Origin: Anaeromicrobium sp. | GTDB lineage: Bacteria; Bacillota; Clostridia; Peptostreptococcales; Thermotaleaceae | Length of the DNA: 64,000 bases | Reading direction: 5' to 3' | Assembly: GCF_025210435.1 (NCBI RefSeq) | Contig: NZ_JAOART010000023.1 | Span: 1-64,000 of the forward strand | Shown: piece after piece, positions 1 to 64,000 of the stretch | Layout: each line of letters opens with the position of its first letter | Numbering within the stretch: the stretch's first letter is position 1 | Position numbers and translations under genes: made by a program | Notes under the pieces: model-generated | The model's database searches: none | What the model was told of the DNA's origin: nothing | Seen by the model: only the letters and a program-made list of their open reading frames with translations

Positions 1-1
1 A

Positions 2-286
2 CCAAAAGAATTAGAAGAAGAAATAACCATAAAAAAGGCAATTGAAAAATTAGATATCATGTCACTGAATAAAGAAGAAAGAGAAATATATGAAAATGAT
101 TTAAAAAGACTTAGAATATATAGCGCAGATATAAAGACAGCTGAGAAAAAAGGTATAGAAAAAGGTATAGAAAAAGGTAAAATAGAAATTGTTAAAAATA
201 TGTTGCAAATAGGAATGGAAATAGAAAAAATTAAGATTTTAACAGAATTATCAGAAGAAAAAATACTTGAAATTATGAATAAATAA
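2..286 (+). pseudogene. C-terminal part of an Rpn/PD-(D/E)XK nuclease-transposase family protein (cut by window edge)
   Basis: The frame is open from the first bases to a TAA at 284-286, so only the C-terminus (about 94 residues) is visible. It shows the usual tail of Rpn-family (recombination-promoting nuclease / PD-(D/E)XK 'transposase') proteins: a segment with EREIYENDLKRLR, then the repeated charged linker KGIEKGIEKGK, then a short helical end. The catalytic nuclease core would lie outside the window, so activity cannot be judged. These genes are abundant and often fragmentary in clostridia. The nearest internal ATG is at 59. Family assignment rests on the tail pattern only. Confidence 0.55.
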
Positions 287-303
287 AGTATTGCGTATAA
301 CAA

Positions 304-350
304 AGGCTTCCTATTAATCCTATAAGAAAACATAGGATAACAGGAAGCCT
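304..350. terminator. Hairpin after the Rpn-type fragment
   Basis: An inverted repeat with arms AGGCTTCCT and AGGAAGCCT and an inner pair ATCCTAT/ATAGGAT. No clear T-run follows, so it may be a weak terminator or a mobile hairpin. A similar hairpin with arms AGGCTTATC/GGATAAGCCT follows the acetyltransferase gene near 1455-1498, and both share AAAACATA in the loop side. Confidence 0.4.
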
Positions 351-487
351 AAATATAATGGATGAACATCTACTGACATATCTTTTTGTCAGGTTAAACA
401 AACCATACAGGGCAATAGAGAATGCTCTTACCATTGGACAGGCATTCTAAATAAAAATTTGAATTGTGAAAATAGGGGGACATGGGG

Positions 488-658
488 TTGAAAAAACGAA
501 AATTACTCACATTAATAATTATAGTATTCTACATATTGGCAAAGTATAAGATCTATCTGCTTGATGCAAACCCATTGATTAAATCACTTGTATCAACGAC
601 AGTATTCATCTTATGCCTATATATTTATTGTAAATATATTAGAAAAATACAATTATAG
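488..658 (+). CDS. Small membrane protein, unknown function
   Basis: A short gene of about 56 residues with a basic start (KKRK), one long hydrophobic helix, a short polar link and a second hydrophobic segment, as in small two-helix membrane proteins. The TTG at 488 is preferred over the ATG at 482 because the AGGGGGA ribosome binding site at 474-480 is about 8 bases from the TTG and almost touches the ATG. A nearby unknown gene at 2232 uses the same GGGGGA plus TTG arrangement. Not recognised; not certain to be expressed. Confidence 0.4.
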   Translation: MKKRKLLTLIIIVFYILAKYKIYLLDANPLIKSLVSTTVFILCLYIYCKYIRKIQL

Positions 659-778
659 AGTTAATTAATGAAGGGGCATTATGATGATTAAAAAGGGATT
701 TGAACAAATTCAATTGGTTAAAAATTATAATATATCAAAAAATAAATATCCATTTCTGATTAGACTTTAAAGGAGTTG

Positions 779-862
779 ATGGATAAGGATATTAAAAGAA
801 CTGAAGAAAGATTAGAATATTTGAGTAGTGACCCAAAAACTGTAGAGATATATAAGGCCTAA
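779..862 (+). pseudogene. Short remnant of an Rpn-family nuclease gene
   Basis: A 27-residue frame after an AGGAG. It contains TEERLEYLSSDPKTVEIY, which resembles the linker that follows the nuclease core in Rpn/PD-(D/E)XK transposase proteins, and it ends at once in TAA. With the cut gene at the window start this suggests decaying copies of the same family. The stretch 359-970 otherwise holds only short frames without recognisable domains. Confidence 0.35.
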
Positions 863-972
863 ATACGTTAGAATAAAGATAATACTATTTAATTAAAAGA
901 CAATAAAAAATAGCATTGGAGCACATGAATAAATTATCATATATTTGATCTCATTGAAGAGGAGGAATTACA

Positions 973-1449
973 ATGAGTATTATAAGGGAAGCAAAAATAG
1001 AAGATAGTCAAAGACTTGAAGGATTTGTAAAAGGTATGATTGGAGAGGAGAATAAGGATGAAGTTGCAAAATCAGTAGTAGGAGATTTTTTTAGAAATAA
1101 TAGGTATAAAGTTTTTGTTACAGAAGTTCAATCCGAAATTATTGTTTTTGGAGTATTAAAGTATGAACCATATGAAGGGGCAAATGGCATAGCTGAGATA
1201 GTTTGGTTAGGAACAGATAGGAATAATAAAAGAAAAGGATTAGGGGCAAAACTTGTTAAATATATAGAAAATTATTCTAAAGAAAGAGAAATAAGAAAAT
1301 TGTATGTAAAAACAAGTTCAAATAATAAAATAGCAAACTGTTTTTGGATAATGCAAGATTATAAATTTGAATCCAGAATGTTAGATTTTAGCATGGTAGG
1401 ATATGATGATTATTATTTAGGTAAAGTTTTAAGTCATAAGAATTGCTAA
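973..1449 (+). CDS. GNAT-family N-acetyltransferase
   Basis: A 158-residue protein with the GNAT fold pattern: an N-terminal strand (IIREAKIEDSQRL), a central strand run ending in EIVWLGTD, and the acetyl-CoA binding turn R-N-N-K-R-K-G-L-G (consensus R/Q-x-x-G-x-G/A, partly degenerate) at about residues 84-92, followed by the helix AKLVKYIENYSKE. It would transfer an acetyl group from acetyl-CoA to an amine; the substrate cannot be inferred. The start is well supported by GAGGAGG 7-8 bases before the ATG. It stands alone, flanked by hairpins, in a patchwork accessory region. Confidence 0.75.
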   Translation: MSIIREAKIEDSQRLEGFVKGMIGEENKDEVAKSVVGDFFRNNRYKVFVTEVQSEIIVFGVLKYEPYEGANGIAEIVWLGTDRNNKRKGLGAKLVKYIENYSKEREIRKLYVKTSSNNKIANCFWIMQDYKFESRMLDFSMVGYDDYYLGKVLSHKNC

Positions 1450-1454
1450 CATAG

Positions 1455-1498
1455 GCTTATCAAGATTCTACGAAAACATATAGGACTAGGATAAGCCT
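1455..1498. terminator. Hairpin after the acetyltransferase gene
   Basis: Arms AGGCTTATC and GGATAAGCCT enclose an imperfectly paired centre. It lies directly after the acetyltransferase stop codon and is related in sequence to the hairpin at 304-350. Only a short A/T-rich tail follows, so it is either a weak terminator or a small dispersed repeat. Confidence 0.4.
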
Positions 1499-1594
1499 AA
1501 AAATGTTAATTACAATATTAAAATACTAAAAAGAAAATAGATTAAATAGGTATTACATAATAGTAGAATATTATGAAGAAAGCAGGTAGGTAAT

Positions 1595-2050
1595 ATGATA
1601 TGTAAAGAGTGCTATAGTGATAATCCAAGAATAACACCACTTTTAAAACCAGAGAATTGTTTAGTGAAACATACTCAATATATATGTTCAACGTGTGAAA
1701 GATGTATATGTATTGATAGAGATGATAAGCGAGGTGTTTATAGATGGAGTTTTCCATTTAAAACATTAGAAATTGCTAAACTATATTTGAGAACAGCAGA
1801 AGTAATTTGCAAAGATATTTGTGGAATATATGAAATTATAGGAAAAAATAATAGAATTTCTTATAAAATTTTTCATACTAACGACGATTTGGAAAATTAT
1901 TTATTAAAGAATAAAGACAAGTCATGTAAAGATAAGAAGCCTGTTTATATATCTAAACAATACATTGAAAGTCCTAATGCTCAAATTCGTAGATTAAATA
2001 ATGATGAAATAGAAATTTATCTTAAAGAGCAAAAGCAGGTTGCAAAATAA
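1595..2050 (+). CDS. Unknown protein with N-terminal cysteine-rich (zinc-ribbon-like) segment
   Basis: A 151-residue soluble protein. The first 50 residues carry two CxxC pairs (ICKEC at the start, ICSTC at about residue 30) and a further CIC at about residue 37, a pattern that could bind zinc. The remainder is charged and has no recognised domain. The start has an AGGTAGGTAAT leader before the ATG. It is a solitary gene between the acetyltransferase and an unknown membrane protein. Function not known. Confidence 0.55.
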   Translation: MICKECYSDNPRITPLLKPENCLVKHTQYICSTCERCICIDRDDKRGVYRWSFPFKTLEIAKLYLRTAEVICKDICGIYEIIGKNNRISYKIFHTNDDLENYLLKNKDKSCKDKKPVYISKQYIESPNAQIRRLNNDEIEIYLKEQKQVAK

Positions 2051-2231
2051 TAAATACATAATATTCTTACATTGCGTAGGATTAGAGAATTACTTAGAGG
2101 GATACAGGGTATTACTCTAGGAGCTACTGTAGATAACCTATTATTTTGAAACATATGTGGTACGTTTGAAAATAGTAGGAATGTTATGAAACACTTCTGA
2201 AACAAATCATTAGAATTTAGGGGGAGACTAG

Positions 2232-2924
2232 TTGAAAAACAGAAAAGTAATTGGAATAACATTATTTATTATTATGCTATTAGCAATATTTTTTGCAGTA
2301 GATAGTCCTAACTCTGTTTGTGTAGCAGATGTTATTTTTAGAAAATTAGGGCTGAAAGCATGGTCCAATGATACGAGAAACTTAGGAACACACTATGGGG
2401 GGATATATCCATTAATATTGGCAGTATTATGTTACTTGGGAGTAGTATATAATTTGAAAACAATATATCCTAAATTTATAAAGAAATTACCGTGGGTATT
2501 ACTTATAATATTTATTACTTATCCAACTATATTTATAAACACCACTAAGGTTGTTAAGTCATTTTCAAAGGGTTTAGATGCAGTGTATTATTACAGTGAT
2601 GATAGTATTTATGGGTTTTATACTGAGGATGATAAATATTTAAAGATACAGGGAAATTTAATGTTACAAAATTGTGGAGACGAAGATATACAGTTTGGAA
2701 TTAAAATCATTCCACCAAAACATTTAATAGAAAAAGGTATATTTGAGAATAAGCCAATTAAAAATATAAGGTACTATACACTATACCCAAGAGAAAAAAG
2801 AAATATATTATTAGTAATCGATAAAATAGAGCGTAAAAATTTATCATATTTTCAAGGGGATCTAAAAGATTCGGATATTATTCTCTTTAATAAACAGGAA
2901 GAAAAAAAGTTTAAAAAATATTAA
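2232..2924 (+). CDS. Membrane protein of unknown function
   Basis: A 230-residue protein with three probable membrane helices: residues about 7-24, 55-75 and 85-105. A soluble C-terminal half of about 120 residues follows, rich in Tyr, Lys and Ile, probably outside the membrane. It starts at a TTG 6-7 bases after TAGGGGGAGA. No signature motif was recognised. The stretch 2051-2231 before it has no intact gene. Confidence 0.5.
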   Translation: MKNRKVIGITLFIIMLLAIFFAVDSPNSVCVADVIFRKLGLKAWSNDTRNLGTHYGGIYPLILAVLCYLGVVYNLKTIYPKFIKKLPWVLLIIFITYPTIFINTTKVVKSFSKGLDAVYYYSDDSIYGFYTEDDKYLKIQGNLMLQNCGDEDIQFGIKIIPPKHLIEKGIFENKPIKNIRYYTLYPREKRNILLVIDKIERKNLSYFQGDLKDSDIILFNKQEEKKFKKY

Positions 2925-2972
2925 ATGTGTACCAAAAAGTACTAACAAATTCTATTAATAAGCAAAAAGTAT

Positions 2973-3155
2973 ATGTGGGATGAATTGTCTAATATAGCTA
3001 GTTATAAATCAGGACTGAATAGTTTATATATGGGAATGGTATGGATTAGAGGTCATAAATATAAAGGGCATATAATAAAGGCTTATGAATGGAAAATTGA
3101 TATTAAAAAGCAAAATAATTTTATACACAAATCTCAAGTAAGGGTTATTATATAA
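2973..3155 (+). pseudogene. Possible gene remnant
   Basis: A 60-residue frame without a ribosome binding site. Its composition is protein-like (LSNIASYKSGLNSLYMGM), so it may be the remains of a larger gene rather than an active one. No family was recognised. It lies in the gap between the unknown membrane protein and the Nudix gene. Confidence 0.2.
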
Positions 3156-3217
3156 TTAGAGTAGTTGAGGATAGATTATAAAAGGATATAAGGAATATGA
3201 ATTGTAGGAGGAATATT

Positions 3218-3739
3218 ATGAGAGAAGTATTTTCAAAACCTGCTGCAGGAGGAATAGTAGAAAAGTTAATAGATGGTGTAGATCATATTTTGATTCAAGA
3301 GAGGTATAAAGAAGATGCTCAAATGGAGCAAGGATTAATAGAGATACCGGCAGGAAAAATTAGAGAATTTGAGAATGTTTATGAATGTTTAAAGCGGGAA
3401 ATAAGGGAAGAAACAGGATTAGAAGTTATTGAAATTGAAGGCGAAAAAGATGCCATGATATTTCAATCTAACGGATATAAAGTGTTAAATTATAGTCCTT
3501 TTGCATGTAGTCAGAATATAGAAGGAATTTATCCTATAATGGTGGAAATATTTATTTGTAAAGCCAAAGGAGAAGTTTTGTTAGAAACAAATGAGACAAA
3601 GAATATTAGGTGGATATCATTGGAGGAATTGAAAGGATTATTAGATGAAAATAGTGATGATTTTTATCCAATGCATGTTATAACATTAAAGAAATATTTA
3701 AAAATGAAACTAGAAAATTATAATAATAAAACTGAGTAG
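3218..3739 (+). CDS. Nudix hydrolase (ADP-ribose pyrophosphatase-like)
   Basis: A 173-residue protein with a complete Nudix box (G x5 E x7 REUxEExGU): G at about residue 46, then E and the metal-binding REIREETGLEV. It should cleave a nucleoside diphosphate linked to another moiety, using Mg or Mn ions; the overall layout resembles ADP-ribose pyrophosphatases. The ATG at 3218 follows TAGGAGG at 3205-3211; an upstream in-frame ATG at 3197 would overlap that site. Single gene in the accessory region. Substrate is inferred from overall resemblance only. Confidence 0.8.
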   Translation: MREVFSKPAAGGIVEKLIDGVDHILIQERYKEDAQMEQGLIEIPAGKIREFENVYECLKREIREETGLEVIEIEGEKDAMIFQSNGYKVLNYSPFACSQNIEGIYPIMVEIFICKAKGEVLLETNETKNIRWISLEELKGLLDENSDDFYPMHVITLKKYLKMKLENYNNKTE

Positions 3740-3782
3740 AAATGTATACGACATAATTGATTTAGATGGAGTATAAATAAAA

Positions 3783-3944
3783 TTAGGCATATGAAAGAAA
3801 TAAACTAGTCAGTTCTCTGAGGAATTTGGATTATTTTCAAGGCATGGTGAGGGAGCATATTAAACATATGTAAGGGATTCCATAACGAAGAAAATAATTC
3901 AAATAACCAGTGAAATGACTAATTTATTTTTTGAATATGCCTTA
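3783..3944 (-). repeat. Family B MITE-like repeat, copy 1
   Basis: A 162-bp element with inverted ends TTAGGCATAT and ATATGCCTTA. It is nearly identical, in opposite orientation, to copies at 14629 and 54817. Subterminal blocks with AACTAGTCAG and CAGTGAAATGACTAA are also conserved. It holds no gene. Confidence 0.85.
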
Positions 3945-3985
3945 AAACCCATAGGGTTTTAATTTTATCTCTATTGACCATTAGT

Positions 3986-4678
3986 TTAACCCATAATCAT
4001 TTTAATAAAATAACCTTTATCATCTTCCATTAAATCAACTCCAATATATCCCCTACTAAAATAGCTTAACTGAAGGCTAAAGTCCTCTAAAGGCACTAGC
4101 TCATAATCATTAAAGGATATTGAAATATCCTTTTCTTTAAAGGCTATATATCTAGGTACATTTTCATATATCCAAACTAATTTCTTTAAATGAAAGCCCT
4201 TTTGTAAAAGGCTTTTTAAACTGGCGTAGTTTAGTGGATATACGGTGGATACGAAGAACTTATAGTTGCTACTAAGCTCTTTAAAGGCAATGTCTATCAT
4301 AGTCTTTTGAAGTTTATTTCCCCTATAATTAGCATGTATAACAGTAGATTCAAAAAACACTAATTTATCTAAGTTATCATGACCTATTCCCACCAAGGAA
4401 CCTAATTTTTCAGTTTCCTCATCTAAGAATGAAATAGCCCTAAATCCTATTAACTCATTTTCCACCAAAGCCCCTAGGATAAAGCCATTACCCTTAAGGA
4501 GATGGGTTACTTCCTCAATTTCTAGGGGATAATAGGAGTGGGGATTTTCCATTTCCTTCAGGCACATTTCCTGTAAATCCATTATTTTATCAATCCACTT
4601 CTCATCTAAATTCATTATGAAATACTTATAAACTCTATTCATTGATTTGTCTTTTAAAGTGCCTTCATATAATTTCAC
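3986..4678 (-). CDS. GNAT-family N-acetyltransferase
   Basis: A 230-residue protein of GNAT type. Central strands (NGFILGALVENELIGFRAISF) lead to FFESTVIHANYRGNKLQKTMID, where YRGNKLQ at about residue 119 is the acetyl-CoA pyrophosphate-binding turn. After it come STVYPLNYASLKSLLQKGF and a C-terminal strand pair, the usual ending. The GTG start is preceded by a GGGGTGG ribosome binding site. The gene points away from the Nudix gene and ends beside a family B repeat. The acceptor substrate is unknown. Confidence 0.75.
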   Translation of the reverse strand: MKLYEGTLKDKSMNRVYKYFIMNLDEKWIDKIMDLQEMCLKEMENPHSYYPLEIEEVTHLLKGNGFILGALVENELIGFRAISFLDEETEKLGSLVGIGHDNLDKLVFFESTVIHANYRGNKLQKTMIDIAFKELSSNYKFFVSTVYPLNYASLKSLLQKGFHLKKLVWIYENVPRYIAFKEKDISISFNDYELVPLEDFSLQLSYFSRGYIGVDLMEDDKGYFIKMIMG

Positions 4679-4699
4679 TTTTATTCCACCCCCTATTAT

Positions 4700-4936
4700 A
4701 TAGATTTCTTAATTTTAAAATTCTTTTATATAGTAACTTGCCTATAAGGGAAAATATATTGAAAATCTTTGGAACCCTGGAACGTCACAACATCCTATGA
4801 TACTCTAACATGACTCATGAACCTATCTCCGAAGATTCACACTTTCGCTTGTGACAAGGACTTGGGTGGAAAAGATTTTCAATATATTTTCCTAAAATAG
4901 GCTCACATAAAGTTTCTTTATAAATACGAAATCCAT
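4700..4936 (-). repeat. Family A MITE-like repeat, copy 1
   Basis: About 237 bp, outer ends TATAGATTT and (degenerate) AAATCCATA. Sub-terminal inverted blocks contain AATATATTGAAAAT, and the centre carries a palindromic CTTGTCACAAG-like core (on the opposite strand). It lies in reverse orientation to the copies at 31624, 36966, 41134 and 46086. No gene. Confidence 0.85.
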
Positions 4937-4937
4937 A

Positions 4938-7283
4938 CTAAGATCTAGATAAATGTACTTTTTTAATATCCTTTGACTTTTCTATGATTATAAATAGGAA
5001 AACTAAAGATAGAATTAAAATAGATATATATTTGATACCCTTTTGATAACCCATATTTATGGCCAGTGCAAATATTTGAGGGCCAAAGGTTTGAGATATT
5101 TTTCTAATGTTAGAATAATAGCCTAGGGATTCTCCTTTGCCTATTTTTTTCGTTGCCTTTAAATTTAAATAATATTCTGTATGGGAAGGTAGTCCAAATC
5201 CTTCTCCTAATCCTAGTAATATGGATGCCATTAGCATGGCAGAAAATGAGCCAAATAGGGCAAAGGACATATAACTTATACCTACAAATACCATAGATAA
5301 AATCACCGTATTTCTAGTAGTAGTTCTTTTATTTAAAAATTTAGTTATAAAAGGACCCACATAGGCAATACATATACCATTTAGGAGATAGGCACGTCCA
5401 ATACTTGATGTGCTTATTCCCATATCCGAAGCATATACGGGGAAAAAGAAATCTAGAAATAGGCTACTCATGGCCATTGGAATACTTATTAATAAGAAAA
5501 AACCTATAACGTCTAAGTTCCTCAACAATGATAACAAGTTTCCTTCCGAAGTAGGCCTATTAATCTTATGCCTATCTTCTATAGTTTGCTCTTTTTCGAA
5601 AAACATATTAATTACCATATAGCTCATAAGTAGAAATAGTGCTGATAATATGAATACTTTTTTATAACCTATTTTATCCATTAACATGGCACCTATGGCA
5701 GCACCAATGTTAACTCCTGCATAAATGCCACTGGTGATAGATGAAAAGCCCTGCTTTTTTATTTCTTCACCGGGCGTATTGGCAACATAGCTCCTCATAG
5801 ATATGTAAGTAAGACTGTATCCTATACCAAATATTCCTCTACTCATAATGAATAGTAGGGGATTTGTAGATAAAGCTGATAGAATAAAACTAATGAGGAG
5901 ATTTAAAAGACCCACATTAAGTATTTTTCTATAACCGATTTTATCTATAAGTCTCCCGCCTAGATAGGTAAATATGGCTCCTGTAAAGAAGGATATGGAT
6001 ATGGGAAGACTTAATAAAAAGCTATTAGATAGTCCTAGTATGGGTTTATCTAATAAATTTTTCATTACCTTAGGGACAAAACTTACGGACATGTATGAGG
6101 CCGTATAGATTATAAAGGCCAATACACGTAAGTTTAGCGAATTTACTTCTACCTTGTTATTTGAATGGGCCTGAAATTTTTTGTTAACATATAAAATCAA
6201 AAAGAATATGAACTCAACTAAAAATAAAAATGAAGTTACAAATAAAGTGAAGGTATCTAGAAATATTTCCTTAAGGCTAGACATGATATATTCTTTAGAA
6301 ATTCTTATATCTAAATTACCTGTAGTACCATTAATATCTTTTATAAGGGGTATATTTATTAGAAATTCGTTTTCTATGTTATTAAGACCACTTTTATAGG
6401 ATCTTTTACCACCAACTAAATTGATAGACTCTATTTGAGGAACTACATTAACTGTTTCATCCATATGATCTTCTAAATTATGGAGATTTTCATAGGAAAC
6501 ACCCTTGTTTATAACCTTTTGAATATCCCTTTTTAAAGTTTGAGAGGCATTAAGGGCATTTTGTTTAGATATGTGCATATAGGCATTATTAAATAGATTA
6601 TAGCTTAAGAAAACATAAAATATTTGAATGATTCCTATTATTAATAATAAAGATATTATTAGTTTAGATTTTTTTATTCCCCTTGTAGGATTAAAAAAAT
6701 TACCCTTTGATGTATATATTTTTAATAGGATTAGGGCTGATAGGGAGCATATTACTAATAAACCTAATAGCTTATTTTTGAAGGAAGTAATCACATTAGT
6801 TATGACACTTTTAGGGAAAAAATATTCAAAGGTTCCAATCCAATTACTATTTACATCCCTTATGGGAACCATTATATGGTAGTTGTTTTTGTATAACTTA
6901 GACTTATAAACTTCCCCTCCATTAAAGTTATTCAACTTTCTTAATTCATTAGGAAATGGATAAGTTTTATCTATGAAGGATTCATATACTACTTTATTAT
7001 CATTGGTTATAATACGAGCTCCAAGTGTATTATCTTGTTTTTTTAACCAATCTCCCAATAATTTATTCATACCATAAAAACTATCTATGTTTTTTCCGTA
7101 TCTGATAGAGTATTCTGTTTTACGAATGAAATTTTTTCCGTGAATTACATTGGTGGAGATGAGAGAGTCTGTATATTTTTTTTCAAAGGAGTTAATATTC
7201 ATAAAACCTGTTAAGGAAAAGACTACAATTATTAATACTATAGTGGATCTAAATAAATGTTTTCTTAAATTTTCATGATTCAT
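4938..7283 (-). CDS. MFS transporter with N-terminal extracellular sensor segments
   Basis: A 781-residue membrane protein in two parts. The N-terminal 380 residues have helices at about 13-30, 170-187, 206-230 and 342-362 that enclose two extracytoplasmic segments (about 31-165 and 231-335) resembling ligand-sensing domains. Residues about 385-775 form a 12-helix major facilitator domain with the inter-helix motif GGRLIDKIGYRK, the counterpart of the MFS GxxxDRxGRR loop. The combination suggests transport linked to sensing. It is co-transcribed with the upstream substrate-binding protein gene (gap of 17 bases) and starts after GGGAGGAGACC. Substrate unknown. Confidence 0.7.
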   Translation of the reverse strand: MNHENLRKHLFRSTIVLIIVVFSLTGFMNINSFEKKYTDSLISTNVIHGKNFIRKTEYSIRYGKNIDSFYGMNKLLGDWLKKQDNTLGARIITNDNKVVYESFIDKTYPFPNELRKLNNFNGGEVYKSKLYKNNYHIMVPIRDVNSNWIGTFEYFFPKSVITNVITSFKNKLLGLLVICSLSALILLKIYTSKGNFFNPTRGIKKSKLIISLLLIIGIIQIFYVFLSYNLFNNAYMHISKQNALNASQTLKRDIQKVINKGVSYENLHNLEDHMDETVNVVPQIESINLVGGKRSYKSGLNNIENEFLINIPLIKDINGTTGNLDIRISKEYIMSSLKEIFLDTFTLFVTSFLFLVEFIFFLILYVNKKFQAHSNNKVEVNSLNLRVLAFIIYTASYMSVSFVPKVMKNLLDKPILGLSNSFLLSLPISISFFTGAIFTYLGGRLIDKIGYRKILNVGLLNLLISFILSALSTNPLLFIMSRGIFGIGYSLTYISMRSYVANTPGEEIKKQGFSSITSGIYAGVNIGAAIGAMLMDKIGYKKVFILSALFLLMSYMVINMFFEKEQTIEDRHKINRPTSEGNLLSLLRNLDVIGFFLLISIPMAMSSLFLDFFFPVYASDMGISTSSIGRAYLLNGICIAYVGPFITKFLNKRTTTRNTVILSMVFVGISYMSFALFGSFSAMLMASILLGLGEGFGLPSHTEYYLNLKATKKIGKGESLGYYSNIRKISQTFGPQIFALAINMGYQKGIKYISILILSLVFLFIIIEKSKDIKKVHLSRS

Positions 7284-7300
7284 AATGGTCTCCTCCCTAT

Positions 7301-8443
7301 TTAATCAGCTATTTTTTTGTAAATAATATCAGATATTAAAAGGACTTGAAAGGGAATTTTATAATCTATTTTATCTGCAACTTCCAAATTCAAACTAATA
7401 CTAGGAGTATCCCCATATACTTGAGATAAATATCTAGGTTTAGCTCCTTTTAAGACTTGTATAATTCTATCAGCTCCAAATCTTCCAATTCCATCATAAT
7501 TATACCTATATACGGATAGTAAAGCCCCTTCCTTTACTTCCGTAGGGCCAACTTGTGAAAATACAGGGATTTTATTTTTATAGAAAGGATCTAAATACAT
7601 ATGAGTATCTTTAACATTTCGACTGCCAACGGTTAAGTAAAAGGCATCTGTTTCTTTAGAAATTTTATCATAAGCTTCCTTTAACTCTTTTTCATATCTA
7701 AGAATATCATCATCTGATTTGGCTTCTGCTACAAAACCCTCAACTAATTGGATATTATTCTCATGGGCAAATTCTTTCACAGTATCAATAGCTGATAGGG
7801 TTTTACCTATATTTGTATTTTCATAGACTATACCTAATCTTTTAAACTTGAACAAATCATAAAAAACCTTCAATTGTCTATTATATCTATCTGGATCCAT
7901 GTGGGCCCAAATATTATCCTTTCCAGAATCTTCAATGGATGCAATTATTTTAGACCTAAGGGCGTTACTTGATGAAAAAACCATTATGGGAGTATTATTA
8001 ACATTATCCCTAGTGTATTTTCCTGCTTTTGTTCCCATGGATATTAATAAATCTACTTTATTATTTTTTAATTTTTCATTTATTATATAATTCCTATCCT
8101 CATGCTCTATATCTATAAGCCTAATAAATCCCTCATCCACAAACTCTATATAATCGCTAACATCATTGGTACATAACCATTTCCAAATTTTTTCTGAATC
8201 CTCATCACCAGGCACATAGGGAAGGCCATTTAAAGTTTTTATCCAACCTAATTCATAAAGGCCCTTAATGATTCCATAAAGGGTTCCTGTGTAATTGAAA
8301 TAAGGTTCGTTTTCACAATAGGCAATCTTAAATTTTGAACTATTATTAAGTTTTGGACTCAAATCTTCAATTCCATAGGAGTAAAATGGAAATAAAGAAA
8401 TTATAATTATCCATATAAGCATGGTTATAACCCTGTTTTTCAT
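7301..8443 (-). CDS. ABC-type substrate-binding protein (ABC_sub_bind family)
   Basis: A 380-residue secreted protein with a signal peptide (basic MKNR, hydrophobic core, cleavage near SYG) and no lipobox cysteine. The body shows the two-lobed periplasmic-binding pattern of the ABC_sub_bind family: LLISMGTKAGKYTRDN, the NTPIMVFSSSNALRSKII segment, and YDLFKFKRLGIVYENTNIG at the start of lobe two. This family is often coupled to sensors or permeases for amino-acid-like ligands. Here its only partner is the MFS/sensor protein directly downstream, so it may feed ligand to that protein's extracellular segments (inference). Confidence 0.7.
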   Translation of the reverse strand: MKNRVITMLIWIIIISLFPFYSYGIEDLSPKLNNSSKFKIAYCENEPYFNYTGTLYGIIKGLYELGWIKTLNGLPYVPGDEDSEKIWKWLCTNDVSDYIEFVDEGFIRLIDIEHEDRNYIINEKLKNNKVDLLISMGTKAGKYTRDNVNNTPIMVFSSSNALRSKIIASIEDSGKDNIWAHMDPDRYNRQLKVFYDLFKFKRLGIVYENTNIGKTLSAIDTVKEFAHENNIQLVEGFVAEAKSDDDILRYEKELKEAYDKISKETDAFYLTVGSRNVKDTHMYLDPFYKNKIPVFSQVGPTEVKEGALLSVYRYNYDGIGRFGADRIIQVLKGAKPRYLSQVYGDTPSISLNLEVADKIDYKIPFQVLLISDIIYKKIAD

Positions 8444-8467
8444 ATGATTTTAAGACCTCCCTCAAAT

Positions 8468-8503
8468 ATTTAAATCATTGATCTTAAGATCAATGACTTA
8501 AAT
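8468..8503. promoter_or_regulatory. Long palindrome upstream of the binding-protein gene
   Basis: A perfect 20-base palindrome CATTGATCTTAAGATCAATG (8476-8495) extends to 36 bases with one mismatch. It lies 25-60 bases before the minus-strand start at 8443. Its position fits an operator, but a hairpin role is equally possible. Confidence 0.4.
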
Positions 8504-8527
8504 TTTAGTAGAATTAAACAATAAGAT

Positions 8528-8763
8528 TATAGATTTATCAATTAAAGCTGTTTTTATACAGTAACTTGCCTACGAAGGTAAATATATTGAAAATTTTTGG
8601 AACCCTGGAACGTCACAACATCCTATGCTACTCCAACATGACTTATGAACCTATCTACGAAGATTCACACTTTTGCTTGTGATAGAGACTTGGGTGGAAA
8701 AAATTTTCAATAGTTTCCTGAAGTAGGCTCACATAAAGCAAGTTTATGAATACGAAATCTATA
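8528..8763 (-). repeat. Family A MITE-like repeat, copy 2
   Basis: 236 bp between TATAGATTT and AAATCTATA, in the same orientation as copy 1. It lies between the MORN-repeat gene and the binding-protein gene. No gene. Confidence 0.85.
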
Positions 8764-8775
8764 ATTACTGAAAAA

Positions 8776-10431
8776 TTATTTACCTATTAATTCAATATAT
8801 TTAACTTCATGATGAACCGTATCATACATTACTTTTATATTATAGACTTCATAGAAATAAAGTCCATAATAGGTATTTTCATTTGAATCACTAGTAAATA
8901 GAGGATGAAATTCATTAGGTTCCCCTAAAATATCTTTTACCTCTTGTTCTGTCATTCCCACTTTAATTTCATCTATAGTTAATGGGGATTTAATCCTTAT
9001 TTGTGTAACCTGATTATTTTCAATAGAAAATATTAAATTATAATTGTTATAATGGAGATGATTTAAACCATTAACATCTGGAATGATCTCATCTGGATCA
9101 CCTAAAACCTCTTTAAGATTCTTGTCTGTTTTAAATAAGAAATCTTGAACATATGGGGTATCATACCTGAAATATCCCCTATACAACATATGTCCATTTT
9201 CATCATAAAGATTTCCAATTCCATTGAACAGATTATCAGTAAATTGACCCTCATATTTTAGTTGGCCATTTTCATAATAAAGGCTTCCATTACCATGATA
9301 AAGGCCTTTTTTTAATGATCCCTCATACAAAGGAGTATCTTCATTGGTTTCTAGATATAATAAACCTTCACCATCATATAGGCCATCTTTAAACTGTCCA
9401 TCATATTTCAATTTCCCAGAAGGGAAAAATTCCTTCCCAGCTCCCGTAATGTGACCTTTTTTGAAGGTTCCACTAATGACTAGATTTTCATCCTTATCAT
9501 ATAATTCACCTTCACCATCGTATAGGTTATCCTTGAAGTATCCCTTATAAACTAACTTTTTATTTAGGGAGTAGAGTTTACCTTCACCCTGGTATTTACC
9601 ATTTAGGAAGTTACCCTCATATGTAATATTTCCATTAGCATAAAAAGTTTTACCAAAGCCGTTTAAATTTCCATTAGAAAATGAACCATCTACTAAAATA
9701 GACCCATCAGAACCTAATTTTTTACCTATACCATCATATGTTCCATTTGTAAAATTACCCTGGTAAAGGAGCTTTCCTTTATCATCGTATAAAATACCAT
9801 TACCATTAAAAATACCATTGGCAAAATTTCCTTGATATTTTAAATTTCCATTAGGGTAGTATTCTTTTCCATTTCCTTCGAAAATCCCATTAGAAAACAT
9901 TCCCTTGTATAGGATTTTCCCTTCATGATTATATAAGGTGCCAATACCGTTAAATTCATTGTTTTGGAAGGAACCTTTATATTTTAATTTTTTATCTGGG
10001 TAATAAAGTTCCCCCTGGTTTGAATAAAATCCCTCGTTCAAACTACCCTTATAAACTAGATTTTTATCAACATGGTTATCATATATTTTGACCATGCCCG
10101 TATAAGAAATTTCTTCTGTCTCATAAAATGTAACAACGGGTACTATTTTTCCTCGATAAAAATTGTATCCTAAAAATAAGGCCAATATTAAGATTAAAAT
10201 TAATATTAAAATTAATCTTTTAGATAAATAATAATTGTTACTAAATCGAATATAGTCTTTAATAGATGCTTCCCTTTTTCTAGTAAGGTTAACTATTTTA
10301 GAAGCTAATCTACGAAGTAAAGTATAAGGCCCCCTTGATATTCGCCGAATCACCACATATATTTTTTGTCTTAGGGGTCTAAGAATGGTATTAATAATAA
10401 TTTGAAGTTGTACAAAAATTTTATTGTTCAT
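8776..10431 (-). CDS. Membrane-anchored MORN-repeat protein with SmpA/BamE-like C-terminus
   Basis: The ATG at 10431 follows AGAGAGG and is preferred over an open frame reaching 10578, which would run into the divergent promoter region. The 551-residue product has a basic cytoplasmic N-terminus, one membrane helix at about residues 73-92, and then some fourteen copies of a 23-residue MORN-type repeat (Y-x-G-x-F-x-N-G-x-x-x-G-x-G-x-x-Y) to about residue 440. The end carries LGDPDE and GMTEQEVKDILGEP, a pattern of the SmpA/BamE fold. Such repeats give extended beta surfaces for binding lipids or proteins. It is divergent from the CIS locus; a link to it is only suggested by position. Confidence 0.7.
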   Translation of the reverse strand: MNNKIFVQLQIIINTILRPLRQKIYVVIRRISRGPYTLLRRLASKIVNLTRKREASIKDYIRFSNNYYLSKRLILILILILILALFLGYNFYRGKIVPVVTFYETEEISYTGMVKIYDNHVDKNLVYKGSLNEGFYSNQGELYYPDKKLKYKGSFQNNEFNGIGTLYNHEGKILYKGMFSNGIFEGNGKEYYPNGNLKYQGNFANGIFNGNGILYDDKGKLLYQGNFTNGTYDGIGKKLGSDGSILVDGSFSNGNLNGFGKTFYANGNITYEGNFLNGKYQGEGKLYSLNKKLVYKGYFKDNLYDGEGELYDKDENLVISGTFKKGHITGAGKEFFPSGKLKYDGQFKDGLYDGEGLLYLETNEDTPLYEGSLKKGLYHGNGSLYYENGQLKYEGQFTDNLFNGIGNLYDENGHMLYRGYFRYDTPYVQDFLFKTDKNLKEVLGDPDEIIPDVNGLNHLHYNNYNLIFSIENNQVTQIRIKSPLTIDEIKVGMTEQEVKDILGEPNEFHPLFTSDSNENTYYGLYFYEVYNIKVMYDTVHHEVKYIELIGK

Positions 10432-10697
10432 AATAATACCTCTCTTAATTAGTTTCTTGAAAGATTTGATTAAATGACAAACTTTTCTTTTTTTTCTTTT
10501 GGTGCTATAATAGTTAAAAAGAATGTAAAACCATGGAATAAAATGTAGAAAAATACTATCTATAAAAATATGATACAATAAGTTTATTTTATATTCAATA
10601 AAAAGAGCTTATTTTTAAAGAGAATTATCGGAAAATTCGAAAAGTATATTCATTAATAGTACATATATTAATAAATATAATAAGGAGAGAAGGAAGG

Positions 10698-13484
10698 ATG
10701 AAAAAGCACCTTGGTTTCTTTTGTATATTAATACTTGTCATAATAGGTTCCCTTTTTCTTTTGTGGGATTATAGTTATTTTCTAAATGAACCCGTAACTT
10801 TAACAGGATATGGTGTAAAAGATATTAACCATGACAAAATTCAACTAAAGGATCTATGGACAGATAGTGAACAAAATACCTATTATTATGGAAAACTGAA
10901 TAAAACTAGCATGGATATAATAAATTTTTATAATAAACCTATTAAAAATGGAAAGGAAGAAATGAGATCTTTCTATTTAGATACATCCCAAGAATACCTA
11001 TATAAGGTGAATGATAAGGGTGAAATTATTACAATGATCCATTGGCCAAAGCACATGGGTAAGATGGTACAGGCAGTTAGTGATAATAAAGGGCATATGT
11101 ACATTCAATGGAGTAAATATGATAGATACAACTCTAAAATAGTAGAAGAAGGAATTAATAAATATTCAGAAAAGGGTAAATTTTTGGGAATGATTTTTAA
11201 AAAATCCTATGAAGGAAAGGTATTTCCAGAGGCACCTTATGGTAAGGGCTTTATAAAAAATTTAAACTTTGAAAAGGGTAGAGTATATTTTTATCATCAG
11301 ATAAATAAAAAGATTACCTTATACTACTATGAAAATGCCATAAAAAAAATAATGGATATTCCTGTAGATGAAATGGACTTTAAGATTATAGACATAATAG
11401 GAAGTGAACCTGGACAAATTTATTTTGACACTAATGATTCTAGGTTTGGAATAATAGATAAAAAAATGAACATGGTTTTTTTAAAGGATTATTTGAAAGA
11501 AAATAAGGTTATTGGAAAAATAAGATTCAACAGAAAAAAACATGTATATATAGAGACTTTAACAGAAAGAAATGTGGAATTAGATAGATATAATGGATAT
11601 GGATTTATTTCTAGTGCTTCTAATAAAAATCAGGTTGACAGTATATACAAGGAAAATTACTCTAAAATTCCAATAGAAAAGTTGACCTATTCTAAGGAAA
11701 TAATTAGGAAAAAGTATATAGTTTTGATTTCCTATTTATCAGTGTTAATTTTAATAATTTACGCTATTAGATTTTTATATGTATATGTATTTCAAAATAA
11801 AGTATACATAGTTTTTAAACAATTAATGTTACTTATTCCGATCATTCTTATAGGAATGCTTATATTCGTATTGAAAACTGTAGTAGGGGGATTTGGAGAA
11901 TTTTCAAATGAAATACAAAGTGGCAAATTTCATGAATTTAATCAAATAATAGATAGAAAGATAGAGTTAGTAGAAAAAAAATATGAAAATCCATTTTACC
12001 TAGGGGATTTAATAGATTCAATAGATCTATATGAGCCCATGGATCCTCATAGGTATAAGGAATTATATAACTTAACAAAAATATCAGATATGGACCATAT
12101 GGAAGATGTAAAGGGTATGTATGTAGTAATAGATAAAATTGAAAATAATCAGTCCTATAAGATTCTTGATTCTGAAAATAACTTTAAGCTATATTATCCA
12201 AGATTTTCAAAGGGTGATAACAAATATTTTTGGGCTGCATCAAGGGGTGCTGTAGTAGATGCAGTAGGAACTGGTGAAAAATATATATTTACTATGAAAC
12301 CTATATATAACAGCTTAGGAAAAGTGGCTGGAATTTATCAAATAGGAATGTATTATGAAGGCTATAGAAAGAATTTAGACATGAAGTTTTTTACAAAGAG
12401 TATAGTTGGAATAATGATTACAACCCTACTTATAGTGTTTGCAGTGGTGTTTATAACTTATATAATTTTAAGGTCATTAGGAGAACTTACAAAGACTGTT
12501 AAGGAAGTGTCAGCAGGTAATTTAGATACTCAATTAAGGATAAATTCTAAAGATGAGATAGAAGATTTATCAGATGCGTTTAACAATATGACTAGCAACA
12601 TAAGAGAATATATAGATGATATAACCGAACTTAGTAATGACTACTATAGATTTGTTCCTCAAGAGATTTTTCAAATATTAGATAAAGAATCTGTCAATGA
12701 AATAACCTTAGGAGAACATAAAAAATTTAATATGTGCATCTTAAATGCAGCAATTGAAGATTTCTATAAAATATCAGAAAAAATTAGTGCTGAAGAGAGC
12801 TTTAAGCTAATAAATGAATATTTAAAGATAATAGGTCCAATCATAAGAAAACATAATGGAGTAATAGAAAAATATCTTGATAAGGGAGTTGTGGCCATAT
12901 TTCCACAAAACGGCCAGGATGCCGTAGAAGCTGGTAAGGATATTATTAGTGAAGTCCATAAATACAATATATACAAAAGTAACAACCTTCCTGTTGGAGA
13001 TATTAGGATTGCCATCCATAAGGGACCCATATTAATAGGCATAATTGGTGAAGAGAAAAGATTACAAAGTAGTATTGTATCAGATAGTGCAAATTTAGTT
13101 GGTCTTATGAGACAAAAGGCCAAAAAACTTTGGGCTAATATAATTATAACTGATGAAGTAATGAAGGATATTAAGGATAAAACTTATCTACACAGATGTT
13201 TAGGAAATATAAGTATGTCAGATAGGGAAGAAACTATTGAGTTATACGATATATATGATGCAGATAAAAAAGAAATGAGGCAATTTAAGGATAAAAGTAA
13301 AGATTTATTTGAAACTTCCGTTAAAAATTTTAAGGTTGGTAAGTTTTATGATGCTAGAAGTGGATTTGTAGAAATACTAGATAAAAATATGGAGGACAAT
13401 GGAGCTAGAGAATATTTCTATCAAAGTGATGACAAATATAGAAATGGTGTAGATAAAGATTGGAATGAAAGTCTAAAAGTTTAG
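10698..13484 (+). CDS. Membrane receptor with HAMP and degenerate class III cyclase domain
   Basis: A 928-residue protein opening the CIS locus. Helices lie at about 7-25, 337-362, 372-395 and 568-592, with an extracellular propeller-like segment (30-335) and a second sensor segment (396-567, Cache-like). HAMP follows at 593-645, and a class III nucleotide cyclase domain spans about 670-860. The cyclase keeps its scaffold (GPILIGIIGEEKR, SDSANLVGLM), but both metal-binding aspartates appear lost: the first motif reads LNAAIEDF where FADIRGF is usual, and the second reads YLDKGVVAIF where YxGDxxMAxF is usual. It is therefore probably non-catalytic, a sensor or scaffold. The start follows AAGGAGAGAAGGAAGG. 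Confidence 0.7.
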   Translation: MKKHLGFFCILILVIIGSLFLLWDYSYFLNEPVTLTGYGVKDINHDKIQLKDLWTDSEQNTYYYGKLNKTSMDIINFYNKPIKNGKEEMRSFYLDTSQEYLYKVNDKGEIITMIHWPKHMGKMVQAVSDNKGHMYIQWSKYDRYNSKIVEEGINKYSEKGKFLGMIFKKSYEGKVFPEAPYGKGFIKNLNFEKGRVYFYHQINKKITLYYYENAIKKIMDIPVDEMDFKIIDIIGSEPGQIYFDTNDSRFGIIDKKMNMVFLKDYLKENKVIGKIRFNRKKHVYIETLTERNVELDRYNGYGFISSASNKNQVDSIYKENYSKIPIEKLTYSKEIIRKKYIVLISYLSVLILIIYAIRFLYVYVFQNKVYIVFKQLMLLIPIILIGMLIFVLKTVVGGFGEFSNEIQSGKFHEFNQIIDRKIELVEKKYENPFYLGDLIDSIDLYEPMDPHRYKELYNLTKISDMDHMEDVKGMYVVIDKIENNQSYKILDSENNFKLYYPRFSKGDNKYFWAASRGAVVDAVGTGEKYIFTMKPIYNSLGKVAGIYQIGMYYEGYRKNLDMKFFTKSIVGIMITTLLIVFAVVFITYIILRSLGELTKTVKEVSAGNLDTQLRINSKDEIEDLSDAFNNMTSNIREYIDDITELSNDYYRFVPQEIFQILDKESVNEITLGEHKKFNMCILNAAIEDFYKISEKISAEESFKLINEYLKIIGPIIRKHNGVIEKYLDKGVVAIFPQNGQDAVEAGKDIISEVHKYNIYKSNNLPVGDIRIAIHKGPILIGIIGEEKRLQSSIVSDSANLVGLMRQKAKKLWANIIITDEVMKDIKDKTYLHRCLGNISMSDREETIELYDIYDADKKEMRQFKDKSKDLFETSVKNFKVGKFYDARSGFVEILDKNMEDNGAREYFYQSDDKYRNGVDKDWNESLKV

Positions 13485-13497
13485 AAGGTTGATACAT

Positions 13498-14223
13498 ATG
13501 CATATATACAATCCAAAGAAAAGACTAAAAATAAAAGATTCTTCTAAAAGGAAAAAATCTAATAAAAGATATTTAAAACAACAAAATATAAATTTATCTA
13601 CCATTACACCAGATAGTATATACAAATTACAAAATAAAATTGGAAATAAGCAAGCAGAGCTTTTATTAAAGGAACTTGGAGATTTACAATTGAATAAAAA
13701 AAGCCCTAATGTGGCTGAGTTAATAACCTATGACCATGGGGGAAATAATAATGAAACTATGGAGTCTAAAAGGGAAATAGAAGACTTTAAGAGATTATCC
13801 TATGAAAATACATTAGCTAGTAGTGAAGCTATAAAAAGTGGAAGGTTTTCTGTAGACCATAATAATACCATAAAACCAGGCATAAGAGCTGAAAGTATGA
13901 ATAAGGACATAAAGGGTCTTGTTCAAATGGTGAATTTCTTCAAATCCTATGACCCTAGATTAGATAAAAGAGAAGAAAAGGTAAAATTAGACGATAAATT
14001 AATGAAAATGGATGAGAAAAAACATAGAAATGAAGTGGACTATATAATTAAAATGATAATGGCCCTTCCAAACTATGAGGGCAATAATGAGGTCATATCA
14101 CAATATATGAAGGTGCAAAACTTTTTAATATCATCTGGATGTAATCTATCAGACTTATTTAAATATAATGGACATGTAAAAAAACAAAAGGAAATAATAT
14201 TAAAGGCTATAGAAGGCAGATAG
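13498..14223 (+). CDS. Candidate CIS cargo/effector with LQxxxGN leader motif
   Basis: A 241-residue soluble, very basic protein. The ATG at 13498 is preferred (AGAAGG 9 bases before) over a TTG at 13489. Residues about 5-30 are Lys/Arg-rich. Then comes ITPDSIYKLQNKIGNKQAE, which has the LQ-x3-GN-x4-LL pattern common near the N-terminus of eCIS-associated cargo proteins (for example LQRTIGN in DUF4157 proteins). The C-terminal 150 residues are helical with no recognised enzyme motif. It sits between the receptor and the PAAR-like spike tip, a usual place for payload. The assignment as cargo is inference from motif and position. Confidence 0.5.
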   Translation: MHIYNPKKRLKIKDSSKRKKSNKRYLKQQNINLSTITPDSIYKLQNKIGNKQAELLLKELGDLQLNKKSPNVAELITYDHGGNNNETMESKREIEDFKRLSYENTLASSEAIKSGRFSVDHNNTIKPGIRAESMNKDIKGLVQMVNFFKSYDPRLDKREEKVKLDDKLMKMDEKKHRNEVDYIIKMIMALPNYEGNNEVISQYMKVQNFLISSGCNLSDLFKYNGHVKKQKEIILKAIEGR

Positions 14224-14235
14224 GAGGAAAAACTC

Positions 14236-14622
14236 ATGGGTTTTTTAGTCACCAATGGAGCCATGATTCAATGTTCATTTGGACAAGCCCCAGGGACACT
14301 TATGGTTCTTCCAACTAATAAGGTCATGGCTACTACTCCTGCAGCCACTATAATGGATAATAAACCCATGGTAAACATATTGCCCTTTGGCATGTGTATG
14401 TCCCTATCAAATCCAACGGTGGCAGCAGCAACCACAGCTGCCTTAGGAGTACTAACCCCCATGCCATGTATTCCAAATACCACTGCACCTTGGGCACCTG
14501 GATGTCCTAGTGTATTAATAGGAAATAAACCGGCTTTAAATAATACTTCAAAGTTAATGTGTATGTGGGGAGGAATAATACAAATAGTTCAACCCAGTCA
14601 AATGCAAACAATGATTCCGTAA
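14236..14622 (+). CDS. PAAR-like spike-tip protein (DUF4280 type)
   Basis: A 128-residue protein with the DUF4280/PAAR-like layout: MGFLVTNGAMIQCSFG at the start, PTNKVMATTPAATIMDN, NILPFGMCMS, a central GVLTPMPCIPNTTAPW, and PALNNTSKLMCMWGG at the end, with spaced cysteines that could hold a metal. PAAR proteins form the sharp tip of the spike in contractile systems and can carry cargo. The start has AGGAGG nine bases before. Here the tip gene is placed at the head of the locus next to candidate payload genes, far from the spike hub genes at 29378-31200. Confidence 0.8.
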   Translation: MGFLVTNGAMIQCSFGQAPGTLMVLPTNKVMATTPAATIMDNKPMVNILPFGMCMSLSNPTVAAATTAALGVLTPMPCIPNTTAPWAPGCPSVLIGNKPALNNTSKLMCMWGGIIQIVQPSQMQTMIP

Positions 14623-14628
14623 AAGGGT

Positions 14629-14789
14629 TTAGGCATATTCAAAAAATAAATCAGTCATTTCACTGGTTATTTGAATTATTTTCTTCGTTATGGATCGCTA
14701 ACATATGTTTAATATACTCCCTTACCATGCCTTGAAAATAATCGAAATTCCTCAGAGAACTGACTAGTTTATTTCTTTCATATGCCTTA
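14629..14789 (+). repeat. Family B MITE-like repeat, copy 2
   Basis: 161 bp between TTAGGCATAT and ATATGCCTTA. It lies inside the CIS operon between the PAAR-like gene and the next gene, whose ATG at 14805 begins 15 bases after it. The ribosome binding site GGAGTG is just outside the repeat. Confidence 0.85.
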
Positions 14790-14804
14790 GAATGGAGTGA
14801 TAAT

Positions 14805-17135
14805 ATGCCTGTAACAACTACCAAGAAAAATGTACAAAATAAAACTGGAAATAATAAAATTCAAGGAAATGGCCAAACCAAAAGTCCTAAAGGAAAAGGA
14901 GTTAAAAATAATCAATTAGCTATGACTAATAGGAAAAAACTAGATGTGATTAAAATGGGAGAATACTTGAAAGATGATTATGTAAAGAAAAAAATTGAAG
15001 GTAATATTCAATCGGGAAAAGAGGCATGTAAAAATTCCTTTTATCTCAATGTATCCCATAGTACAAAAAGAATATTTGGCTGTAATGGTGGTGTTGTAGG
15101 AAAATATAAATCGGATAAAATTGGATATGATATGAGAACTCACCTTAAGGGTCAGGGGAGAGATTGGGCTAGACATGAGGTGGATATTAAGAAAGATGAG
15201 TATCTAGATAAGGAATTCCAAAAGATAGATGGAAGTTCAAATTTTGCAAACGATGAGGAAAGACAATTGGCTAAGGATGAGTTAAAAGATACTACAGCCT
15301 TAAGGACCATGTTTTTAAAAAATAGTTTATATTCCATGGTAAAAGGAGATGTGGAAGAGAGGTTAAATAGGGAAAGTAATAGTACATGTGATGAAATATA
15401 CTCCCAATATGAAAATGATTTTAAGGATGAGATTGAGCATAGAACAATAGGTGCTTACAAGTGGAGTTTTAGGATGAATTACTTAAGGTCAAAGGAAATG
15501 GGAATTTCCCATGTGACGGCACTTGATTTGGCGGAAGGTAAGGCATTAGAGGCGGTAAAGAACAGGGCTCCTTCTATGGGAGTAGCTGTTTTTAAGGAAA
15601 AGATTGATGAAATATTAAAGAAAGCTGAGATTAAGGCTGAGAGTAGAAGAAGCATTATCATAAAAGAATTGAATGGAAAAGAAGAAAAAAATAAGGTTAA
15701 TTTTCAAAATACATCAGATTATAGTAAGGCTAGGGACTATATATACGATGGACAAGGGGTTAGTTTAGAAGAGAGAAAAGATGGTATAAAAGACAAAATA
15801 GAGGAAAATCATATAGAAGCAACAAATGTAAATAAAGGATTATTAATATTTACAAGGCCACTAGTAGGAGTAGTGCCCCATCCAGGAGATAGTGCATCAG
15901 CCTCTGGCACAATAAGCATACCAATTCCTAATTCTCCTGCATATATATTCTTTAAATTATCTGGCAATGTGGAGCGAGATGATGATGGATATGTAACGGC
16001 TAAATTTAGAGCAGCCGTAGGTGCTGGAGGAGGAGTGGGAATAGCCAATATACACGGAGAGTTAGGCGGATTTTTACAAGTAAAGGGCCAATCGGCTGAA
16101 CATTTATCCATGCTTTTATCCTATGTACTCTATAGACAGTTTAGAGAATCCAAAATAGTTAATCACCACATGACAGATGCTATCTGGGGAATGGGTGGAA
16201 GAACTGGAGAAGGAAAGGATAAGGAAGCAGATGCTTATGGAGGTATGATGGAAAGGACCCTATTTGGAGGAAGTGCAGATAGTTCTGCTAGTATAGGATC
16301 TGATTTGGGATTCGGTGCAGACATAGGAGGATCAGTGGGGGGAAGTATAAGTGCATCTGCCTCTGCCATGCGGCAATATTCTAAGACAAGTTTTGAAAAG
16401 GGAAATGGGAAAGGACGCCTTGGAAAAATAGAAGGACACAAATTTTTAGGACAAAAGTCTAAGGGAGATATGATTGAAAAGCTTAAGATAGAAGGTTCTG
16501 TGGCAGGTGTTGGAATGGAAGCATCCTTAGGCCTTAGGGGCTCAACTATCCAAAATGTCACTATAGGGCTAAATATGTCCCTAGGAGGGGCCTATGGTGG
16601 AGATAAATCTCAAATGGCAACTAAAATAATACAGGATATAATACTCCATCTAAAAAGTGCAAAAGTTAACATAGAGAAGGTCTATGAAGCTTATAAAAAT
16701 AGGAAAAATAAGAAAATAGATCCCCTATCCGATGAAGCTGCAAGGGTTGGGTCTGAAATTGGAATTGTATCTTCAGATATAACAGAGCAAATAAATGCCA
16801 TGGTGGATACAGAAAATACTCTAGCCAGTAAAATTGGGGAAGTGGATAGTCCTGTAAATGGCCAAAGTACCCAAATTGCAGATTCGGGAAGTTCCCTTGC
16901 TATGGGGGTTGAATATGAATGGAAAAGGGGAAGTAAGGGAAATATAACATTTTCTCTGAATTCTGAGAATGAGTTATCATTAGACCTATTCCTTGGAGGA
17001 ATTTCACTACAAAAATCTAGAAGGTTAGCTAGCTGGAGTACTGGAGACGATATGGAAAATTTAACAAAAGCCATTGGAAAGGGAAAAAATCCAAAAGAAA
17101 GATTAAGTGCTCTTAAGGAAGGAGTATCCATATAA
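14805..17135 (+). CDS. Large glycine-rich protein, candidate CIS cargo
   Basis: A 776-residue protein with no recognised family. Residues 1-50 are disordered and rich in Lys, Asn, Gly and Thr. Residues about 55-330 are helical and charged. Residues about 345-640 change to alternating Gly/Ser/Ala-rich strands (AAVGAGGGVGIANIHGELGG, GADIGGSVGGSISASASAM), as in proteins that form beta sheets or enter membranes. The last 130 residues are mixed. It follows the PAAR-like tip and precedes the assembly genes, so it is a good payload candidate, perhaps membrane-active; this is inference. No DUF4157 protease motif (HExxH) was found. Confidence 0.45.
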   Translation: MPVTTTKKNVQNKTGNNKIQGNGQTKSPKGKGVKNNQLAMTNRKKLDVIKMGEYLKDDYVKKKIEGNIQSGKEACKNSFYLNVSHSTKRIFGCNGGVVGKYKSDKIGYDMRTHLKGQGRDWARHEVDIKKDEYLDKEFQKIDGSSNFANDEERQLAKDELKDTTALRTMFLKNSLYSMVKGDVEERLNRESNSTCDEIYSQYENDFKDEIEHRTIGAYKWSFRMNYLRSKEMGISHVTALDLAEGKALEAVKNRAPSMGVAVFKEKIDEILKKAEIKAESRRSIIIKELNGKEEKNKVNFQNTSDYSKARDYIYDGQGVSLEERKDGIKDKIEENHIEATNVNKGLLIFTRPLVGVVPHPGDSASASGTISIPIPNSPAYIFFKLSGNVERDDDGYVTAKFRAAVGAGGGVGIANIHGELGGFLQVKGQSAEHLSMLLSYVLYRQFRESKIVNHHMTDAIWGMGGRTGEGKDKEADAYGGMMERTLFGGSADSSASIGSDLGFGADIGGSVGGSISASASAMRQYSKTSFEKGNGKGRLGKIEGHKFLGQKSKGDMIEKLKIEGSVAGVGMEASLGLRGSTIQNVTIGLNMSLGGAYGGDKSQMATKIIQDIILHLKSAKVNIEKVYEAYKNRKNKKIDPLSDEAARVGSEIGIVSSDITEQINAMVDTENTLASKIGEVDSPVNGQSTQIADSGSSLAMGVEYEWKRGSKGNITFSLNSENELSLDLFLGGISLQKSRRLASWSTGDDMENLTKAIGKGKNPKERLSALKEGVSI

Positions 17136-17136
17136 A

Positions 17137-17586
17137 ATGACCATACTAAATTGGAATGATGAATTTGGAAAGAATTTAAAATCTGAAATAATAGGGTGTA
17201 CCATAAATGGGGAAAGGGTAAATATTACTATAAGTGTAGATTGCAATACTTATAAATATATAATTACTAATGAATTATTCAATCTATATAAAGAAACTCT
17301 GGGACAAAATTTTAGACATTCCTTTGAACAAAATAAATCCATAGAAATAGAACTTAGATTAGATCCTAAATTAGTAAGTGTTCTAAAATTGGCAATAGAG
17401 TTAGACAAAAAAGAAATTATAGGATACCTAACGAAAAAATCAAAGGAAGATAGGGATAATATATTTGTTAATACCCAGACTTGGTATGGATTAAATGTAA
17501 AACAAGAGGAAGACTTACCAGACAATTTAAAGATCCTGGGAAGTGTAAAAACTGGTTTTGACACAAGGTGGCTTAAAGAACTATAA
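17137..17586 (+). CDS. Unknown CIS-locus protein
   Basis: A 149-residue acidic/basic mixed protein. The ATG at 17137 lies one base after the stop of the preceding gene, with GGAG upstream. An upstream TTG at 17107 would overlap that gene and is less likely. No domain recognised. The tight coupling to the glycine-rich protein suggests a partner such as a loading chaperone or immunity factor; that is inference from spacing alone. Confidence 0.45.
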   Translation: MTILNWNDEFGKNLKSEIIGCTINGERVNITISVDCNTYKYIITNELFNLYKETLGQNFRHSFEQNKSIEIELRLDPKLVSVLKLAIELDKKEIIGYLTKKSKEDRDNIFVNTQTWYGLNVKQEEDLPDNLKILGSVKTGFDTRWLKEL

Positions 17587-17604
17587 AAATTAGGAGTTAG
17601 AATA

Positions 17605-19767
17605 ATGGAAAAACCTAAATTCTATAGGAATTCATGTGAATATATATTAGATTTATTGAAACTTTTAGATTTAAGGATTCACAGGTATATAGTATTAGAA
17701 GATATAAAGGAGACCAATTTAAATCCTTTTAAGGGTCTTACCATAAGTGAAAAAGAGGTTGAAAATATACTAGAAGAAAATAATCTAAAGGAAAATAAAA
17801 GTACTAGAATAGATAAAAAAATTCACAAGTTAACGTTAGATATAGATACTAAATTACTTGAAACTAAATATAGAAATATAGTATTAAATTTTGAAAAGGT
17901 ATGGGAAATCTTTAACTTAGACCATATAGAGAAAGAGCTATTATTAATAGGTATTTGTGTGGAAATAGATCCCAAATATGAAAAAATATTTGGATATATA
18001 CAGGATAATATAAATAAAAAAAGGCCATCTATGGATATTGCTTTGAAATTAATTAATTTAGACCCTATGGAAAGATTGAAATTTATGAATAAGACAAAGG
18101 ATAATAGTTTATTTAAATTATTCATATTATCAGAGGAAAGGCCCCATAGGGGGGAAACCTTTTTAGGTAGTGAATTAATTATTCATGATAGGATAATCGA
18201 TTATATCCTGGAAAATGACAAAATAGATTCTGAAATAGAAGATTTTGTATTGCTATATGGGAAAGATAGATCCCTTATAGAATCATCTTCCCAAGAACAA
18301 AACCTACAAATGATAAATGGTGCAGTGAACAATTTTATACTAGATGAGATAAATGATTCTCAGAACCTATTTGTATATGTACATGGACCTAAGGGGGTAG
18401 GAAAAAAATATTTAGTCAGGGCCTATTGTAGCAGAATAAGGAAAGACTTAATAATAGGAGATATAAAGATGGCCATGGAGTCAGATGTGTGTCTAAAGGA
18501 GTTTGTTAAAGGTGTCATAAGGGAAGGTATACTAAGGGATGGTGCCATAGGCTTTGACAATTTTCATATATTAAATGATGTAGATAATAAAGAAATTGCC
18601 ATAAAAGATTTTTTTAAGATGATGGAATATGTATTAGAGCCCATATTTATACTAAGTGAAGATAAGTATATACAGAATAAATATTTTAGTGAGAATTCAG
18701 TGATAGTTATACCTATGAAAAGACCTACATATGAAGAAAGAAAAGAAATTTGGAGTATATACTCTAGATTATATAATATAGAAGGCTTACATATAAGTGA
18801 ATTGGCAACTAAATTTAATTTTACTCCAATGGAAATAAGAGATTCCATAAAGGGAATAAAGTCTAAATTTTTAACTAGCATAGATAGGCATAGTGCCATA
18901 TACAAATCATGCTATGAACAGGTTAACAATAAACTTACTGAGAAGGCCATAAAGGTTAATGTAACTTATGAATGGAATCAATTAATATTGCCACCAGAAG
19001 AAAAAAAGTTACTCATAGATGCTTGTAATCAAGTGAAAAATAGATATGAAGTATATGATAAATGGGGATTTGGAAAGAAAGTAGCCTATGGAAAGGGTCT
19101 ATCTATCATATGTGCAGGTCCTCCAGGGACGGGTAAAACCATGTCTGCTCAGGTTATGGCCAATGAATTAAATTTAGAATTGTATAGAATAGATTTATCC
19201 CAGATGGTAAGTAAATATGTGGGAGAGACAGAAAAAAATCTTCATATGATATTTGAAGAAGCTAGTCTTTCAAATGCCATATTATTCTTTGATGAAGGGG
19301 ATGCTTTATTTGGTAAAAGAAGTGATGTTAAGAGTTCTAATGATAGATATGCCAATATTCAGACATCATATTTACTTCAGAAGATGGAAGAGTATGAAGG
19401 AATAACAATGGTTACTACTAACTTTTTAAAGAACATTGATAAGGCCTTTTTAAGAAGAATAAATTTCATAGTAAATTTTCCTTTTCCCGATTCAGAGTCA
19501 AGGAAAAACATATGGGAAATAATGATGCCAGATAGTGCTCCAGTGGATGAGGATATAGATTATGATTTTTTAGCCAATACCTTTGAGGTGGCTGGAGGTA
19601 ATATAAAGAACATAATAGTTTATGGGGCATTTTTAGCATCTAGTGAAAGGGAAAATATATCAATGAAACATATAATACATGCTGCAAAATATGAACTTCA
19701 AAAGATGGATAAACTCCTATTGAAAGAAGACTTAGGAGAATATAGATATTTATTAGATATGAATTAG
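17605..19767 (+). CDS. AAA+ ATPase of the contractile injection system (Cis15-like)
   Basis: A 720-residue protein with two ATPase-like modules. The first, around residues 250-430, has a degenerate P-loop GPKGVGKK at about 261 and no acidic Walker B pair (GFDNFHIL). The second, around 480-700, is canonical: Walker A GPPGTGKT at about 505, Walker B LFFDEGDALFGKR at about 560, sensor and arginine-finger segment FLRRINFIVNFPFPD. This matches the ATPases conserved in eCIS clusters (Afp15/Pvc15 family), thought to act in particle assembly or cargo loading. The start follows TAGGAG. It is followed after 3 bases by the DUF4255 gene. Confidence 0.85.
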   Translation: MEKPKFYRNSCEYILDLLKLLDLRIHRYIVLEDIKETNLNPFKGLTISEKEVENILEENNLKENKSTRIDKKIHKLTLDIDTKLLETKYRNIVLNFEKVWEIFNLDHIEKELLLIGICVEIDPKYEKIFGYIQDNINKKRPSMDIALKLINLDPMERLKFMNKTKDNSLFKLFILSEERPHRGETFLGSELIIHDRIIDYILENDKIDSEIEDFVLLYGKDRSLIESSSQEQNLQMINGAVNNFILDEINDSQNLFVYVHGPKGVGKKYLVRAYCSRIRKDLIIGDIKMAMESDVCLKEFVKGVIREGILRDGAIGFDNFHILNDVDNKEIAIKDFFKMMEYVLEPIFILSEDKYIQNKYFSENSVIVIPMKRPTYEERKEIWSIYSRLYNIEGLHISELATKFNFTPMEIRDSIKGIKSKFLTSIDRHSAIYKSCYEQVNNKLTEKAIKVNVTYEWNQLILPPEEKKLLIDACNQVKNRYEVYDKWGFGKKVAYGKGLSIICAGPPGTGKTMSAQVMANELNLELYRIDLSQMVSKYVGETEKNLHMIFEEASLSNAILFFDEGDALFGKRSDVKSSNDRYANIQTSYLLQKMEEYEGITMVTTNFLKNIDKAFLRRINFIVNFPFPDSESRKNIWEIMMPDSAPVDEDIDYDFLANTFEVAGGNIKNIIVYGAFLASSERENISMKHIIHAAKYELQKMDKLLLKEDLGEYRYLLDMN

Positions 19768-19770
19768 GGG

Positions 19771-20361
19771 GTGATTACTATTCCGGCATATACAGCTATA
19801 GCAGATGTGGGATCAAGCCTAGTAAAATTGCTTCAAGAAAATCTAGTACCTGAACCTATAGACAAAAAAGAAAACATAGGTCTTTGTTCTCCAGCAGACA
19901 AGGGAGATTTTCAACTTACCCTGTATCTATACAATATAGAAGAATCTGGAGAGTTTAGACAAACTGAGATGATTAAATTACCCGATGGAAATTTAAGATA
20001 TCCGCCCATATCCTTTAACTTATACTATCTATTAACGGCCTATTCAACGGCAGAGTTAAAATCTAAAGCCTTAGATGAACATAAAATCTTAGGAAGAGCA
20101 ATTCAAGTACTTTATGATAATGCTATTTTAAGGGGAAATGATTTAGCAGGTAGTCTAAAGGGATCAGATCAAGATATAAGGATTCAGACAAAGAATTTAT
20201 CCTATGATGAAATGATGAGAATTTGGAATTTTAATGATGTTCCCTATAACTTATCTATAGCTTATCGGGTAGGCCCTGTTTTAATAGACTCTACAAGGAT
20301 CAAAGAGGCTAAGAGAGTCGTTGATACTAAAATCTCTATCATGAGAAAAGATAGGAGATAA
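19771..20361 (+). CDS. DUF4255 protein, CIS tube terminator/cap (Pvc16-like)
   Basis: A 196-residue protein of the DUF4255 (Pvc16 N-terminal) family: start IPAYTAIADVGSSLVKLL, central strand LTLYLYNIEESGEFRQ, then RYPPISFNLYYLLTAYS and ILGRAIQVLYDN, all typical. Family members cap the sheath and tube end distal to the baseplate. It begins at a GTG preceded by TAGGGG, overlapping closely with the end of the ATPase gene, so the two are probably translationally coupled. Confidence 0.85.
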   Translation: MITIPAYTAIADVGSSLVKLLQENLVPEPIDKKENIGLCSPADKGDFQLTLYLYNIEESGEFRQTEMIKLPDGNLRYPPISFNLYYLLTAYSTAELKSKALDEHKILGRAIQVLYDNAILRGNDLAGSLKGSDQDIRIQTKNLSYDEMMRIWNFNDVPYNLSIAYRVGPVLIDSTRIKEAKRVVDTKISIMRKDRR

Positions 20362-20365
20362 TCAT

Positions 20366-21148
20366 ATGGAAATAGGCAGCATAATAAGAAAAAAAGTAAG
20401 TGTAGTCATAAGAATTTTTCATGATTATACCTGGAATCCCATAATGAATGGCATAGAAGTATATTTTAATAATATGCCTAAAAAACCCATAAAAAAAAGT
20501 GGAGGATACTATGTATTTACTAACCTAGAAGATGGAATCTATAAAGTAAATATAAAGTCTCAAATATATTTTAATGAAACTATAGAAATAGATACGACCA
20601 AATTAGACCTATTAGATCCAATAATAAATATAAGATTGAAGACAAAACCTAATTATTTTTTAAGAGAAGATTCTACTATTATAAAATTTAAAGTAGTAGA
20701 TTTAAATAAAATTCCTATAAATTTAGGAATAATAAAAGCTTTTATAGACACTAAAAACTACTACGAGGGACAAATCCTTGAAGAAGTGAAAAGTGGTCAT
20801 GAAAAAGTGAAAGTAAAAAAATTTTGTGATGCTCCCTTGCCTGGAGATATACTCTATCTAAAGGAAGAAGAACCAGACAAAAGTGAGTATATAAAGGTCT
20901 TAAAGGAAGATAAGGGCTATTATTTATTAGATTCACCTATAAATTATGACCATAAAAGGGACTTGAAAATCTCTAGAGGTTTCATAACTAAGAGTGATGA
21001 AGATGGTAATGTTATTGTGTACTTTAAGAATTTGCTAAAAAGCAAGGTGAATATAACCTTTCACATTTTTCATGAAGGTCATTTAAAGGAGGTGAATGCC
21101 CAAGTAGTAGAAGGCAATCTTCTTAATCTAGGAATTATAACAATATAG
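20366..21148 (+). CDS. CIS-associated protein with carboxypeptidase-regulatory-like domain
   Basis: A 260-residue protein between the cap and sheath genes. The N-terminal 90 residues (VIRIFHDYTWNPIMNGIEVYF, then GGYYVFTNLEDGIYKVNI) have the pattern of a beta-sandwich like the carboxypeptidase regulatory domain. The middle part contains GDILYLKEEEPDKSEYIKVL, a beta-rich insertion. The last 60 residues repeat a sandwich-like ending (DEDGNVIVYFKN). Proteins of this type next to DUF4255 genes occur in other CIS clusters; their role is not established. The start has AGGAGA before the ATG. Confidence 0.55.
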   Translation: MEIGSIIRKKVSVVIRIFHDYTWNPIMNGIEVYFNNMPKKPIKKSGGYYVFTNLEDGIYKVNIKSQIYFNETIEIDTTKLDLLDPIINIRLKTKPNYFLREDSTIIKFKVVDLNKIPINLGIIKAFIDTKNYYEGQILEEVKSGHEKVKVKKFCDAPLPGDILYLKEEEPDKSEYIKVLKEDKGYYLLDSPINYDHKRDLKISRGFITKSDEDGNVIVYFKNLLKSKVNITFHIFHEGHLKEVNAQVVEGNLLNLGIITI

Positions 21149-21158
21149 AAAGGGGGGA

Positions 21159-22916
21159 ATGGTTTCTTTAAAGATTGAAGAAACCGCTCGTATGCCAGAA
21201 TATTTATCACCAGGAGTATATGTTGAAGAATTTGAAAGTGGTGGAGTTCCAGTAGCTGGAGTAAGTACATCAACGGCAGGATTTATTGGACTTGCCCAAA
21301 GGGGAGAAGCAGAGGGGTTACCAGAACTTGTAACTAGCTTTGCAGATTTCCAAAGAAAGTTTGGCTCATATTTATCAGAGAATCAATTCGGTGAATATAG
21401 ATTCTTATCTTATGCCGTAGAACACTTCTTTATAAATGGAGGAAGTAGAGCATATGTAATGAGAGTTGCACCAGAAGATGCTAAGTCAGCAATAAATGAT
21501 TCTTTAGGATTTATAAAACTTGAGGCTAAAAACCCTGGAACTTGGGGAGACAGAATTAGAATTTTAGTTACACCTTCTAGCAAAGCTAAAACACAAATCC
21601 TTGAAATGTTAAGTCCAGCTCAATATAGAGTTAAAAGCGGTATTGGATTTAATGATGGTGACATTGTAACTTTTACTGATGGTGAAGAAAAGCAAGTAAG
21701 AAAGATTGTTATGGCACAACAAAATTTACTTACTTTAGATGTTTCACTAGAAGGTGATGTGGTTGACACTAATATTTTACCACAAAAACTTTTATCTACA
21801 GCAGAATTTGATTTACAAGTTGCATATGGAGATGAAGTTGAAATTTATGAAAAGTTATCTTTAAATCCAATTGGAGCTAACTTTATAGACAAAAAGGTAA
21901 ATAAATCAAGCTTAATAAAATTATCTTGTAACCTAGATGAAATAGGTGATATGGCTACACCATTTGATAAAATTGCAGGAGGAGAAGATACAAACTCTAA
22001 ATTCTGGATTGAATTATCAGGTGGTAATGATGGATCAATGGCTAATATTTCAGCTGCTGATTTCATGGGTAAAGATTTAGGGCCGGGTAAGCGTACTGGT
22101 ATTAAATCATTTATCGACAATGAAGAAGTAAGCATTATGGCTGTACCAGGAATAACTATTCCAGCTGTACAACTAGATTTATTAGCTCACTGTGAACTTA
22201 AAAGCAACAGATTTGCTATCTTAGATATTCCTAGGGAAACTAAGAAGGTAAATGACATTAAGGAATATAGAAACATGTTTGATACAAGCTATGGTGCATT
22301 ATACCACCCATGGTTAAAAGTATTTGACCCAATGGATAAAAGAAATATTCCTATTCCTCCATCTGGATCTATTGCTGGTATCTTTGCAAGATCTGATAAC
22401 ACTAGAGGAGTACACAAAGCTCCAGCTAATGAAATAGTAAGAGCATGCGTGGCCCTTGATTGTCAATACAATAAGGGTGAGCAAGATATCCTAAACCCAA
22501 TAGGTGTTAACTTAATTAGATTCTTTACGGGACAAGGTATAAGAGTATGGGGTGCAAGAACTCTTAGCTCAAATCCACTTTGGAGATACATAAACGTTAG
22601 AAGATTATTTATCTTCCTTGAGGAATCTGTAAAGCGTAGTACTGATTGGGTAGTATTTGAGCCTAATGATGAAGAATTATGGGCAAGGGTAAAGAGAAGT
22701 CTAGATAACTTCTTGACAGGTGTTTGGAGAACTGGTGCACTTGCTGGTAATGCACCTGGTGATGCATACTTTGTAAAAATTGACAGAACCACAATGACCC
22801 AAGATGATATTGACAATGGACGATTAATTTGTGTTATCGGAGTTTCTCCAGTTAAACCAGCTGAGTTTGTAATCTTTAGATTTACTCAATTTACTTCTGA
22901 AAGCGGTGGAGAATAA
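21159..22916 (+). CDS. Contractile sheath protein (Cis2-like)
   Basis: A sheath protein of up to 585 residues. MPEYLSPGVYVEEFE, the hallmark N-terminus of Afp/Pvc sheaths, begins at residue 12 (ATG at 21192), so that start may be the true one; the ATG at 21159 lies only one base after the AGGGGGG ribosome binding site. The C-terminal core has YINVRRLFIFLEESVKRSTDW, FEPNDEELWARVKRSLDNFL and GRLICVIGVSPVKPAEFV, the conserved tail-sheath core. It polymerises around the tube and contracts on firing. Only one sheath gene is present, unlike loci with several paralogues. Confidence 0.95.
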   Translation: MVSLKIEETARMPEYLSPGVYVEEFESGGVPVAGVSTSTAGFIGLAQRGEAEGLPELVTSFADFQRKFGSYLSENQFGEYRFLSYAVEHFFINGGSRAYVMRVAPEDAKSAINDSLGFIKLEAKNPGTWGDRIRILVTPSSKAKTQILEMLSPAQYRVKSGIGFNDGDIVTFTDGEEKQVRKIVMAQQNLLTLDVSLEGDVVDTNILPQKLLSTAEFDLQVAYGDEVEIYEKLSLNPIGANFIDKKVNKSSLIKLSCNLDEIGDMATPFDKIAGGEDTNSKFWIELSGGNDGSMANISAADFMGKDLGPGKRTGIKSFIDNEEVSIMAVPGITIPAVQLDLLAHCELKSNRFAILDIPRETKKVNDIKEYRNMFDTSYGALYHPWLKVFDPMDKRNIPIPPSGSIAGIFARSDNTRGVHKAPANEIVRACVALDCQYNKGEQDILNPIGVNLIRFFTGQGIRVWGARTLSSNPLWRYINVRRLFIFLEESVKRSTDWVVFEPNDEELWARVKRSLDNFLTGVWRTGALAGNAPGDAYFVKIDRTTMTQDDIDNGRLICVIGVSPVKPAEFVIFRFTQFTSESGGE

Positions 22917-22958
22917 ATATTAATTTCTAAATAAGTAATAACAAAGGGAGGTATATAT

Positions 22959-23387
22959 ATGTCTGACAGAAAAGACCCTATTAGAAATTTTAGATATAAA
23001 GTTTCAGTTGGTGGAGCTGAAGCTGGATTTAGTGAAGTAACAGGTTTTGAAATATCAATTGATACTATTGAGTATAGAGAAGGAGATGACCCAACTACTC
23101 CATATAAACTTCCAGGACTTTCTAAGTACAGTAACATTACCCTTAAACATGGTGTTACAGATGACATGGAATTATACAATTGGATTAAAGATTGTGTAGA
23201 GGGAAAAGTAGAAAGAAAGGTAGTTACAATAATAGCATTAGGAGAAGATGGAAGTCCCCTAGCTACTTGGGAAATAGTAGAAGCTTGGCCTGTTAAATAC
23301 ACGGCACCAGACTTTAATTCAACAGGTTCAGAAGTTGCAATTGAGTCTATGGAATTAGCACATGAAGGCTTAAAAAGAACTGCTTAA
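22959..23387 (+). CDS. Inner tube protein (Cis1-like, T4 gp19 family), first copy
   Basis: A 142-residue tube protein: MSDRKDPIRNFRYKVSVGG at the start, then GFSEVTGFEISIDTIEYREG, GLSKYSNITLKHGVT and WEIVEAWPVKYTAPDFNSTGSEVAIESMELAHEGL, the full T4 gp19-like signature. Hexamers stack into the tube inside the sheath. The start follows AAAGGGAGG. A long hairpin (23399-23460) follows the gene, which may end or process most transcripts here, so that sheath and tube are made in larger amounts than the downstream parts. Confidence 0.93.
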   Translation: MSDRKDPIRNFRYKVSVGGAEAGFSEVTGFEISIDTIEYREGDDPTTPYKLPGLSKYSNITLKHGVTDDMELYNWIKDCVEGKVERKVVTIIALGEDGSPLATWEIVEAWPVKYTAPDFNSTGSEVAIESMELAHEGLKRTA

Positions 23388-23398
23388 ATCAAATATAT

Positions 23399-23460
23399 AG
23401 TAACAGATAATTGGTTATATGTAAGCTTTATATTAAGGCAGTTAACTGTTATCTGTTACT
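23399..23460 (+). terminator. Hairpin between tube gene and chaperone-like gene
   Basis: A perfect 12-base inverted repeat, AGTAACAGATAA and TTATCTGTTACT, with a 38-base loop, beginning 12 bases after the first tube gene. Only a weak T-rich tail (TTAATATTATTT) follows. It could act as a partial terminator or as an RNA stabiliser at the 3' end of the sheath-tube mRNA. Confidence 0.5.
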
Positions 23461-23498
23461 TTAATATTATTTAAAAATATAAAGAGGAGGAGTATAAG

Positions 23499-23876
23499 AT
23501 GACATTTCAAACGGAATATGAATTTACACTACCTAGAGGTTATGTGGATAAGGAAGGTAATCTTCATAAAAAGGGGATAATGAGACTTGCCACTGCAGCA
23601 GATGAAATAGTTCCTATGAGAGACCCTAGAGTACAACAAAATCCTAGTTATTTAACCATAGTACTTTTATCTAGAGTAATAACTAATTTAGGAACATTAT
23701 CTAAGATAGATACGGGTGTGATTGAAAACTTATTTACAGTAGATTTAGGATATTTACAAGAACTATATAGTAGAATAAATCAATTGGAAAACCCAAATAT
23801 TAGAGTTACATGTCCCCATTGTAGTGAGCGATTTGATGTGAGTATGGATTTTTTGGGGGAGAGCGTAGGATCGTAA
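23499..23876 (+). CDS. CIS tail-assembly-chaperone-like protein (upstream frame)
   Basis: A 125-residue protein with EFTLPRGYVDKEGNLHKKG, GIMRLATAADEI and RDPRVQQNPSYLTIVLLSRVI, a pattern shared by phage tail assembly proteins and the matching CIS genes. A single CxxC (VTCPHCSERFD) lies near the end. The ATG follows AGAGGAGGAG. The last codons contain the slippery heptamer T TTT TTG (23849-23855), and a -1 shift there would extend the protein into the DUF6760 frame (total about 186 residues). Its place between tube genes and a tape-measure-like gene equals that of lambda gpG. Confidence 0.75.
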   Translation: MTFQTEYEFTLPRGYVDKEGNLHKKGIMRLATAADEIVPMRDPRVQQNPSYLTIVLLSRVITNLGTLSKIDTGVIENLFTVDLGYLQELYSRINQLENPNIRVTCPHCSERFDVSMDFLGESVGS

Positions 23877-23885
23877 GGTATCCTA
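23849..23885 (+). promoter_or_regulatory. Predicted programmed -1 ribosomal frameshift site
   Basis: The slippery heptamer T TTT TTG at 23849-23855 is in the correct register for the upstream gene (codons GAT TTT TTG GGG). Ten bases on, a stem-loop TAGGAT(23866-23871)/ATCCTA(23880-23885) encloses the upstream gene's TAA. The -1 frame from here is exactly the open DUF6760 frame (open from 23837 to 24058). Confidence 0.7.
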
Positions 23886-24058
23886 TAAAGAAATTGAGAG
23901 AAGAAATGGCTTTTATAGCCTATTATTTCCATTGGTCCCACAAGGAAATAATGGAATTAGAACATAGGGAGAGAAAAAAGTGGTGCGAAGAAATATCTAA
24001 AATAAATAGAAATGTAAACGGAGAAAAGGAAAAGAAAAATATATTTGATGTATTCTAA
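23855..24058 (+). CDS. DUF6760-type CIS protein, probably made by -1 frameshift
   Basis: The frame encodes VRYPIKKLREEMAFIAYYF, then HWSHKEIMELEHRERKKWC and EEISKINR, the pattern of the small DUF6760 proteins found between tube genes in CIS clusters (position of Afp6/Pvc6). It lacks an ATG, GTG or TTG at the expected beginning: the codons before VRYP are GAG CGT AGG ATC GTA, and the first TTG (23891) or ATG (23903) would cut into the conserved start. Expression by -1 frameshift from the upstream gene explains this; an ATC start at 23870 about nine bases after GGGGGAG is the main alternative. Coordinates given are for the shifted part. Confidence 0.65.
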   Translation, partial: GGERRIVRYPIKKLREEMAFIAYYFHWSHKEIMELEHRERKKWCEEISKINRNVNGEKEKKNIFDVF

Positions 24059-24077
24059 GTAAAAGATAGGTGATTAT

Positions 24078-24509
24078 GTGGATAAAAAAAATATGCCCGT
24101 TGGAAGTTTTTCATTTGCCATAGAAATAGAAGGAATTCAAGAGGCAAGTTTTATGAAAGTATCTGCCATAGCACAGGAAGTAGAAGTTGAAACTTATGAA
24201 GAAGGTGGAATGAACCATTTTGTCCATCAACTACCTGTAAGAACTAAATACTCTAATGTGGTACTAGAAAGGGGAATGACTAATTCGACAGAGCTAATGA
24301 ATTGGTTTAACCAAATAAAAGAGGGAATTATTATTAAGAAGAACTTCTCAATAATTCTATATGATCAAAGGGGAAATTCAGTAAGACGTTGGGATTTCTT
24401 TGGCGGATATCCAGTGAAGTGGGAAGCCTCAGATCTAGATGCCATGAGTAGCAATATGATGATTGAAAAAATAGAAATTACCCATGAGGGTATGAGGGAA
24501 AATAATTAG
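24078..24509 (+). CDS. Inner tube protein (Cis1/Cis5-like, T4 gp19 family), second copy
   Basis: A 143-residue second tube protein: MPVGSFSFAIEIEGIQEASF, then TYEEGGMNHFVHQLPVRTKYS, LERGMTNSTELMNWFNQ and RRWDFFGGYPVKWEASDLDA with IEKIEITHEG. It diverges from the first copy, especially near the start, as expected for a tube-initiator ring (Afp5/Pvc5 role) joining tube to baseplate. The start is a GTG at 24078 after GATAGGTG. Confidence 0.9.
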   Translation: MDKKNMPVGSFSFAIEIEGIQEASFMKVSAIAQEVEVETYEEGGMNHFVHQLPVRTKYSNVVLERGMTNSTELMNWFNQIKEGIIIKKNFSIILYDQRGNSVRRWDFFGGYPVKWEASDLDAMSSNMMIEKIEITHEGMRENN

Positions 24510-24542
24510 TAAAAAATTCTTAGATAGTAAAAGGTGGTGCCT

Positions 24543-27500
24543 GTGAAAAGAACATTAAAAAATATAGGAATGGATAACAAAAGCCTTTTATTAGGAAAGA
24601 GGAACTTTCTAAATCATATACTTAAAAAATATTATTTAAGTAAATATAGCATCGGATATTTAAATCTAAACCATAAATTAAATCCAGAATATGAATTTCT
24701 AGAAAATTATCAGTATGAAATTAATTGTCAGTTAGATATTTTAGAAGGGAATACAAAACATATACTAACTAACAATAATAACTTAAAAAAGTTTTTAAAT
24801 AATATTAAGGTAGACAAGAATCTTGTAAAAAGAGTTGAAAATAATATATGGTTACAAGAGGAAAGAAAGAAAGAAAATAGCTATTATCATATAAGAAAAG
24901 AAATAAATGAACAAATATATAATGCTTTTAAAAAATATGAGGACCATATAAGTAACAACAATATTTATAATGATGAAAATATTAAAAATGTATATAAAGA
25001 ATATTTTAATGAAAAAAAATTAAAAAATATATTTATTGAAAAGAACCTAATTAAAAATTTAAATAATCATATAGAAAATGAGATAATCAGAAATTTTAAA
25101 AATGAATATACAAAAGAAGAATGGATTAAAAATCACACAGAAAAAATTTTAACAGAACTTATAAAGTCTAATGAATTTCAGTATAACTTCCAAAATCATA
25201 TAAAGACCATATTTAAACAGAGTAATAATATAGATGAGATTAATAGAAATATAAGTTCAAATATACAAAATCTAATAATAAATACTTTTAATGAAGGTAA
25301 TGTTAAAAGTAACATAAGAAATTTATATGAAAATGAGATAGAAAAGAATATAAAAAATAATGAAGTCATTAAAAACATAAACACTATCTTAGATTCAAAT
25401 ATAGAAAATTTAATAATAAATACTTTTGATGAAAATCATGTTAAAAACAATATAGAAAAACTATATGAAAACCATATAGAAAATAATTTTAACCATAATC
25501 AAATTATAAAAAGCATAGATGATACTGTAGATTCAAATATAGAAAATACAATAAGAACTAGTATTCATGAAAATAATGTTACAAACAGTATAAAAAATCT
25601 GTATGAAAAGCATATAGAAAATAATGAAACTATAAAGAGCATAAATAATATAGCAAAAAATACTTTTAACGAAAATACAATAAAAAATCAAATAAAGAAT
25701 ATTTCAATAAGTAATGAAACTATAAATTATATAACTAAAACCATAAAATCAAATATACAAAATCAAATAATAAATACTTTTAGAAATATTATTTTTGAGA
25801 ACAAAGTAGAAAATATATCAGACACTAGTCAGATTTTAAAATATATAACTGAAAATATAAGCTTAAACATAAAGAATATTTTAAATGAAAGCTTATATGA
25901 AAATAAAACATTAAACATATCTAAAGATGTGGATATGTTTAATTATATTAATAAAAATATAATGGATCATATAAACAGTCTAGTTATTAATGAGTTTAAC
26001 GAAAACAACATAAAAGCCATATTTAACCTAGTTACTATAAAAGAATCAAATAAGGAAATAAAATCATATAAGATAACTTCCATAAAGAATGAAAGAAATT
26101 TCAATAGAGGAGATAATAACTGGTCAAATAGGACTGATAGATCCTTTAAAGGCATATATAATAGGGCTGAAATATTTAAATATGACATGTTTAATGAAAG
26201 GGTAAACTCACGGAACTGGGCCTTTTTTAAAAATGTATTTTTAGATAAAAAACATATAAATAATAAGAACTTTTATGAAAATATAAATACACAGGAAAAA
26301 GATATTCTTAATAAATATGACTATTTAACTAAGATTCATAATGAAAATATACTAGGTAATGAATATACAAATATAGTTAATAAATCCTATGAAGACTTGT
26401 TTTATTATTCCTTTATAGATAAGTATAATAAATTTAAAAGGGATACTAATAGAAATATTATTAGTAATATGGTAAATAAGAATAATTTAAGGACTCAAAG
26501 GATTGTTAATAGGATAATGAACAATACCATTAACATAAAGACTAAAAATAGTTCCTTATATACTTTTATTAATAAAGTAAACAAAAAAAATAGCATCATA
26601 TCCGAGGAAAAATTAGAAGAAATAATAAATGAAAAGATAGTTTTGTTGAAAACTACTTTGAATAAAGAAGAAAAAGTTTATTTAGAAGAATATCCAGAAC
26701 TAAAAAATTACCTTTATAAAAATATTAAAACCTATTTAAAGAAGAATGAAGAAAATCTAATAGAAGAAGAAACCATAAATAATGTTCTTATAGAAACATT
26801 AAAAGAAAACAAAAATATATTAACTAAAAACATAAGTTTTAATAGAGTTATAGATATATTAACTAAAAATCCAGACCTTAACATACAAAATAACCATATG
26901 AAGAAAGACATATCTTTCTTTAATAATAGGGAAAGTAAAGAAGAAATATTTCAAACAAATATAAATAAAAAAATATTAAACCAAGTAAATAACTTATTTA
27001 ATATAAGTAATAATAATCTCACTAATACTAATTTTATAAATAATAATGAAAATAGAATTCATAAGATAAAGATTGATTCTAATATTAATAAATTTAAAAA
27101 TAGCATATTTAATTCTTATAATAGTGAAATTATAAATACTCAATTTAAAAGGGATTTTATAAACTCTCATGTATCAATAATAAATAAAAAAAATAAATTA
27201 GAAGAAAATCATGAATCTGTAAATATAGAAAATCTAATAGATAAAAAAATATACAACCATGTTAAAAATAATGAAAACTTAATACTGATTAATGAATTAC
27301 TTAAGAACCAGGAATCATATAATATCCATGGACTTAGGAAAAGGGATATTTTAAATTTAAAACAATACGAAAAGAATATAGTATTAAATGAAAATATTAT
27401 AAAACCAAAGATTTTATATAAGAATATGAAATCTTTAATAAATAAGGATATTACTATAGACAATAGAATAGTTAATTTAAAGGAATCCATATCTAAGAGT

Positions 27501-28709
27501 ATTGATAGATTATTGATTAGGGATAAAAAAATAATCCAATCCATAGAAAAAAATATAATAAATGAAGAAATAAAAAATGAGTATATAAAAAATTACACAT
27601 CCATAATTAATAAAAAGAATAAAAGAGAAGATAAGGAATTACCAGAAGAAATTAACAGGATAATAAAAAGTAAAATAAAAACTCATATTAAAAACTCTAT
27701 AAGTTCAAATAAGGATTATGAAAAAGAATCCCTATTAGATTTAAAAACTGTAGAAAAACACTTACAGAAAATTGTAACTACACATTTATATGAAAATAAT
27801 ATGGACACTTTAAATGAGTTTATGGATAAAAGGATAAAAATCCAAAATAGAAAGCAGGAAAATAAAAATAATAAATATTTAAACAACATAATGGTAAATA
27901 AGATTTTCAATGAAAAAAAATCATTTATCAATAACTATGTAAATTTAGTAAATAAGAAAAATGAAGATTTCATATCAAATAATTTCATAGATGAGTCCAT
28001 AAGAAACGACATAAATGAAAGAATTAAAAGAAATGATTCCTTAATGAAAAAATATGAAATAACTACTAAAAATAAGCAAGTATATTTAAATCCAGATTTC
28101 ATTAAAGCTACAGATAAAAATATATCAAATGAAGAAATAAATAAATATATAGATATAAAAAAATATATAACCCATAAGAAAAATAATATTCATGAAAATT
28201 TAAATATACTACAAAGTGAATCTAATCTATATGAAAATGAAATAAGAAGTTATGTGAAATTAGAAAACAAAAAATTAAAAAATAATATAAGTACATTGAA
28301 TATATCTAATGAAAACAATCCCTTTTATAGAAACATAAATAGAAAATATGAAAAAGATCTATTAAAAATAAATAGGGGTTTACTTACTAAAAATCATATT
28401 CATAAAAACCTAATAGAAAAAAAAGATAAGGAGCAAATGAATTTAGTAAATATAAGTAAATCCTTTAAAGATGAAGAATATGGTACAAATGTAAACATAG
28501 TTTTTAAAAGGGACACAAAGGAAGAAGAACAGGTAATAAAGAAGGTAACTGAAGAAAATAGAAAGTTACAAAAAATATTAGAAGAGAAGATTGAAAAGAT
28601 AACTAAAGAAAAAAGAGAAGTTATAAGCATACCTAGCATATCAGAGAAAGTATATAAAAACATAGAGAGAAAGCTTAAAAATGAAAGACAAAGAAGAGGG
28701 ATGATATAG
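24543..28709 (+). CDS. Giant Asn/Ile/Lys-rich helical protein, candidate tape measure
   Basis: A 1388-residue protein starting at GTG 24543, six bases after AAAGGTGG; GTGs at 24534 and 24537 overlap that site. It is almost wholly helical, very rich in Asn, Ile, Lys and Glu, and more A/T-rich than its neighbours. Residues about 230-500 contain some six tandem repeats of about 46 residues (pattern DSNIENLIINTF-x-ENxVKNNIxxLYE). Residues about 680-1240 contain scattered repeats around YxxxxNKKN. It lies between the second tube gene and the LysM gene, where long-tailed phages keep the tape measure, and no other tape measure gene was found. No membrane helix is evident. Tape measure role is inference; a fibre is less likely from position. 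Confidence 0.55.
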   Translation: MKRTLKNIGMDNKSLLLGKRNFLNHILKKYYLSKYSIGYLNLNHKLNPEYEFLENYQYEINCQLDILEGNTKHILTNNNNLKKFLNNIKVDKNLVKRVENNIWLQEERKKENSYYHIRKEINEQIYNAFKKYEDHISNNNIYNDENIKNVYKEYFNEKKLKNIFIEKNLIKNLNNHIENEIIRNFKNEYTKEEWIKNHTEKILTELIKSNEFQYNFQNHIKTIFKQSNNIDEINRNISSNIQNLIINTFNEGNVKSNIRNLYENEIEKNIKNNEVIKNINTILDSNIENLIINTFDENHVKNNIEKLYENHIENNFNHNQIIKSIDDTVDSNIENTIRTSIHENNVTNSIKNLYEKHIENNETIKSINNIAKNTFNENTIKNQIKNISISNETINYITKTIKSNIQNQIINTFRNIIFENKVENISDTSQILKYITENISLNIKNILNESLYENKTLNISKDVDMFNYINKNIMDHINSLVINEFNENNIKAIFNLVTIKESNKEIKSYKITSIKNERNFNRGDNNWSNRTDRSFKGIYNRAEIFKYDMFNERVNSRNWAFFKNVFLDKKHINNKNFYENINTQEKDILNKYDYLTKIHNENILGNEYTNIVNKSYEDLFYYSFIDKYNKFKRDTNRNIISNMVNKNNLRTQRIVNRIMNNTINIKTKNSSLYTFINKVNKKNSIISEEKLEEIINEKIVLLKTTLNKEEKVYLEEYPELKNYLYKNIKTYLKKNEENLIEEETINNVLIETLKENKNILTKNISFNRVIDILTKNPDLNIQNNHMKKDISFFNNRESKEEIFQTNINKKILNQVNNLFNISNNNLTNTNFINNNENRIHKIKIDSNINKFKNSIFNSYNSEIINTQFKRDFINSHVSIINKKNKLEENHESVNIENLIDKKIYNHVKNNENLILINELLKNQESYNIHGLRKRDILNLKQYEKNIVLNENIIKPKILYKNMKSLINKDITIDNRIVNLKESISKSIDRLLIRDKKIIQSIEKNIINEEIKNEYIKNYTSIINKKNKREDKELPEEINRIIKSKIKTHIKNSISSNKDYEKESLLDLKTVEKHLQKIVTTHLYENNMDTLNEFMDKRIKIQNRKQENKNNKYLNNIMVNKIFNEKKSFINNYVNLVNKKNEDFISNNFIDESIRNDINERIKRNDSLMKKYEITTKNKQVYLNPDFIKATDKNISNEEINKYIDIKKYITHKKNNIHENLNILQSESNLYENEIRSYVKLENKKLKNNISTLNISNENNPFYRNINRKYEKDLLKINRGLLTKNHIHKNLIEKKDKEQMNLVNISKSFKDEEYGTNVNIVFKRDTKEEEQVIKKVTEENRKLQKILEEKIEKITKEKREVISIPSISEKVYKNIERKLKNERQRRGMI

Positions 28710-28710
28710 T

Positions 28711-29373
28711 ATGCCAAATAAAAACTATAATAAAGCCAAAATCATAGTCATGGATAAGAATGAAAAGGAAATAAAAACCATTTCTGTGCTATTTAATCCC
28801 TCAGAATACTCCATAAGTAGTGCTAATAATATAAAAAGTCAAGATATAAAGGGCCTAGATGGTACAAGTGAACAATTCATAGGGGGAGCATCTCAAACCC
28901 TTAGTATGAAACTGTTTTTTGATACTTATACTATGAAAACTGATTCAAAGAAAGATTATAAGGATGTTAGAGATTTTACTAAAGAAATAAAGAATCTCAT
29001 GAATATATACTCTGATGACCATACTCCACCCCTTTGTGCAGTAACTTGGGGATCATTGTATTTCAAAGGATATTTAGAAAGTTTAAATGAAAGATTTACC
29101 ATGTTTTCTAATGAAGGAGTACCCTTAAGGGCCCATCTGGATGTAACCTTTAAAAAAGTAGAAACTGTAGAGGAGTTCTTAAAGGGGGCATCTTTTCAAT
29201 CGGCAGATAGGACAAAGGCAAGAGTACTAAAGGAAGGGGAGCAACTTTGGACCATTGCAAGTAATGAATATGATGAGGCAGGAAACTGGAGACCTATAGC
29301 TAAGGCTAATAATATAGACAACCCTAGGAAAGTAAAACCTGGTACTAGTTTAATAGTGCCTTCACTGGAGTGA
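28711..29373 (+). CDS. Baseplate LysM protein (Cis7-like)
   Basis: A 220-residue protein. The N-terminal 160 residues carry VLFNPSEYSISSANNI and LSMKLFFDTY, typical of the gp53/Afp7 baseplate family. The C-terminal 50 residues form a LysM domain (LKEGEQLWTIASNEYDEAGN, then WRPIAKANNI and VKPGTSLIVPS). In contractile systems it ties tube, spike hub and baseplate together. The start lies one base after the stop of the giant gene. Confidence 0.88.
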   Translation: MPNKNYNKAKIIVMDKNEKEIKTISVLFNPSEYSISSANNIKSQDIKGLDGTSEQFIGGASQTLSMKLFFDTYTMKTDSKKDYKDVRDFTKEIKNLMNIYSDDHTPPLCAVTWGSLYFKGYLESLNERFTMFSNEGVPLRAHLDVTFKKVETVEEFLKGASFQSADRTKARVLKEGEQLWTIASNEYDEAGNWRPIAKANNIDNPRKVKPGTSLIVPSLE

Positions 29374-29377
29374 TAAT

Positions 29378-30475
29378 ATGTCATTGAAATTAGACACAAA
29401 ATCATATGATTTTCATTCACTAGAAAAAAAATATAGTGGGTTTAATGGTCCTGCTTTTAAAATTTTAATAGATGGAAAAGATGTGGTAAATAAGGAATAT
29501 ATGGCTATAGGAGAAATTTGTGTAGACAGCTCCATAGATAAGGCCGATGGATTTTACTTTACTGTAATAAATTCATATGAAATGGATAAAAGCTCCTTTA
29601 AATGGAGTGATAAATATTTCGTAGCAGGGAATAAGATTGAAATAAAATTTGGATATATAGATAAATTTGTAACTGTATTTGAGGGATATATAACTCGAGT
29701 TAAATACGAATTTTTGCAAGGGGAAGTGCCAAAGGTGGTCCTATCAGGAATGGATGCTTCATTTCTTATGATGAAGGGGAAAAAGAGTTTAATATGGACT
29801 AAAAAAAAGCATAGTGACATAGTTTCTGAAATTGGGAAAAAATACAAGTTAAAAACTAAAGTAGATGCCACTAGTATAAAATTTGAAACTATTATTCAAA
29901 ATGGACAGACGGATTATGAGTTCATAAATTATTTGGCAGACCTAAATTCCTGTGAAGTATTTACTGTAGGCGGTACCCTATACTTTAGGAAACTAAATAG
30001 CAATAAATCTAGTGTTATTAATCTAGAGATGAATCGAACCCTAAAGGAATTTGAATATGCCCACGATATAGGAGATCAAATTAGCAGTGTAGTAGTAAGA
30101 GGATATAATTCTATGAAAGAAGAAATCCAAGCTACTGCCAAATCCATAGATAAATTAGGTAGTGGAAATAAGGATGGATTGAGCTTACTTAGAAATCTGG
30201 ATAAGGAAAATACAGTTCACTATATATATGATCCTGTCATATCCCAAAAGGAAGCAGAAGATAGGGCAAAATCCCTTTTACTAAAGAAAAGCATGACCTT
30301 TGTAGAGGGAGAAGGATCTAGTGTGGGAATTCCTGAAATAATGGCTGGTAGATATATAACTATAAAGGGCCTTTGGGGAACTAAAGATAGACTCTTTTAT
30401 GTGACTAATGTAAGTCATACATATGATCATAATGGATTTAACAGTCATTTTAAAGTGGGAGGAAATAACATATGA
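29378..30475 (+). CDS. Spike hub protein, gpD / T4 gp27-like (Cis8 N-terminal part)
   Basis: A 365-residue phage late control D-type protein: KIEIKFGYIDKFVTVFEGYI, then VVLSGMDASFLMMKGKKS, the IIQNGQTDYEFINYLADL segment and FYVTNVSHTYDHNGFNSHF near the end. It forms the trimeric hub that adapts the sixfold tube to the threefold spike. In Afp/Pvc this domain is fused with the OB/needle part (VgrG-like); here the two are separate genes overlapping by four bases (ATGA). Confidence 0.88.
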   Translation: MSLKLDTKSYDFHSLEKKYSGFNGPAFKILIDGKDVVNKEYMAIGEICVDSSIDKADGFYFTVINSYEMDKSSFKWSDKYFVAGNKIEIKFGYIDKFVTVFEGYITRVKYEFLQGEVPKVVLSGMDASFLMMKGKKSLIWTKKKHSDIVSEIGKKYKLKTKVDATSIKFETIIQNGQTDYEFINYLADLNSCEVFTVGGTLYFRKLNSNKSSVINLEMNRTLKEFEYAHDIGDQISSVVVRGYNSMKEEIQATAKSIDKLGSGNKDGLSLLRNLDKENTVHYIYDPVISQKEAEDRAKSLLLKKSMTFVEGEGSSVGIPEIMAGRYITIKGLWGTKDRLFYVTNVSHTYDHNGFNSHFKVGGNNI

Positions 30476-31200
30476 GTATATTTGATTTTGTACATAATCC
30501 TAACAAAACCAATGACCACAGAATATACGGTGTTACTGTAGGTGTTGTGACAAATAATAAGGACCCAGAAAAACTTGGAAGAGTTAAAATAAAACTTCCA
30601 ACTAGACTTGGAGAAAAGGAAACGGATTGGGCAAGGATAGTCACTCCCATGGCTGGTAAAAAAATGGGAATGTTCTTTTTACCTGAGGTGGGAGATGAAG
30701 TGTTAGTAACCTTTAGGGAAGGAGATATGAGAGAACCCTATGTGATAGGATCCCTTTGGAATAATGAAGAAATACCTCCTGAGAATAATGAAGATGGAAA
30801 AAATAATATAAGAAAGATAAAATCTAGGGCTGGTCATGAGATTACTATTACTGATGATGACAGTGAGGGGTCCATTGAAATTAAAACTAAAAATGGAAAT
30901 GCCATAAGGATACTAGATAAGGGGAATGGTAAAGTTGAGATAAATGATAAAAGTGGTGCTAATAAAATAACTATAGATGGTGATAAAAAGGCCGTATCAG
31001 TAGAAGGTGATGGTAAAATTCAGTTAAAGTCTAAGACCTGTACTATTAATGTGGATGGAAATGGCAGTGCCGTGGAAGTAAAGAGTAATACAAAGGTAGC
31101 CATAGAGTCCACCACAGTAGAAATAAAGGCAAAGGCCAATTTAAATATTAGCTCCGATGGCATGGTAAACATTAAAGGATCTATGGTGAAAATAAATTAA
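30472..31200 (+). CDS. Spike protein, gpV / T4 gp5-like (Cis8 C-terminal part)
   Basis: A 242-residue protein. An OB-fold domain (residues about 15-105: YGVTVGVVTNNKDPEKLGRV, then TDWARIVTPMAGKKMGMFFL and PEVGDEVLVTF) is followed by a repetitive beta-helix needle with alternating strands to the end (IEIKTKNGNAIRILDKGNGK and similar). It is the membrane-piercing spike and binds the PAAR-like tip. Start codon overlaps the stop of the hub gene, so they are coupled. Confidence 0.88.
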   Translation: MSIFDFVHNPNKTNDHRIYGVTVGVVTNNKDPEKLGRVKIKLPTRLGEKETDWARIVTPMAGKKMGMFFLPEVGDEVLVTFREGDMREPYVIGSLWNNEEIPPENNEDGKNNIRKIKSRAGHEITITDDDSEGSIEIKTKNGNAIRILDKGNGKVEINDKSGANKITIDGDKKAVSVEGDGKIQLKSKTCTINVDGNGSAVEVKSNTKVAIESTTVEIKAKANLNISSDGMVNIKGSMVKIN

Positions 31201-31214
31201 TAGGGGGAAGTTTT

Positions 31215-31622
31215 ATGGGTAAAGATTTTTTAGGAAGAGGATGGAAATTTCCTATCAAAGTGGATCCCTCTACAGGACGGATTATGACATCATCCTTTGA
31301 AGATGATATAAAAGAATCCATTGAGATAATCTTAAATACTTCAAAGGGCGAAAGAATAATGAGAAGTGACTTTGGATCTAAAATTAAGGATTTTGTATTT
31401 GAATCTACTGATGCTACTACAATAAACCTTTTAAAGAGAGAAGTTGAATATGCCATATTTAACTGGGAACCTAGAGTTAAGGATGTGGTAGTGGACATAA
31501 AAAAGGACACACATGATGGAACCAAGTTTTTTATAAATATAAGTTATATAGTGAGAAAAACTAACAATTTATTTAATCTAGTCTATCCATTTTATATAAA
31601 CGAAGGTACTAAAGTGGAATAA
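31215..31622 (+). CDS. Baseplate wedge protein, gpW/gp25-like (Cis9)
   Basis: A 135-residue protein of the gp25/gpW family: FLGRGWKFPIKVDPSTGRI at the start, then DIKESIEIILNTSKGERIMR and SDFGSKIKDFVFE, all diagnostic. It starts sheath assembly at the baseplate. TAGGGGG precedes the ATG. A family A repeat begins two bases after its stop. Confidence 0.9.
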   Translation: MGKDFLGRGWKFPIKVDPSTGRIMTSSFEDDIKESIEIILNTSKGERIMRSDFGSKIKDFVFESTDATTINLLKREVEYAIFNWEPRVKDVVVDIKKDTHDGTKFFINISYIVRKTNNLFNLVYPFYINEGTKVE

Positions 31623-31623
31623 A

Positions 31624-31858
31624 TATAGATTTTTTGATTATAAACAAGCTTTATGCGGGCCTATTTCAGGAAACTATTGAAAATCTTTTCCACCCCAGTC
31701 CTTGTCACAAGCGAAAGTGTGAATCTTCGTAGATAGGTTCATGAGTCATGTTGGAGTATCATAGGATGTTGTGACGTTCCAGGGTTCCAAAAATTTTCAA
31801 TAGTTTCCCTTATAGGTAAGTTACTATATAAAAGAATTTTAAAACCAAGAAATCTATA
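31624..31858 (+). repeat. Family A MITE-like repeat, copy 3 (inside the CIS operon)
   Basis: 235 bp between TATAGATTT and AAATCTATA. It sits between gp25 and the first baseplate J-type gene. The ribosome binding site of the next gene (AAGGTGG) lies just after it. Confidence 0.88.
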
Positions 31859-31873
31859 TAAGAAGGTGGTAAA

Positions 31874-34852
31874 ATGAAAGCTCCAATAATAGATGATAGA
31901 AAATTTAAAGATTTAATCCATGAGATGAAAGAGCTAGTCCCTTATTTTACTCCAGAATGGAAATTTTCACCTGAAGATCCAGATGTGGGAACAGCTCTTT
32001 TTATGGTTATAGCTCTTCAGCTCCAAGAAACTATAGATTTATTCAATAGATCTTTAGACAAAAACTTTTTGAGTTTTTTAAACTACATGAACATATGTTT
32101 AAAACCACCAAAGGCAGCTAAAGTACCCTTAGTATTTAACTTAAGTGAAGGGACTAAAAAATCCATACCTTTAAAAGCTGGTACTAGAGTATTTGGAAGA
32201 GATGATAAGGTAGATAAATTAGTGAGCTTTGAAACGGATACTTTAATGGAAATAACTCCAGCTAAAATATTAAGGACATTTTATACATGTGGAAAGAGAG
32301 ATAGGATAGTCAAAATAGATGACCCATTAAAAGAAGACATATACTTTAACCCAAGTAGTGAAAACCTTCAAGAACATGCCATCTATATTAGTACGGAATA
32401 TATACTAACCTGTTCAAAGCCTATGGAGTTTCAATTAATATTTGATTACCCCTTAACGGATATATGGCCTAAATTGGATTTGTTAGTACATGAGGAATAT
32501 GTAAGTTGGATGTATTACTCTCAAGATGAGTGGATAGAATTTCATGAAGTAAAATTAAATAACAATATAATAAGTTTAGTAAAGGATAATGATTTACTTA
32601 TAAGTAAAAATTCCTATGAAGATTCAAAATGGATAAAATGTGTAATAAAAGAAGAAAAAATAAAGTACTTTCAACAATTCTTTATAGATCGTATATATAT
32701 GAGGAGTAGGCTAATTGGAAATAAGGGAGAAATAGAGCCTACAGGTCTTTATCTGAATGACAAGGCCATATCTAAGGAAGAATCCTATGCCTTTGGTGAA
32801 TTTTTTAATGAACTAGATACTATTTTTATTAATTCAGATGATGTTTTATCAAAAAAGGGATCATATATAACCATATCCTTTGATCTAGAACTAATTCCTA
32901 ACAAATTATCTAATAGGGATAAAAATGTAGATTGGAAATTAATAATGAAATCTTCTGAAATAAATAGATTAGAAGATCCAAAGGTATCTATACATACGGT
33001 GAAATGGTATTACTACAATGGAGTAAGATGGGAACCTATATTAGTAGATAAAAAGAATGAAAGGTTATTTTATTATTTAAATCATAATAAATGTGCCAAG
33101 ATAAAATTTAAATGTCCAAAGGATATGGAACCAGTAGAAGTAAATGGAGAAGAAGGATACTTTATAAAAGTTGTAGTAGAAAGGGTAGAAAATTATGTTC
33201 ATACAGATGGCATATATATGTCTCCTTTAATAAGAAATTTGAAAATGACCTATGATTATAAGGATAATTTACCTAAAATAGAAAAATTTATCTGTTATAA
33301 CAATTTAGAAGAGGAAGATTATTATAATAAGCTAAATTCTAGCGGAGTTACCTTCTATCCATTTAAAGATTTAGGATATGAAGGAAATGCCTTATATTTA
33401 TTATTGGACAAGGCCCTTTTAAATGGACCAATAAATCTTTTGTTCTTAATAGACAAAATAAATAATCAGTTCATATATGATAAAAAGATGAATTTTGAGT
33501 ATTTATGTAAAAATAGGCACATGGAAGAATGGAAAAAGGCTAAAGTATATGATGAGACAAAGGCACTTACACAAAATGGCATAATAAGTATATCTTCATT
33601 AAATAATTTTGTTAAAAAGAAACTATTTAATGAAGAGGGCTACTGGATTAGATTATTGTTTAATGAAGACGATGAACTAATGAGATATGTAAAGGGAATC
33701 TATTTAAATGGAGTATGGGCTACTCAACAACTATCTATTAATGAAGAATATATAGATTTTACTGAGAGTACAAAGGACATTTATTTGTCAGAAACTCCCA
33801 TCATAGATATGGAACTTTGGGTAAATGAAGTGGATTCCCTTAGTCAAAAGGAAATATCAGAAATACTTGAAAGAAAAGATATAAGCACTAAAATTACCTA
33901 TGATTATTTAGGAACCCTAAAGGAATTATGGGTAAAATGGAAACCAGTTAAACATTTTTATCATGCATGTCCTGATGATAGAGTATACACTATAGATAGA
34001 TTAACGGGTAATCTTTTATTTGGAGATGGAGTCCACGGTAAAATTCCTAGGATGGATTTAAATAAAAGCATATATGCTAATTATAAAGTTGGAGGAGGAA
34101 TAATTGGCAATATGAAGGAAAATACCATAACCCAATTAGAGGAACCCATAGCTTTTATAGATAGGGTATTTAATCCAGATAAGGGATCATTAGGAGCTAA
34201 TACGGAGTTATTAGAAGATGCCATAAGACGAGGCGTAAAAAGTATAAGACATAGGGGACAGGGAGTAACTATACAGGATATAGAGGATTTAACTAAAGAT
34301 GTATCTAGTGAAATATACAAGGTTAAATGTATTAAAAATATAGATGATAATAGGGAGTCTAAAAAGGGAGATCTAAATCTCATAGTCCTTCTAAAGGACA
34401 AAATATTAGATGGCATGAGTTATACCCTTAAAGATAAAATAGAAGAGCATTTGGCAGAGGGCCTCCCCTGTAATCTATTAAGTGGCAAGAAATTATACAT
34501 ATGGGACCCGGAAATTGCGGAGATTAGTTTGAATGTTTCTTTAACAGTGAAAAAGAATCATGACAAGATAATAGTAAGGGAAAACTTAAATAATCTGTTA
34601 AAGAAGTTTTTAGATTATAAAGCTGGTAATTATGGCAATAGGGGTTGGGACATAGGAGAAATGCCTAGAGACACTGCCTTTTATAGCATATTATCAGAAC
34701 AGGCTGGGGTACTCAATGTGGACAATATAAATATGAGTGTTTACATTGTAAATAAGTTTAATAAAAAAGAAATTTCCATAGAAGAGGCCCTTAACAAAAA
34801 AAATATTATTATAACATCTGGAGAACACAAATTTAACATCTACAGTATATAG
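31874..34852 (+). CDS. Large baseplate J-type protein (Cis11-like)
   Basis: A 992-residue protein. The start has IIDDRKFKDLIHEMKELVPY and TPEWKFSPEDPDVGTAL, typical of baseplate wedge proteins. The middle is long and beta-rich. The C-terminal third carries DRLTGNLLFGDGVHGKIPRM, NYKVGGGIIGNMKENTITQL, and SIRHRGQGVTIQDIEDLTKD, the gpJ/gp6-like core. Wedges made of this protein and the next one form the hexagonal baseplate that triggers contraction. ATG after AAGGTGG. Confidence 0.88.
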   Translation: MKAPIIDDRKFKDLIHEMKELVPYFTPEWKFSPEDPDVGTALFMVIALQLQETIDLFNRSLDKNFLSFLNYMNICLKPPKAAKVPLVFNLSEGTKKSIPLKAGTRVFGRDDKVDKLVSFETDTLMEITPAKILRTFYTCGKRDRIVKIDDPLKEDIYFNPSSENLQEHAIYISTEYILTCSKPMEFQLIFDYPLTDIWPKLDLLVHEEYVSWMYYSQDEWIEFHEVKLNNNIISLVKDNDLLISKNSYEDSKWIKCVIKEEKIKYFQQFFIDRIYMRSRLIGNKGEIEPTGLYLNDKAISKEESYAFGEFFNELDTIFINSDDVLSKKGSYITISFDLELIPNKLSNRDKNVDWKLIMKSSEINRLEDPKVSIHTVKWYYYNGVRWEPILVDKKNERLFYYLNHNKCAKIKFKCPKDMEPVEVNGEEGYFIKVVVERVENYVHTDGIYMSPLIRNLKMTYDYKDNLPKIEKFICYNNLEEEDYYNKLNSSGVTFYPFKDLGYEGNALYLLLDKALLNGPINLLFLIDKINNQFIYDKKMNFEYLCKNRHMEEWKKAKVYDETKALTQNGIISISSLNNFVKKKLFNEEGYWIRLLFNEDDELMRYVKGIYLNGVWATQQLSINEEYIDFTESTKDIYLSETPIIDMELWVNEVDSLSQKEISEILERKDISTKITYDYLGTLKELWVKWKPVKHFYHACPDDRVYTIDRLTGNLLFGDGVHGKIPRMDLNKSIYANYKVGGGIIGNMKENTITQLEEPIAFIDRVFNPDKGSLGANTELLEDAIRRGVKSIRHRGQGVTIQDIEDLTKDVSSEIYKVKCIKNIDDNRESKKGDLNLIVLLKDKILDGMSYTLKDKIEEHLAEGLPCNLLSGKKLYIWDPEIAEISLNVSLTVKKNHDKIIVRENLNNLLKKFLDYKAGNYGNRGWDIGEMPRDTAFYSILSEQAGVLNVDNINMSVYIVNKFNKKEISIEEALNKKNIIITSGEHKFNIYSI

Positions 34853-34874
34853 ATGTATTTAAGAGGTGAATAAC

Positions 34875-36962
34875 ATGTTGCCTTTAGAAAATTTAGATAA
34901 GAAAAATTTTAAAGAAATATTAAAAGAGTCGAGAAATCATATCCATAGATTTTCAAGTGAATGGACAGATGAAAATTATCATGACCCAGGTATGACATTA
35001 CTTGAAATGTTTTCTTGGCTAACAGAAATGCAACGCTATTACTTAAATAGGGTAACAGATAAAAATTATAGTAAGTTTTTAAAAATTTATGGAATAGAAC
35101 TAGAGAATGAAGCAGTGGCACAAACCCATGTTACTTTTACAGGTGTTAATAAGGATATGGTATTACCTAGGGGTACAAAACTTTTGGCAGAAGATCAAGT
35201 GTTTGAAACATGTAAGAAGTTAAACCTCACGTCTAATACAATAGAAAAGGTAATAACTTCTGTCCATAATGAAGAAATTGATAACACCCATTTAAGTTTC
35301 CATAAGAATATATTCTTTTATGCCTTTGGAGAAAAATTGAGAGTTGGAAATAAATTATATATAGGTTTTAGGGAAAAATTTGAAATGAATCAAGCTATAG
35401 AAATGTTCATTAGTATTTTTTCAAATTATCCTGTAGAACTAAATGGTAATAATAAATATAGCTATGGAACAAGGGGCAGTTGGTATACATATACTACTGA
35501 AAATAAGTGGCAAAAAATAAGCATATTAACGGATACTACGGACCTCTTTTGTAAAACGGGAATAATATCATTAAAGATGGATAGACATATGAAAAGAAAC
35601 AATATAGATATGAGTTTTGAGTCATCCTATTGGATAATGTTTCAAGTTGAAGACTTTGGTGCCCATGTATCACCTAGAATAGAAACAATAAAACTAAATA
35701 CTACTAGGGCTACAAATGTAGATAATAAGTGTAGTATAACCCACATAAAAAATAACAAAAGGGAAACAATTCTTCATGATTATATAAGTATTTATGGAAC
35801 TAATATAATCCAATATGAAAGGGATGGATATTGGATAGACATGGAAGAGTCCCTTTATAAGATAATATATGAAAGGGAAAAGGGAATAAGCAAACTATAT
35901 TTAGATGATACTTATGAAAATTTAAGAATAATATCCTATGAAGAAAAATTTAAATATATGAAAACAATAGGTTCTGGAAATGGTCTTCCAAATCAAAGGA
36001 TAGTTTTAAAATTGGACAAGGTAAGGCCTCAATCTTTAGTTATTCAAGTAGGTCAATTAACTAGGGAAGGAATGAAATGGACAGATTTTACTTATGTTGA
36101 TAATTTAATTTCCTCAGGACCCTATGATAATCATTTTATGTGTGATTTTGAAAATGAAATGATTGTCTTTGGAAATGGAGAAAAGGGTCATATACCAGAA
36201 GATGGACATGACAATATAAGGGTCATATGTCTATCTAAGTCCAATCGGGAAAGAGGAAATGTAAAAGAGGGTGAAATAAAGGAATTTGTACATGAAACAG
36301 AAGAATTCAAACATTTAGGTATAAAAAACATAGATCATGGTCAAGGGGGAAAATCTCCAATGACTATTGATGAAGGTAAAAAGGCCGTAATAGATGATTT
36401 TGAGAGGATACATAGGGCTGTTAGTGTAAGGGACTATGAGAAATTAGTAAGGGAAATACCAGGTATAAGGGTAGGTTTAGCCCGTGCCATACCTAGTGAG
36501 GAAAATACAGTTAATATAGTAGTAGTACCTTATACGGGGGGGAAAAACCCTATGCCCGATAAAAAATTATTAAATATAGTAAAGGACTATTTAGAGGATT
36601 ACAGACTAATAACTACTAATGTGGTACCCATAGAACCGTCATATGTGGAAATTTTTGTAAAGTGCATAATTTCAACGGAAAATAATAACAAATTCAATAA
36701 AATAGAATTTGAAAAAAGAATAAAAAAATATTTATCTCCTATTACCCCTGATGAAATACGTAAAGATTATAAGATAGGTTCTCCCTTATATAAAAGTGAA
36801 ATACTTAAAATTATAAATGAATTTCAAGGTGTAAAATATGTGAAAAAGTTATGGATAGATGGTAAGGGAATAGGTATAGAAAGGGATAAAAATGGCAACA
36901 TACACATGGATAAAAACGGGATATATTTCTGTGGTCATGTGGATGTAGAACTAATAGATTAG
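34875..36962 (+). CDS. Baseplate J-type assembly protein (Cis12-like)
   Basis: A 695-residue protein. The ATG at 34875 is preferred over a GTG at 34866 because AAGAGG then lies eight bases upstream. N-terminal SEWTDENYHDPGMTLLEMFS and the C-terminal region with FGNGEKGHIPEDG, DHGQGGKSPMTIDEGKKA and IHRAVSVRDYEKLVREIPG match the TIGR02243-type putative baseplate assembly proteins. It should pair with the 992-residue protein in the baseplate wedge. The end of the gene is followed at once by a family A repeat. Confidence 0.87.
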   Translation: MLPLENLDKKNFKEILKESRNHIHRFSSEWTDENYHDPGMTLLEMFSWLTEMQRYYLNRVTDKNYSKFLKIYGIELENEAVAQTHVTFTGVNKDMVLPRGTKLLAEDQVFETCKKLNLTSNTIEKVITSVHNEEIDNTHLSFHKNIFFYAFGEKLRVGNKLYIGFREKFEMNQAIEMFISIFSNYPVELNGNNKYSYGTRGSWYTYTTENKWQKISILTDTTDLFCKTGIISLKMDRHMKRNNIDMSFESSYWIMFQVEDFGAHVSPRIETIKLNTTRATNVDNKCSITHIKNNKRETILHDYISIYGTNIIQYERDGYWIDMEESLYKIIYEREKGISKLYLDDTYENLRIISYEEKFKYMKTIGSGNGLPNQRIVLKLDKVRPQSLVIQVGQLTREGMKWTDFTYVDNLISSGPYDNHFMCDFENEMIVFGNGEKGHIPEDGHDNIRVICLSKSNRERGNVKEGEIKEFVHETEEFKHLGIKNIDHGQGGKSPMTIDEGKKAVIDDFERIHRAVSVRDYEKLVREIPGIRVGLARAIPSEENTVNIVVVPYTGGKNPMPDKKLLNIVKDYLEDYRLITTNVVPIEPSYVEIFVKCIISTENNNKFNKIEFEKRIKKYLSPITPDEIRKDYKIGSPLYKSEILKIINEFQGVKYVKKLWIDGKGIGIERDKNGNIHMDKNGIYFCGHVDVELID

Positions 36963-36965
36963 GTC

Positions 36966-37204
36966 TATAGATTTCTGGTGTATAAACTTGCTTTATGTGA
37001 GCCTATTTCAGGAAAATATATTGAAAATCTTTTCCACCCAAGTCCTTGTCACAAGCGAAAGTGTGAATCTTCGTAGATAGGTTCACGTGTCATGTTGGAG
37101 TAGCATAGGATGTTGTGACGTTCCAGGGTTCCAAAAATTTTCAATATATTTTCCCTTATAGGCAAGTTACTGTATAAAGAAAGTTTAGTGTTACAAAATC
37201 TATA
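36966..37204 (+). repeat. Family A MITE-like repeat, copy 4 (inside the CIS operon)
   Basis: 239 bp between TATAGATTT and AAATCTATA, between the second baseplate J-type gene and the gpI-like gene. AAGGAGG of the next gene lies 5 bases after it. Confidence 0.88.
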
Positions 37205-37220
37205 TTTTAAGGAGGTGGGA

Positions 37221-39239
37221 ATGTTGTATAAGGACCCAGAATTTATTTCCATAATAAAAGAGGAGGATTTTAAAAGAGGCCTATTTAAGAATATTATTTA
37301 TGAAGATGGATTGAAAGTTATGCAGGTGAATAAATATGCTCTTAGCCATACGGTGGATATGTACGAAAAGGCAAATATGGGAGAAATAATAAATTATACC
37401 TCTGAAGATTATGGAATAATTTATTTTATAGATAATAAGGGGCAGCTATGGGAGTATGACATATTAACAGATAAACTAGAACTTATGTATGAAATAGATG
37501 AATTTAAATATATTATAGATTTTAGATTAGATAACAATAAAATATATGGACTTTTCAAAGATCATAATTATTACACCAAATCCTTTTGTCTAGGAACAGG
37601 GCAAATTTTGAGGGAGATTAGGACTAATATAGATGAAATAGAAGATTATACTATGGATTATGAAGGAAATAGCATATTGTTAAAGGCTAATTTGAATTTG
37701 ATAAAATTATCAATTAAAAATAATCAAATAGAAGAATTTTCTTTAAAAGGTATTTTAGAGCCCCTAGATAATAATAGAAAATATATTATGGCAATGGGTA
37801 AAGACGAAACAATAGCCATAGGATGTAAATTAAATGGAGTAGTAAAAGTCATATCATTAAAAGAACTTTCTAATAAAAATTTTAGTGAGGCTTTATTAAA
37901 AGAGTTTAAAGTGAATAAAATAATGTGTATGGCCACAGATAGAAATGGATATTTCCATATAAACCATGAAAAAAACGGACAATTCTGTATAGAGAAAATA
38001 AAAGACTATGAGAAATTAGAACAGGTATTTTATTTAAAATTAAAATCTAAGGATATGGTATTTGATAAAAGGGATAGGTTGTATTTAAGAAGTATAGATG
38101 ATGTATTTTACATTATAAAGAAAAAATTATCTATAAGGTCCATAAATAATTATAGGAGAAATTCTGGAATATATTACTCCCCCATACTAGATAGTCAAAA
38201 GGAAAATATGAAATGGCATAAGATTTTAATAGATGCTCATATTCCAATGGATACACAAATAAGGATTAGATACTATGCCTTTGATCATAGGAATATCCCT
38301 TGGGCAGATAAGTCCTATGATATGGAATATTTCATTCATAATGAAAGTATTTCCATGGAAGAAAAGGAAAATTATTTTGAAAAACTTTGGCAGGGAGAAA
38401 TAGTAAATCCAAAGGAAGCTTTATTTCATAGGGCTAGAGGTAGGTATATCCTTATGAGAATAGAGTTAAATGGCAGAGCGTTGCATACTCCTTTAATGAA
38501 AAAAATTAGGGCATATTTTGGAACGTCTTCCTATACAAAATATCTTCCAGAAATATATGAAAGTACTTCTGATGAGGATGACTTTTTAGAAAGATATTTA
38601 TCTATACTTGAAAGCTTTTACATGGACATAGAAGAAAAAATAGATTATGTTTCTAATTATTTTCATGTGGATACGACTCCACCTAAGTTTTTAAGATGGT
38701 TATGTAAATGGATCGGAATGGACATATATCAAACGTGGGAAGATAATAAACTTAGAAAGCTTATTAAAAGGGCTCCCTACTTATATAGAAAAAGAGGAAC
38801 AAAAAAAGCTATTGAGGATATATTAGAAATTTATTTAGGACACAAACCCATAATTGTTGAAAACTTTTTAATTAACAAAGGGGAAGAAAATATAGAATTG
38901 AAAAAAGTAATGGGGAATTTATATGAAAATAACCCATATAGTTACACAGTACTCATAAATTCAGAGGAAGATTTAAATCAAGAAGAGGTAGAATGGATTG
39001 ACAAAATTTTAAAAAATGAATCTCCAGCATTTTCAAAGTACAATTTCATAATCTTAAAACCATGGATATTTTTAGATAAACATAGTTATGTGGGCTTGAA
39101 TTCGTCCATATCAGGATATACTTATTTGAAGCTAGATGGAAAATCTATGCTGCCATACAATGCTGTTTTAATGGATAAGGATAGGGAAAATCAATTAGAT
39201 GGATACACAAGATTAAATATAAATGGAAACTTAGATTAA
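37221..39239 (+). CDS. Tail protein with gpI-like C-terminal domain
   Basis: A 672-residue protein starting at ATG 37221 after AAGGAGGTGGG; an upstream in-frame ATG at 37188 lies in the repeat. The first 320 residues are repetitive beta strands, perhaps a propeller. The C-terminal region, about residues 440-560, has YTKYLPEIYESTSDEDDFLE, RYLSILESFYMDIEEKIDYV, TTPPKFLRWLCKWIGM and YRKRGTKKAIEDILEIYLGH, the P2 gpI/TIGR02242 tail protein signature. It is expected at the outer baseplate, where fibres attach. Confidence 0.82.
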   Translation: MLYKDPEFISIIKEEDFKRGLFKNIIYEDGLKVMQVNKYALSHTVDMYEKANMGEIINYTSEDYGIIYFIDNKGQLWEYDILTDKLELMYEIDEFKYIIDFRLDNNKIYGLFKDHNYYTKSFCLGTGQILREIRTNIDEIEDYTMDYEGNSILLKANLNLIKLSIKNNQIEEFSLKGILEPLDNNRKYIMAMGKDETIAIGCKLNGVVKVISLKELSNKNFSEALLKEFKVNKIMCMATDRNGYFHINHEKNGQFCIEKIKDYEKLEQVFYLKLKSKDMVFDKRDRLYLRSIDDVFYIIKKKLSIRSINNYRRNSGIYYSPILDSQKENMKWHKILIDAHIPMDTQIRIRYYAFDHRNIPWADKSYDMEYFIHNESISMEEKENYFEKLWQGEIVNPKEALFHRARGRYILMRIELNGRALHTPLMKKIRAYFGTSSYTKYLPEIYESTSDEDDFLERYLSILESFYMDIEEKIDYVSNYFHVDTTPPKFLRWLCKWIGMDIYQTWEDNKLRKLIKRAPYLYRKRGTKKAIEDILEIYLGHKPIIVENFLINKGEENIELKKVMGNLYENNPYSYTVLINSEEDLNQEEVEWIDKILKNESPAFSKYNFIILKPWIFLDKHSYVGLNSSISGYTYLKLDGKSMLPYNAVLMDKDRENQLDGYTRLNINGNLD

Positions 39240-39256
39240 TAAGGGGGCATTTGTGC

Positions 39257-41122
39257 ATGAGCAATTTTAAAATATACCCATTTCAAAAGAATAAATACTT
39301 TTATGGGAAATTATTAACTGTCAGGGACTTTGAGTTAGAGCAAAAATTTAATGATGAGAAAAGATATATGTTAAATAGGCTTCTTTATGGAAGTGGAATT
39401 GTATCTGGTCTAAAGGTAGTTATGATTGATGAACAGACCATATCCATAGAACCGGGTATAGCCATTGATCAATTAGGACGTGAGATTGTGGTCCCATCTC
39501 CTATTACTCAAAAGTTGTCCTTAATAAATGGTTTTGACAACAATAATTATTCTAAATCCTTATATCTTTGCTTAGGATACAAAGAATCAGGAAAAGAAAG
39601 GGTACATGCTGTTGCAGGAGGATTAGGAGAGTCACAGGAAATAAATCAATATAACAGAGTTCAAGAAGGTTATGAAGTATTAATCAAGGAAAAGGTAGAA
39701 GACTCCTATTTAAAAAAGAATATAGATATAAGTTATAAAAGTTTTATTGTATATGAAAACTCTGAGGTAATAGTTAAGATGAAACACCCATCTTTCCTTA
39801 ATCCAGGGGAAGTATTTGAAGTATATACTATAATTGAAAAAAAGAGAAAAAATATAAAAGTAGATTTAGATTTCAAAGTAAACTCTTTAGGAGCTAAGTC
39901 AGTAGATGAAACGGATGAGGATGGATTTAAGGTACATTTTAAGGAACTAATAGATGGGAATAATATGTTTTATCAGATTAAATCCTTAGTAATAGCTAAT
40001 AATAAGATAGGAGATGAATGGTCCTTTCAAATTCCAAAGGAAGAGTTTATCATAAAAATAGAGAATGAAAAGGATACAATTGGAGAAGATTTAAAATCCC
40101 TATTTTCAATTACAGAGGAAAACAAAAAGGAAAGACTATTAAAAGAATATAATGACCATACTATTGATCATACCATAGATAGGGGAAGTTTCGATTACAT
40201 ATATTTAGGTAAAATTGATATTATTCATGTGGGATCTACTTATCTAATAAAAAAAATAATTCATGTTCCATTTAATCAATATATATACAATAATAATCAA
40301 ATTAAGAATTTAGCCATGATAAATAGTGATTCTGCAGCCTTTAATATAAGTACAGATGTTAAAACGGACATAGTAGATTGTAATGAAACTCCAGATGTGA
40401 ATATAAACTACAATCATAAATTAAATCAATTTAAATTTGATTTTAAAATGCCTAGAAATCAATTGATATTTGAAAACATAGTAACCGGAACTGTGGATAT
40501 TCAAATAAATGATAATTTTAAATTTGGTAAAAATATGGTGAGTGAAGAAATATATCATGGATTAGGATTAGGGCCTGTATATATTCATGCGGGCATTGAG
40601 GAAGGATACGAAGATAATATATCAGATGAAGAAAGGATTTATTACGGAGCATCAGAAGTCTTTTATAAGACTCAATTTGAATCTGATGCAACCACTTATT
40701 CATTAGGAACCCTTGTATATCCCAAAAAGGGATCTTTTAGGATTGGAATTAGACTTCAATCGGCAAAAAGAGGTAAGACTATACGACTTAGATGGTGGGC
40801 ATATAAAAACTTATCTGCCATAGATCAAAAGAAACATGTGAAAGTAATCATAAACCCATCTGAAATACTACTAGATAAGGGCCAATTATTCCAATTCTCT
40901 GGAATTGTACATGGAAATGAAGGTGATGATCTAGTCTGGAGTATAGAAGATGAAAATGGAGGAACTATAGATGAATTTGGACTATATACTGCACCAGAAG
41001 TGGAGGGTATATATAAAATCAAAGCTGTAAGTAAAAGTGATTCTACTAAGTTTGCATATGGTATAGTAACTGTAAAGGGTGAAAGTAAATTTAAAGGAAC
41101 CTTAGATAAAATAAAGATATAA
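39257..41122 (+). CDS. CIS-associated protein with Ig-like C-terminus
   Basis: A 621-residue protein. The ATG at 39257 lies nine bases after AAGGGGG; a TTG at 39251 is too close. The N-terminal 100 residues (KYFYGKLLTVRDFELEQKF, LNRLLYGSGIVSGLKV, IEPGIAIDQLGREIVV) match a domain recurrent at the end of CIS clusters. The middle is beta-rich. The last 80 residues look like a bacterial Ig-like (Big-2) domain (VIINPSEILLDKGQLFQFSG, then LYTAPEVEGIYKIKAVS). It may be the outermost baseplate part or the receptor-binding element, since no typical fibre gene was found. Last gene of the locus. Confidence 0.6.
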   Translation: MSNFKIYPFQKNKYFYGKLLTVRDFELEQKFNDEKRYMLNRLLYGSGIVSGLKVVMIDEQTISIEPGIAIDQLGREIVVPSPITQKLSLINGFDNNNYSKSLYLCLGYKESGKERVHAVAGGLGESQEINQYNRVQEGYEVLIKEKVEDSYLKKNIDISYKSFIVYENSEVIVKMKHPSFLNPGEVFEVYTIIEKKRKNIKVDLDFKVNSLGAKSVDETDEDGFKVHFKELIDGNNMFYQIKSLVIANNKIGDEWSFQIPKEEFIIKIENEKDTIGEDLKSLFSITEENKKERLLKEYNDHTIDHTIDRGSFDYIYLGKIDIIHVGSTYLIKKIIHVPFNQYIYNNNQIKNLAMINSDSAAFNISTDVKTDIVDCNETPDVNINYNHKLNQFKFDFKMPRNQLIFENIVTGTVDIQINDNFKFGKNMVSEEIYHGLGLGPVYIHAGIEEGYEDNISDEERIYYGASEVFYKTQFESDATTYSLGTLVYPKKGSFRIGIRLQSAKRGKTIRLRWWAYKNLSAIDQKKHVKVIINPSEILLDKGQLFQFSGIVHGNEGDDLVWSIEDENGGTIDEFGLYTAPEVEGIYKIKAVSKSDSTKFAYGIVTVKGESKFKGTLDKIKI

Positions 41123-41133
41123 AGAATAGTAGT

Positions 41134-41368
41134 TATAGATTTCTGGTGTATAAACTTGCTTTATGTGGGCCTATTTCAGGAAACTATTGAAAATCTTTTC
41201 CACCCAAGTCCTTGTCACAAGCGAAAGTGTGAATCTTCGTATATAGGTTCATGAGTCATGCTGGAGTAGCATAGGATGTTGTGACGTTCCAGGGTTCCAA
41301 AGATTTTCAATCGTTTCCCTTATAGGCAAGTTACTGTATAAAGAAAGCTTAGTGTTCATAAATCTATA
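41134..41368 (+). repeat. Family A MITE-like repeat, copy 5
   Basis: 235 bp between TATAGATTT and AAATCTATA, immediately after the last CIS gene. It could end or process the CIS transcript. Confidence 0.88.
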
Positions 41369-41560
41369 TAGATTTATCAACTGAAAAATTTTTTTATACA
41401 ATAATTTTATATTATATTTTTGGTAACAGGTTATAGGTGACTGGTGGTGGAAAAAGGAATATTGAAATCTTTTTCTGTTACCAGTTCCCTGTCACCTGTC
41501 ACCAATTTTTATGTGAGCTTATTTCAGGAAAATATATTGAAAATTTTTATCCGCTAGGAA
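41366..41560. repeat. Mosaic of a second family A copy and a GGTGACAGG-type inverted repeat
   Basis: Starts with TATAGATTTATCAACT, as in the end of copy 2. It is then interrupted at 41421-41504 by an inverted repeat with arms GGTAACAGGTTATAGGTGAC and GTCACC-rich blocks, and resumes with ATGTGAGCTTATTTCAGG and AATATATTGAAAAT of family A. This looks like a nested insertion of one small element in another, now decayed. Confidence 0.55.
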
Positions 41561-41647
41561 AAGGTTTTATTTCACATGGACACACAGGTGTATTCATACT
41601 AAAAACTAATATTGAAAAATAAAATATAAAAAAAACTTAAAAATATA

Positions 41648-41676
41648 TTGACAATTGAAGGAAAACTTTATAGAAT
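41648..41676 (+). promoter_or_regulatory. Sigma-A-type promoter of the T-box leader
   Basis: -35 TTGACA at 41648-41653, 17-base spacer, -10 TAGAAT at 41671-41676. It lies just before the T-box leader and the NSS transporter gene. Confidence 0.75.
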
Positions 41677-41684
41677 ATATATCA

Positions 41685-41995
41685 TGAAATGGAAAAAAAC
41701 ACCGAAATTTTAAAAGCTGTGACGGAGAGAAAAATACATAAGTCTTGTCTACAGAGAGTCAATGGTTGCTGGAAATTGACGTCAAGATCGTATATAATAA
41801 TCACTCCTAAGCTACCATGCCGAAAGTTAGTTCAATTAAGTGTGGTCGGTTGTCACCGTTATATGACTAGGGTTCGAGAAATCTGACCTGATTTTGAGAT
41901 GCAACTTTTGTTGTAAAATAGGGTGGTACCGCGAGTAATATCTTTCGCCCCTATGCTATGTGTATTAGCTTAGGGATGAAAGATTTTTTTATTAC
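41685..41995 (+). promoter_or_regulatory. T-box riboswitch (tRNA-sensing leader) with terminator
   Basis: The T-box core AGGGTGGTACCGCG is at 41920-41933. Stem I begins about 41720, with an AGAGAG bulge region and a distal loop GGTTGCTGGAAA. The alternative terminator has arms ATCTTTC-GCCCCTA and TAGGGAT-GAAAGAT, followed by TTTTTTA near 41994. Uncharged tRNA would pair with the T-box bulge and allow read-through into the transporter gene. The right side of the specifier loop reads TCGTATATAA; TAT (Tyr) is the most plausible codon, but this needs folding to confirm. Confidence 0.9.
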
Positions 41996-42103
41996 CAAAA
42001 AAACATATGAATCTCAGACATTTATAAAAATGAACATTCATATGTCAGAAAAAAGAACTTATTCTGAATTTTAAGAAACATCAGACAACAAGGAGGATTT
42101 AGT

Positions 42104-43453
42104 ATGAACAGTGATGGAAGAGAGCAGTGGGGGTCTAAAATAGGATTCTTACTAGCAGCAGCAGGATCTGCCGTTGGTCTAGGCAACTTATGGAAGTTCC
42201 CTTATATGGCAGGGAAAAATGGTGGTGGAGTATTCGTAGTTGTATACTTAGGAATACTTATAACCCTTGGATTTACTTTAATGGCAGGAGAATTAACACT
42301 TGGTAGATTTACACAATTAAATGCCATTGGTGCTTATAGAAAAATAAGCAAAAAGCTTACTTGGGTTGGAGCTATAGGAGTATTTACAGCATTTTTAATT
42401 TTATCTTTTTACAGCGTTATAGGTGGATGGGTTATTAACTATATTATAAAGACTTGTACTGGAGCTTTAAATACTTCAGACTCGGCAGCCCTTGGAGATA
42501 TGTTTGGTCAAATGATTTCTGATCCGGTTATGCCTATTGTATTCCACGGAGTATTTATGATTGCTACACTGGTAATAGTATTAGGTGGAATTGGAGAGGG
42601 GATAGAAAAGGCAAGTAAAGTAATGATGCCAGCCCTATTGGTTATGATTGTTGCATTAGCTATTCGTTCTGTAACATTACCAGGAGCTGAAGCAGGACTT
42701 GAGTTTTTCTTGAAACCTGATTTTAGCAAATTAAATGGTGCTTTAGTATTAGATGCATTAGGACAAGTATTCTTCTCGTTGAGTTTAGGAATGGGAATCA
42801 TAATTACCTACGGAAGTTACTTACCTAAGGAGGAGAATATACCACAAAGTGCAGTATATATTCCCCTTATAGATACGGCTGTAGCATTACTTGCAGGATT
42901 TGCCATCCTACCAGCAGTATTTGCGTTAGGATTTGAACCAACAGCAGGACCAGGACTTATGTTTATAACATTACCAGCAGTATTTGCAAAGATGCCATTT
43001 GGAACTTTCTTTGGACTATTATTCTTTGTATTAGTATTATTAGCAGCCTTAACATCATCTATTTCATTACTAGAAGTATGTGTATCATATGTAGTTGATG
43101 AATGGGGATGGGATAGAAAGAAGACTACTTTAACATTAGGTTTTGTAATATTTGCAGTTGGAGTACCTGCATCATTATCCTTAGGACCATGGGCAGACGT
43201 AAAGATATTTGGTAAAGGATTCTTTGACCTATATGATTATGTAACACAAAATATATTCCTACCACTTGGTGGACTTATGTCGTGTATAACTATTGGTTGG
43301 GTATGGGGTGTTGATAACGCCATTAAGGAAGCTACTAATAATGGCAAAGTTAAGTTTGCACTAGGTAAACTTTGGGGATTCCTAATCAAATATATAGCAC
43401 CTTTAGCAATAGGTAAAGTATTCTACGATTCGTTTATAGTTACATTATTTTAA
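42104..43453 (+). CDS. Sodium-dependent transporter of the NSS/SNF family (amino acid uptake)
   Basis: A 449-residue membrane protein with the NSS signature in helix 1, GSAVGLGNLWKFPYMAGKNG, including the unwound segment that binds Na+ and substrate. About eleven helices are visible, the usual number in bacterial members such as LeuT relatives and Tyt1. It takes up an amino acid with sodium. A T-box leader directly upstream means expression rises when one tRNA is uncharged, so the substrate should be that amino acid (tyrosine is the best guess). ATG after AAGGAGG. Single-gene unit ended by a terminator. Confidence 0.9.
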   Translation: MNSDGREQWGSKIGFLLAAAGSAVGLGNLWKFPYMAGKNGGGVFVVVYLGILITLGFTLMAGELTLGRFTQLNAIGAYRKISKKLTWVGAIGVFTAFLILSFYSVIGGWVINYIIKTCTGALNTSDSAALGDMFGQMISDPVMPIVFHGVFMIATLVIVLGGIGEGIEKASKVMMPALLVMIVALAIRSVTLPGAEAGLEFFLKPDFSKLNGALVLDALGQVFFSLSLGMGIIITYGSYLPKEENIPQSAVYIPLIDTAVALLAGFAILPAVFALGFEPTAGPGLMFITLPAVFAKMPFGTFFGLLFFVLVLLAALTSSISLLEVCVSYVVDEWGWDRKKTTLTLGFVIFAVGVPASLSLGPWADVKIFGKGFFDLYDYVTQNIFLPLGGLMSCITIGWVWGVDNAIKEATNNGKVKFALGKLWGFLIKYIAPLAIGKVFYDSFIVTLF

Positions 43454-43470
43454 ATAGAGATTTTAATATA

Positions 43471-43513
43471 AGGGAGAGTGTCTCAGAAAAAGAGATCCTC
43501 TCTTATTTTTTTT
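43471..43513 (+). terminator. Rho-independent terminator after the NSS gene
   Basis: Nested stem GGGAGAG-TCTC / GAGA-CTCTC followed by TTATTTTTTTT, 17 bases after the stop codon of the transporter gene. Confidence 0.8.
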
Positions 43514-43575
43514 ATAAATATGATATAATATGTTGAAAATAAAATAAGGCGTATTTACTTGAGAGGAAGAATAAA

Positions 43576-45171
43576 ATGATTAGAATAAATGAAATAAGAC
43601 TTACTATAGATGAAGACATTAAATTATTAAAGAAAAAGATATCTAAAAAATTGAGAGTTAATATGGATCATATAAAAGAATATCATATATACAGACAATC
43701 TATAGATGCTAGGAAAAGGGATAATTTATACTTTGTATATACAATAGATGTGGAAGTTGAAAATGAAGATAAAATATTAAAGAAAATAAAGGGAATCAAT
43801 AAATCACCAAATTTAGAATATATTCAAGTCCAGGAAGGTGAAGATGAATTAAAAAATTCACCTATAATAATAGGAAGTGGTCCTGCTGGAATGTTTTGTG
43901 GTCTACTATTAGCTCATAGGGGATATAATCCAATCATATTAGAACGTGGAGAAGATGTGGATGAAAGGACAAAAACTATAGATAACCTATGGAATAATAA
44001 TAAATTAAATATTGAATCTAATGTGCAGTTTGGAGAAGGTGGAGCAGGGACTTTCTCTGATGGAAAACTTACTACGAGAATAAAGGATAAGAGATGTAGA
44101 AAGGTTTTAGAGGAATTTGTGAAAGCTGGAGCACCAGAAGAAATAATGTATTTACATAAACCTCATATAGGAACAGATATACTAAAAGATGTGGTTAAGA
44201 ATATGAGAAACTCCATAATAGAACATGGAGGACAAGTAAGATTTAATGCTAAAGTAACAGATATATTAATAGAAGATAAAAAGGTAGTAGGAGTACAAGT
44301 CAATAATAAGGAAAAGATAGGATCGGATATTGTCATATTAGGAGTAGGTCATAGTGCTAGGGATACTTATAAGGTTCTTTATGATAATGGGGTTAAGATT
44401 GAGCAAAAGGCCTTTTCCGTAGGAGTTAGAATAGAACATCCTCAAGAACTAATAAATGAATCCCAATACAAAAAATTTAAAGACCATCCAAGACTAGGGG
44501 CAGCTGACTATAGGTTAACCCATAAGACAAAAGATGATAGGGGAGTATACACATTTTGTATGTGCCCAGGTGGTGTAGTGGTAGCTGCAGCATCAGAGGA
44601 AAATATGGTGGTTACAAATGGCATGAGTGAATATAAAAGAGACAAAGAAAATGCCAACAGTGCTTTATTAGTTCAAGTGATGGAATCAGACTTTGGAAGT
44701 GATCATCCTCTAGGGGGAGTAGAATTCCAAAGGAAGTGGGAAGCTAAAGCCTTTAAAGTAGGTGGAGGTAATTATCACGCACCGGCCCAATTAGTGGAAG
44801 ACTTTTTGTTAGATAGACCATCTGAGGGTCCAGGAAAGGTAACTCCATCTTATAGACCAGGGGTAACATGGACAAATTTAAATGAGTGTTTACCTGATTT
44901 TGTGGTAAATTCATTAAAGAATGCTTTAATGGAAATGGATAAGAAACTTAAAGGTTTTGGACTTAAGGATGCAGTTATGACAGCTATTGAAACGAGAAGT
45001 TCAGCACCCGTTAGAATACTAAGAGATCCGAAAGAATTAGAAAGTGTAAATGTTAAAGGCCTATATCCCATAGGAGAAGGTAGTGGATATGCAGGTGGTA
45101 TAGTTTCAGCAGCAGTAGATGGAATTAAGGCAGCTGAATCTATTATAAGTAAATATAAAGGAACAGTTTAA
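43576..45171 (+). CDS. FAD-dependent oxidoreductase (COG2509-type)
   Basis: A 531-residue protein. A 90-residue N-terminal extension (KKKISKKLRVNMDHIKEYHI) is followed by a dinucleotide-binding motif IIIGSGPAGMFCGLLLAHRG at about residues 95-115. Then come FGEGGAGTFSDGKLTTR and a C-terminal FAD segment GLYPIGEGSGYAGGIVSAAV. This is the widespread family of uncharacterised FAD-dependent dehydrogenases of Firmicutes; its substrate is not established. The gene has its own GAGAGGAAG site and is not in an operon. Confidence 0.85.
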   Translation: MIRINEIRLTIDEDIKLLKKKISKKLRVNMDHIKEYHIYRQSIDARKRDNLYFVYTIDVEVENEDKILKKIKGINKSPNLEYIQVQEGEDELKNSPIIIGSGPAGMFCGLLLAHRGYNPIILERGEDVDERTKTIDNLWNNNKLNIESNVQFGEGGAGTFSDGKLTTRIKDKRCRKVLEEFVKAGAPEEIMYLHKPHIGTDILKDVVKNMRNSIIEHGGQVRFNAKVTDILIEDKKVVGVQVNNKEKIGSDIVILGVGHSARDTYKVLYDNGVKIEQKAFSVGVRIEHPQELINESQYKKFKDHPRLGAADYRLTHKTKDDRGVYTFCMCPGGVVVAAASEENMVVTNGMSEYKRDKENANSALLVQVMESDFGSDHPLGGVEFQRKWEAKAFKVGGGNYHAPAQLVEDFLLDRPSEGPGKVTPSYRPGVTWTNLNECLPDFVVNSLKNALMEMDKKLKGFGLKDAVMTAIETRSSAPVRILRDPKELESVNVKGLYPIGEGSGYAGGIVSAAVDGIKAAESIISKYKGTV

Positions 45172-45183
45172 TAATGTAAGAGA

Positions 45184-45301
45184 TATATTTCGTAATAATA
45201 AACTTGCTTTATGTGAGCCTATTTCAGGAAAATATATTGAAAATTTTTTCCTTTATAGGCAAATTACTGTATAAAACGAATTTAAAACCACCAAATCTAT
45301 A
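45184..45301 (+). repeat. Family A MITE-like repeat, internally deleted copy 6
   Basis: 118 bp. The left end (AACTTGCTTTATGTGAGCC to AATATATTGAAAAT) joins directly to the right end (CCTTTATAGGCAAATTACTG to AAATCTATA), with the central 117 bp missing. Confidence 0.8.
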
Positions 45302-45304
45302 AAA

Positions 45305-45345
45305 ATAGTAGATAATAAAAGTCTACTATCTTTTATTTTTATTTA
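45305..45345 (+). terminator. Terminator downstream of the FAD oxidoreductase gene
   Basis: Arms ATAGTAGA and TCTACTAT followed by CTTTTATTTTTATTT, just beyond the deleted family A copy. Confidence 0.65.
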
Positions 45346-45414
45346 ATATTACACAAAAAACACCTAAGGGGCATATAATATAGTAATGTTTCTTCAGGTG
45401 TGGGAGGTGTAAGG

Positions 45415-46035
45415 GTGGACGAAAACAATAATATTATAGATGTGGATGAAAATGAATTAGATGAACTAGAGTTGGATGAACTGGAATTAGAAGAGGAAGC
45501 GGTTAGTAAAAAACAGAATAATGTGGTAGCTAATGTAATCGGAGAATTAGCTACTATGGATGTGATTCTTCCATTAGTAGTATATGTCCTATTAAATAAA
45601 GATGGCATTATAGGCACGAAAGATAAAAGAAACTCTAAAAAAGATAAAAAAGCTCAAGCTTACTTAGTGGAAAATATGAGGACAATAGTAGATAGGGGAC
45701 AAAATATTGTAGGAATGATTGATTCAGTAAATAAATATATGGAAAGAAAACAAGATGAGGTAACAATCTTAGGAAAAGAAAATGTACCCAATGACAAGGT
45801 GGAAATATTAGAAGTTGTAAGACCTTATGTGAAGGGAAAGGGAAGGAAAAAAATAGATAAGGCCATAGCTGCCAATGAAAAAATTAAGAAGTTAAAGTCT
45901 AGAGAAGAAAAGGATATATTAAGTAATGTTCAAGATATGACAGATATATTGGCGCTTGTACAATCGGATACGGGAGACCAAGTTAATGATGCTCTTAGAA
46001 AAGTAAGGGACATTATGGATATATTGCGAAGATAG
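45415..46035 (+). CDS. Unknown protein with acidic N-terminus
   Basis: A 206-residue soluble protein starting at GTG 45415, eight bases after GGGAGG; an upstream GTG at 45400 overlaps that site. Residues 1-35 are strongly acidic (ELDELELDELELEEE). One hydrophobic stretch near 45-65 (ATMDVILPLVVYVLL) is followed by a basic, helical remainder. No family recognised. A terminator follows, so it is a single-gene unit. Confidence 0.5.
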   Translation: MDENNNIIDVDENELDELELDELELEEEAVSKKQNNVVANVIGELATMDVILPLVVYVLLNKDGIIGTKDKRNSKKDKKAQAYLVENMRTIVDRGQNIVGMIDSVNKYMERKQDEVTILGKENVPNDKVEILEVVRPYVKGKGRKKIDKAIAANEKIKKLKSREEKDILSNVQDMTDILALVQSDTGDQVNDALRKVRDIMDILRR

Positions 46036-46038
46036 AAT

Positions 46039-46070
46039 AAAAAGTTTCTGCTTATGTGGAAACTTTTTTT
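46039..46070 (+). terminator. Terminator after the acidic unknown gene
   Basis: Stem AAAGTTTC / GAAACTTT with a 9-base loop, ending in TTTTTTT, 4 bases after the stop codon. Confidence 0.8.
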
Positions 46071-46085
46071 GATTATGAATAAATT

Positions 46086-46320
46086 TGTAGATTTATCATT
46101 TGGAAACTTCCTTTATGTGAGCCTATTTCAGGAAACTATTGAAAATCTTTTCCACCCAAGTCCTTGTCACAAGCGAAAGTGTGAATCTTCGTAGATAGGT
46201 TCATGTGTCATGTTGGAGTAGCATAGGATGTTGTGACGTTCCAGGGTTCCAAAAATTTTCAATCGTTTCCTTTGTAGGCAAGTTACTGTATAAAACAAAT
46301 TTAAAATCAAGAGATCTATA
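46086..46320 (+). repeat. Family A MITE-like repeat, copy 7
   Basis: 235 bp with slightly degenerate ends TGTAGATTT and AGATCTATA. It lies between the terminator and the ABC transporter operon; the ATPase start codon is 15 bases beyond it. Confidence 0.87.
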
Positions 46321-46335
46321 GTTAAGGGGAAAAGT

Positions 46336-47913
46336 ATGAAAAAATTAATAGAAGTAAAAAATTTGACCAAGTATTTTGGGAAAAATAAAGTATTGGATAA
46401 TATAAACCTCCATATTAAGAGGGGAGAAATTTTAGGATTGGCAGGGGCTAATGGCTCTGGAAAGAGTACCCTTATGAATATTTTATTTGGAAGTGAAGTT
46501 ATTTTAGATTCAGGGGGATATGTGGGAGAAGTTTATTTTGAGGATAGGTTAGTAAAGTTACAAAGCTCCTTTAGTGCCATGGAACTTGGCATGGGGATGA
46601 TACATCAAGAATTTACCCTTATACCAGGTATGACCATTCATGAGAATATTAAATTATCAAGGGAAAATACATATAAAGAAACTAATAAAATATTATCAGA
46701 AGAATTTTCATTAATCCATAGGAAAAGGGATAAAGAAGATTCAAAGGAGGCCCTTAAAAGTCTAGGGATAGATGTGGATGTGGACTTGAAGGTAAAGGAT
46801 TTATCTACAAGTTTAAAGCAATTTATAGAAATTGCTAGAGAAATTGATAGAACAAATCTTAAATTACTTTTTTTAGATGAGCCAACGGCAGTTTTAAATG
46901 ACACGGATGGGAAACTATTTTTATCAGTTATAAGGGAATTGTCAAATAAGGGAGTATCCATAGTATTTGTATCCCATAGACTTCATGAATTGAAAGAAAT
47001 TTGTGATAGGGTAATGGTACTTCGTGATGGAAAGGTCATATGCACATACGAAAAAGAAGAGATTAGTGTTAAGGACATTTCCTTTCACATGATAGGCCAT
47101 GAAGTAGTACAGGTAAAGGGTAGTGAAAAAAAATTAGGGAATGATAAAATTTTAGAGTTGGAAAGATTTTCAGTCCATATGCCAGGGGAAGAAATTAAAG
47201 AAATTTCACTAGATGTTTATGAAGGAGAAATTTTAGGAGTAACGAGTCTTTCAGGCCAGGGAAAACTAGCACTGGCATATGGTCTTATGGGAATGTTTAA
47301 TACAGAAGGAAATGTAAGGTTTAAAAATAAAAACTTAAATCCTAAAAATACAAAGAAAAATATAGAAAATGGATTAGTAGTTTTATCTGATGAGAGAAAA
47401 ACCCATGGACTATTACTTGATCATTCTATTATGGAGAATATAACATTTACTGCAAATCAAGTTAATAAGAGCTTTTCAAAAGAAATTTTAGGTTTTAAAA
47501 CTAGCTTTTTAGATAAAAAAAAGATTAGTGTCCATACGGATAAATATATAAATGAATTTGAGATTAAATGTATGTCAAAGGATCAAAATACAAAGGAACT
47601 TAGTGGAGGAAATCAGCAAAAGGTATGTTTAGCCAGGGCCATATCCACTAAGCCAGATTTATTATTAATATCAGAACCTACTAGGGGAATAGATATAGCA
47701 GCAAAAGAAAAAATACTAGAGAGTTTAATAAACATAAACACAAAAGATAAAAACACTATTATAATAGCATCTAGTGAACTAGATGATTTAAAGAGGGTTT
47801 GTGACAGGATAGTTGTACTTTGTGAAGGCAAAATTAGCTCTGTACTCAGTCCAGGGGCATCAGAAACAGAATTTGGACTAGCATTATCAGGAGAGAGGTT
47901 GGGTGAGGCCTAA
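46336..47913 (+). CDS. ABC transporter ATP-binding protein, sugar/nucleoside type (double ATPase)
   Basis: A 525-residue protein with two ATPase modules, as in RbsA/NupO-type importers. Module one has Walker A GANGSGKST at about residue 36 and Walker B LLFLDEPTAVLN. Module two has a degenerate Walker A (SLSGQGKLAL), but a full signature LSGGNQQKVCLARA and LLLISEPTRGID, the family's usual asymmetry. It drives import through the two permeases that follow with one-base and short overlaps. ATG after AAGGGGAAAAG. Confidence 0.88.
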   Translation: MKKLIEVKNLTKYFGKNKVLDNINLHIKRGEILGLAGANGSGKSTLMNILFGSEVILDSGGYVGEVYFEDRLVKLQSSFSAMELGMGMIHQEFTLIPGMTIHENIKLSRENTYKETNKILSEEFSLIHRKRDKEDSKEALKSLGIDVDVDLKVKDLSTSLKQFIEIAREIDRTNLKLLFLDEPTAVLNDTDGKLFLSVIRELSNKGVSIVFVSHRLHELKEICDRVMVLRDGKVICTYEKEEISVKDISFHMIGHEVVQVKGSEKKLGNDKILELERFSVHMPGEEIKEISLDVYEGEILGVTSLSGQGKLALAYGLMGMFNTEGNVRFKNKNLNPKNTKKNIENGLVVLSDERKTHGLLLDHSIMENITFTANQVNKSFSKEILGFKTSFLDKKKISVHTDKYINEFEIKCMSKDQNTKELSGGNQQKVCLARAISTKPDLLLISEPTRGIDIAAKEKILESLININTKDKNTIIIASSELDDLKRVCDRIVVLCEGKISSVLSPGASETEFGLALSGERLGEA

Positions 47914-48953
47914 TGAAAAATAAGATACGAGGACCACAAGTTATAATAGGATTATTTCTTTTTATTATGATAATAACTTCCTATTTTATTGGGATGGATA
48001 TGACCCTCCTATTTAATGAATCCCTTATAAAATTTGCCATGAATGGAGTATTGGTTTTATCCCTAATCCCCATGTTAAATGGAGGCGTTGGAATGAACTT
48101 TGGGCTTCCAATAGGAATAACAGCAGGGTTAGTGGGCATGTGTATATCATTAAATCTAAAATTAACAGGCATAATGGGATTTTTAGTGGCCCTATTATTT
48201 GGTTCAATCATAGGAATAATACTAGGTTTTTTATATGGAATAATTCTAAACAATGTGAAGGGAAAGGAAGATATTGCAGGAACCTTTATAGGATTTTCTT
48301 TTATACCCCTTATGAATTATTTTTGGACATTGGCCCCCTTTACAAATAGAAAGATGTTATATCCCATAGGTGGGAAGGGTCTTAGACCAAGGATTGGCCT
48401 AGGTCCATTTTTTGAGGGTGTATTAGACAATCTATGGGTAATAAACATTGGAAGAATCCAAATTCCCCTTGGACTTTTACTTTTTTATGTTTTTTTATGT
48501 CTTTGTATATATTTGTTCTTTAAAAGTACAAAGGGTAGAGGAATTATAGCAATTGGTGAAAATGAGGATTTTGCCCATCTTTCAGGGTTAGATATAAATA
48601 AAAGTAGAATAGAGGCAGTTATAATGTCTACAGTAATAGCTAGTATAGGAATTGTAGTATATGCACAAAGTTATGGATTCTTAGAACTTTATAATGGACC
48701 CCTTATGATGGCCTTTCCTGCAGTTTCTGCCATTTTAATAGGTGGAAGTATGGGAAGGAGAACTTTCATATCCTATGCTATTGTGGGAACCTACTTATTC
48801 CAGAGTATTTATCTTTTATCAGTACCCATAGCAAATGAACTCTTACTTCCTGAAATATCAGAGATATTTAGGATGATTATTGCAAATTCCATAATCCTTT
48901 ATGCATTACTTAAAAGAAAGGGGCCATATACATATGAAAAGGGTAGGGTATAA
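47913..48953 (+). CDS. ABC transporter permease, sugar/nucleoside type (first)
   Basis: A 346-residue membrane protein of the BPD_transp_2 family with eight to ten helices and the segments MNGGVGMNFGLPIGITAGL and AIGENEDFAHLSGLDINKSR, the latter the coupling loop to the ATPase. Its ATG overlaps the stop of the ATPase gene by one base. With the next gene it forms a heterodimeric channel. No substrate-binding lipoprotein gene is seen in this operon. Confidence 0.85.
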   Translation: MKNKIRGPQVIIGLFLFIMIITSYFIGMDMTLLFNESLIKFAMNGVLVLSLIPMLNGGVGMNFGLPIGITAGLVGMCISLNLKLTGIMGFLVALLFGSIIGIILGFLYGIILNNVKGKEDIAGTFIGFSFIPLMNYFWTLAPFTNRKMLYPIGGKGLRPRIGLGPFFEGVLDNLWVINIGRIQIPLGLLLFYVFLCLCIYLFFKSTKGRGIIAIGENEDFAHLSGLDINKSRIEAVIMSTVIASIGIVVYAQSYGFLELYNGPLMMAFPAVSAILIGGSMGRRTFISYAIVGTYLFQSIYLLSVPIANELLLPEISEIFRMIIANSIILYALLKRKGPYTYEKGRV

Positions 48954-49992
48954 ATTTAAATACGAATATATAGTCCCTTTACTACTTATAATCCTGTCAA
49001 TTATAGGCATACAATTATCAGGACTTAGTGGTAAATTTGTCATAAATCAGGTGATGACAAGATTTATAAGAAATGGAATCATGGTTTTGGCACTAATAAT
49101 TCCCATACGTGCTGGAATGGGAATTAATTTTGCCGTTACAGTAGGTGCCATGATAACCCAGGGAGTAATAATTACACTATTAAATTTTAATATGACGGGT
49201 TCATATACTATCATCTTAACAATAATCCTAAATTTAATACTATCAGTTGTACTAGGTTATTTAATAGGCATGGCTCTTAATAGGGCAAAGGGAAAAGAGA
49301 TGATAACTAGTATTATAATTGGATTTCTTGCCAATAGTATATACCAACTAATATTTTTAGTAGGATTTGGAACAGTTATACCAGCAAGAAATGAGGAGAT
49401 AATATTAACCCGTGGTATAGGTGTTAGAAATATGGTAGATTTACAAGCTTATAGAAATATCCTTGAAAATATATGGGCATTTAAAATAAATGGAGTAACC
49501 ATATCACTTTTTATGATATTAGTAGTATTTTTATTTGGAGGATTTGTATTATATATTTTAAATACGAAATTTGGCCAAAAGGTAAAAGCCCTTGGACTAA
49601 GCTCCCAGAAGGCTAAAACATTGGGAATAGATGTGGATAAGGTTAGAATTAAAGTTATCATATTATCTACCATAATAGCTTCTTTAGGACAGCTATTTTA
49701 TGTACAAAATATAGGTATGCTAAATGTCTATACGGGACATTTAAATACAGATATTTTCTCTAGTGCAGCCTTATTAGCAGGAGGGGCTAGCATAAAGGAT
49801 GCAAAGATAAGGCATGGATTTTTAGGTCTCATATTATTTCACACATTATTTATAGTATCACCTCAAGCAGGTCAAAATTTCTTTAACAACTCATCCCTTG
49901 GAGAATATTTTAGAAGTTTCATAGCCTATGGAACCATAGCCTTTGCCCTTGTAATGAATATAAGAAGGGAAAATAACTTAATAAAGGATTAA
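48934..49992 (+). CDS. ABC transporter permease, sugar/nucleoside type (second)
   Basis: A 352-residue paralogue of the preceding permease: IPIRAGMGINFAVTVGAMIT, and the coupling loop VKALGLSSQKAKTLGIDVDK, then LAGGASIKDAKIRHGFLG. The ATG at 48934 lies inside the end of the previous gene (20-base overlap) and follows AAGAAAGGGG. It completes the membrane part of the importer. The substrate is unknown; nucleosides or simple sugars are typical for the family. Confidence 0.85.
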   Translation: MKRVGYKFKYEYIVPLLLIILSIIGIQLSGLSGKFVINQVMTRFIRNGIMVLALIIPIRAGMGINFAVTVGAMITQGVIITLLNFNMTGSYTIILTIILNLILSVVLGYLIGMALNRAKGKEMITSIIIGFLANSIYQLIFLVGFGTVIPARNEEIILTRGIGVRNMVDLQAYRNILENIWAFKINGVTISLFMILVVFLFGGFVLYILNTKFGQKVKALGLSSQKAKTLGIDVDKVRIKVIILSTIIASLGQLFYVQNIGMLNVYTGHLNTDIFSSAALLAGGASIKDAKIRHGFLGLILFHTLFIVSPQAGQNFFNNSSLGEYFRSFIAYGTIAFALVMNIRRENNLIKD

Positions 49993-50157
49993 ATAGTATA
50001 ATATATTCAATAAAGAAGTGAGAAAATTATACTATAATCTCATAAGATATGAATATTATAGGGAAATTTAGAAGGTCTAGATGAGAAATAATATGATTTA
50101 GTAAGAGTTTAAATTGAAATTGTATCATTTAATTTATGCAACACATACTAAATATAA

Positions 50158-50185
50158 TTGACATGTGGCAGAAAATAGGTACAAT
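50158..50185 (+). promoter_or_regulatory. Sigma-A-type promoter of the polyamine operon
   Basis: -35 TTGACA at 50158-50163, 16-base spacer, -10 TACAAT at 50180-50185, about 50 bases before the speD start. Confidence 0.6.
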
Positions 50186-50234
50186 TAAATTACTAATGTT
50201 AATAAGTTTAATAAAAAAGAAAAGAGGGACCCAA

Positions 50235-51050
50235 TTGCCAAAACTCACAAACAACAAACTGAAACTATATGGATTTAATAATTTAACTAAGTCTCTTAGT
50301 TTTAACATTTATGATATTTGTTATACAGAAACGGAAGAAGATAGAAAAAGATATATTGAGTACATAGATGAACAGTATAACTCAGAGAGGTTAACTAAAA
50401 TATTAACAGATGTTACTAATATTATAGGAGCATGTGTTTTAAATGTGGCAAAACAGGATTATGATCCCCAAGGAGCTAGTGTGACACTTTTAATATCTGA
50501 AGAGGAAGTACCCCTTTATGTATTAGACCCATCTTGTAATAAGGGAATAATAACACCTAAAAGGGAAAATATTGTGGGTCATTTAGATAAAAGTCATGTG
50601 ACAGTCCATACTTATCCTGAAAGCCATCCTGAGAATAATATAAGTACCTTTAGGGTAGATATTGATGTGTCAACCTGTGGTACCATATCACCTCTTAAGG
50701 CACTTAGCTATCTTATAGCCAGTTTTGATTCGGATATTATAACTATAGATTATAGGGTAAGGGGATTTACAAGGGATGTAAATGGTGAAAAACATTTTAT
50801 AGACCATTCAATAAATTCCATACAAGACTATATTAAAGATGAAACTATAAAGAGATATAGTTTAATAGATATGAACATTTATCAATCTAATATATTCCAT
50901 ACAAAAATGAAACTTAAGGATATTGATCTGGATAATTACCTATTCGAAAAAGCTGAATCAGAGTTGTCAATTGATAAAAAGGATGAAATAATTGAAAAGC
51001 TCAATAGGGAAATGACAGAGATATTTTATGGTATTAACCTTGAAAAATAA
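50235..51050 (+). CDS. speD: S-adenosylmethionine decarboxylase proenzyme
   Basis: The TTG at 50235 follows GAGGG by eight bases and gives 271 residues, close to the 264 of the E. coli-type enzyme; an open frame from 50136 would include the promoter. The protein carries [20 protein letters not shown], where Ser at about residue 120 should become the pyruvoyl group after self-cleavage, and [20 protein letters not shown] with the catalytic cysteine. It makes decarboxylated S-adenosylmethionine, the aminopropyl donor for SpeE two genes downstream. First gene of the polyamine operon. Confidence 0.92.
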
Positions 51051-51077
51051 ATATTATGGCTAAAGGTAGGATGATTA

Positions 51078-52529
51078 ATGAAAAGAAATCAATATGAAAC
51101 GCCCTTATATACAGCCCTATTAGAATACAGTAAAAAAAATGTAATTCCCTTTGATGTACCTGGTCATAAACAGGGAAGGGGTAATAAGGAGTTAGTGGAG
51201 TTTTTAGGTGAAAAGACTTTAAAAGCAGATGTTAATTCCATGAAACCTCTAGACAACATTGGAAATCCCATAGGCGTTATAAGGGAATCAGAAGAATTAA
51301 TGGCAGAAGCCTTTTTTTGTGATAACTCATTTTTTTTAGTGAATGGAACTTCTGCTGGAGTTCAGGCCATGATCATGAGTGTTTGTCATCAAGGGGATAA
51401 AATTATTATTCCAAGGAATGTTCACAAATCAGCAATTAATGGTTTAATATTAAGTGGGGCCCATCCAATCTATGTGCAACCAGAAATTCATGAAGGTATA
51501 GGAATATCTTTAGGAATATCTGTAGAAAGTTATAAAAGGGCAATAGAGGAAAATCCAGATGCCAAGGCATTATTTGTCATAAACCCAACCTACTATGGTA
51601 TTGTTTCTGATTTAGAAAAAATAATAAGTCTTGGAAAAAAACATGGATTAGTTACTATAGTGGATGAAGCCCATGGAACTCACTTTTACTTTAGCGATGA
51701 TTTCCCAAATGGGGCCATGAAGGTAGGTGCAGATATATCCTCTGTTAGCCTACATAAGACGGGCGGGTCTTTAACTCAGAGTTCAGTTTTATTGAGTAAT
51801 AATGGTCTAGTGGATAAGGGAACTATTAAAACCACATTGAACTTAACCCAATCTACTTCAGCTTCCTATTTACTCATGACCTCATTAGATATAACTAGGA
51901 AAATGTTAGCCACTGAAGGAAAAGATATTTTTCATAGGGTGAGAGAACTAAGTATATATGGAAGAAATGAGATAAATAAGATAGAAGGCTATTATGCCTT
52001 TAGCAGGGAATTAATAGACGACTATTCAGTTTATGACTTTGATGAAACTAAACTTTCCATAAACACTACAAATATAGGATTAACAGGTATAGAAGTATAT
52101 GATATTTTAAGGGATGAATATAATATACAGGTAGAATTTGGTGACTCAAATAATATATTAGCCATAATAAGTGTGGGAGATACTAAGGAAAATATAGATG
52201 AACTCATAAAAGGGTTAAAAGATATTAAACGCAAATACAAAAAAGAAAGAAAAGCCCCCATGAAATTAAATTTCAGAACTCCTTCTGTCATAGTTTCTCC
52301 TAGGGATGCCTTTTATTCAAATAAAAAAAGAGTTAGACTAGAAGATAGTGTGGGAGAGATTAGTGGGGAATCCATAATGGCATATCCACCAGGCATACCT
52401 ATAGTATCACCAGGGGAAAGAATAGATGGTGAAATGATAGAATATATAATGTATTTAAAGGAAAAGGGTAGTATATTAACAGGAACTGAAGATCCAGAAA
52501 TGAATTGGATTAAAGTACTAGGCGTATAG
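51078..52529 (+). CDS. speA: Orn/Lys/Arg decarboxylase, probable arginine decarboxylase
   Basis: A 483-residue PLP enzyme of fold type I (the B. subtilis SpeA size class). VNGTSAGVQAMIMS binds the cofactor phosphate, IVDEAHGTHFYFS has the PLP-nitrogen aspartate, and SSVSLHKTGGSLTQSSVLL contains the Schiff-base lysine at about residue 227. It is placed between speD and speE, so it should supply agmatine or another diamine for polyamine synthesis. Arginine is inferred from context; lysine or ornithine remain possible. No agmatinase gene (speB) is in the operon. Confidence 0.85.
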   Translation: MKRNQYETPLYTALLEYSKKNVIPFDVPGHKQGRGNKELVEFLGEKTLKADVNSMKPLDNIGNPIGVIRESEELMAEAFFCDNSFFLVNGTSAGVQAMIMSVCHQGDKIIIPRNVHKSAINGLILSGAHPIYVQPEIHEGIGISLGISVESYKRAIEENPDAKALFVINPTYYGIVSDLEKIISLGKKHGLVTIVDEAHGTHFYFSDDFPNGAMKVGADISSVSLHKTGGSLTQSSVLLSNNGLVDKGTIKTTLNLTQSTSASYLLMTSLDITRKMLATEGKDIFHRVRELSIYGRNEINKIEGYYAFSRELIDDYSVYDFDETKLSINTTNIGLTGIEVYDILRDEYNIQVEFGDSNNILAIISVGDTKENIDELIKGLKDIKRKYKKERKAPMKLNFRTPSVIVSPRDAFYSNKKRVRLEDSVGEISGESIMAYPPGIPIVSPGERIDGEMIEYIMYLKEKGSILTGTEDPEMNWIKVLGV

Positions 52530-52540
52530 GAGGAAATAAA

Positions 52541-53395
52541 ATGGAATTATGGTACACAGAAGAACATACTAAGAATGCTAAATTTTCAATAAAAGTAGAA
52601 GAACAAATTCATTCAGAGAAAAGTGAATTTCAGAAAATAGATTTCTTTAAATCAAAGGAATTTGGAACATTTTTTACTTTAGATGGACTAATGATGGTTA
52701 ATGAAAAGGATGAATTTATATATCATGATATGATTGTCCATGTACCTATGGCTACTAATCCAAATATTAAGAGAGTATTAGTAATAGGTGGAGGAGATGG
52801 TGGTACAGTAAGGGAACTTACTAGATACAATACTATTGAACAAATAGATATGGTTGAAATAGATGAAAAAGTTGTAAGGGCCTGTGAAAAGTATTTACCC
52901 ATAACTGCATGTAAATTACAAGATAGTAGGGTAAATCTATATTTTCAAGATGGATTAGAGTTTGTTAAAAATACGGATAACGTATATGATCTAATACTAG
53001 TTGACTCAACAGATCCTATAGGACCAGGGGAAGGATTATTTACTGAGGAATTTTATAATAATTGTTTAAAAGCTCTATCAGAAGAGGGCATATTAGTTAA
53101 TCAACATGAAAGTCCATACTATGATAGGGATGCACATGAAATGAAAAGGGCCCATAGGAAAATAAAGAAGTTATTTCCAATAAGCAAAGTTTATCAATTC
53201 CACATGCCAACCTATCCATCTGGTCACTGGTTATTTGGATTTGCTTCTAAAAAATTTGACCCTGTTAAAGATATAAAGGTGAAGGCGTGGAATGATTTAG
53301 GGTTAAAAACCAAGTATTATAATACGGATTTGCATGTAGGTTCTTTTGCTCTACCTACTTATGTTAGGGAACTGTTAGAAAGTGTAGATGAATAA
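52541..53395 (+). CDS. speE: Spermidine synthase (polyamine aminopropyltransferase)
   Basis: A 284-residue protein with FFTLDGLMMVNEKDEFIYHD, the S-adenosyl binding motif VLVIGGGDGGTVRELTRY at about residues 80-98, the acidic VEIDEKVVRACEKYLP and the active-site DLILVDSTDPIGPGEGLF. It transfers aminopropyl groups to putrescine. The gene follows speA after 11 bases with AGGAGG and is the last of the operon; a terminator follows. Confidence 0.93.
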   Translation: MELWYTEEHTKNAKFSIKVEEQIHSEKSEFQKIDFFKSKEFGTFFTLDGLMMVNEKDEFIYHDMIVHVPMATNPNIKRVLVIGGGDGGTVRELTRYNTIEQIDMVEIDEKVVRACEKYLPITACKLQDSRVNLYFQDGLEFVKNTDNVYDLILVDSTDPIGPGEGLFTEEFYNNCLKALSEEGILVNQHESPYYDRDAHEMKRAHRKIKKLFPISKVYQFHMPTYPSGHWLFGFASKKFDPVKDIKVKAWNDLGLKTKYYNTDLHVGSFALPTYVRELLESVDE

Positions 53396-53404
53396 AGTTA
53401 TAAG

Positions 53405-53448
53405 AATCCTAGTATTTAGCGACTAATGTCCTATGCTAGGATTTGTTT
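53405..53448 (+). terminator. Terminator after speE
   Basis: Arms AATCCTAG and CTAGGATT with a 23-base loop, followed by TGTTTTA. Confidence 0.7.
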
Positions 53449-53467
53449 TATGAAAATGGGCCTAGAA

Positions 53468-53496
53468 TTGACGGTTGTATTAAAAGCATGTAGAAT
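53468..53496 (+). promoter_or_regulatory. Sigma-A-type promoter of spo0M
   Basis: -35 TTGACG at 53468-53473, 17-base spacer, -10 TAGAAT at 53491-53496, followed by the GAAGGGGG ribosome binding site and ATG at 53539. Confidence 0.65.
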
Positions 53497-53538
53497 GAAT
53501 ATGTGGAAATTTCCAGTATATTGAAGGGGGTATGACAA

Positions 53539-54315
53539 ATGGGTTTTTTTAAAAATGCAATGGCAAGTATGGGAATAGGAAGTTCTAAGGTTGATACTAT
53601 TTTAGATAATGATAGGGTACAGGTAGGATCTCCTGTGACAGGAAGAATCTCTATTAAAGGTGGAAAAGTAGAACAGAAAATAGATAATATTTATCTTAAG
53701 GTTCAAACAGAATATAAAAAAGAATCAGGAGATGATGAATATACATTGACAGATACGGTTCAAAAGATTACTATTCCAATTGGAGAAGTAATTCAGCCAA
53801 ATCAACAGGCTAATATACCATTTCAATTTATCTTATCCCCTGATGTGCCTATAACAGCAGGTAAGACGAAAGTTTGGATTTATACAGGATTAGATATAAA
53901 AAGGGCCTTTGACCCAACGGATGAGGACTATATAAATGTATTGCCCCATCCATATATGGAGGTAGTTTTAAATGCCATTCAAATTCTTGGTTTTCGAGTA
54001 AGACAGGTGGAAAACGAATATATCAATTCTAACAGTGAAAAGGAATTTGTTCAAGAATTTGAATTTGTACCAGTATCAGGTATGTTCAAAGGCCATTTAG
54101 ATGAATTAGAAGTAGTATTTGGAATCTACAATGATGGAATTAGACTTTGGCTTGAAATCGATAGAAAAGCAAGGGGCTTAAAGGGGCTGTTTGCAGAAGT
54201 CTTTGACATGGACGAAACAAAGACAAATCTTCAGATCCATGTACAAGAACTACAAAAGGGACCAGAGTATATAGCAGAAAATCTTGGAAGATTTATTCAA
54301 TCTTACTTGAGATAA
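53539..54315 (+). CDS. spo0M: Sporulation-control protein Spo0M
   Basis: A 258-residue arrestin-like protein of the SpoOM family: FKNAMASMGIGSSKVDTILD, then VGSPVTGRISIKGGKVEQKI, IPFQFILSPDVPITAGKTKV, and a C-terminal helical part. B. subtilis Spo0M influences the timing of sporulation and cell division; here it supports a spore-forming host. Own promoter, GAAGGGGG site, no operon partners. Confidence 0.9.
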   Translation: MGFFKNAMASMGIGSSKVDTILDNDRVQVGSPVTGRISIKGGKVEQKIDNIYLKVQTEYKKESGDDEYTLTDTVQKITIPIGEVIQPNQQANIPFQFILSPDVPITAGKTKVWIYTGLDIKRAFDPTDEDYINVLPHPYMEVVLNAIQILGFRVRQVENEYINSNSEKEFVQEFEFVPVSGMFKGHLDELEVVFGIYNDGIRLWLEIDRKARGLKGLFAEVFDMDETKTNLQIHVQELQKGPEYIAENLGRFIQSYLR

Positions 54316-54529
54316 TAGATGTATATAGATTTCTTATTTTATAGATTAAAATAATTTGTAGTTTTTGTAATCTTCTTAGCTGGAATAAAGTGCCCTATAA
54401 AGAAGTAGGTTCAGTAATGGTATTCGTTTAGGCAAAACATACCGTCTATATGTCCTTGGATTATTTTGTGTTAAAACAAAGTTCGAATTTACATGAAATT
54501 TGAAAATTTGTAAAATATATATAAATATG

Positions 54530-54812
54530 TTATTATTAGGTAAGCACATAAATAGGAGAAGTAAAAATTACTAATAGCTTGTGAACAAGGTGAGATATGC
54601 TAGAGTCTTCTAAGACTATGCAGATTTTGTACGAATTCACGTATTTATGCGAAAGTAATTTCGAAAATCAACAGACTAAAGAACTGGGGCTTGTTTAGGA
54701 TCTATTTTATAGGTAATGAACTATACTATATTAATGGTATAATGTGAGCATTTTATGCGAAACTTAAGCACTCTAACTCTTATCGTAAAGATATGAGTTA
54801 GAGTGCTTTTTT
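54530..54812 (+). ncRNA. Candidate structured RNA ending in a terminator
   Basis: The 690-base gap between spo0M and the BCCT gene holds no protein gene. From about 54530 it carries a run of short hairpins: CTTGTGAACAAG, AGTCTTCTAAGACT, TACG-AATTCA-CGTA, CGAAAGTAATTTCG and TATAC/GTATA. The phrase TTATGCGAAA occurs twice. It ends in a strong terminator (13-base arms AGCACTCTAACTC/GAGTTAGAGTGCT at 54767-54807, then T6). A TTGAAA near 54500 with TATAAA after a short spacer may be the promoter. It fits a stand-alone RNA or a long leader; no known class was recognised. Confidence 0.5.
54767..54812 (+). terminator. Strong terminator of the candidate RNA
   Basis: A perfect 13-base stem, AGCACTCTAACTC/GAGTTAGAGTGCT, followed by TTTTTT. 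It separates the candidate RNA from the BCCT gene. Confidence 0.88.
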
Positions 54813-54816
54813 AATT

Positions 54817-54978
54817 TAAGGCATATTCAAAAAATAAATTAGTCATTTCACTGGTTATTTGAATTATTTTCTTCGTTATGGTGTCTCTTACATATGTTTA
54901 ATATGCTCGCTTACCATGCCTTGAAAATAATCCAAATTCCTCAGAGATCTGACTAGTTTATTTCTTTCATATGCCTTA
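54817..54978 (+). repeat. Family B MITE-like repeat, copy 3
   Basis: 162 bp between TTAAGGCATAT and ATATGCCTTA, inserted directly behind the T-run of the terminator and ahead of the BCCT gene's ribosome binding site. Nearly identical to copy 2. Confidence 0.87.
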
Positions 54979-55006
54979 AGAAAATATCTAATAATAAGGA
55001 GGAAAA

Positions 55007-56632
55007 ATGAATAATATTGATTTAACTAAAAAGTTACACGACAGGAATTTCACAAAATACGGATTTGACATGAATTTGTTTGTATCAATGGTATCTACAA
55101 TTTTAGTGTTAGGATTCATTATATTTACTATAGCTAAGCCAAATGAATCGGCAGAGGTGTTTAATGGGATTAAATCCTATATAAATACCAAGTATAATTG
55201 GTTCTTTGCATTTACAATTAATTTTGCACTAATATTTACTCTATATTTATCCTTTTCTAAATTCGGTAAGATTAAATTGGGTGGGCCTAAAGCCAAAGCT
55301 GAGTTTTCTAACTTTTCATGGTACTCTATGCTATTTAGTGCAGGGATTGGGATTGGAATATTCTTTTTTGGGGTAGCAGAACCTATTTATCATATGCAGT
55401 CAATACCAATGGGGCTTGCAGGAGATAATCCAGTTATAGATGGTTTTAAGATTATGTATTTACATTGGGGATTTAATGCATGGGCTGTATATGGAATAGT
55501 TGCTATTGCCTTAGGTTATTTCACATATAACAAGGGTCTACCCCTTTCGTTAAGAAGTTTGTTTTATCCAATTCTAAAAGAAAAAATATTTGGAATATGG
55601 GGAGATATTATTGACACATTAGCAGTATTATCTGTTTTGTTTGGATTGGCAACTTCTCTAGGGTTAGGTGCTCAGCAAATTAATTCGGGATTAAATTATA
55701 TCTTTGGAATACCTATGAGTTACCAAGTTCAAATTATATTAATTATTTGTATCACATTTATAGCAACTTTATCTGTGGTTAGCGGAATTTCAAAGGGAAT
55801 TCGATTCCTTAGTGAAGCTAATTTTTATATAACGGGTGTATTTTTATTTGGGATTTTAATATTAGGACCTACGTATTTTATATTTTCAACATATTTTAAT
55901 AGTGTAGGAGCTTATATATTAGACTTTGTTAAGATTTCAATTTTCCTAGGAGTTACTGAGGCTGACATAGCATGGCAAGGTGCATGGACTATATTTTATT
56001 GGGCTTGGTGGATTGCATGGACACCATTTGTAGGTATTTTTATTGCAAGAATATCTAAAGGTAGGACAATTAAAGAAATAGGAATAGGAACTATTTTCTG
56101 TTCTTCTCTTGCTATCTTCTTTGCCATGACAATTTTAGGTGCTACAAGTGTTTTTGTTAACGATATAAATGATGGTGTAATGGTAAACGCAGTTAATTCA
56201 AATGTGGCTACGGCTTTATTTGCAATGATCGCAAACTTGATAAGTTCAAAGGTTTTTCAAGGAATCATATCATTTGTAGGAATGGTTGCTACTATACTTT
56301 TCTTTATTACAAGTAGTGACTCAGGTTCTTTGGTGGTAGATAATTTAACTAGTGGAGGCAAATTAGATTCTCCTAAAGTACAAAGGATTTTCTGGGCAGT
56401 AATGGAAGGTCTTATTGCAGGTTCTGTCTTAGTACTAGGGGGAACGAAAGCATTAAGTACATTACAAGGGGTTGTTATTATTACTGGGTTACCATTTGGT
56501 ATTTTAGTATTAATTATGTGCTATTCACTATTCATATCATTAAAAGACGACATAAAGCAATATGAAAAATATGAATTGAACAAATTGAAAAAAAACAGAA
56601 TTAATAGATGTAAAATAGAGTTAAAAAGGTAA
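55007..56632 (+). CDS. BCCT-family transporter (betaine/carnitine/choline type)
   Basis: A 541-residue membrane protein with twelve helices. GIGIGIFFFGVAEPIYHM (helix 3 region) and the Trp-rich WTIFYWAWWIAWTPFVGIFIA with RISKGRTIKE are the BCCT signature; the Trp box lines the substrate site for quaternary ammonium compounds. The glycine-rich GIGIGIFF segment has Gly where some H+-coupled members differ, so the coupling ion is not certain. It is probably used for osmoprotection or as a nitrogen/carbon source. ATG after AAGGAGG. Single gene, ended by a terminator. Confidence 0.88.
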   Translation: MNNIDLTKKLHDRNFTKYGFDMNLFVSMVSTILVLGFIIFTIAKPNESAEVFNGIKSYINTKYNWFFAFTINFALIFTLYLSFSKFGKIKLGGPKAKAEFSNFSWYSMLFSAGIGIGIFFFGVAEPIYHMQSIPMGLAGDNPVIDGFKIMYLHWGFNAWAVYGIVAIALGYFTYNKGLPLSLRSLFYPILKEKIFGIWGDIIDTLAVLSVLFGLATSLGLGAQQINSGLNYIFGIPMSYQVQIILIICITFIATLSVVSGISKGIRFLSEANFYITGVFLFGILILGPTYFIFSTYFNSVGAYILDFVKISIFLGVTEADIAWQGAWTIFYWAWWIAWTPFVGIFIARISKGRTIKEIGIGTIFCSSLAIFFAMTILGATSVFVNDINDGVMVNAVNSNVATALFAMIANLISSKVFQGIISFVGMVATILFFITSSDSGSLVVDNLTSGGKLDSPKVQRIFWAVMEGLIAGSVLVLGGTKALSTLQGVVIITGLPFGILVLIMCYSLFISLKDDIKQYEKYELNKLKKNRINRCKIELKR

Positions 56633-56679
56633 GAGAGCAAGGGAGAGTTACACTGATACATAAATAATTATGAAATAGT

Positions 56680-56708
56680 AAATTCCTAGTATATACTAGG
56701 AATTTTTT
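56680..56708. terminator. Bidirectional terminator after the BCCT gene
   Basis: Arms AAATTCCTAGT and ACTAGGAATTT with T-rich flanks. It serves the BCCT gene and lies at the end of the minus-strand permease fragment. Confidence 0.75.
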
Positions 56709-56907
56709 ATAACCATCTATTATTCTTAATTAATTTCTTCTCTATATAAGCAACAAATTGATACATTAAGGCTGCAAGGATGGCCAGTATAAATACACTC
56801 ATCATAACTAAATCTAACTTAAATACTTGGCTTCCATATACGATCAAATATCCAATACCAACCTGAGATACTATAAACTCACCTACTATAACACTAACCC
56901 AAGAAAG
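56709..56907 (-). pseudogene. Duplicated 3' fragment of the ABC permease gene
   Basis: This minus-strand stretch encodes the last 66 residues of a taurine/sulfonate-type ABC permease ([20 protein letters not shown] to [10 protein letters not shown]). It is nearly identical to the 3' end of the intact gene at 57863-58663, with about ten base differences. The similarity stops abruptly near 56907. It is a remnant of duplication and cannot form a channel alone. Confidence 0.85.
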
Positions 56908-57047
56908 AACGTCTAAATATTTGGGGCGGAGATATAATTTCTGATTTTGTGCTTGCATAGGAAAAGATAGGAAGTCACAGTATTGAGATAAAGAAATTAT
57001 GGTATAATAAAAGCAATAAATAAATCTTCCAGAGTGGAGGTAAACTT

Positions 57048-57311
57048 ATGAAATGGAATGACGTGAGAAGTCAATATGTTGACAAATGGGTATTAGTAGA
57101 GGCATTAAAAGCTAATTCTGTAGATAACAAAAGAATTGTTAAAGATATGGCAGTAATATCCGACCATACTAATTCTCAAGATGCATGGAAAGAATATAAA
57201 AACCTACATTTAAGTGATCCATCAAGAGAACTATATATATTTCATACTTCTAATGAAGAAATTGAAGTAATAGAACAAAGATTTATGGGAGTAAGAAGGA
57301 GGAACATTTAA
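57048..57311 (+). CDS. Small unknown protein paired with an aspartyl-protease-like gene
   Basis: An 87-residue soluble protein (MKWNDVRSQYVDKWVLVEAL, then DPSRELYIFHTSNEEIEV). It begins after GAGTGGAGG and its stop codon overlaps the start of the aspartyl-protease-like frame, so the two form one unit. Such pairs recur in Firmicutes but their role is not known to me. The downstream partner is interrupted by a stop codon, so the pair may be inactive. Confidence 0.6.
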   Translation: MKWNDVRSQYVDKWVLVEALKANSVDNKRIVKDMAVISDHTNSQDAWKEYKNLHLSDPSRELYIFHTSNEEIEVIEQRFMGVRRRNI

Positions 57312-57697
57312 TGGAAATCCGTATGGAGGATGGGTTACCTATAGTAGAAATAACAATAAAATATAAAGGTAAAGAAAAAAACCTTAGAAATGTTTTGATA
57401 GATACAGGATCTTCAAACACCATACTTGATACAGATGCAGTAGCAGATATAGATTTATTTATCGATCCTATTAAAGGAAAAGCAAGACGTATGTATGGAG
57501 TGGGTGGAGAAAGTGAACTGTGTTATGAATAAATTGTTTCAAATATAGAGATTGGAGAATTTTCATTAAGGGATTTTACTATACAACTAGGTATAACTAG
57601 AGAAAATTATGGATTTGATGCTATTTTAGGTGTGGATTTTATGTGTGAGAAGCATATTGTTATAGATTTTAAGAATTTGGTAGTGAAGAGACAATAA
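57311..57697 (+). pseudogene. Retropepsin-like aspartyl protease, interrupted by an in-frame stop
   Basis: Reading on through one TAA at 57530-57532 gives a complete 128-residue retropepsin-like protein: NVLIDTGSSNTILDTDAV has the catalytic DTGSS, MYGVGGESELCYE precedes the stop, and IEIGEFSLRDFTIQLG with FDAILGVDFMCEKHIV (the ILGxDFL-type motif) follows in the same frame. A CAA to TAA change at codon 74 would explain it. A start at 57311 overlaps the previous gene. Alternatively a short product stops at 57532. Confidence 0.75.
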
Positions 57698-57820
57698 TTA
57701 GTTTGTCTCAAAGTTAGTATGTAAATAACTTGTTTTGGAATATTTATTTGTTCAAAGGTTTTAATAATAGGCATTTTGCAAATTTTATATATTTTAAAAA
57801 TTAAGTTTTAAAGAGACAGA

Positions 57821-57864
57821 AACTTCCTATTATAGGATCAACCCTATAGATAGGAAGTTTTTTT
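57821..57864. terminator. Bidirectional terminator between protease-like pseudogene and permease gene
   Basis: Arms AACTTCCTAT and ATAGGAAGTT followed by a T7 run; A/T-rich on the other side, so it may serve both converging units. Confidence 0.75.
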
Positions 57865-58663
57865 ATAACCATCTATTATTCTTAATTAATTTCTTCTCTA
57901 TATAAGCAACAAATTGATACATTAAGGCTGCAAGTATAGCTAATATAAATACACTCATCATGACTAAATCTAGCTTAAATACTTGACTTCCATATACGAT
58001 CAAATATCCAATTCCAGCCTGAGATACTATAAACTCGCCTACTATAACACCAACCCAAGAAAGGCCCACATTTATTTTTAAGGCATTAATAATAGCAGGT
58101 ACACTAGATGGAATAACTACCTTTTGAAGTACTTGAAACTTATTAGCACCAAAGGTTTGAAGCATCCTTATCTTATCATTAGAAACCTCTTTAAATCCTC
58201 CATATACTCCAAGTATAGTAACTATAATAGAAACTATCATGGCAGTAACTATGATACCAGATATACCAGCACCAACCCATATGATAATAATAGGAGCTAG
58301 GGCTGTTTTAGGCAGAGCATTTAATACTACTAAATAGGGATCTAATACCTTTGATAAAAAATCAGACCACCAAAGGATTATGGCTACCAATGTTCCTAGT
58401 ATAGTACCCAAGGTAAATCCTATTACTACCTCTGTAGTACTTATTAGTACATGATTAAATAAGGCTCCAGATTTGATCATTTTAACAAATAGTGTAAATA
58501 TCTCAGAGGGATAGCTAGTTAAGAATGTATCTATTAACTTAAATTTAGCTGCAATTTCCCATAGGGTTAGAATACATATTAGTATTAAAATTTGAGTGAC
58601 TCTGATTAGTATTTTTCTATTTTTGACTTTCTTTAGAAATTCCATATGCTCTTTACTATACAT
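57863..58663 (-). CDS. ABC transporter permease, taurine/sulfonate/nitrate type
   Basis: A 266-residue membrane protein of the SsuC/TauC family with about six helices. The coupling loop is GGFKEVSNDKIRMLQTFGAN and the conserved VVIPSSVPAIINALKINVGL follows; a typical C-terminal part [13 protein letters not shown] is present. It overlaps by eight bases the truncated ATPase gene upstream. Because that ATPase is cut by the integrated element, this permease has probably lost its energy source here unless the element excises. Confidence 0.85.
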   Translation of the reverse strand: MYSKEHMEFLKKVKNRKILIRVTQILILICILTLWEIAAKFKLIDTFLTSYPSEIFTLFVKMIKSGALFNHVLISTTEVVIGFTLGTILGTLVAIILWWSDFLSKVLDPYLVVLNALPKTALAPIIIIWVGAGISGIIVTAMIVSIIVTILGVYGGFKEVSNDKIRMLQTFGANKFQVLQKVVIPSSVPAIINALKINVGLSWVGVIVGEFIVSQAGIGYLIVYGSQVFKLDLVMMSVFILAILAALMYQFVAYIEKKLIKNNRWL

Positions 58664-58847
58664 GTATATCCAGCTCCTTCCATATGCCTTGAAAATAATC
58701 TTTGAATTCGGGAGCTTCCCTAGAACTTAGAGGAGTACGCTTAGTATCTAGGGTGAATTTTATCTCATGTATACTTTTTACACTGGCAGGTCTATTAGTT
58801 AGTACAATTACTCTGTCTGCCATGGATATAGCTTCTGCCATATACAC
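58656..58847 (-). pseudogene. C-terminal fragment of the ABC ATPase gene, cut by the integrated element
   Basis: The frame encodes AEAISMADRVIVLTNRPASV and the C-terminal tail of an SsuB/TauB-type ATPase. Upstream of MAEAI the expected THD switch motif is lost and is replaced by element sequence (reading ...FVY). The Walker motifs and the other two thirds of the gene are missing; they should lie on the far side of the element, beyond this window. The boundary at about 58836-58848 is therefore the attachment site. Confidence 0.8.
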
Positions 58848-58850
58848 AAA
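58836..58850. other. Probable attachment-site junction of the integrated element
   Basis: Similarity to the ABC ATPase gene family ends at ATATGGCAGAAG on the minus strand. Directly beyond it lie the recombinase terminator (58850-58880) and the recombinase gene, as is usual for serine-integrase elements. Confidence 0.6.
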
Positions 58851-58882
58851 AAAGCCACTATTGGAAAATAGTGACTTTGTCT
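58850..58882 (-). terminator. Terminator of the serine recombinase gene
   Basis: On the minus strand, stem AGTCACTATT / AATAGTGGCT with a TTCC loop, followed by TTTTT. Confidence 0.8.
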
Positions 58883-60499
58883 TTAACGTTGGCCTAAGAG
58901 AGTAACTTCTAAGTGCTCTCCATCCCAGTGAATATATTCAATTATTTGATTTAATAAAGATTTCTTCTCATTAAAATCTATGTTATGAAAATTCTCTATA
59001 AGTTTATGGATTGACTCTTCAAGTAAGTCTACATTCATTTGCTCTATGAACGTAGATTCTTTTTCTTCATCAAGCTCCTGAAGTTTAGTATTTATTTCAG
59101 TGATTTTTTTATGGAAATTTTCAATTTGCTCTATTATATATTTAGAAGCAATAGAGCTGTCACTTTCAGCTAACTGTAGAGTTAAATTATTAATAGATTC
59201 TTTATATTTGTTAACTTCTTTCTCTAAATTATCTTTAGCAGAACCTTGTGTTTTAGATAATTCTTTTATATTATTCTTTCTATTATATAGTTCAGATATT
59301 AAATTATTTCTATTGGAATAAATTTTCTTTAACTCATTGATCACAATCTGATCTGCTAAGGACCCATTTAAGTTAATGATATCACATTGTGACTTTCTGG
59401 ATCTTTCTTTCAGGAGACATTTGTAGTAATAATTTTTAACTTCTCCATCGACTTTCCTATAGGAGATTCTCATTTTAGAACCACAGGATTTACATCTTAG
59501 GAATCTAGTTATAAGACCATGTTTACTTGTACCAGTCCGAGGAGCTTTTTTACTATTAGCCTTTAACATATTTTGAACTGTAATCCAATCCTTAGAATTT
59601 ATTATACCTTTGTGCTTACCTACAGCAATTATCCATTCAGATTCATCTTTTCTAGATACTTTCTTTTTTCTTTTAACATTATTCTTATTAAAAACCATAA
59701 GCCCACTGGTTCCATCAAAGTCACTTAAGGGTGCTGCCATTTCCGCATTGAGATTATTAAAATATTCATATGCTAGATTGTCAGCCTTACAATAAACTGG
59801 ATTAGTGAGAATTAATTTTAATGCACTTTTATCAAAGTTTTTATTATTCTTGGATTTGATTCCTTCTTCTAAGGTCCAGCTCTCTAATTGAGTAAGACTT
59901 TGAACCTCTAAATATTTATCATAAATCATATTCACAATTTCCAATTCTGATTGAATGGAAGTCAGTTTATAAGCTTTTCTTTGTACTAAATTTTCATCAT
60001 GATATATTATAGATTCACTTTCATAACCTGTAGGAGTTTTACCACCTAACCATCTACCAGAGCGTGCTAGTTGGTGCATATTATCTTTAATACGTTCAGC
60101 TATAGTTTCTCGTTCTAATTGAGCGAAAACACTAGTAATGTACATCATGGCACGACCCATAGGTGTAGAGGTATCAAATTGTTCCCTGATAGATACAAAA
60201 TTAATATCATGTTCTTCAAGTAGTTCCATGGTAGAGGAAAAGTCAGAGATATTTCTACTAATACGGTCTAATCTATAGCAAATTAAAGTATCAAACTTTT
60301 TTTTAGTAAGATCTTTTACTAATCTTTTAAATTCCGGTCTATCTGTATTGCCACCAGAAAATCCTTCGTCTTCATATATGTATATTTCTTCCACTTCAAA
60401 GTGTTTATTTGCATATTCTTTACACAGTTCAATTTGATTTTGAATGGATTCACCTTTACCAGTGAATTTGGATTTTCTAGAATATATAGCTATTCTCAT
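58883..60499 (-). CDS. Large serine recombinase (integrase) of the element
   Basis: The ATG at 60499 follows AAGGTGATG and gives 538 residues beginning MRIAIYSRKSKFTGKGES, with the nucleophile Ser at residue 7. The catalytic domain continues with FDTLICYRLDRISRN and the SIREQFDTSTPMGRAMMYI helix region. A recombinase domain (LARSGRWLGGKTPTGYESE) and a zinc ribbon (RCKSCGSKMRISYR to SRKSQCDI) follow, then a C-terminal coiled coil at about residues 410-470. It integrates and, with a helper, excises the element at the cut ABC ATPase gene next door. Confidence 0.93.
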   Translation of the reverse strand: MRIAIYSRKSKFTGKGESIQNQIELCKEYANKHFEVEEIYIYEDEGFSGGNTDRPEFKRLVKDLTKKKFDTLICYRLDRISRNISDFSSTMELLEEHDINFVSIREQFDTSTPMGRAMMYITSVFAQLERETIAERIKDNMHQLARSGRWLGGKTPTGYESESIIYHDENLVQRKAYKLTSIQSELEIVNMIYDKYLEVQSLTQLESWTLEEGIKSKNNKNFDKSALKLILTNPVYCKADNLAYEYFNNLNAEMAAPLSDFDGTSGLMVFNKNNVKRKKKVSRKDESEWIIAVGKHKGIINSKDWITVQNMLKANSKKAPRTGTSKHGLITRFLRCKSCGSKMRISYRKVDGEVKNYYYKCLLKERSRKSQCDIINLNGSLADQIVINELKKIYSNRNNLISELYNRKNNIKELSKTQGSAKDNLEKEVNKYKESINNLTLQLAESDSSIASKYIIEQIENFHKKITEINTKLQELDEEKESTFIEQMNVDLLEESIHKLIENFHNIDFNEKKSLLNQIIEYIHWDGEHLEVTLLGQR

Positions 60500-60554
60500 T
60501 GCATCACCTTTTCTAGTTTGTAATAATACCATTATATAACTTTTTAAGAAGAAA

Positions 60555-60586
60555 ATAAAAACCACTTTAATCCAGTGGTTTTTATT
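60555..60586. terminator. Bidirectional terminator between recombinase and GIY-YIG genes
   Basis: Arms AAAACCACT and AGTGGTTTT with T-runs on both strands. It lies downstream of the GIY-YIG-type gene on the minus strand. Confidence 0.75.
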
Positions 60587-60621
60587 CTAAAACATGTTTA
60601 TAGTATATACAAAAGAGATAG

Positions 60622-62121
60622 TTAACTAACTTTTGTACTAGAAATTTTTTCAGTCATTATTTGAGACTGCCTATACTCTTGGGCTAAAATACTTCTTTTA
60701 AATTCAGCAGTAGGATCTATTTCATTAGTTATATTTTCTAAATCGTCAATTGAAACTCTGAAGAACTCTTTTCTAAGATTAACTTTATTTACACGATTAC
60801 TGTCTAAAATTTTGTGAAGCTTATTTTCTAATGCTGGTGCATCTTCTGAAAAAATAAAACTATGGATATCAAAAGAAAAAGGAACACTAGCACCACCAAG
60901 CTCTTTAATTCTATCCATAGGTTCTAGTCTACGAGTCATACCTACTTTAAAAACTTCGTCTCCAAAAGAACCGATGTTACTAATAATATAAACATAACCA
61001 GCTTTTCCATTTTGTAAAGATACGATTTCTTCTTTCTTAGATTCAACTTGTGCTAATTGTGATTCTAGAAGCTTTAGACGTTCTTCTAATTGCTTTAATT
61101 TATTATCGTCCTTTTCATTTTGAATCAATTCATTAACTGTGGAGATTTCAGTTGAATACTTTGACTCTTCAGCTTCAATTTTCTTACGTTCCTTCTCAAG
61201 CTGTTTTCTTTCTTCAGCTTCTTGACGCATTTGTTCTTTTAAGGCTCTTTGTTCCTCTTTTTCTCTTTCTCTTTTTGTATAATATTCATATTCTGTATCA
61301 ACTAAGTCCATAAAATGACTTTGAATTTCACCGATAAACTTAACTAGAGTACCATATATGCTTTTGTTACCATCTCCTGCGATTGTAAGATATTTATTGG
61401 TCATTTTTTCTATAGCATCTTTTGCGTTATCAATTTTATCATATTTTAAGTTGTAAAGAATATTTTGTAGCTCTGATTGTAGAGCTATAGTCATCAATGA
61501 GTAGATAGATTTATTGGCTTTTGTGGTGTACCTTTTATCATATTCAATCAATAACTTTTCAATTTGCTTTTGTATAGTTTTAGATCTACTTCTTAGAGCT
61601 TTTATATCCATGCTGTGTGTAGGTAATATAATTGTAGGGTAAACTAAGTCCAATATATTTGTATTAAATTCTTCACACTCGCCATATTGCCTGTAGTATT
61701 TTACAGAACTAGTAATTGACTTTTGAGCTATTTGTAAATTGGTTACTTTTTTACTTAACGATGCTTCTTTCTTTTCTAATTTTTCAATCTCGATAACTAA
61801 GGTATTTAATTTTTCATCTGCATTTGTTTTGTCCTGAATTGTTTTTTGTAATGATTCAGTTATTTGCTTAGCTTCTGCATTAGCATTATTGATTATTTTT
61901 TCTGATTCTATATTAGCAGTATTAATTATTTGCTTAGCTTTTTCATCAAGTTCTTTCTCTATATTTCTTCTTAAATTGCTACAAAAGCTTTTATCATGTT
62001 TATGCTGTTTGACAATTAGCGCTATACAGATAGGTGCAGGTATAATAAGAAAGCTAAAAATACCTAATAAAAATATAAACCAAGTATTTAAATACCATGG
62101 TCTTATTAAGTTTTTATCCAT
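60622..62121 (-). CDS. Membrane-anchored coiled-coil protein with DUF4041 and GIY-YIG (T5orf172) domains
   Basis: The ATG at 62121 follows AAGGGGGA and gives 499 residues. The N-terminus has a membrane helix (residues about 11-33), then a long coiled coil (45-120), a DUF4041-type domain (about 130-280), a second charged coiled coil (285-375), and at about 380-480 a GIY-YIG-type T5orf172 domain (GYVYIISNIGSFGDEVFKVG, RRLEPMDRIKELGGASVPF). This architecture is common in prophages and other mobile elements. A role in DNA processing or in excluding rival phages is possible but unproven. It sits between integrase and repressor, a frequent site of accessory genes. Confidence 0.8.
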   Translation of the reverse strand: MDKNLIRPWYLNTWFIFLLGIFSFLIIPAPICIALIVKQHKHDKSFCSNLRRNIEKELDEKAKQIINTANIESEKIINNANAEAKQITESLQKTIQDKTNADEKLNTLVIEIEKLEKKEASLSKKVTNLQIAQKSITSSVKYYRQYGECEEFNTNILDLVYPTIILPTHSMDIKALRSRSKTIQKQIEKLLIEYDKRYTTKANKSIYSLMTIALQSELQNILYNLKYDKIDNAKDAIEKMTNKYLTIAGDGNKSIYGTLVKFIGEIQSHFMDLVDTEYEYYTKREREKEEQRALKEQMRQEAEERKQLEKERKKIEAEESKYSTEISTVNELIQNEKDDNKLKQLEERLKLLESQLAQVESKKEEIVSLQNGKAGYVYIISNIGSFGDEVFKVGMTRRLEPMDRIKELGGASVPFSFDIHSFIFSEDAPALENKLHKILDSNRVNKVNLRKEFFRVSIDDLENITNEIDPTAEFKRSILAQEYRQSQIMTEKISSTKVS

Positions 62122-62275
62122 TGGTAATTCCCCCTTTTCTAAGTAGATTATAGCACCATGAAAAGTCATTAAATGTAGAAAATTGTAAGTTTAATCTAAA
62201 ATGGATTATAAAAACTTAAAATGAAAGATCGTTAATAAGGTTATAGTTATAAGTTGTACAATATATTAAATGGTA

Positions 62276-62305
62276 TTGATTTACAAAAATATCATATGAT
62301 ATAAT
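62276..62305 (+). promoter_or_regulatory. Promoter of the candidate hairpin-array RNA
   Basis: -35 TTGATT at 62276-62281, 18-base spacer, -10 TATAAT at 62300-62305. Confidence 0.55.
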
Positions 62306-62311
62306 ATTTTT

Positions 62312-62700
62312 ATGGATATATATTCAGGCTAGTCATTTTTAAAGTAGAAAACTATAATTAAATAAGAATATTGATTGTATGTATTTTAAAGGAGAAATTT
62401 ACAACATAATAAGTGTTGTAAATTAAAGTAGATGTATGAGAGTGTAATTACGGAGGATGATATTCTGGTGCAAAAAAGCATTGTTTAAATGCCTTTGAGG
62501 AGGATATTACAGTATAAAAATACTGGTAATATAGATTGATTATATGAATGTATAATCAAATCTGAAGATGTATGAATTTAGAAATTCTTAATAGAACATA
62601 ACTACTGTTTTGTTAAGCATTTTGAGGAGAGAGTAATCAATAAAATGATTCCCTAGTTTACTAGGTCTGTTCTTAATGCTTAAAAACAGTAGTTTTTTTA
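62312..62700 (+). ncRNA. Candidate RNA with serial hairpins and repeated GGAGGA motifs
   Basis: No protein gene fits this stretch. It has a promoter upstream and a row of stems: AATTTACAACA/TGTTGTAAATT (62396-62424), GCATT/AATGC (about 62478-62492), ATATTACAGTA/TACTGGTAATAT (62504-62532) and TTGATTATA/TATAATCAA (62536-62559). It ends in a large terminator, AACTACTGTTTT to AACAGTAGTT plus T7 (62600-62699). Next to the stems lie AAAGGAG, CGGAGGATG, GAGGAGGAT and GAGGAGAGAG. Repeated exposed GGAGGA motifs recall RNAs that titrate a GGA-binding protein, or a set of Shine-Dalgarno decoys; both are inference. Confidence 0.5.
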
Positions 62701-62747
62701 TTGCTATAAATCGATTGTCAAAATATGCAAGAAAAAGACGAACGATA

Positions 62748-62759
62748 ACGCTATAGCGT
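62748..62759. promoter_or_regulatory. 12-base palindrome in the element's regulatory region
   Basis: ACGCTATAGCGT, a perfect palindrome followed by CCATTTTTTC. It could be an operator or a weak terminator. The stretch 62701-62980 otherwise holds only a possible 17-codon frame (62869-62922) without a ribosome binding site. Confidence 0.3.
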
Positions 62760-62981
62760 CCATTTTTTCTGCTACAATAATATATATAGTAGGCCTATAG
62801 AATCATATTTTTGTGTTATTTGTATTTTGTATCGTTATTTTTACAATAACATAAACTGAGTATTTGCAATGGACACAACGGAAATATATAATAAAAAACA
62901 AGCACGTGCTAAAAAAAGATAAGTGAAATTTAAAAGAATTTGTATAAAGTGGATATAATATTAATATAGTTAAATTTAACG

Positions 62982-63010
62982 TTGAAAGAAATAAATGGAA
63001 GTAGTATAAT
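62982..63010 (+). promoter_or_regulatory. Sigma-A-type promoter of the LexA-box micro-gene
   Basis: -35 TTGAAA at 62982-62987, 17-base spacer, -10 TATAAT at 63005-63010. Confidence 0.75.
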
Positions 63011-63017
63011 ATAAAAA

Positions 63018-63031
63018 AGAACGTATGTTCG
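63018..63031 (+). promoter_or_regulatory. LexA (SOS) operator
   Basis: AGAACGTATGTTCG matches the Gram-positive LexA box CGAACN4GTTCG at all but one position. It lies over the expected transcription start, 8 bases after the -10. A second palindrome GTTCGAAC follows at 63037-63044. Confidence 0.75.
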
Positions 63032-63058
63032 ACGGGGTTCGAACAAAGGGGGCAACTT

Positions 63059-63181
63059 ATGAAGAAAATAGAGATTAAAGAAATTGAAAAAAATATAGAT
63101 ATAGAATATTTAGTAGATTTAAAAATAAATAATAAAATTATTATAAATAAAAAAAATAACAACAGGTCTAATAAGATCTAG
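63059..63181 (+). CDS. SOS-controlled micro-protein (40 residues) of the element
   Basis: A short gene with an AAGGGGG ribosome binding site seven bases before the ATG, a perfect sigma-A promoter and a LexA box. The product is highly charged (MKKIEIKEIEKNIDIEYLVD), with a basic Asn-rich end. It converges on the repressor gene at 63193 and shares its terminator. Because LexA cleavage would switch it on, it could be an induction factor such as an antirepressor, or its read-through RNA could act against repressor mRNA. Function is inferred from control and position only. Confidence 0.6.
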   Translation: MKKIEIKEIEKNIDIEYLVDLKINNKIIINKKNNNRSNKI

Positions 63182-63192
63182 TTGTTATTTTT
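63159..63192. terminator. Bidirectional terminator between the micro-gene and the repressor gene
   Basis: Arms AATAACAAC and GTTGTTATT with T-runs on both strands, partly inside the 3' end of the micro-gene. Confidence 0.75.
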
Positions 63193-63549
63193 TTATGTGT
63201 GTTTTTTTAAAATATCTAAAATTTTCTTGACATCTTCTGGGGGGATTTCTTTATCCTGCATTTCTTTAGCAAGAGTTAGATACTCAATACCGATATCTCT
63301 AAGTTCTTCAGGAAGTTTATCTCCTGAAACTCTTATATGATTAGGATCATCCACTATCCCTAAAAGATAATCAACAGATACATCAAAGAAACAAGATAAT
63401 TTTTTTAATGTATTAGCATCTGGAATTCTATTTTCTTTTTCCCAATTAGATACTGTTTGCTTAGAAACGTTCATATACTTAGCTAATTGGGGCTGAGTAT
63501 ATTCTTTTTTTAACCTTAATTCCTTTATTCTATTACCAATTGTCAACAT
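63193..63549 (-). CDS. XRE-family repressor (CI-like) of the element
   Basis: A 118-residue protein. Residues about 4-64 form an HTH_XRE domain (IGNRIKELRLKKEYTQPQLA, the recognition helix region VSKQTVSNWEKE, NTLKKLSCFFDVSVDYLLG). A short C-terminal helix region (EELRDIGIEYLTLAKEMQDK) may serve dimerisation; there is no LexA-type autocleavage domain. ATG after GAAGGAG. It is divergent from the Cro-like gene, with repeated AGTTGAC operators between them, as in lysogeny or ICE switches. Confidence 0.88.
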   Translation of the reverse strand: MLTIGNRIKELRLKKEYTQPQLAKYMNVSKQTVSNWEKENRIPDANTLKKLSCFFDVSVDYLLGIVDDPNHIRVSGDKLPEELRDIGIEYLTLAKEMQDKEIPPEDVKKILDILKKHT

Positions 63550-63570
63550 AATTAAAACTCCTTCCTTAAG

Positions 63571-63710
63571 TCAATTATAAACAATTAGTTGATTTTTTAA
63601 AATGATTGTCAACTAAATGAATATTTTTTTAGAAAAAAAGTAAAAATACTATTGACAGTAAACAAAAAGTTGACTAAACTGTAAATATATCAAGTAAACA
63701 TAAAGTTGAC
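63571..63710. promoter_or_regulatory. Operator array of the element's genetic switch
   Basis: Two 18-base direct repeats, AGTAAACAAAAAGTTGAC (63657-63674) and AGTAAACATAAAGTTGAC (63693-63710), lie 36 bases apart. The inverted half-sites GTCAACT (63608-63614) and TTAGTTGA (about 63585-63592) face them. A promoter for the plus-strand gene, TTGACA (63652-63657) with TAAACT (63675-63680), has the first repeat inside its spacer, so binding would block it. Confidence 0.7.
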
Positions 63711-63728
63711 CGAGGTGGTGATGAAAGT

Positions 63729-63962
63729 ATGGCTAAAGAATACAAAAGTTTGAAAGCCTATAGAAAGTTAGTAGGTATAAATCAAAGTGATTTGGCACAA
63801 ATGTTAGGTATAGGAACCAATACATATTCCTTTAAAGAAAATGGCAAAACTCCATTTACATTAGATGAAGCAAAAACCATAGCAGATTTCTTTGGAGCAA
63901 CTGTAGATGAAATTTTTTTTATGGATACAGTCAACGGTAAGTTGATAAAGACAACTGCTTAA
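63729..63962 (+). CDS. XRE-family Cro-like regulator
   Basis: A 77-residue protein, almost wholly one HTH_XRE domain: SLKAYRKLVGINQSDLAQML, then GIGTNTYSFKENGKTPFTLD and AKTIADFFGATVDEIFF. The ATG follows GAGGTGGTG. It is the first gene of the rightward operon of the element, divergent from the repressor, and probably competes for the shared operators. The operon continues beyond the window. Confidence 0.85.
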   Translation: MAKEYKSLKAYRKLVGINQSDLAQMLGIGTNTYSFKENGKTPFTLDEAKTIADFFGATVDEIFFMDTVNGKLIKTTA

Positions 63963-64000
63963 ATATAGTTTACCACATGCATATAGGTAAAAAATGAGTA

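Follow-up and report, generated by a model that had tools for sequence, protein, structure and literature searches.

The question raised by this locus is how a conserved protein can be made from a reading frame that has no start codon. The window, that is, the whole analysed stretch of 64,000 nucleotides of Anaeromicrobium sp. (contig NZ_JAOART010000023.1), contains on the + strand a zero-frame gene at 23499–23876, which encodes a putative tail assembly chaperone of 125 aa (phrog_508, E 4.3e-6) with a C-terminal CxxC zinc-ribbon-like motif. The 3' end of this gene is GAT TTT TTG GGG GAG AGC GTA GGA TCG TAA. The -1 frame on the same strand is open at 23837–24058 and encodes DUF6760 (PF20546, E 2.2e-17; 63.3 bits against the curated cut-off of 27 in a Pfam search). 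From its opening to the conserved YP motif, the -1 frame contains no ATG, GTG or TTG. The earliest canonical start in the DUF6760 frame is TTG at 23894, which is within a conserved helix.

The sequence read at the end of the upstream gene offers a way into this frame. The slippery heptamer T_TTT_TTG is found at 23849–23855 (+) in the zero-frame register. Slip registers overlap here, with T_TTT_TTG followed by T_TTG_GGG and then by G_GGG_GAG. The last of them, at 23855–23861 (+), resembles GGGGGAA and could be either a second slip register or a Shine-Dalgarno-like stretch. A -1 shift at the heptamer is predicted to yield a fusion of 119 + 67 = 186 residues (~22 kDa). The initial annotation had described a 125-codon gene ending in an in-register heptamer, an open -1 frame that encodes DUF6760 without ATG, GTG or TTG at its expected start, and a fusion of about 186 residues, and the sequence agrees with it in each of these points. 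T_TTT_TTG and its downstream flank are identical in L002 and L009, the two nearest relatives of the window. With a probability of about 0.88, judged from sequence, a programmed -1 frameshift joins the chaperone to DUF6760 in the window.

Pfam matches identify the surrounding cluster as a contractile injection system. Its genes are, in order, an AAA ATPase, Pvc16, the sheath protein (21159–22916, +; PF04984 and PF17482), tube protein 1 (22959–23387, +; PF06841, E 4.8e-47), the chaperone/DUF6760 pair, tube protein 2 (24078–24509, +; PF06841, E 6.5e-44) and a 1391-aa protein. These are followed by a LysM/CIS_tube protein, hub, spike, gp25 and two baseplate J proteins. The order sheath, tube, chaperone is kept in all 14 larger relatives examined. 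In L154, two different sheath genes adjoin (13112–16690, - strand) ahead of the tube gene.

DUF6760 is present in 9 of 199 genomes of the order and in 13 of 398 genomes of the phylum, the window's own genome being counted in both. The corresponding numbers are 19 of 296 for the phylum of an Actinopolymorpha genome and 10 of 196 for the phylum of a Methanosarcina genome, again with that genome counted. The named genomes contain 544 candidate DUF6760 stretches, and the best 80 of the 544 were used, so Paenibacillaceae are over-represented. No DUF6760 was found in phages (tblastn, E up to 1) or, using the window protein as a query that reaches close relatives only, in viral contigs.

The starting set consists of 128 loci (L002–L102 and L109–L135, L007 being the window itself), while L103–L108 and L164–L173 are outside the statistics. 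Six loci are left out: L121 has no motif anchor, L022, L069, L071 and L073 have no zero-frame ORF of 100 aa by the rule used, and the zero-frame ORF of L123 is not the chaperone. L123 is still included as a start/no-slip locus in the synonymous-codon, heptamer-anchored fold and tree tests. Thinning at 70% identity, which also removes duplicate loci from two collections (e.g., L002/L023), leaves 33 representatives. Among the loci left out, L022 has T_TTG_GGG and no start. In L069 and L071, both from Oscillospiraceae MAGs, the chaperone and DUF6760 share one frame, with TGA between them and an ordinary ATG. L073, from a Methanosarcina MAG, has one G fewer than its relative L090 in the run ahead of the stop, so the frame relation is broken there, possibly by an assembly error.

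In the remaining 122 loci, the upstream ORF matches the chaperone profile at E 1.5e-37 or better, and DUF6760 is in the -1 frame relative to it. A single locus without a start could by itself be a decayed gene or a sequencing error. The recurrence of the same frame relation and of the conserved protein in 122 loci of many species makes this explanation scarcely credible, since a single error would not recur.

ATG, GTG and TTG are absent at the expected place in 93 of the 122 loci (L118, which has CTG overlapping the stop, is counted here), and 29 have a start. An X_XXY_YYZ heptamer precedes the stop in 84 of the 122. It is seen in register in 77 of the 93 no-start loci, a further 11 have GGGGGAA/G and five have neither. 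The start loci contain X_XXY_YYZ in seven cases, GGGGGA in 13 and neither in nine. The alignment thus bears out the co-occurrence of heptamer and missing start that the initial annotation had suggested looking for. It had also named, as evidence against a frameshift, homologues that lack a slippery site and begin DUF6760 at an ordinary start codon. Such homologues do exist in some lineages that use an ordinary start, and neither L002 nor L009 is among them.

After thinning, X_XXY_YYZ, GGGGGA and neither are seen in 17, 3 and 0 no-start representatives and in 4, 3 and 6 start representatives. Fisher's test of heptamer versus start on the thinned loci gives p 0.0028, a value that ignores kinship: an independent-pairs test, run on a tree of 70 rows, yielded too few pairs to back the association. 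In-register heptamers begin at 125 of 20,227 codons of the neighbouring ORFs. This corresponds to a chance of ~0.06 per 10-codon window, and the heptamer is seen in 17 of the 20 no-start representatives. In a synonymous test, the protein was fixed and codons were redrawn from each locus's own usage. The no-start representatives have 17 heptamers in 20 against 4.7 expected (p 7e-11), and the start representatives have four in 14 against 2.0 expected (p 0.11), the 14 including L123, which contributes nothing to the observed or expected numbers. This excess indicates that the DNA is constrained beyond the protein, mainly where the start is missing.

Four Paenibacillus loci (L033, L057, L060 and L082) have neither a canonical start nor a full slip site. 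They contain TCT TTT ATC, where their relatives have TCT TTT TTG. The stretch GGAGGAGG lies directly before ATA at the start position in L033 and before GTA in L060.

The tract TTTTTTGGGGG is a homopolymer, and runs of six T (68 runs) or seven T (5 runs) are seen in the overlaps. It can therefore be asked whether RNA polymerase slips on T6, so that some mRNA with an extra U encodes the fusion. All 73 runs of at least six T have their first T at the X position. This ribosomal register is not required by polymerase slippage, although the Phe-Leu or Phe-Phe sequence also favours the phase. Moreover, other no-start loci contain A_AAT_TTT, G_GGA_AAT or GGGGGAA and no T6 run. Polymerase slippage is hence considered very improbable compared with ribosomal frameshifting.

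The heptamers differ between loci at the same place: T_TTT_TTN, A_AAT_TTT, T_TTG_GGG and G_GGA_AAT/C. T_TTT_TTN or A_AAT_TTT are mostly seen in the phylum of the window. The five archaeal loci L127–L131 contain G_GGA_AAT/C, and three of them contain a start codon as well. Their resemblance to the Haloferax locus L170 suggests that they are haloarchaeal. In L127, L129, L131 and L170, G_GGA_AAT/C stands in the same register beside a start codon, and the frameshift and start routes may coexist in loci of this haloarchaeal type. GGGGGAA is seen at the expected place without a start in Methanosarcina (L090), Desulfoscipio (L101) and Pelotomaculum (L102).

Among 10 plasmid records, three of which were read by eye, a canonical start is absent at the expected place in seven. 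These contain GGGGGAA (Nostoc, Pseudanabaena and Kovacikia), GGGGGAG (Brasilonema, Paraburkholderia and Paenibacillus cellulosilyticus) or G_GGG_GGA (Rhodococcus). The records with a start are those of Rhizobium, in which the upstream ORF is not delimited, Haloferax and Streptomyces.

An ordinary start is used by most of the Actinobacteria sampled, Tumebacillus and two of three Brevibacillus loci. GGGGGA precedes ordinary GTG or ATG starts in many Actinobacteria, where it may be a Shine-Dalgarno sequence. For these, a start overlapping the stop (GTGA or ATGA) is the preferred reading. The upstream stop is TGA in 25 of the 29 start loci, usually overlapping the start, whereas 90 of the 93 no-start loci end the upstream gene with TAA or TAG. 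In 46 of the 93, ATA stands where the start usually lies. A single G/A exchange would turn ATGA into ATAA, and this could be a switch between lineages. It is offered here as a suggestion, because the stop/start pattern is partly forced by the overlap.

The same position raises another explanation: DUF6760 could be made alone from the non-canonical ATC at 23870, aided by the G-rich stretch 23855–23861 and by coupling to the upstream stop. This ATC occupies the usual start position, where other lineages have ATG or GTG, and GGGGAG is well spaced from it (anti-Shine-Dalgarno match of -8.4 kcal/mol). ATT, ATC, ATA or CTG is found within the interval in 22 of 28 thinned no-start heptamer loci, and the frequent ATA would fit such starts too. 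The annotation of a Nostoc plasmid indeed begins DUF6760 at an ATA overlapping the upstream TAG stop (L166, 725–895), which may be an artefact of a missed frameshift. However, the codon at this position varies among the closest loci (ATC in the window, TTA in L002 and CTG in L009), whereas the heptamer block is identical. A near-cognate codon is absent from six of the 28 loci, and 18 lack one with a fair Shine-Dalgarno sequence, and the NTA codons are frequent because of the overlap with TAA or TAG stops. Neither the heptamers nor the synonymous constraint would be explained by a non-canonical start. Independent initiation at ATC is thus regarded as unlikely, and the frameshift on T_TTT_TTG is preferred.

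The evidence on elements that may stimulate the frameshift is mixed. The initial annotation had reported a stem-loop enclosing the stop codon. The pairing TAGGAT/ATCCTA does exist, at 23866–23871 and 23880–23885 (the whole at 23866–23885, +, around the zero-frame stop 23874–23876). As a stimulator it is weak: 24 of 200 shuffles of the region 23856–23900 fold at least as well (z -1.2), and the stem is absent in L002 and L009. The stem-loop of the window is probably not functional. Downstream folding was also considered as a signal of no-start loci. When anchored at the heptamer, the mean z is -1.68 (n = 20) for no-start loci versus -0.58 (n = 14) for start loci. This difference is gone with anchoring at the protein motif (-1.16, n = 37, versus -1.21, n = 24), and the candidate was rejected.

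Among loci with a slip site, a Shine-Dalgarno-like element 6–11 nt upstream is seen in 21 of 35 no-start loci (9.4 expected) and in five of 15 start loci (5.2 expected). The window contains no such element 6–11 nt upstream of its slip site; the sequence at this position is GATGTG in the window and GAGGT in L002 and L009. Slippage in the window may occur at a modest rate.

Judged by profile and fold comparison, the upstream protein belongs with the phage tail assembly chaperones. All 35 aligned homologues match phrog_508 (tail assembly chaperone) at E <= 0.1, the best at 3.1e-9, and among three rows of solved folds the top two are YqbN and the HK97 chaperone. Pfam matches of the 35 homologues are weak: Gp41_Mu is matched by 18 (best E 0.0065) and Phage_TAC_7 by one (E 0.054). 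No chaperone model of NCBIfam is matched, and a search of solved structures by sequence revealed no relatives. Compared directly by hhalign, the chaperone alignment matches neither P2 gpE nor Mu gp41 alone, so the family link rests on phrog_508 and the fold. The label "phage tail assembly protein" is already given to the upstream gene in some public records.

A search for the chaperone in phages (E up to 1) found four records. Two of them match a 23-residue stretch at E 0.1, and the other two, from Streptomyces phages, match most of the chaperone length at E 0.7. In the one Streptomyces phage examined, the chaperone-like gene is located after the sheath and tube genes. This gene, gp90 of LuckySocke (L149, 2833–3711), shows a weak 27.8% match to most of the window chaperone and also matches the T4_baseplate family PF12322.

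The initial annotation took phage lambda gpG/gpGT as the model. A phage-type, -1 frameshifted chaperone is supported, and the closest model is rather the E/E+E' pair of phage P2. The gene order of P2, sheath, tube, E/E', tape measure, resembles that of the window with its candidate tape measure, and the T_TTT_TTG of P2 itself, beside the annotated -1 frameshift, is identical to the heptamer of the window. E' and DUF6760 are both short C-terminal domains with ..FHW....M....E...W.., and hhalign of 38 DUF6760 sequences with 11 P2 E' sequences gives E 3.6e-6 and a probability of 87.5% over 29 columns. The alignment points, with moderate strength, to a relationship between DUF6760 and the frameshifted E' domain. 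The chaperone homology, the resemblance of DUF6760 to E' and the shared T_TTT_TTG suggest that a P2-like chaperone pair has been kept by a contractile injection system.

Unlike P2, the window has a chaperone that is nearer to the Mu gp41 family and contains the CxxC motif, DUF6760 is separated from the long gene by a second tube gene, and the system is encoded by the cell. Mu gp41 shares with the window chaperone the phrog_508 family and the position after the tube gene, whereas its frameshift product arises by a -2 shift, as annotated in AF083977. The lambda slip heptamer is G_GGA_AAG, differing from T_TTT_TTG of the window. What is assumed to be common with lambda is an abundant short form and a rare frameshifted form (PMC5009743).

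Frameshifted tail assembly chaperones are well known in phages (reviewed in PMC5009743). GGGGGAA is given as a recurrent frameshift motif of phage genes in the account of the SEA-PHAGES set by PRFect (PMC10885494). It is seen in the same register in L090, L101, L102 and the plasmid loci of Nostoc, Pseudanabaena and Kovacikia, while the window has GGGGGAG adjoining a perfect T_TTT_TTG.

The missing starts, the varied heptamers in the same register, the synonymous constraint and the homology of both halves together argue strongly for a frameshift. What is inferred is the slippage itself, how often it occurs and what the products do. Most ribosomes would stop at the TAA at 23874 and release the 125-aa chaperone. 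A minority would slip back by one base on U_UUU_UUG, the P-site Phe and A-site Leu tRNAs re-pairing, and continue into the DUF6760 frame to give the 186-aa fusion. If the pair works like lambda G/GT and P2 E/E+E', its chaperone part would coat a tape-measure-like protein, the DUF6760 part would recruit tube subunits, and the slip rate would fix the ratio of the short to the fused form.

The initial annotation knew of no description of such a frameshift in contractile injection systems. This holds for the literature searched, in which subscription journals are thinly covered: no frameshifted chaperone in contractile injection systems of this kind and no mention of DUF6760 were found. The case can be filed as a known kind of chaperone frameshift in a new setting, the contractile injection system. 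DUF6760, a family of unknown function, gains a likely role. If it commonly forms the C-terminal half of a fusion, annotation programs may overlook it or assign it unusual start codons.

It can be speculated, with even odds, that a phage-type -1 frameshifted chaperone pair has been retained throughout one branch of contractile injection systems, with members in Bacillota, cyanobacteria, methanogens and haloarchaea, that its slip sites have repeatedly changed, and that related lineages have swapped it for a start/stop overlap by one base (NTGA for NTAA or NTAG). These injection machines are then predicted to be assembled on a tape-measure/chaperone complex, even those without a reported typical tape measure gene. 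The published accounts of the Streptomyces and haloarchaeal systems (PMC10066040, PMC11566945) report such an absence. Length control and cargo loading would become testable through the change of one heptamer.

The client of the chaperone could be the 1391-aa protein at 24534–28709 (+), a candidate tape measure by its position. The pair had initially been placed between the tube and tape measure genes. It does follow tube 1, with the second tube gene intervening before this putative tape measure. A long protein is seen at the same place in eight of 10 relatives of the same phylum. Those eight proteins are 1257–1859 aa long and barely alike. The 1391-aa protein has no family match in profile searches and no transmembrane stretch in a crude scan. 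It consists of 19% Asn, with very little Ala, Gly or Pro.
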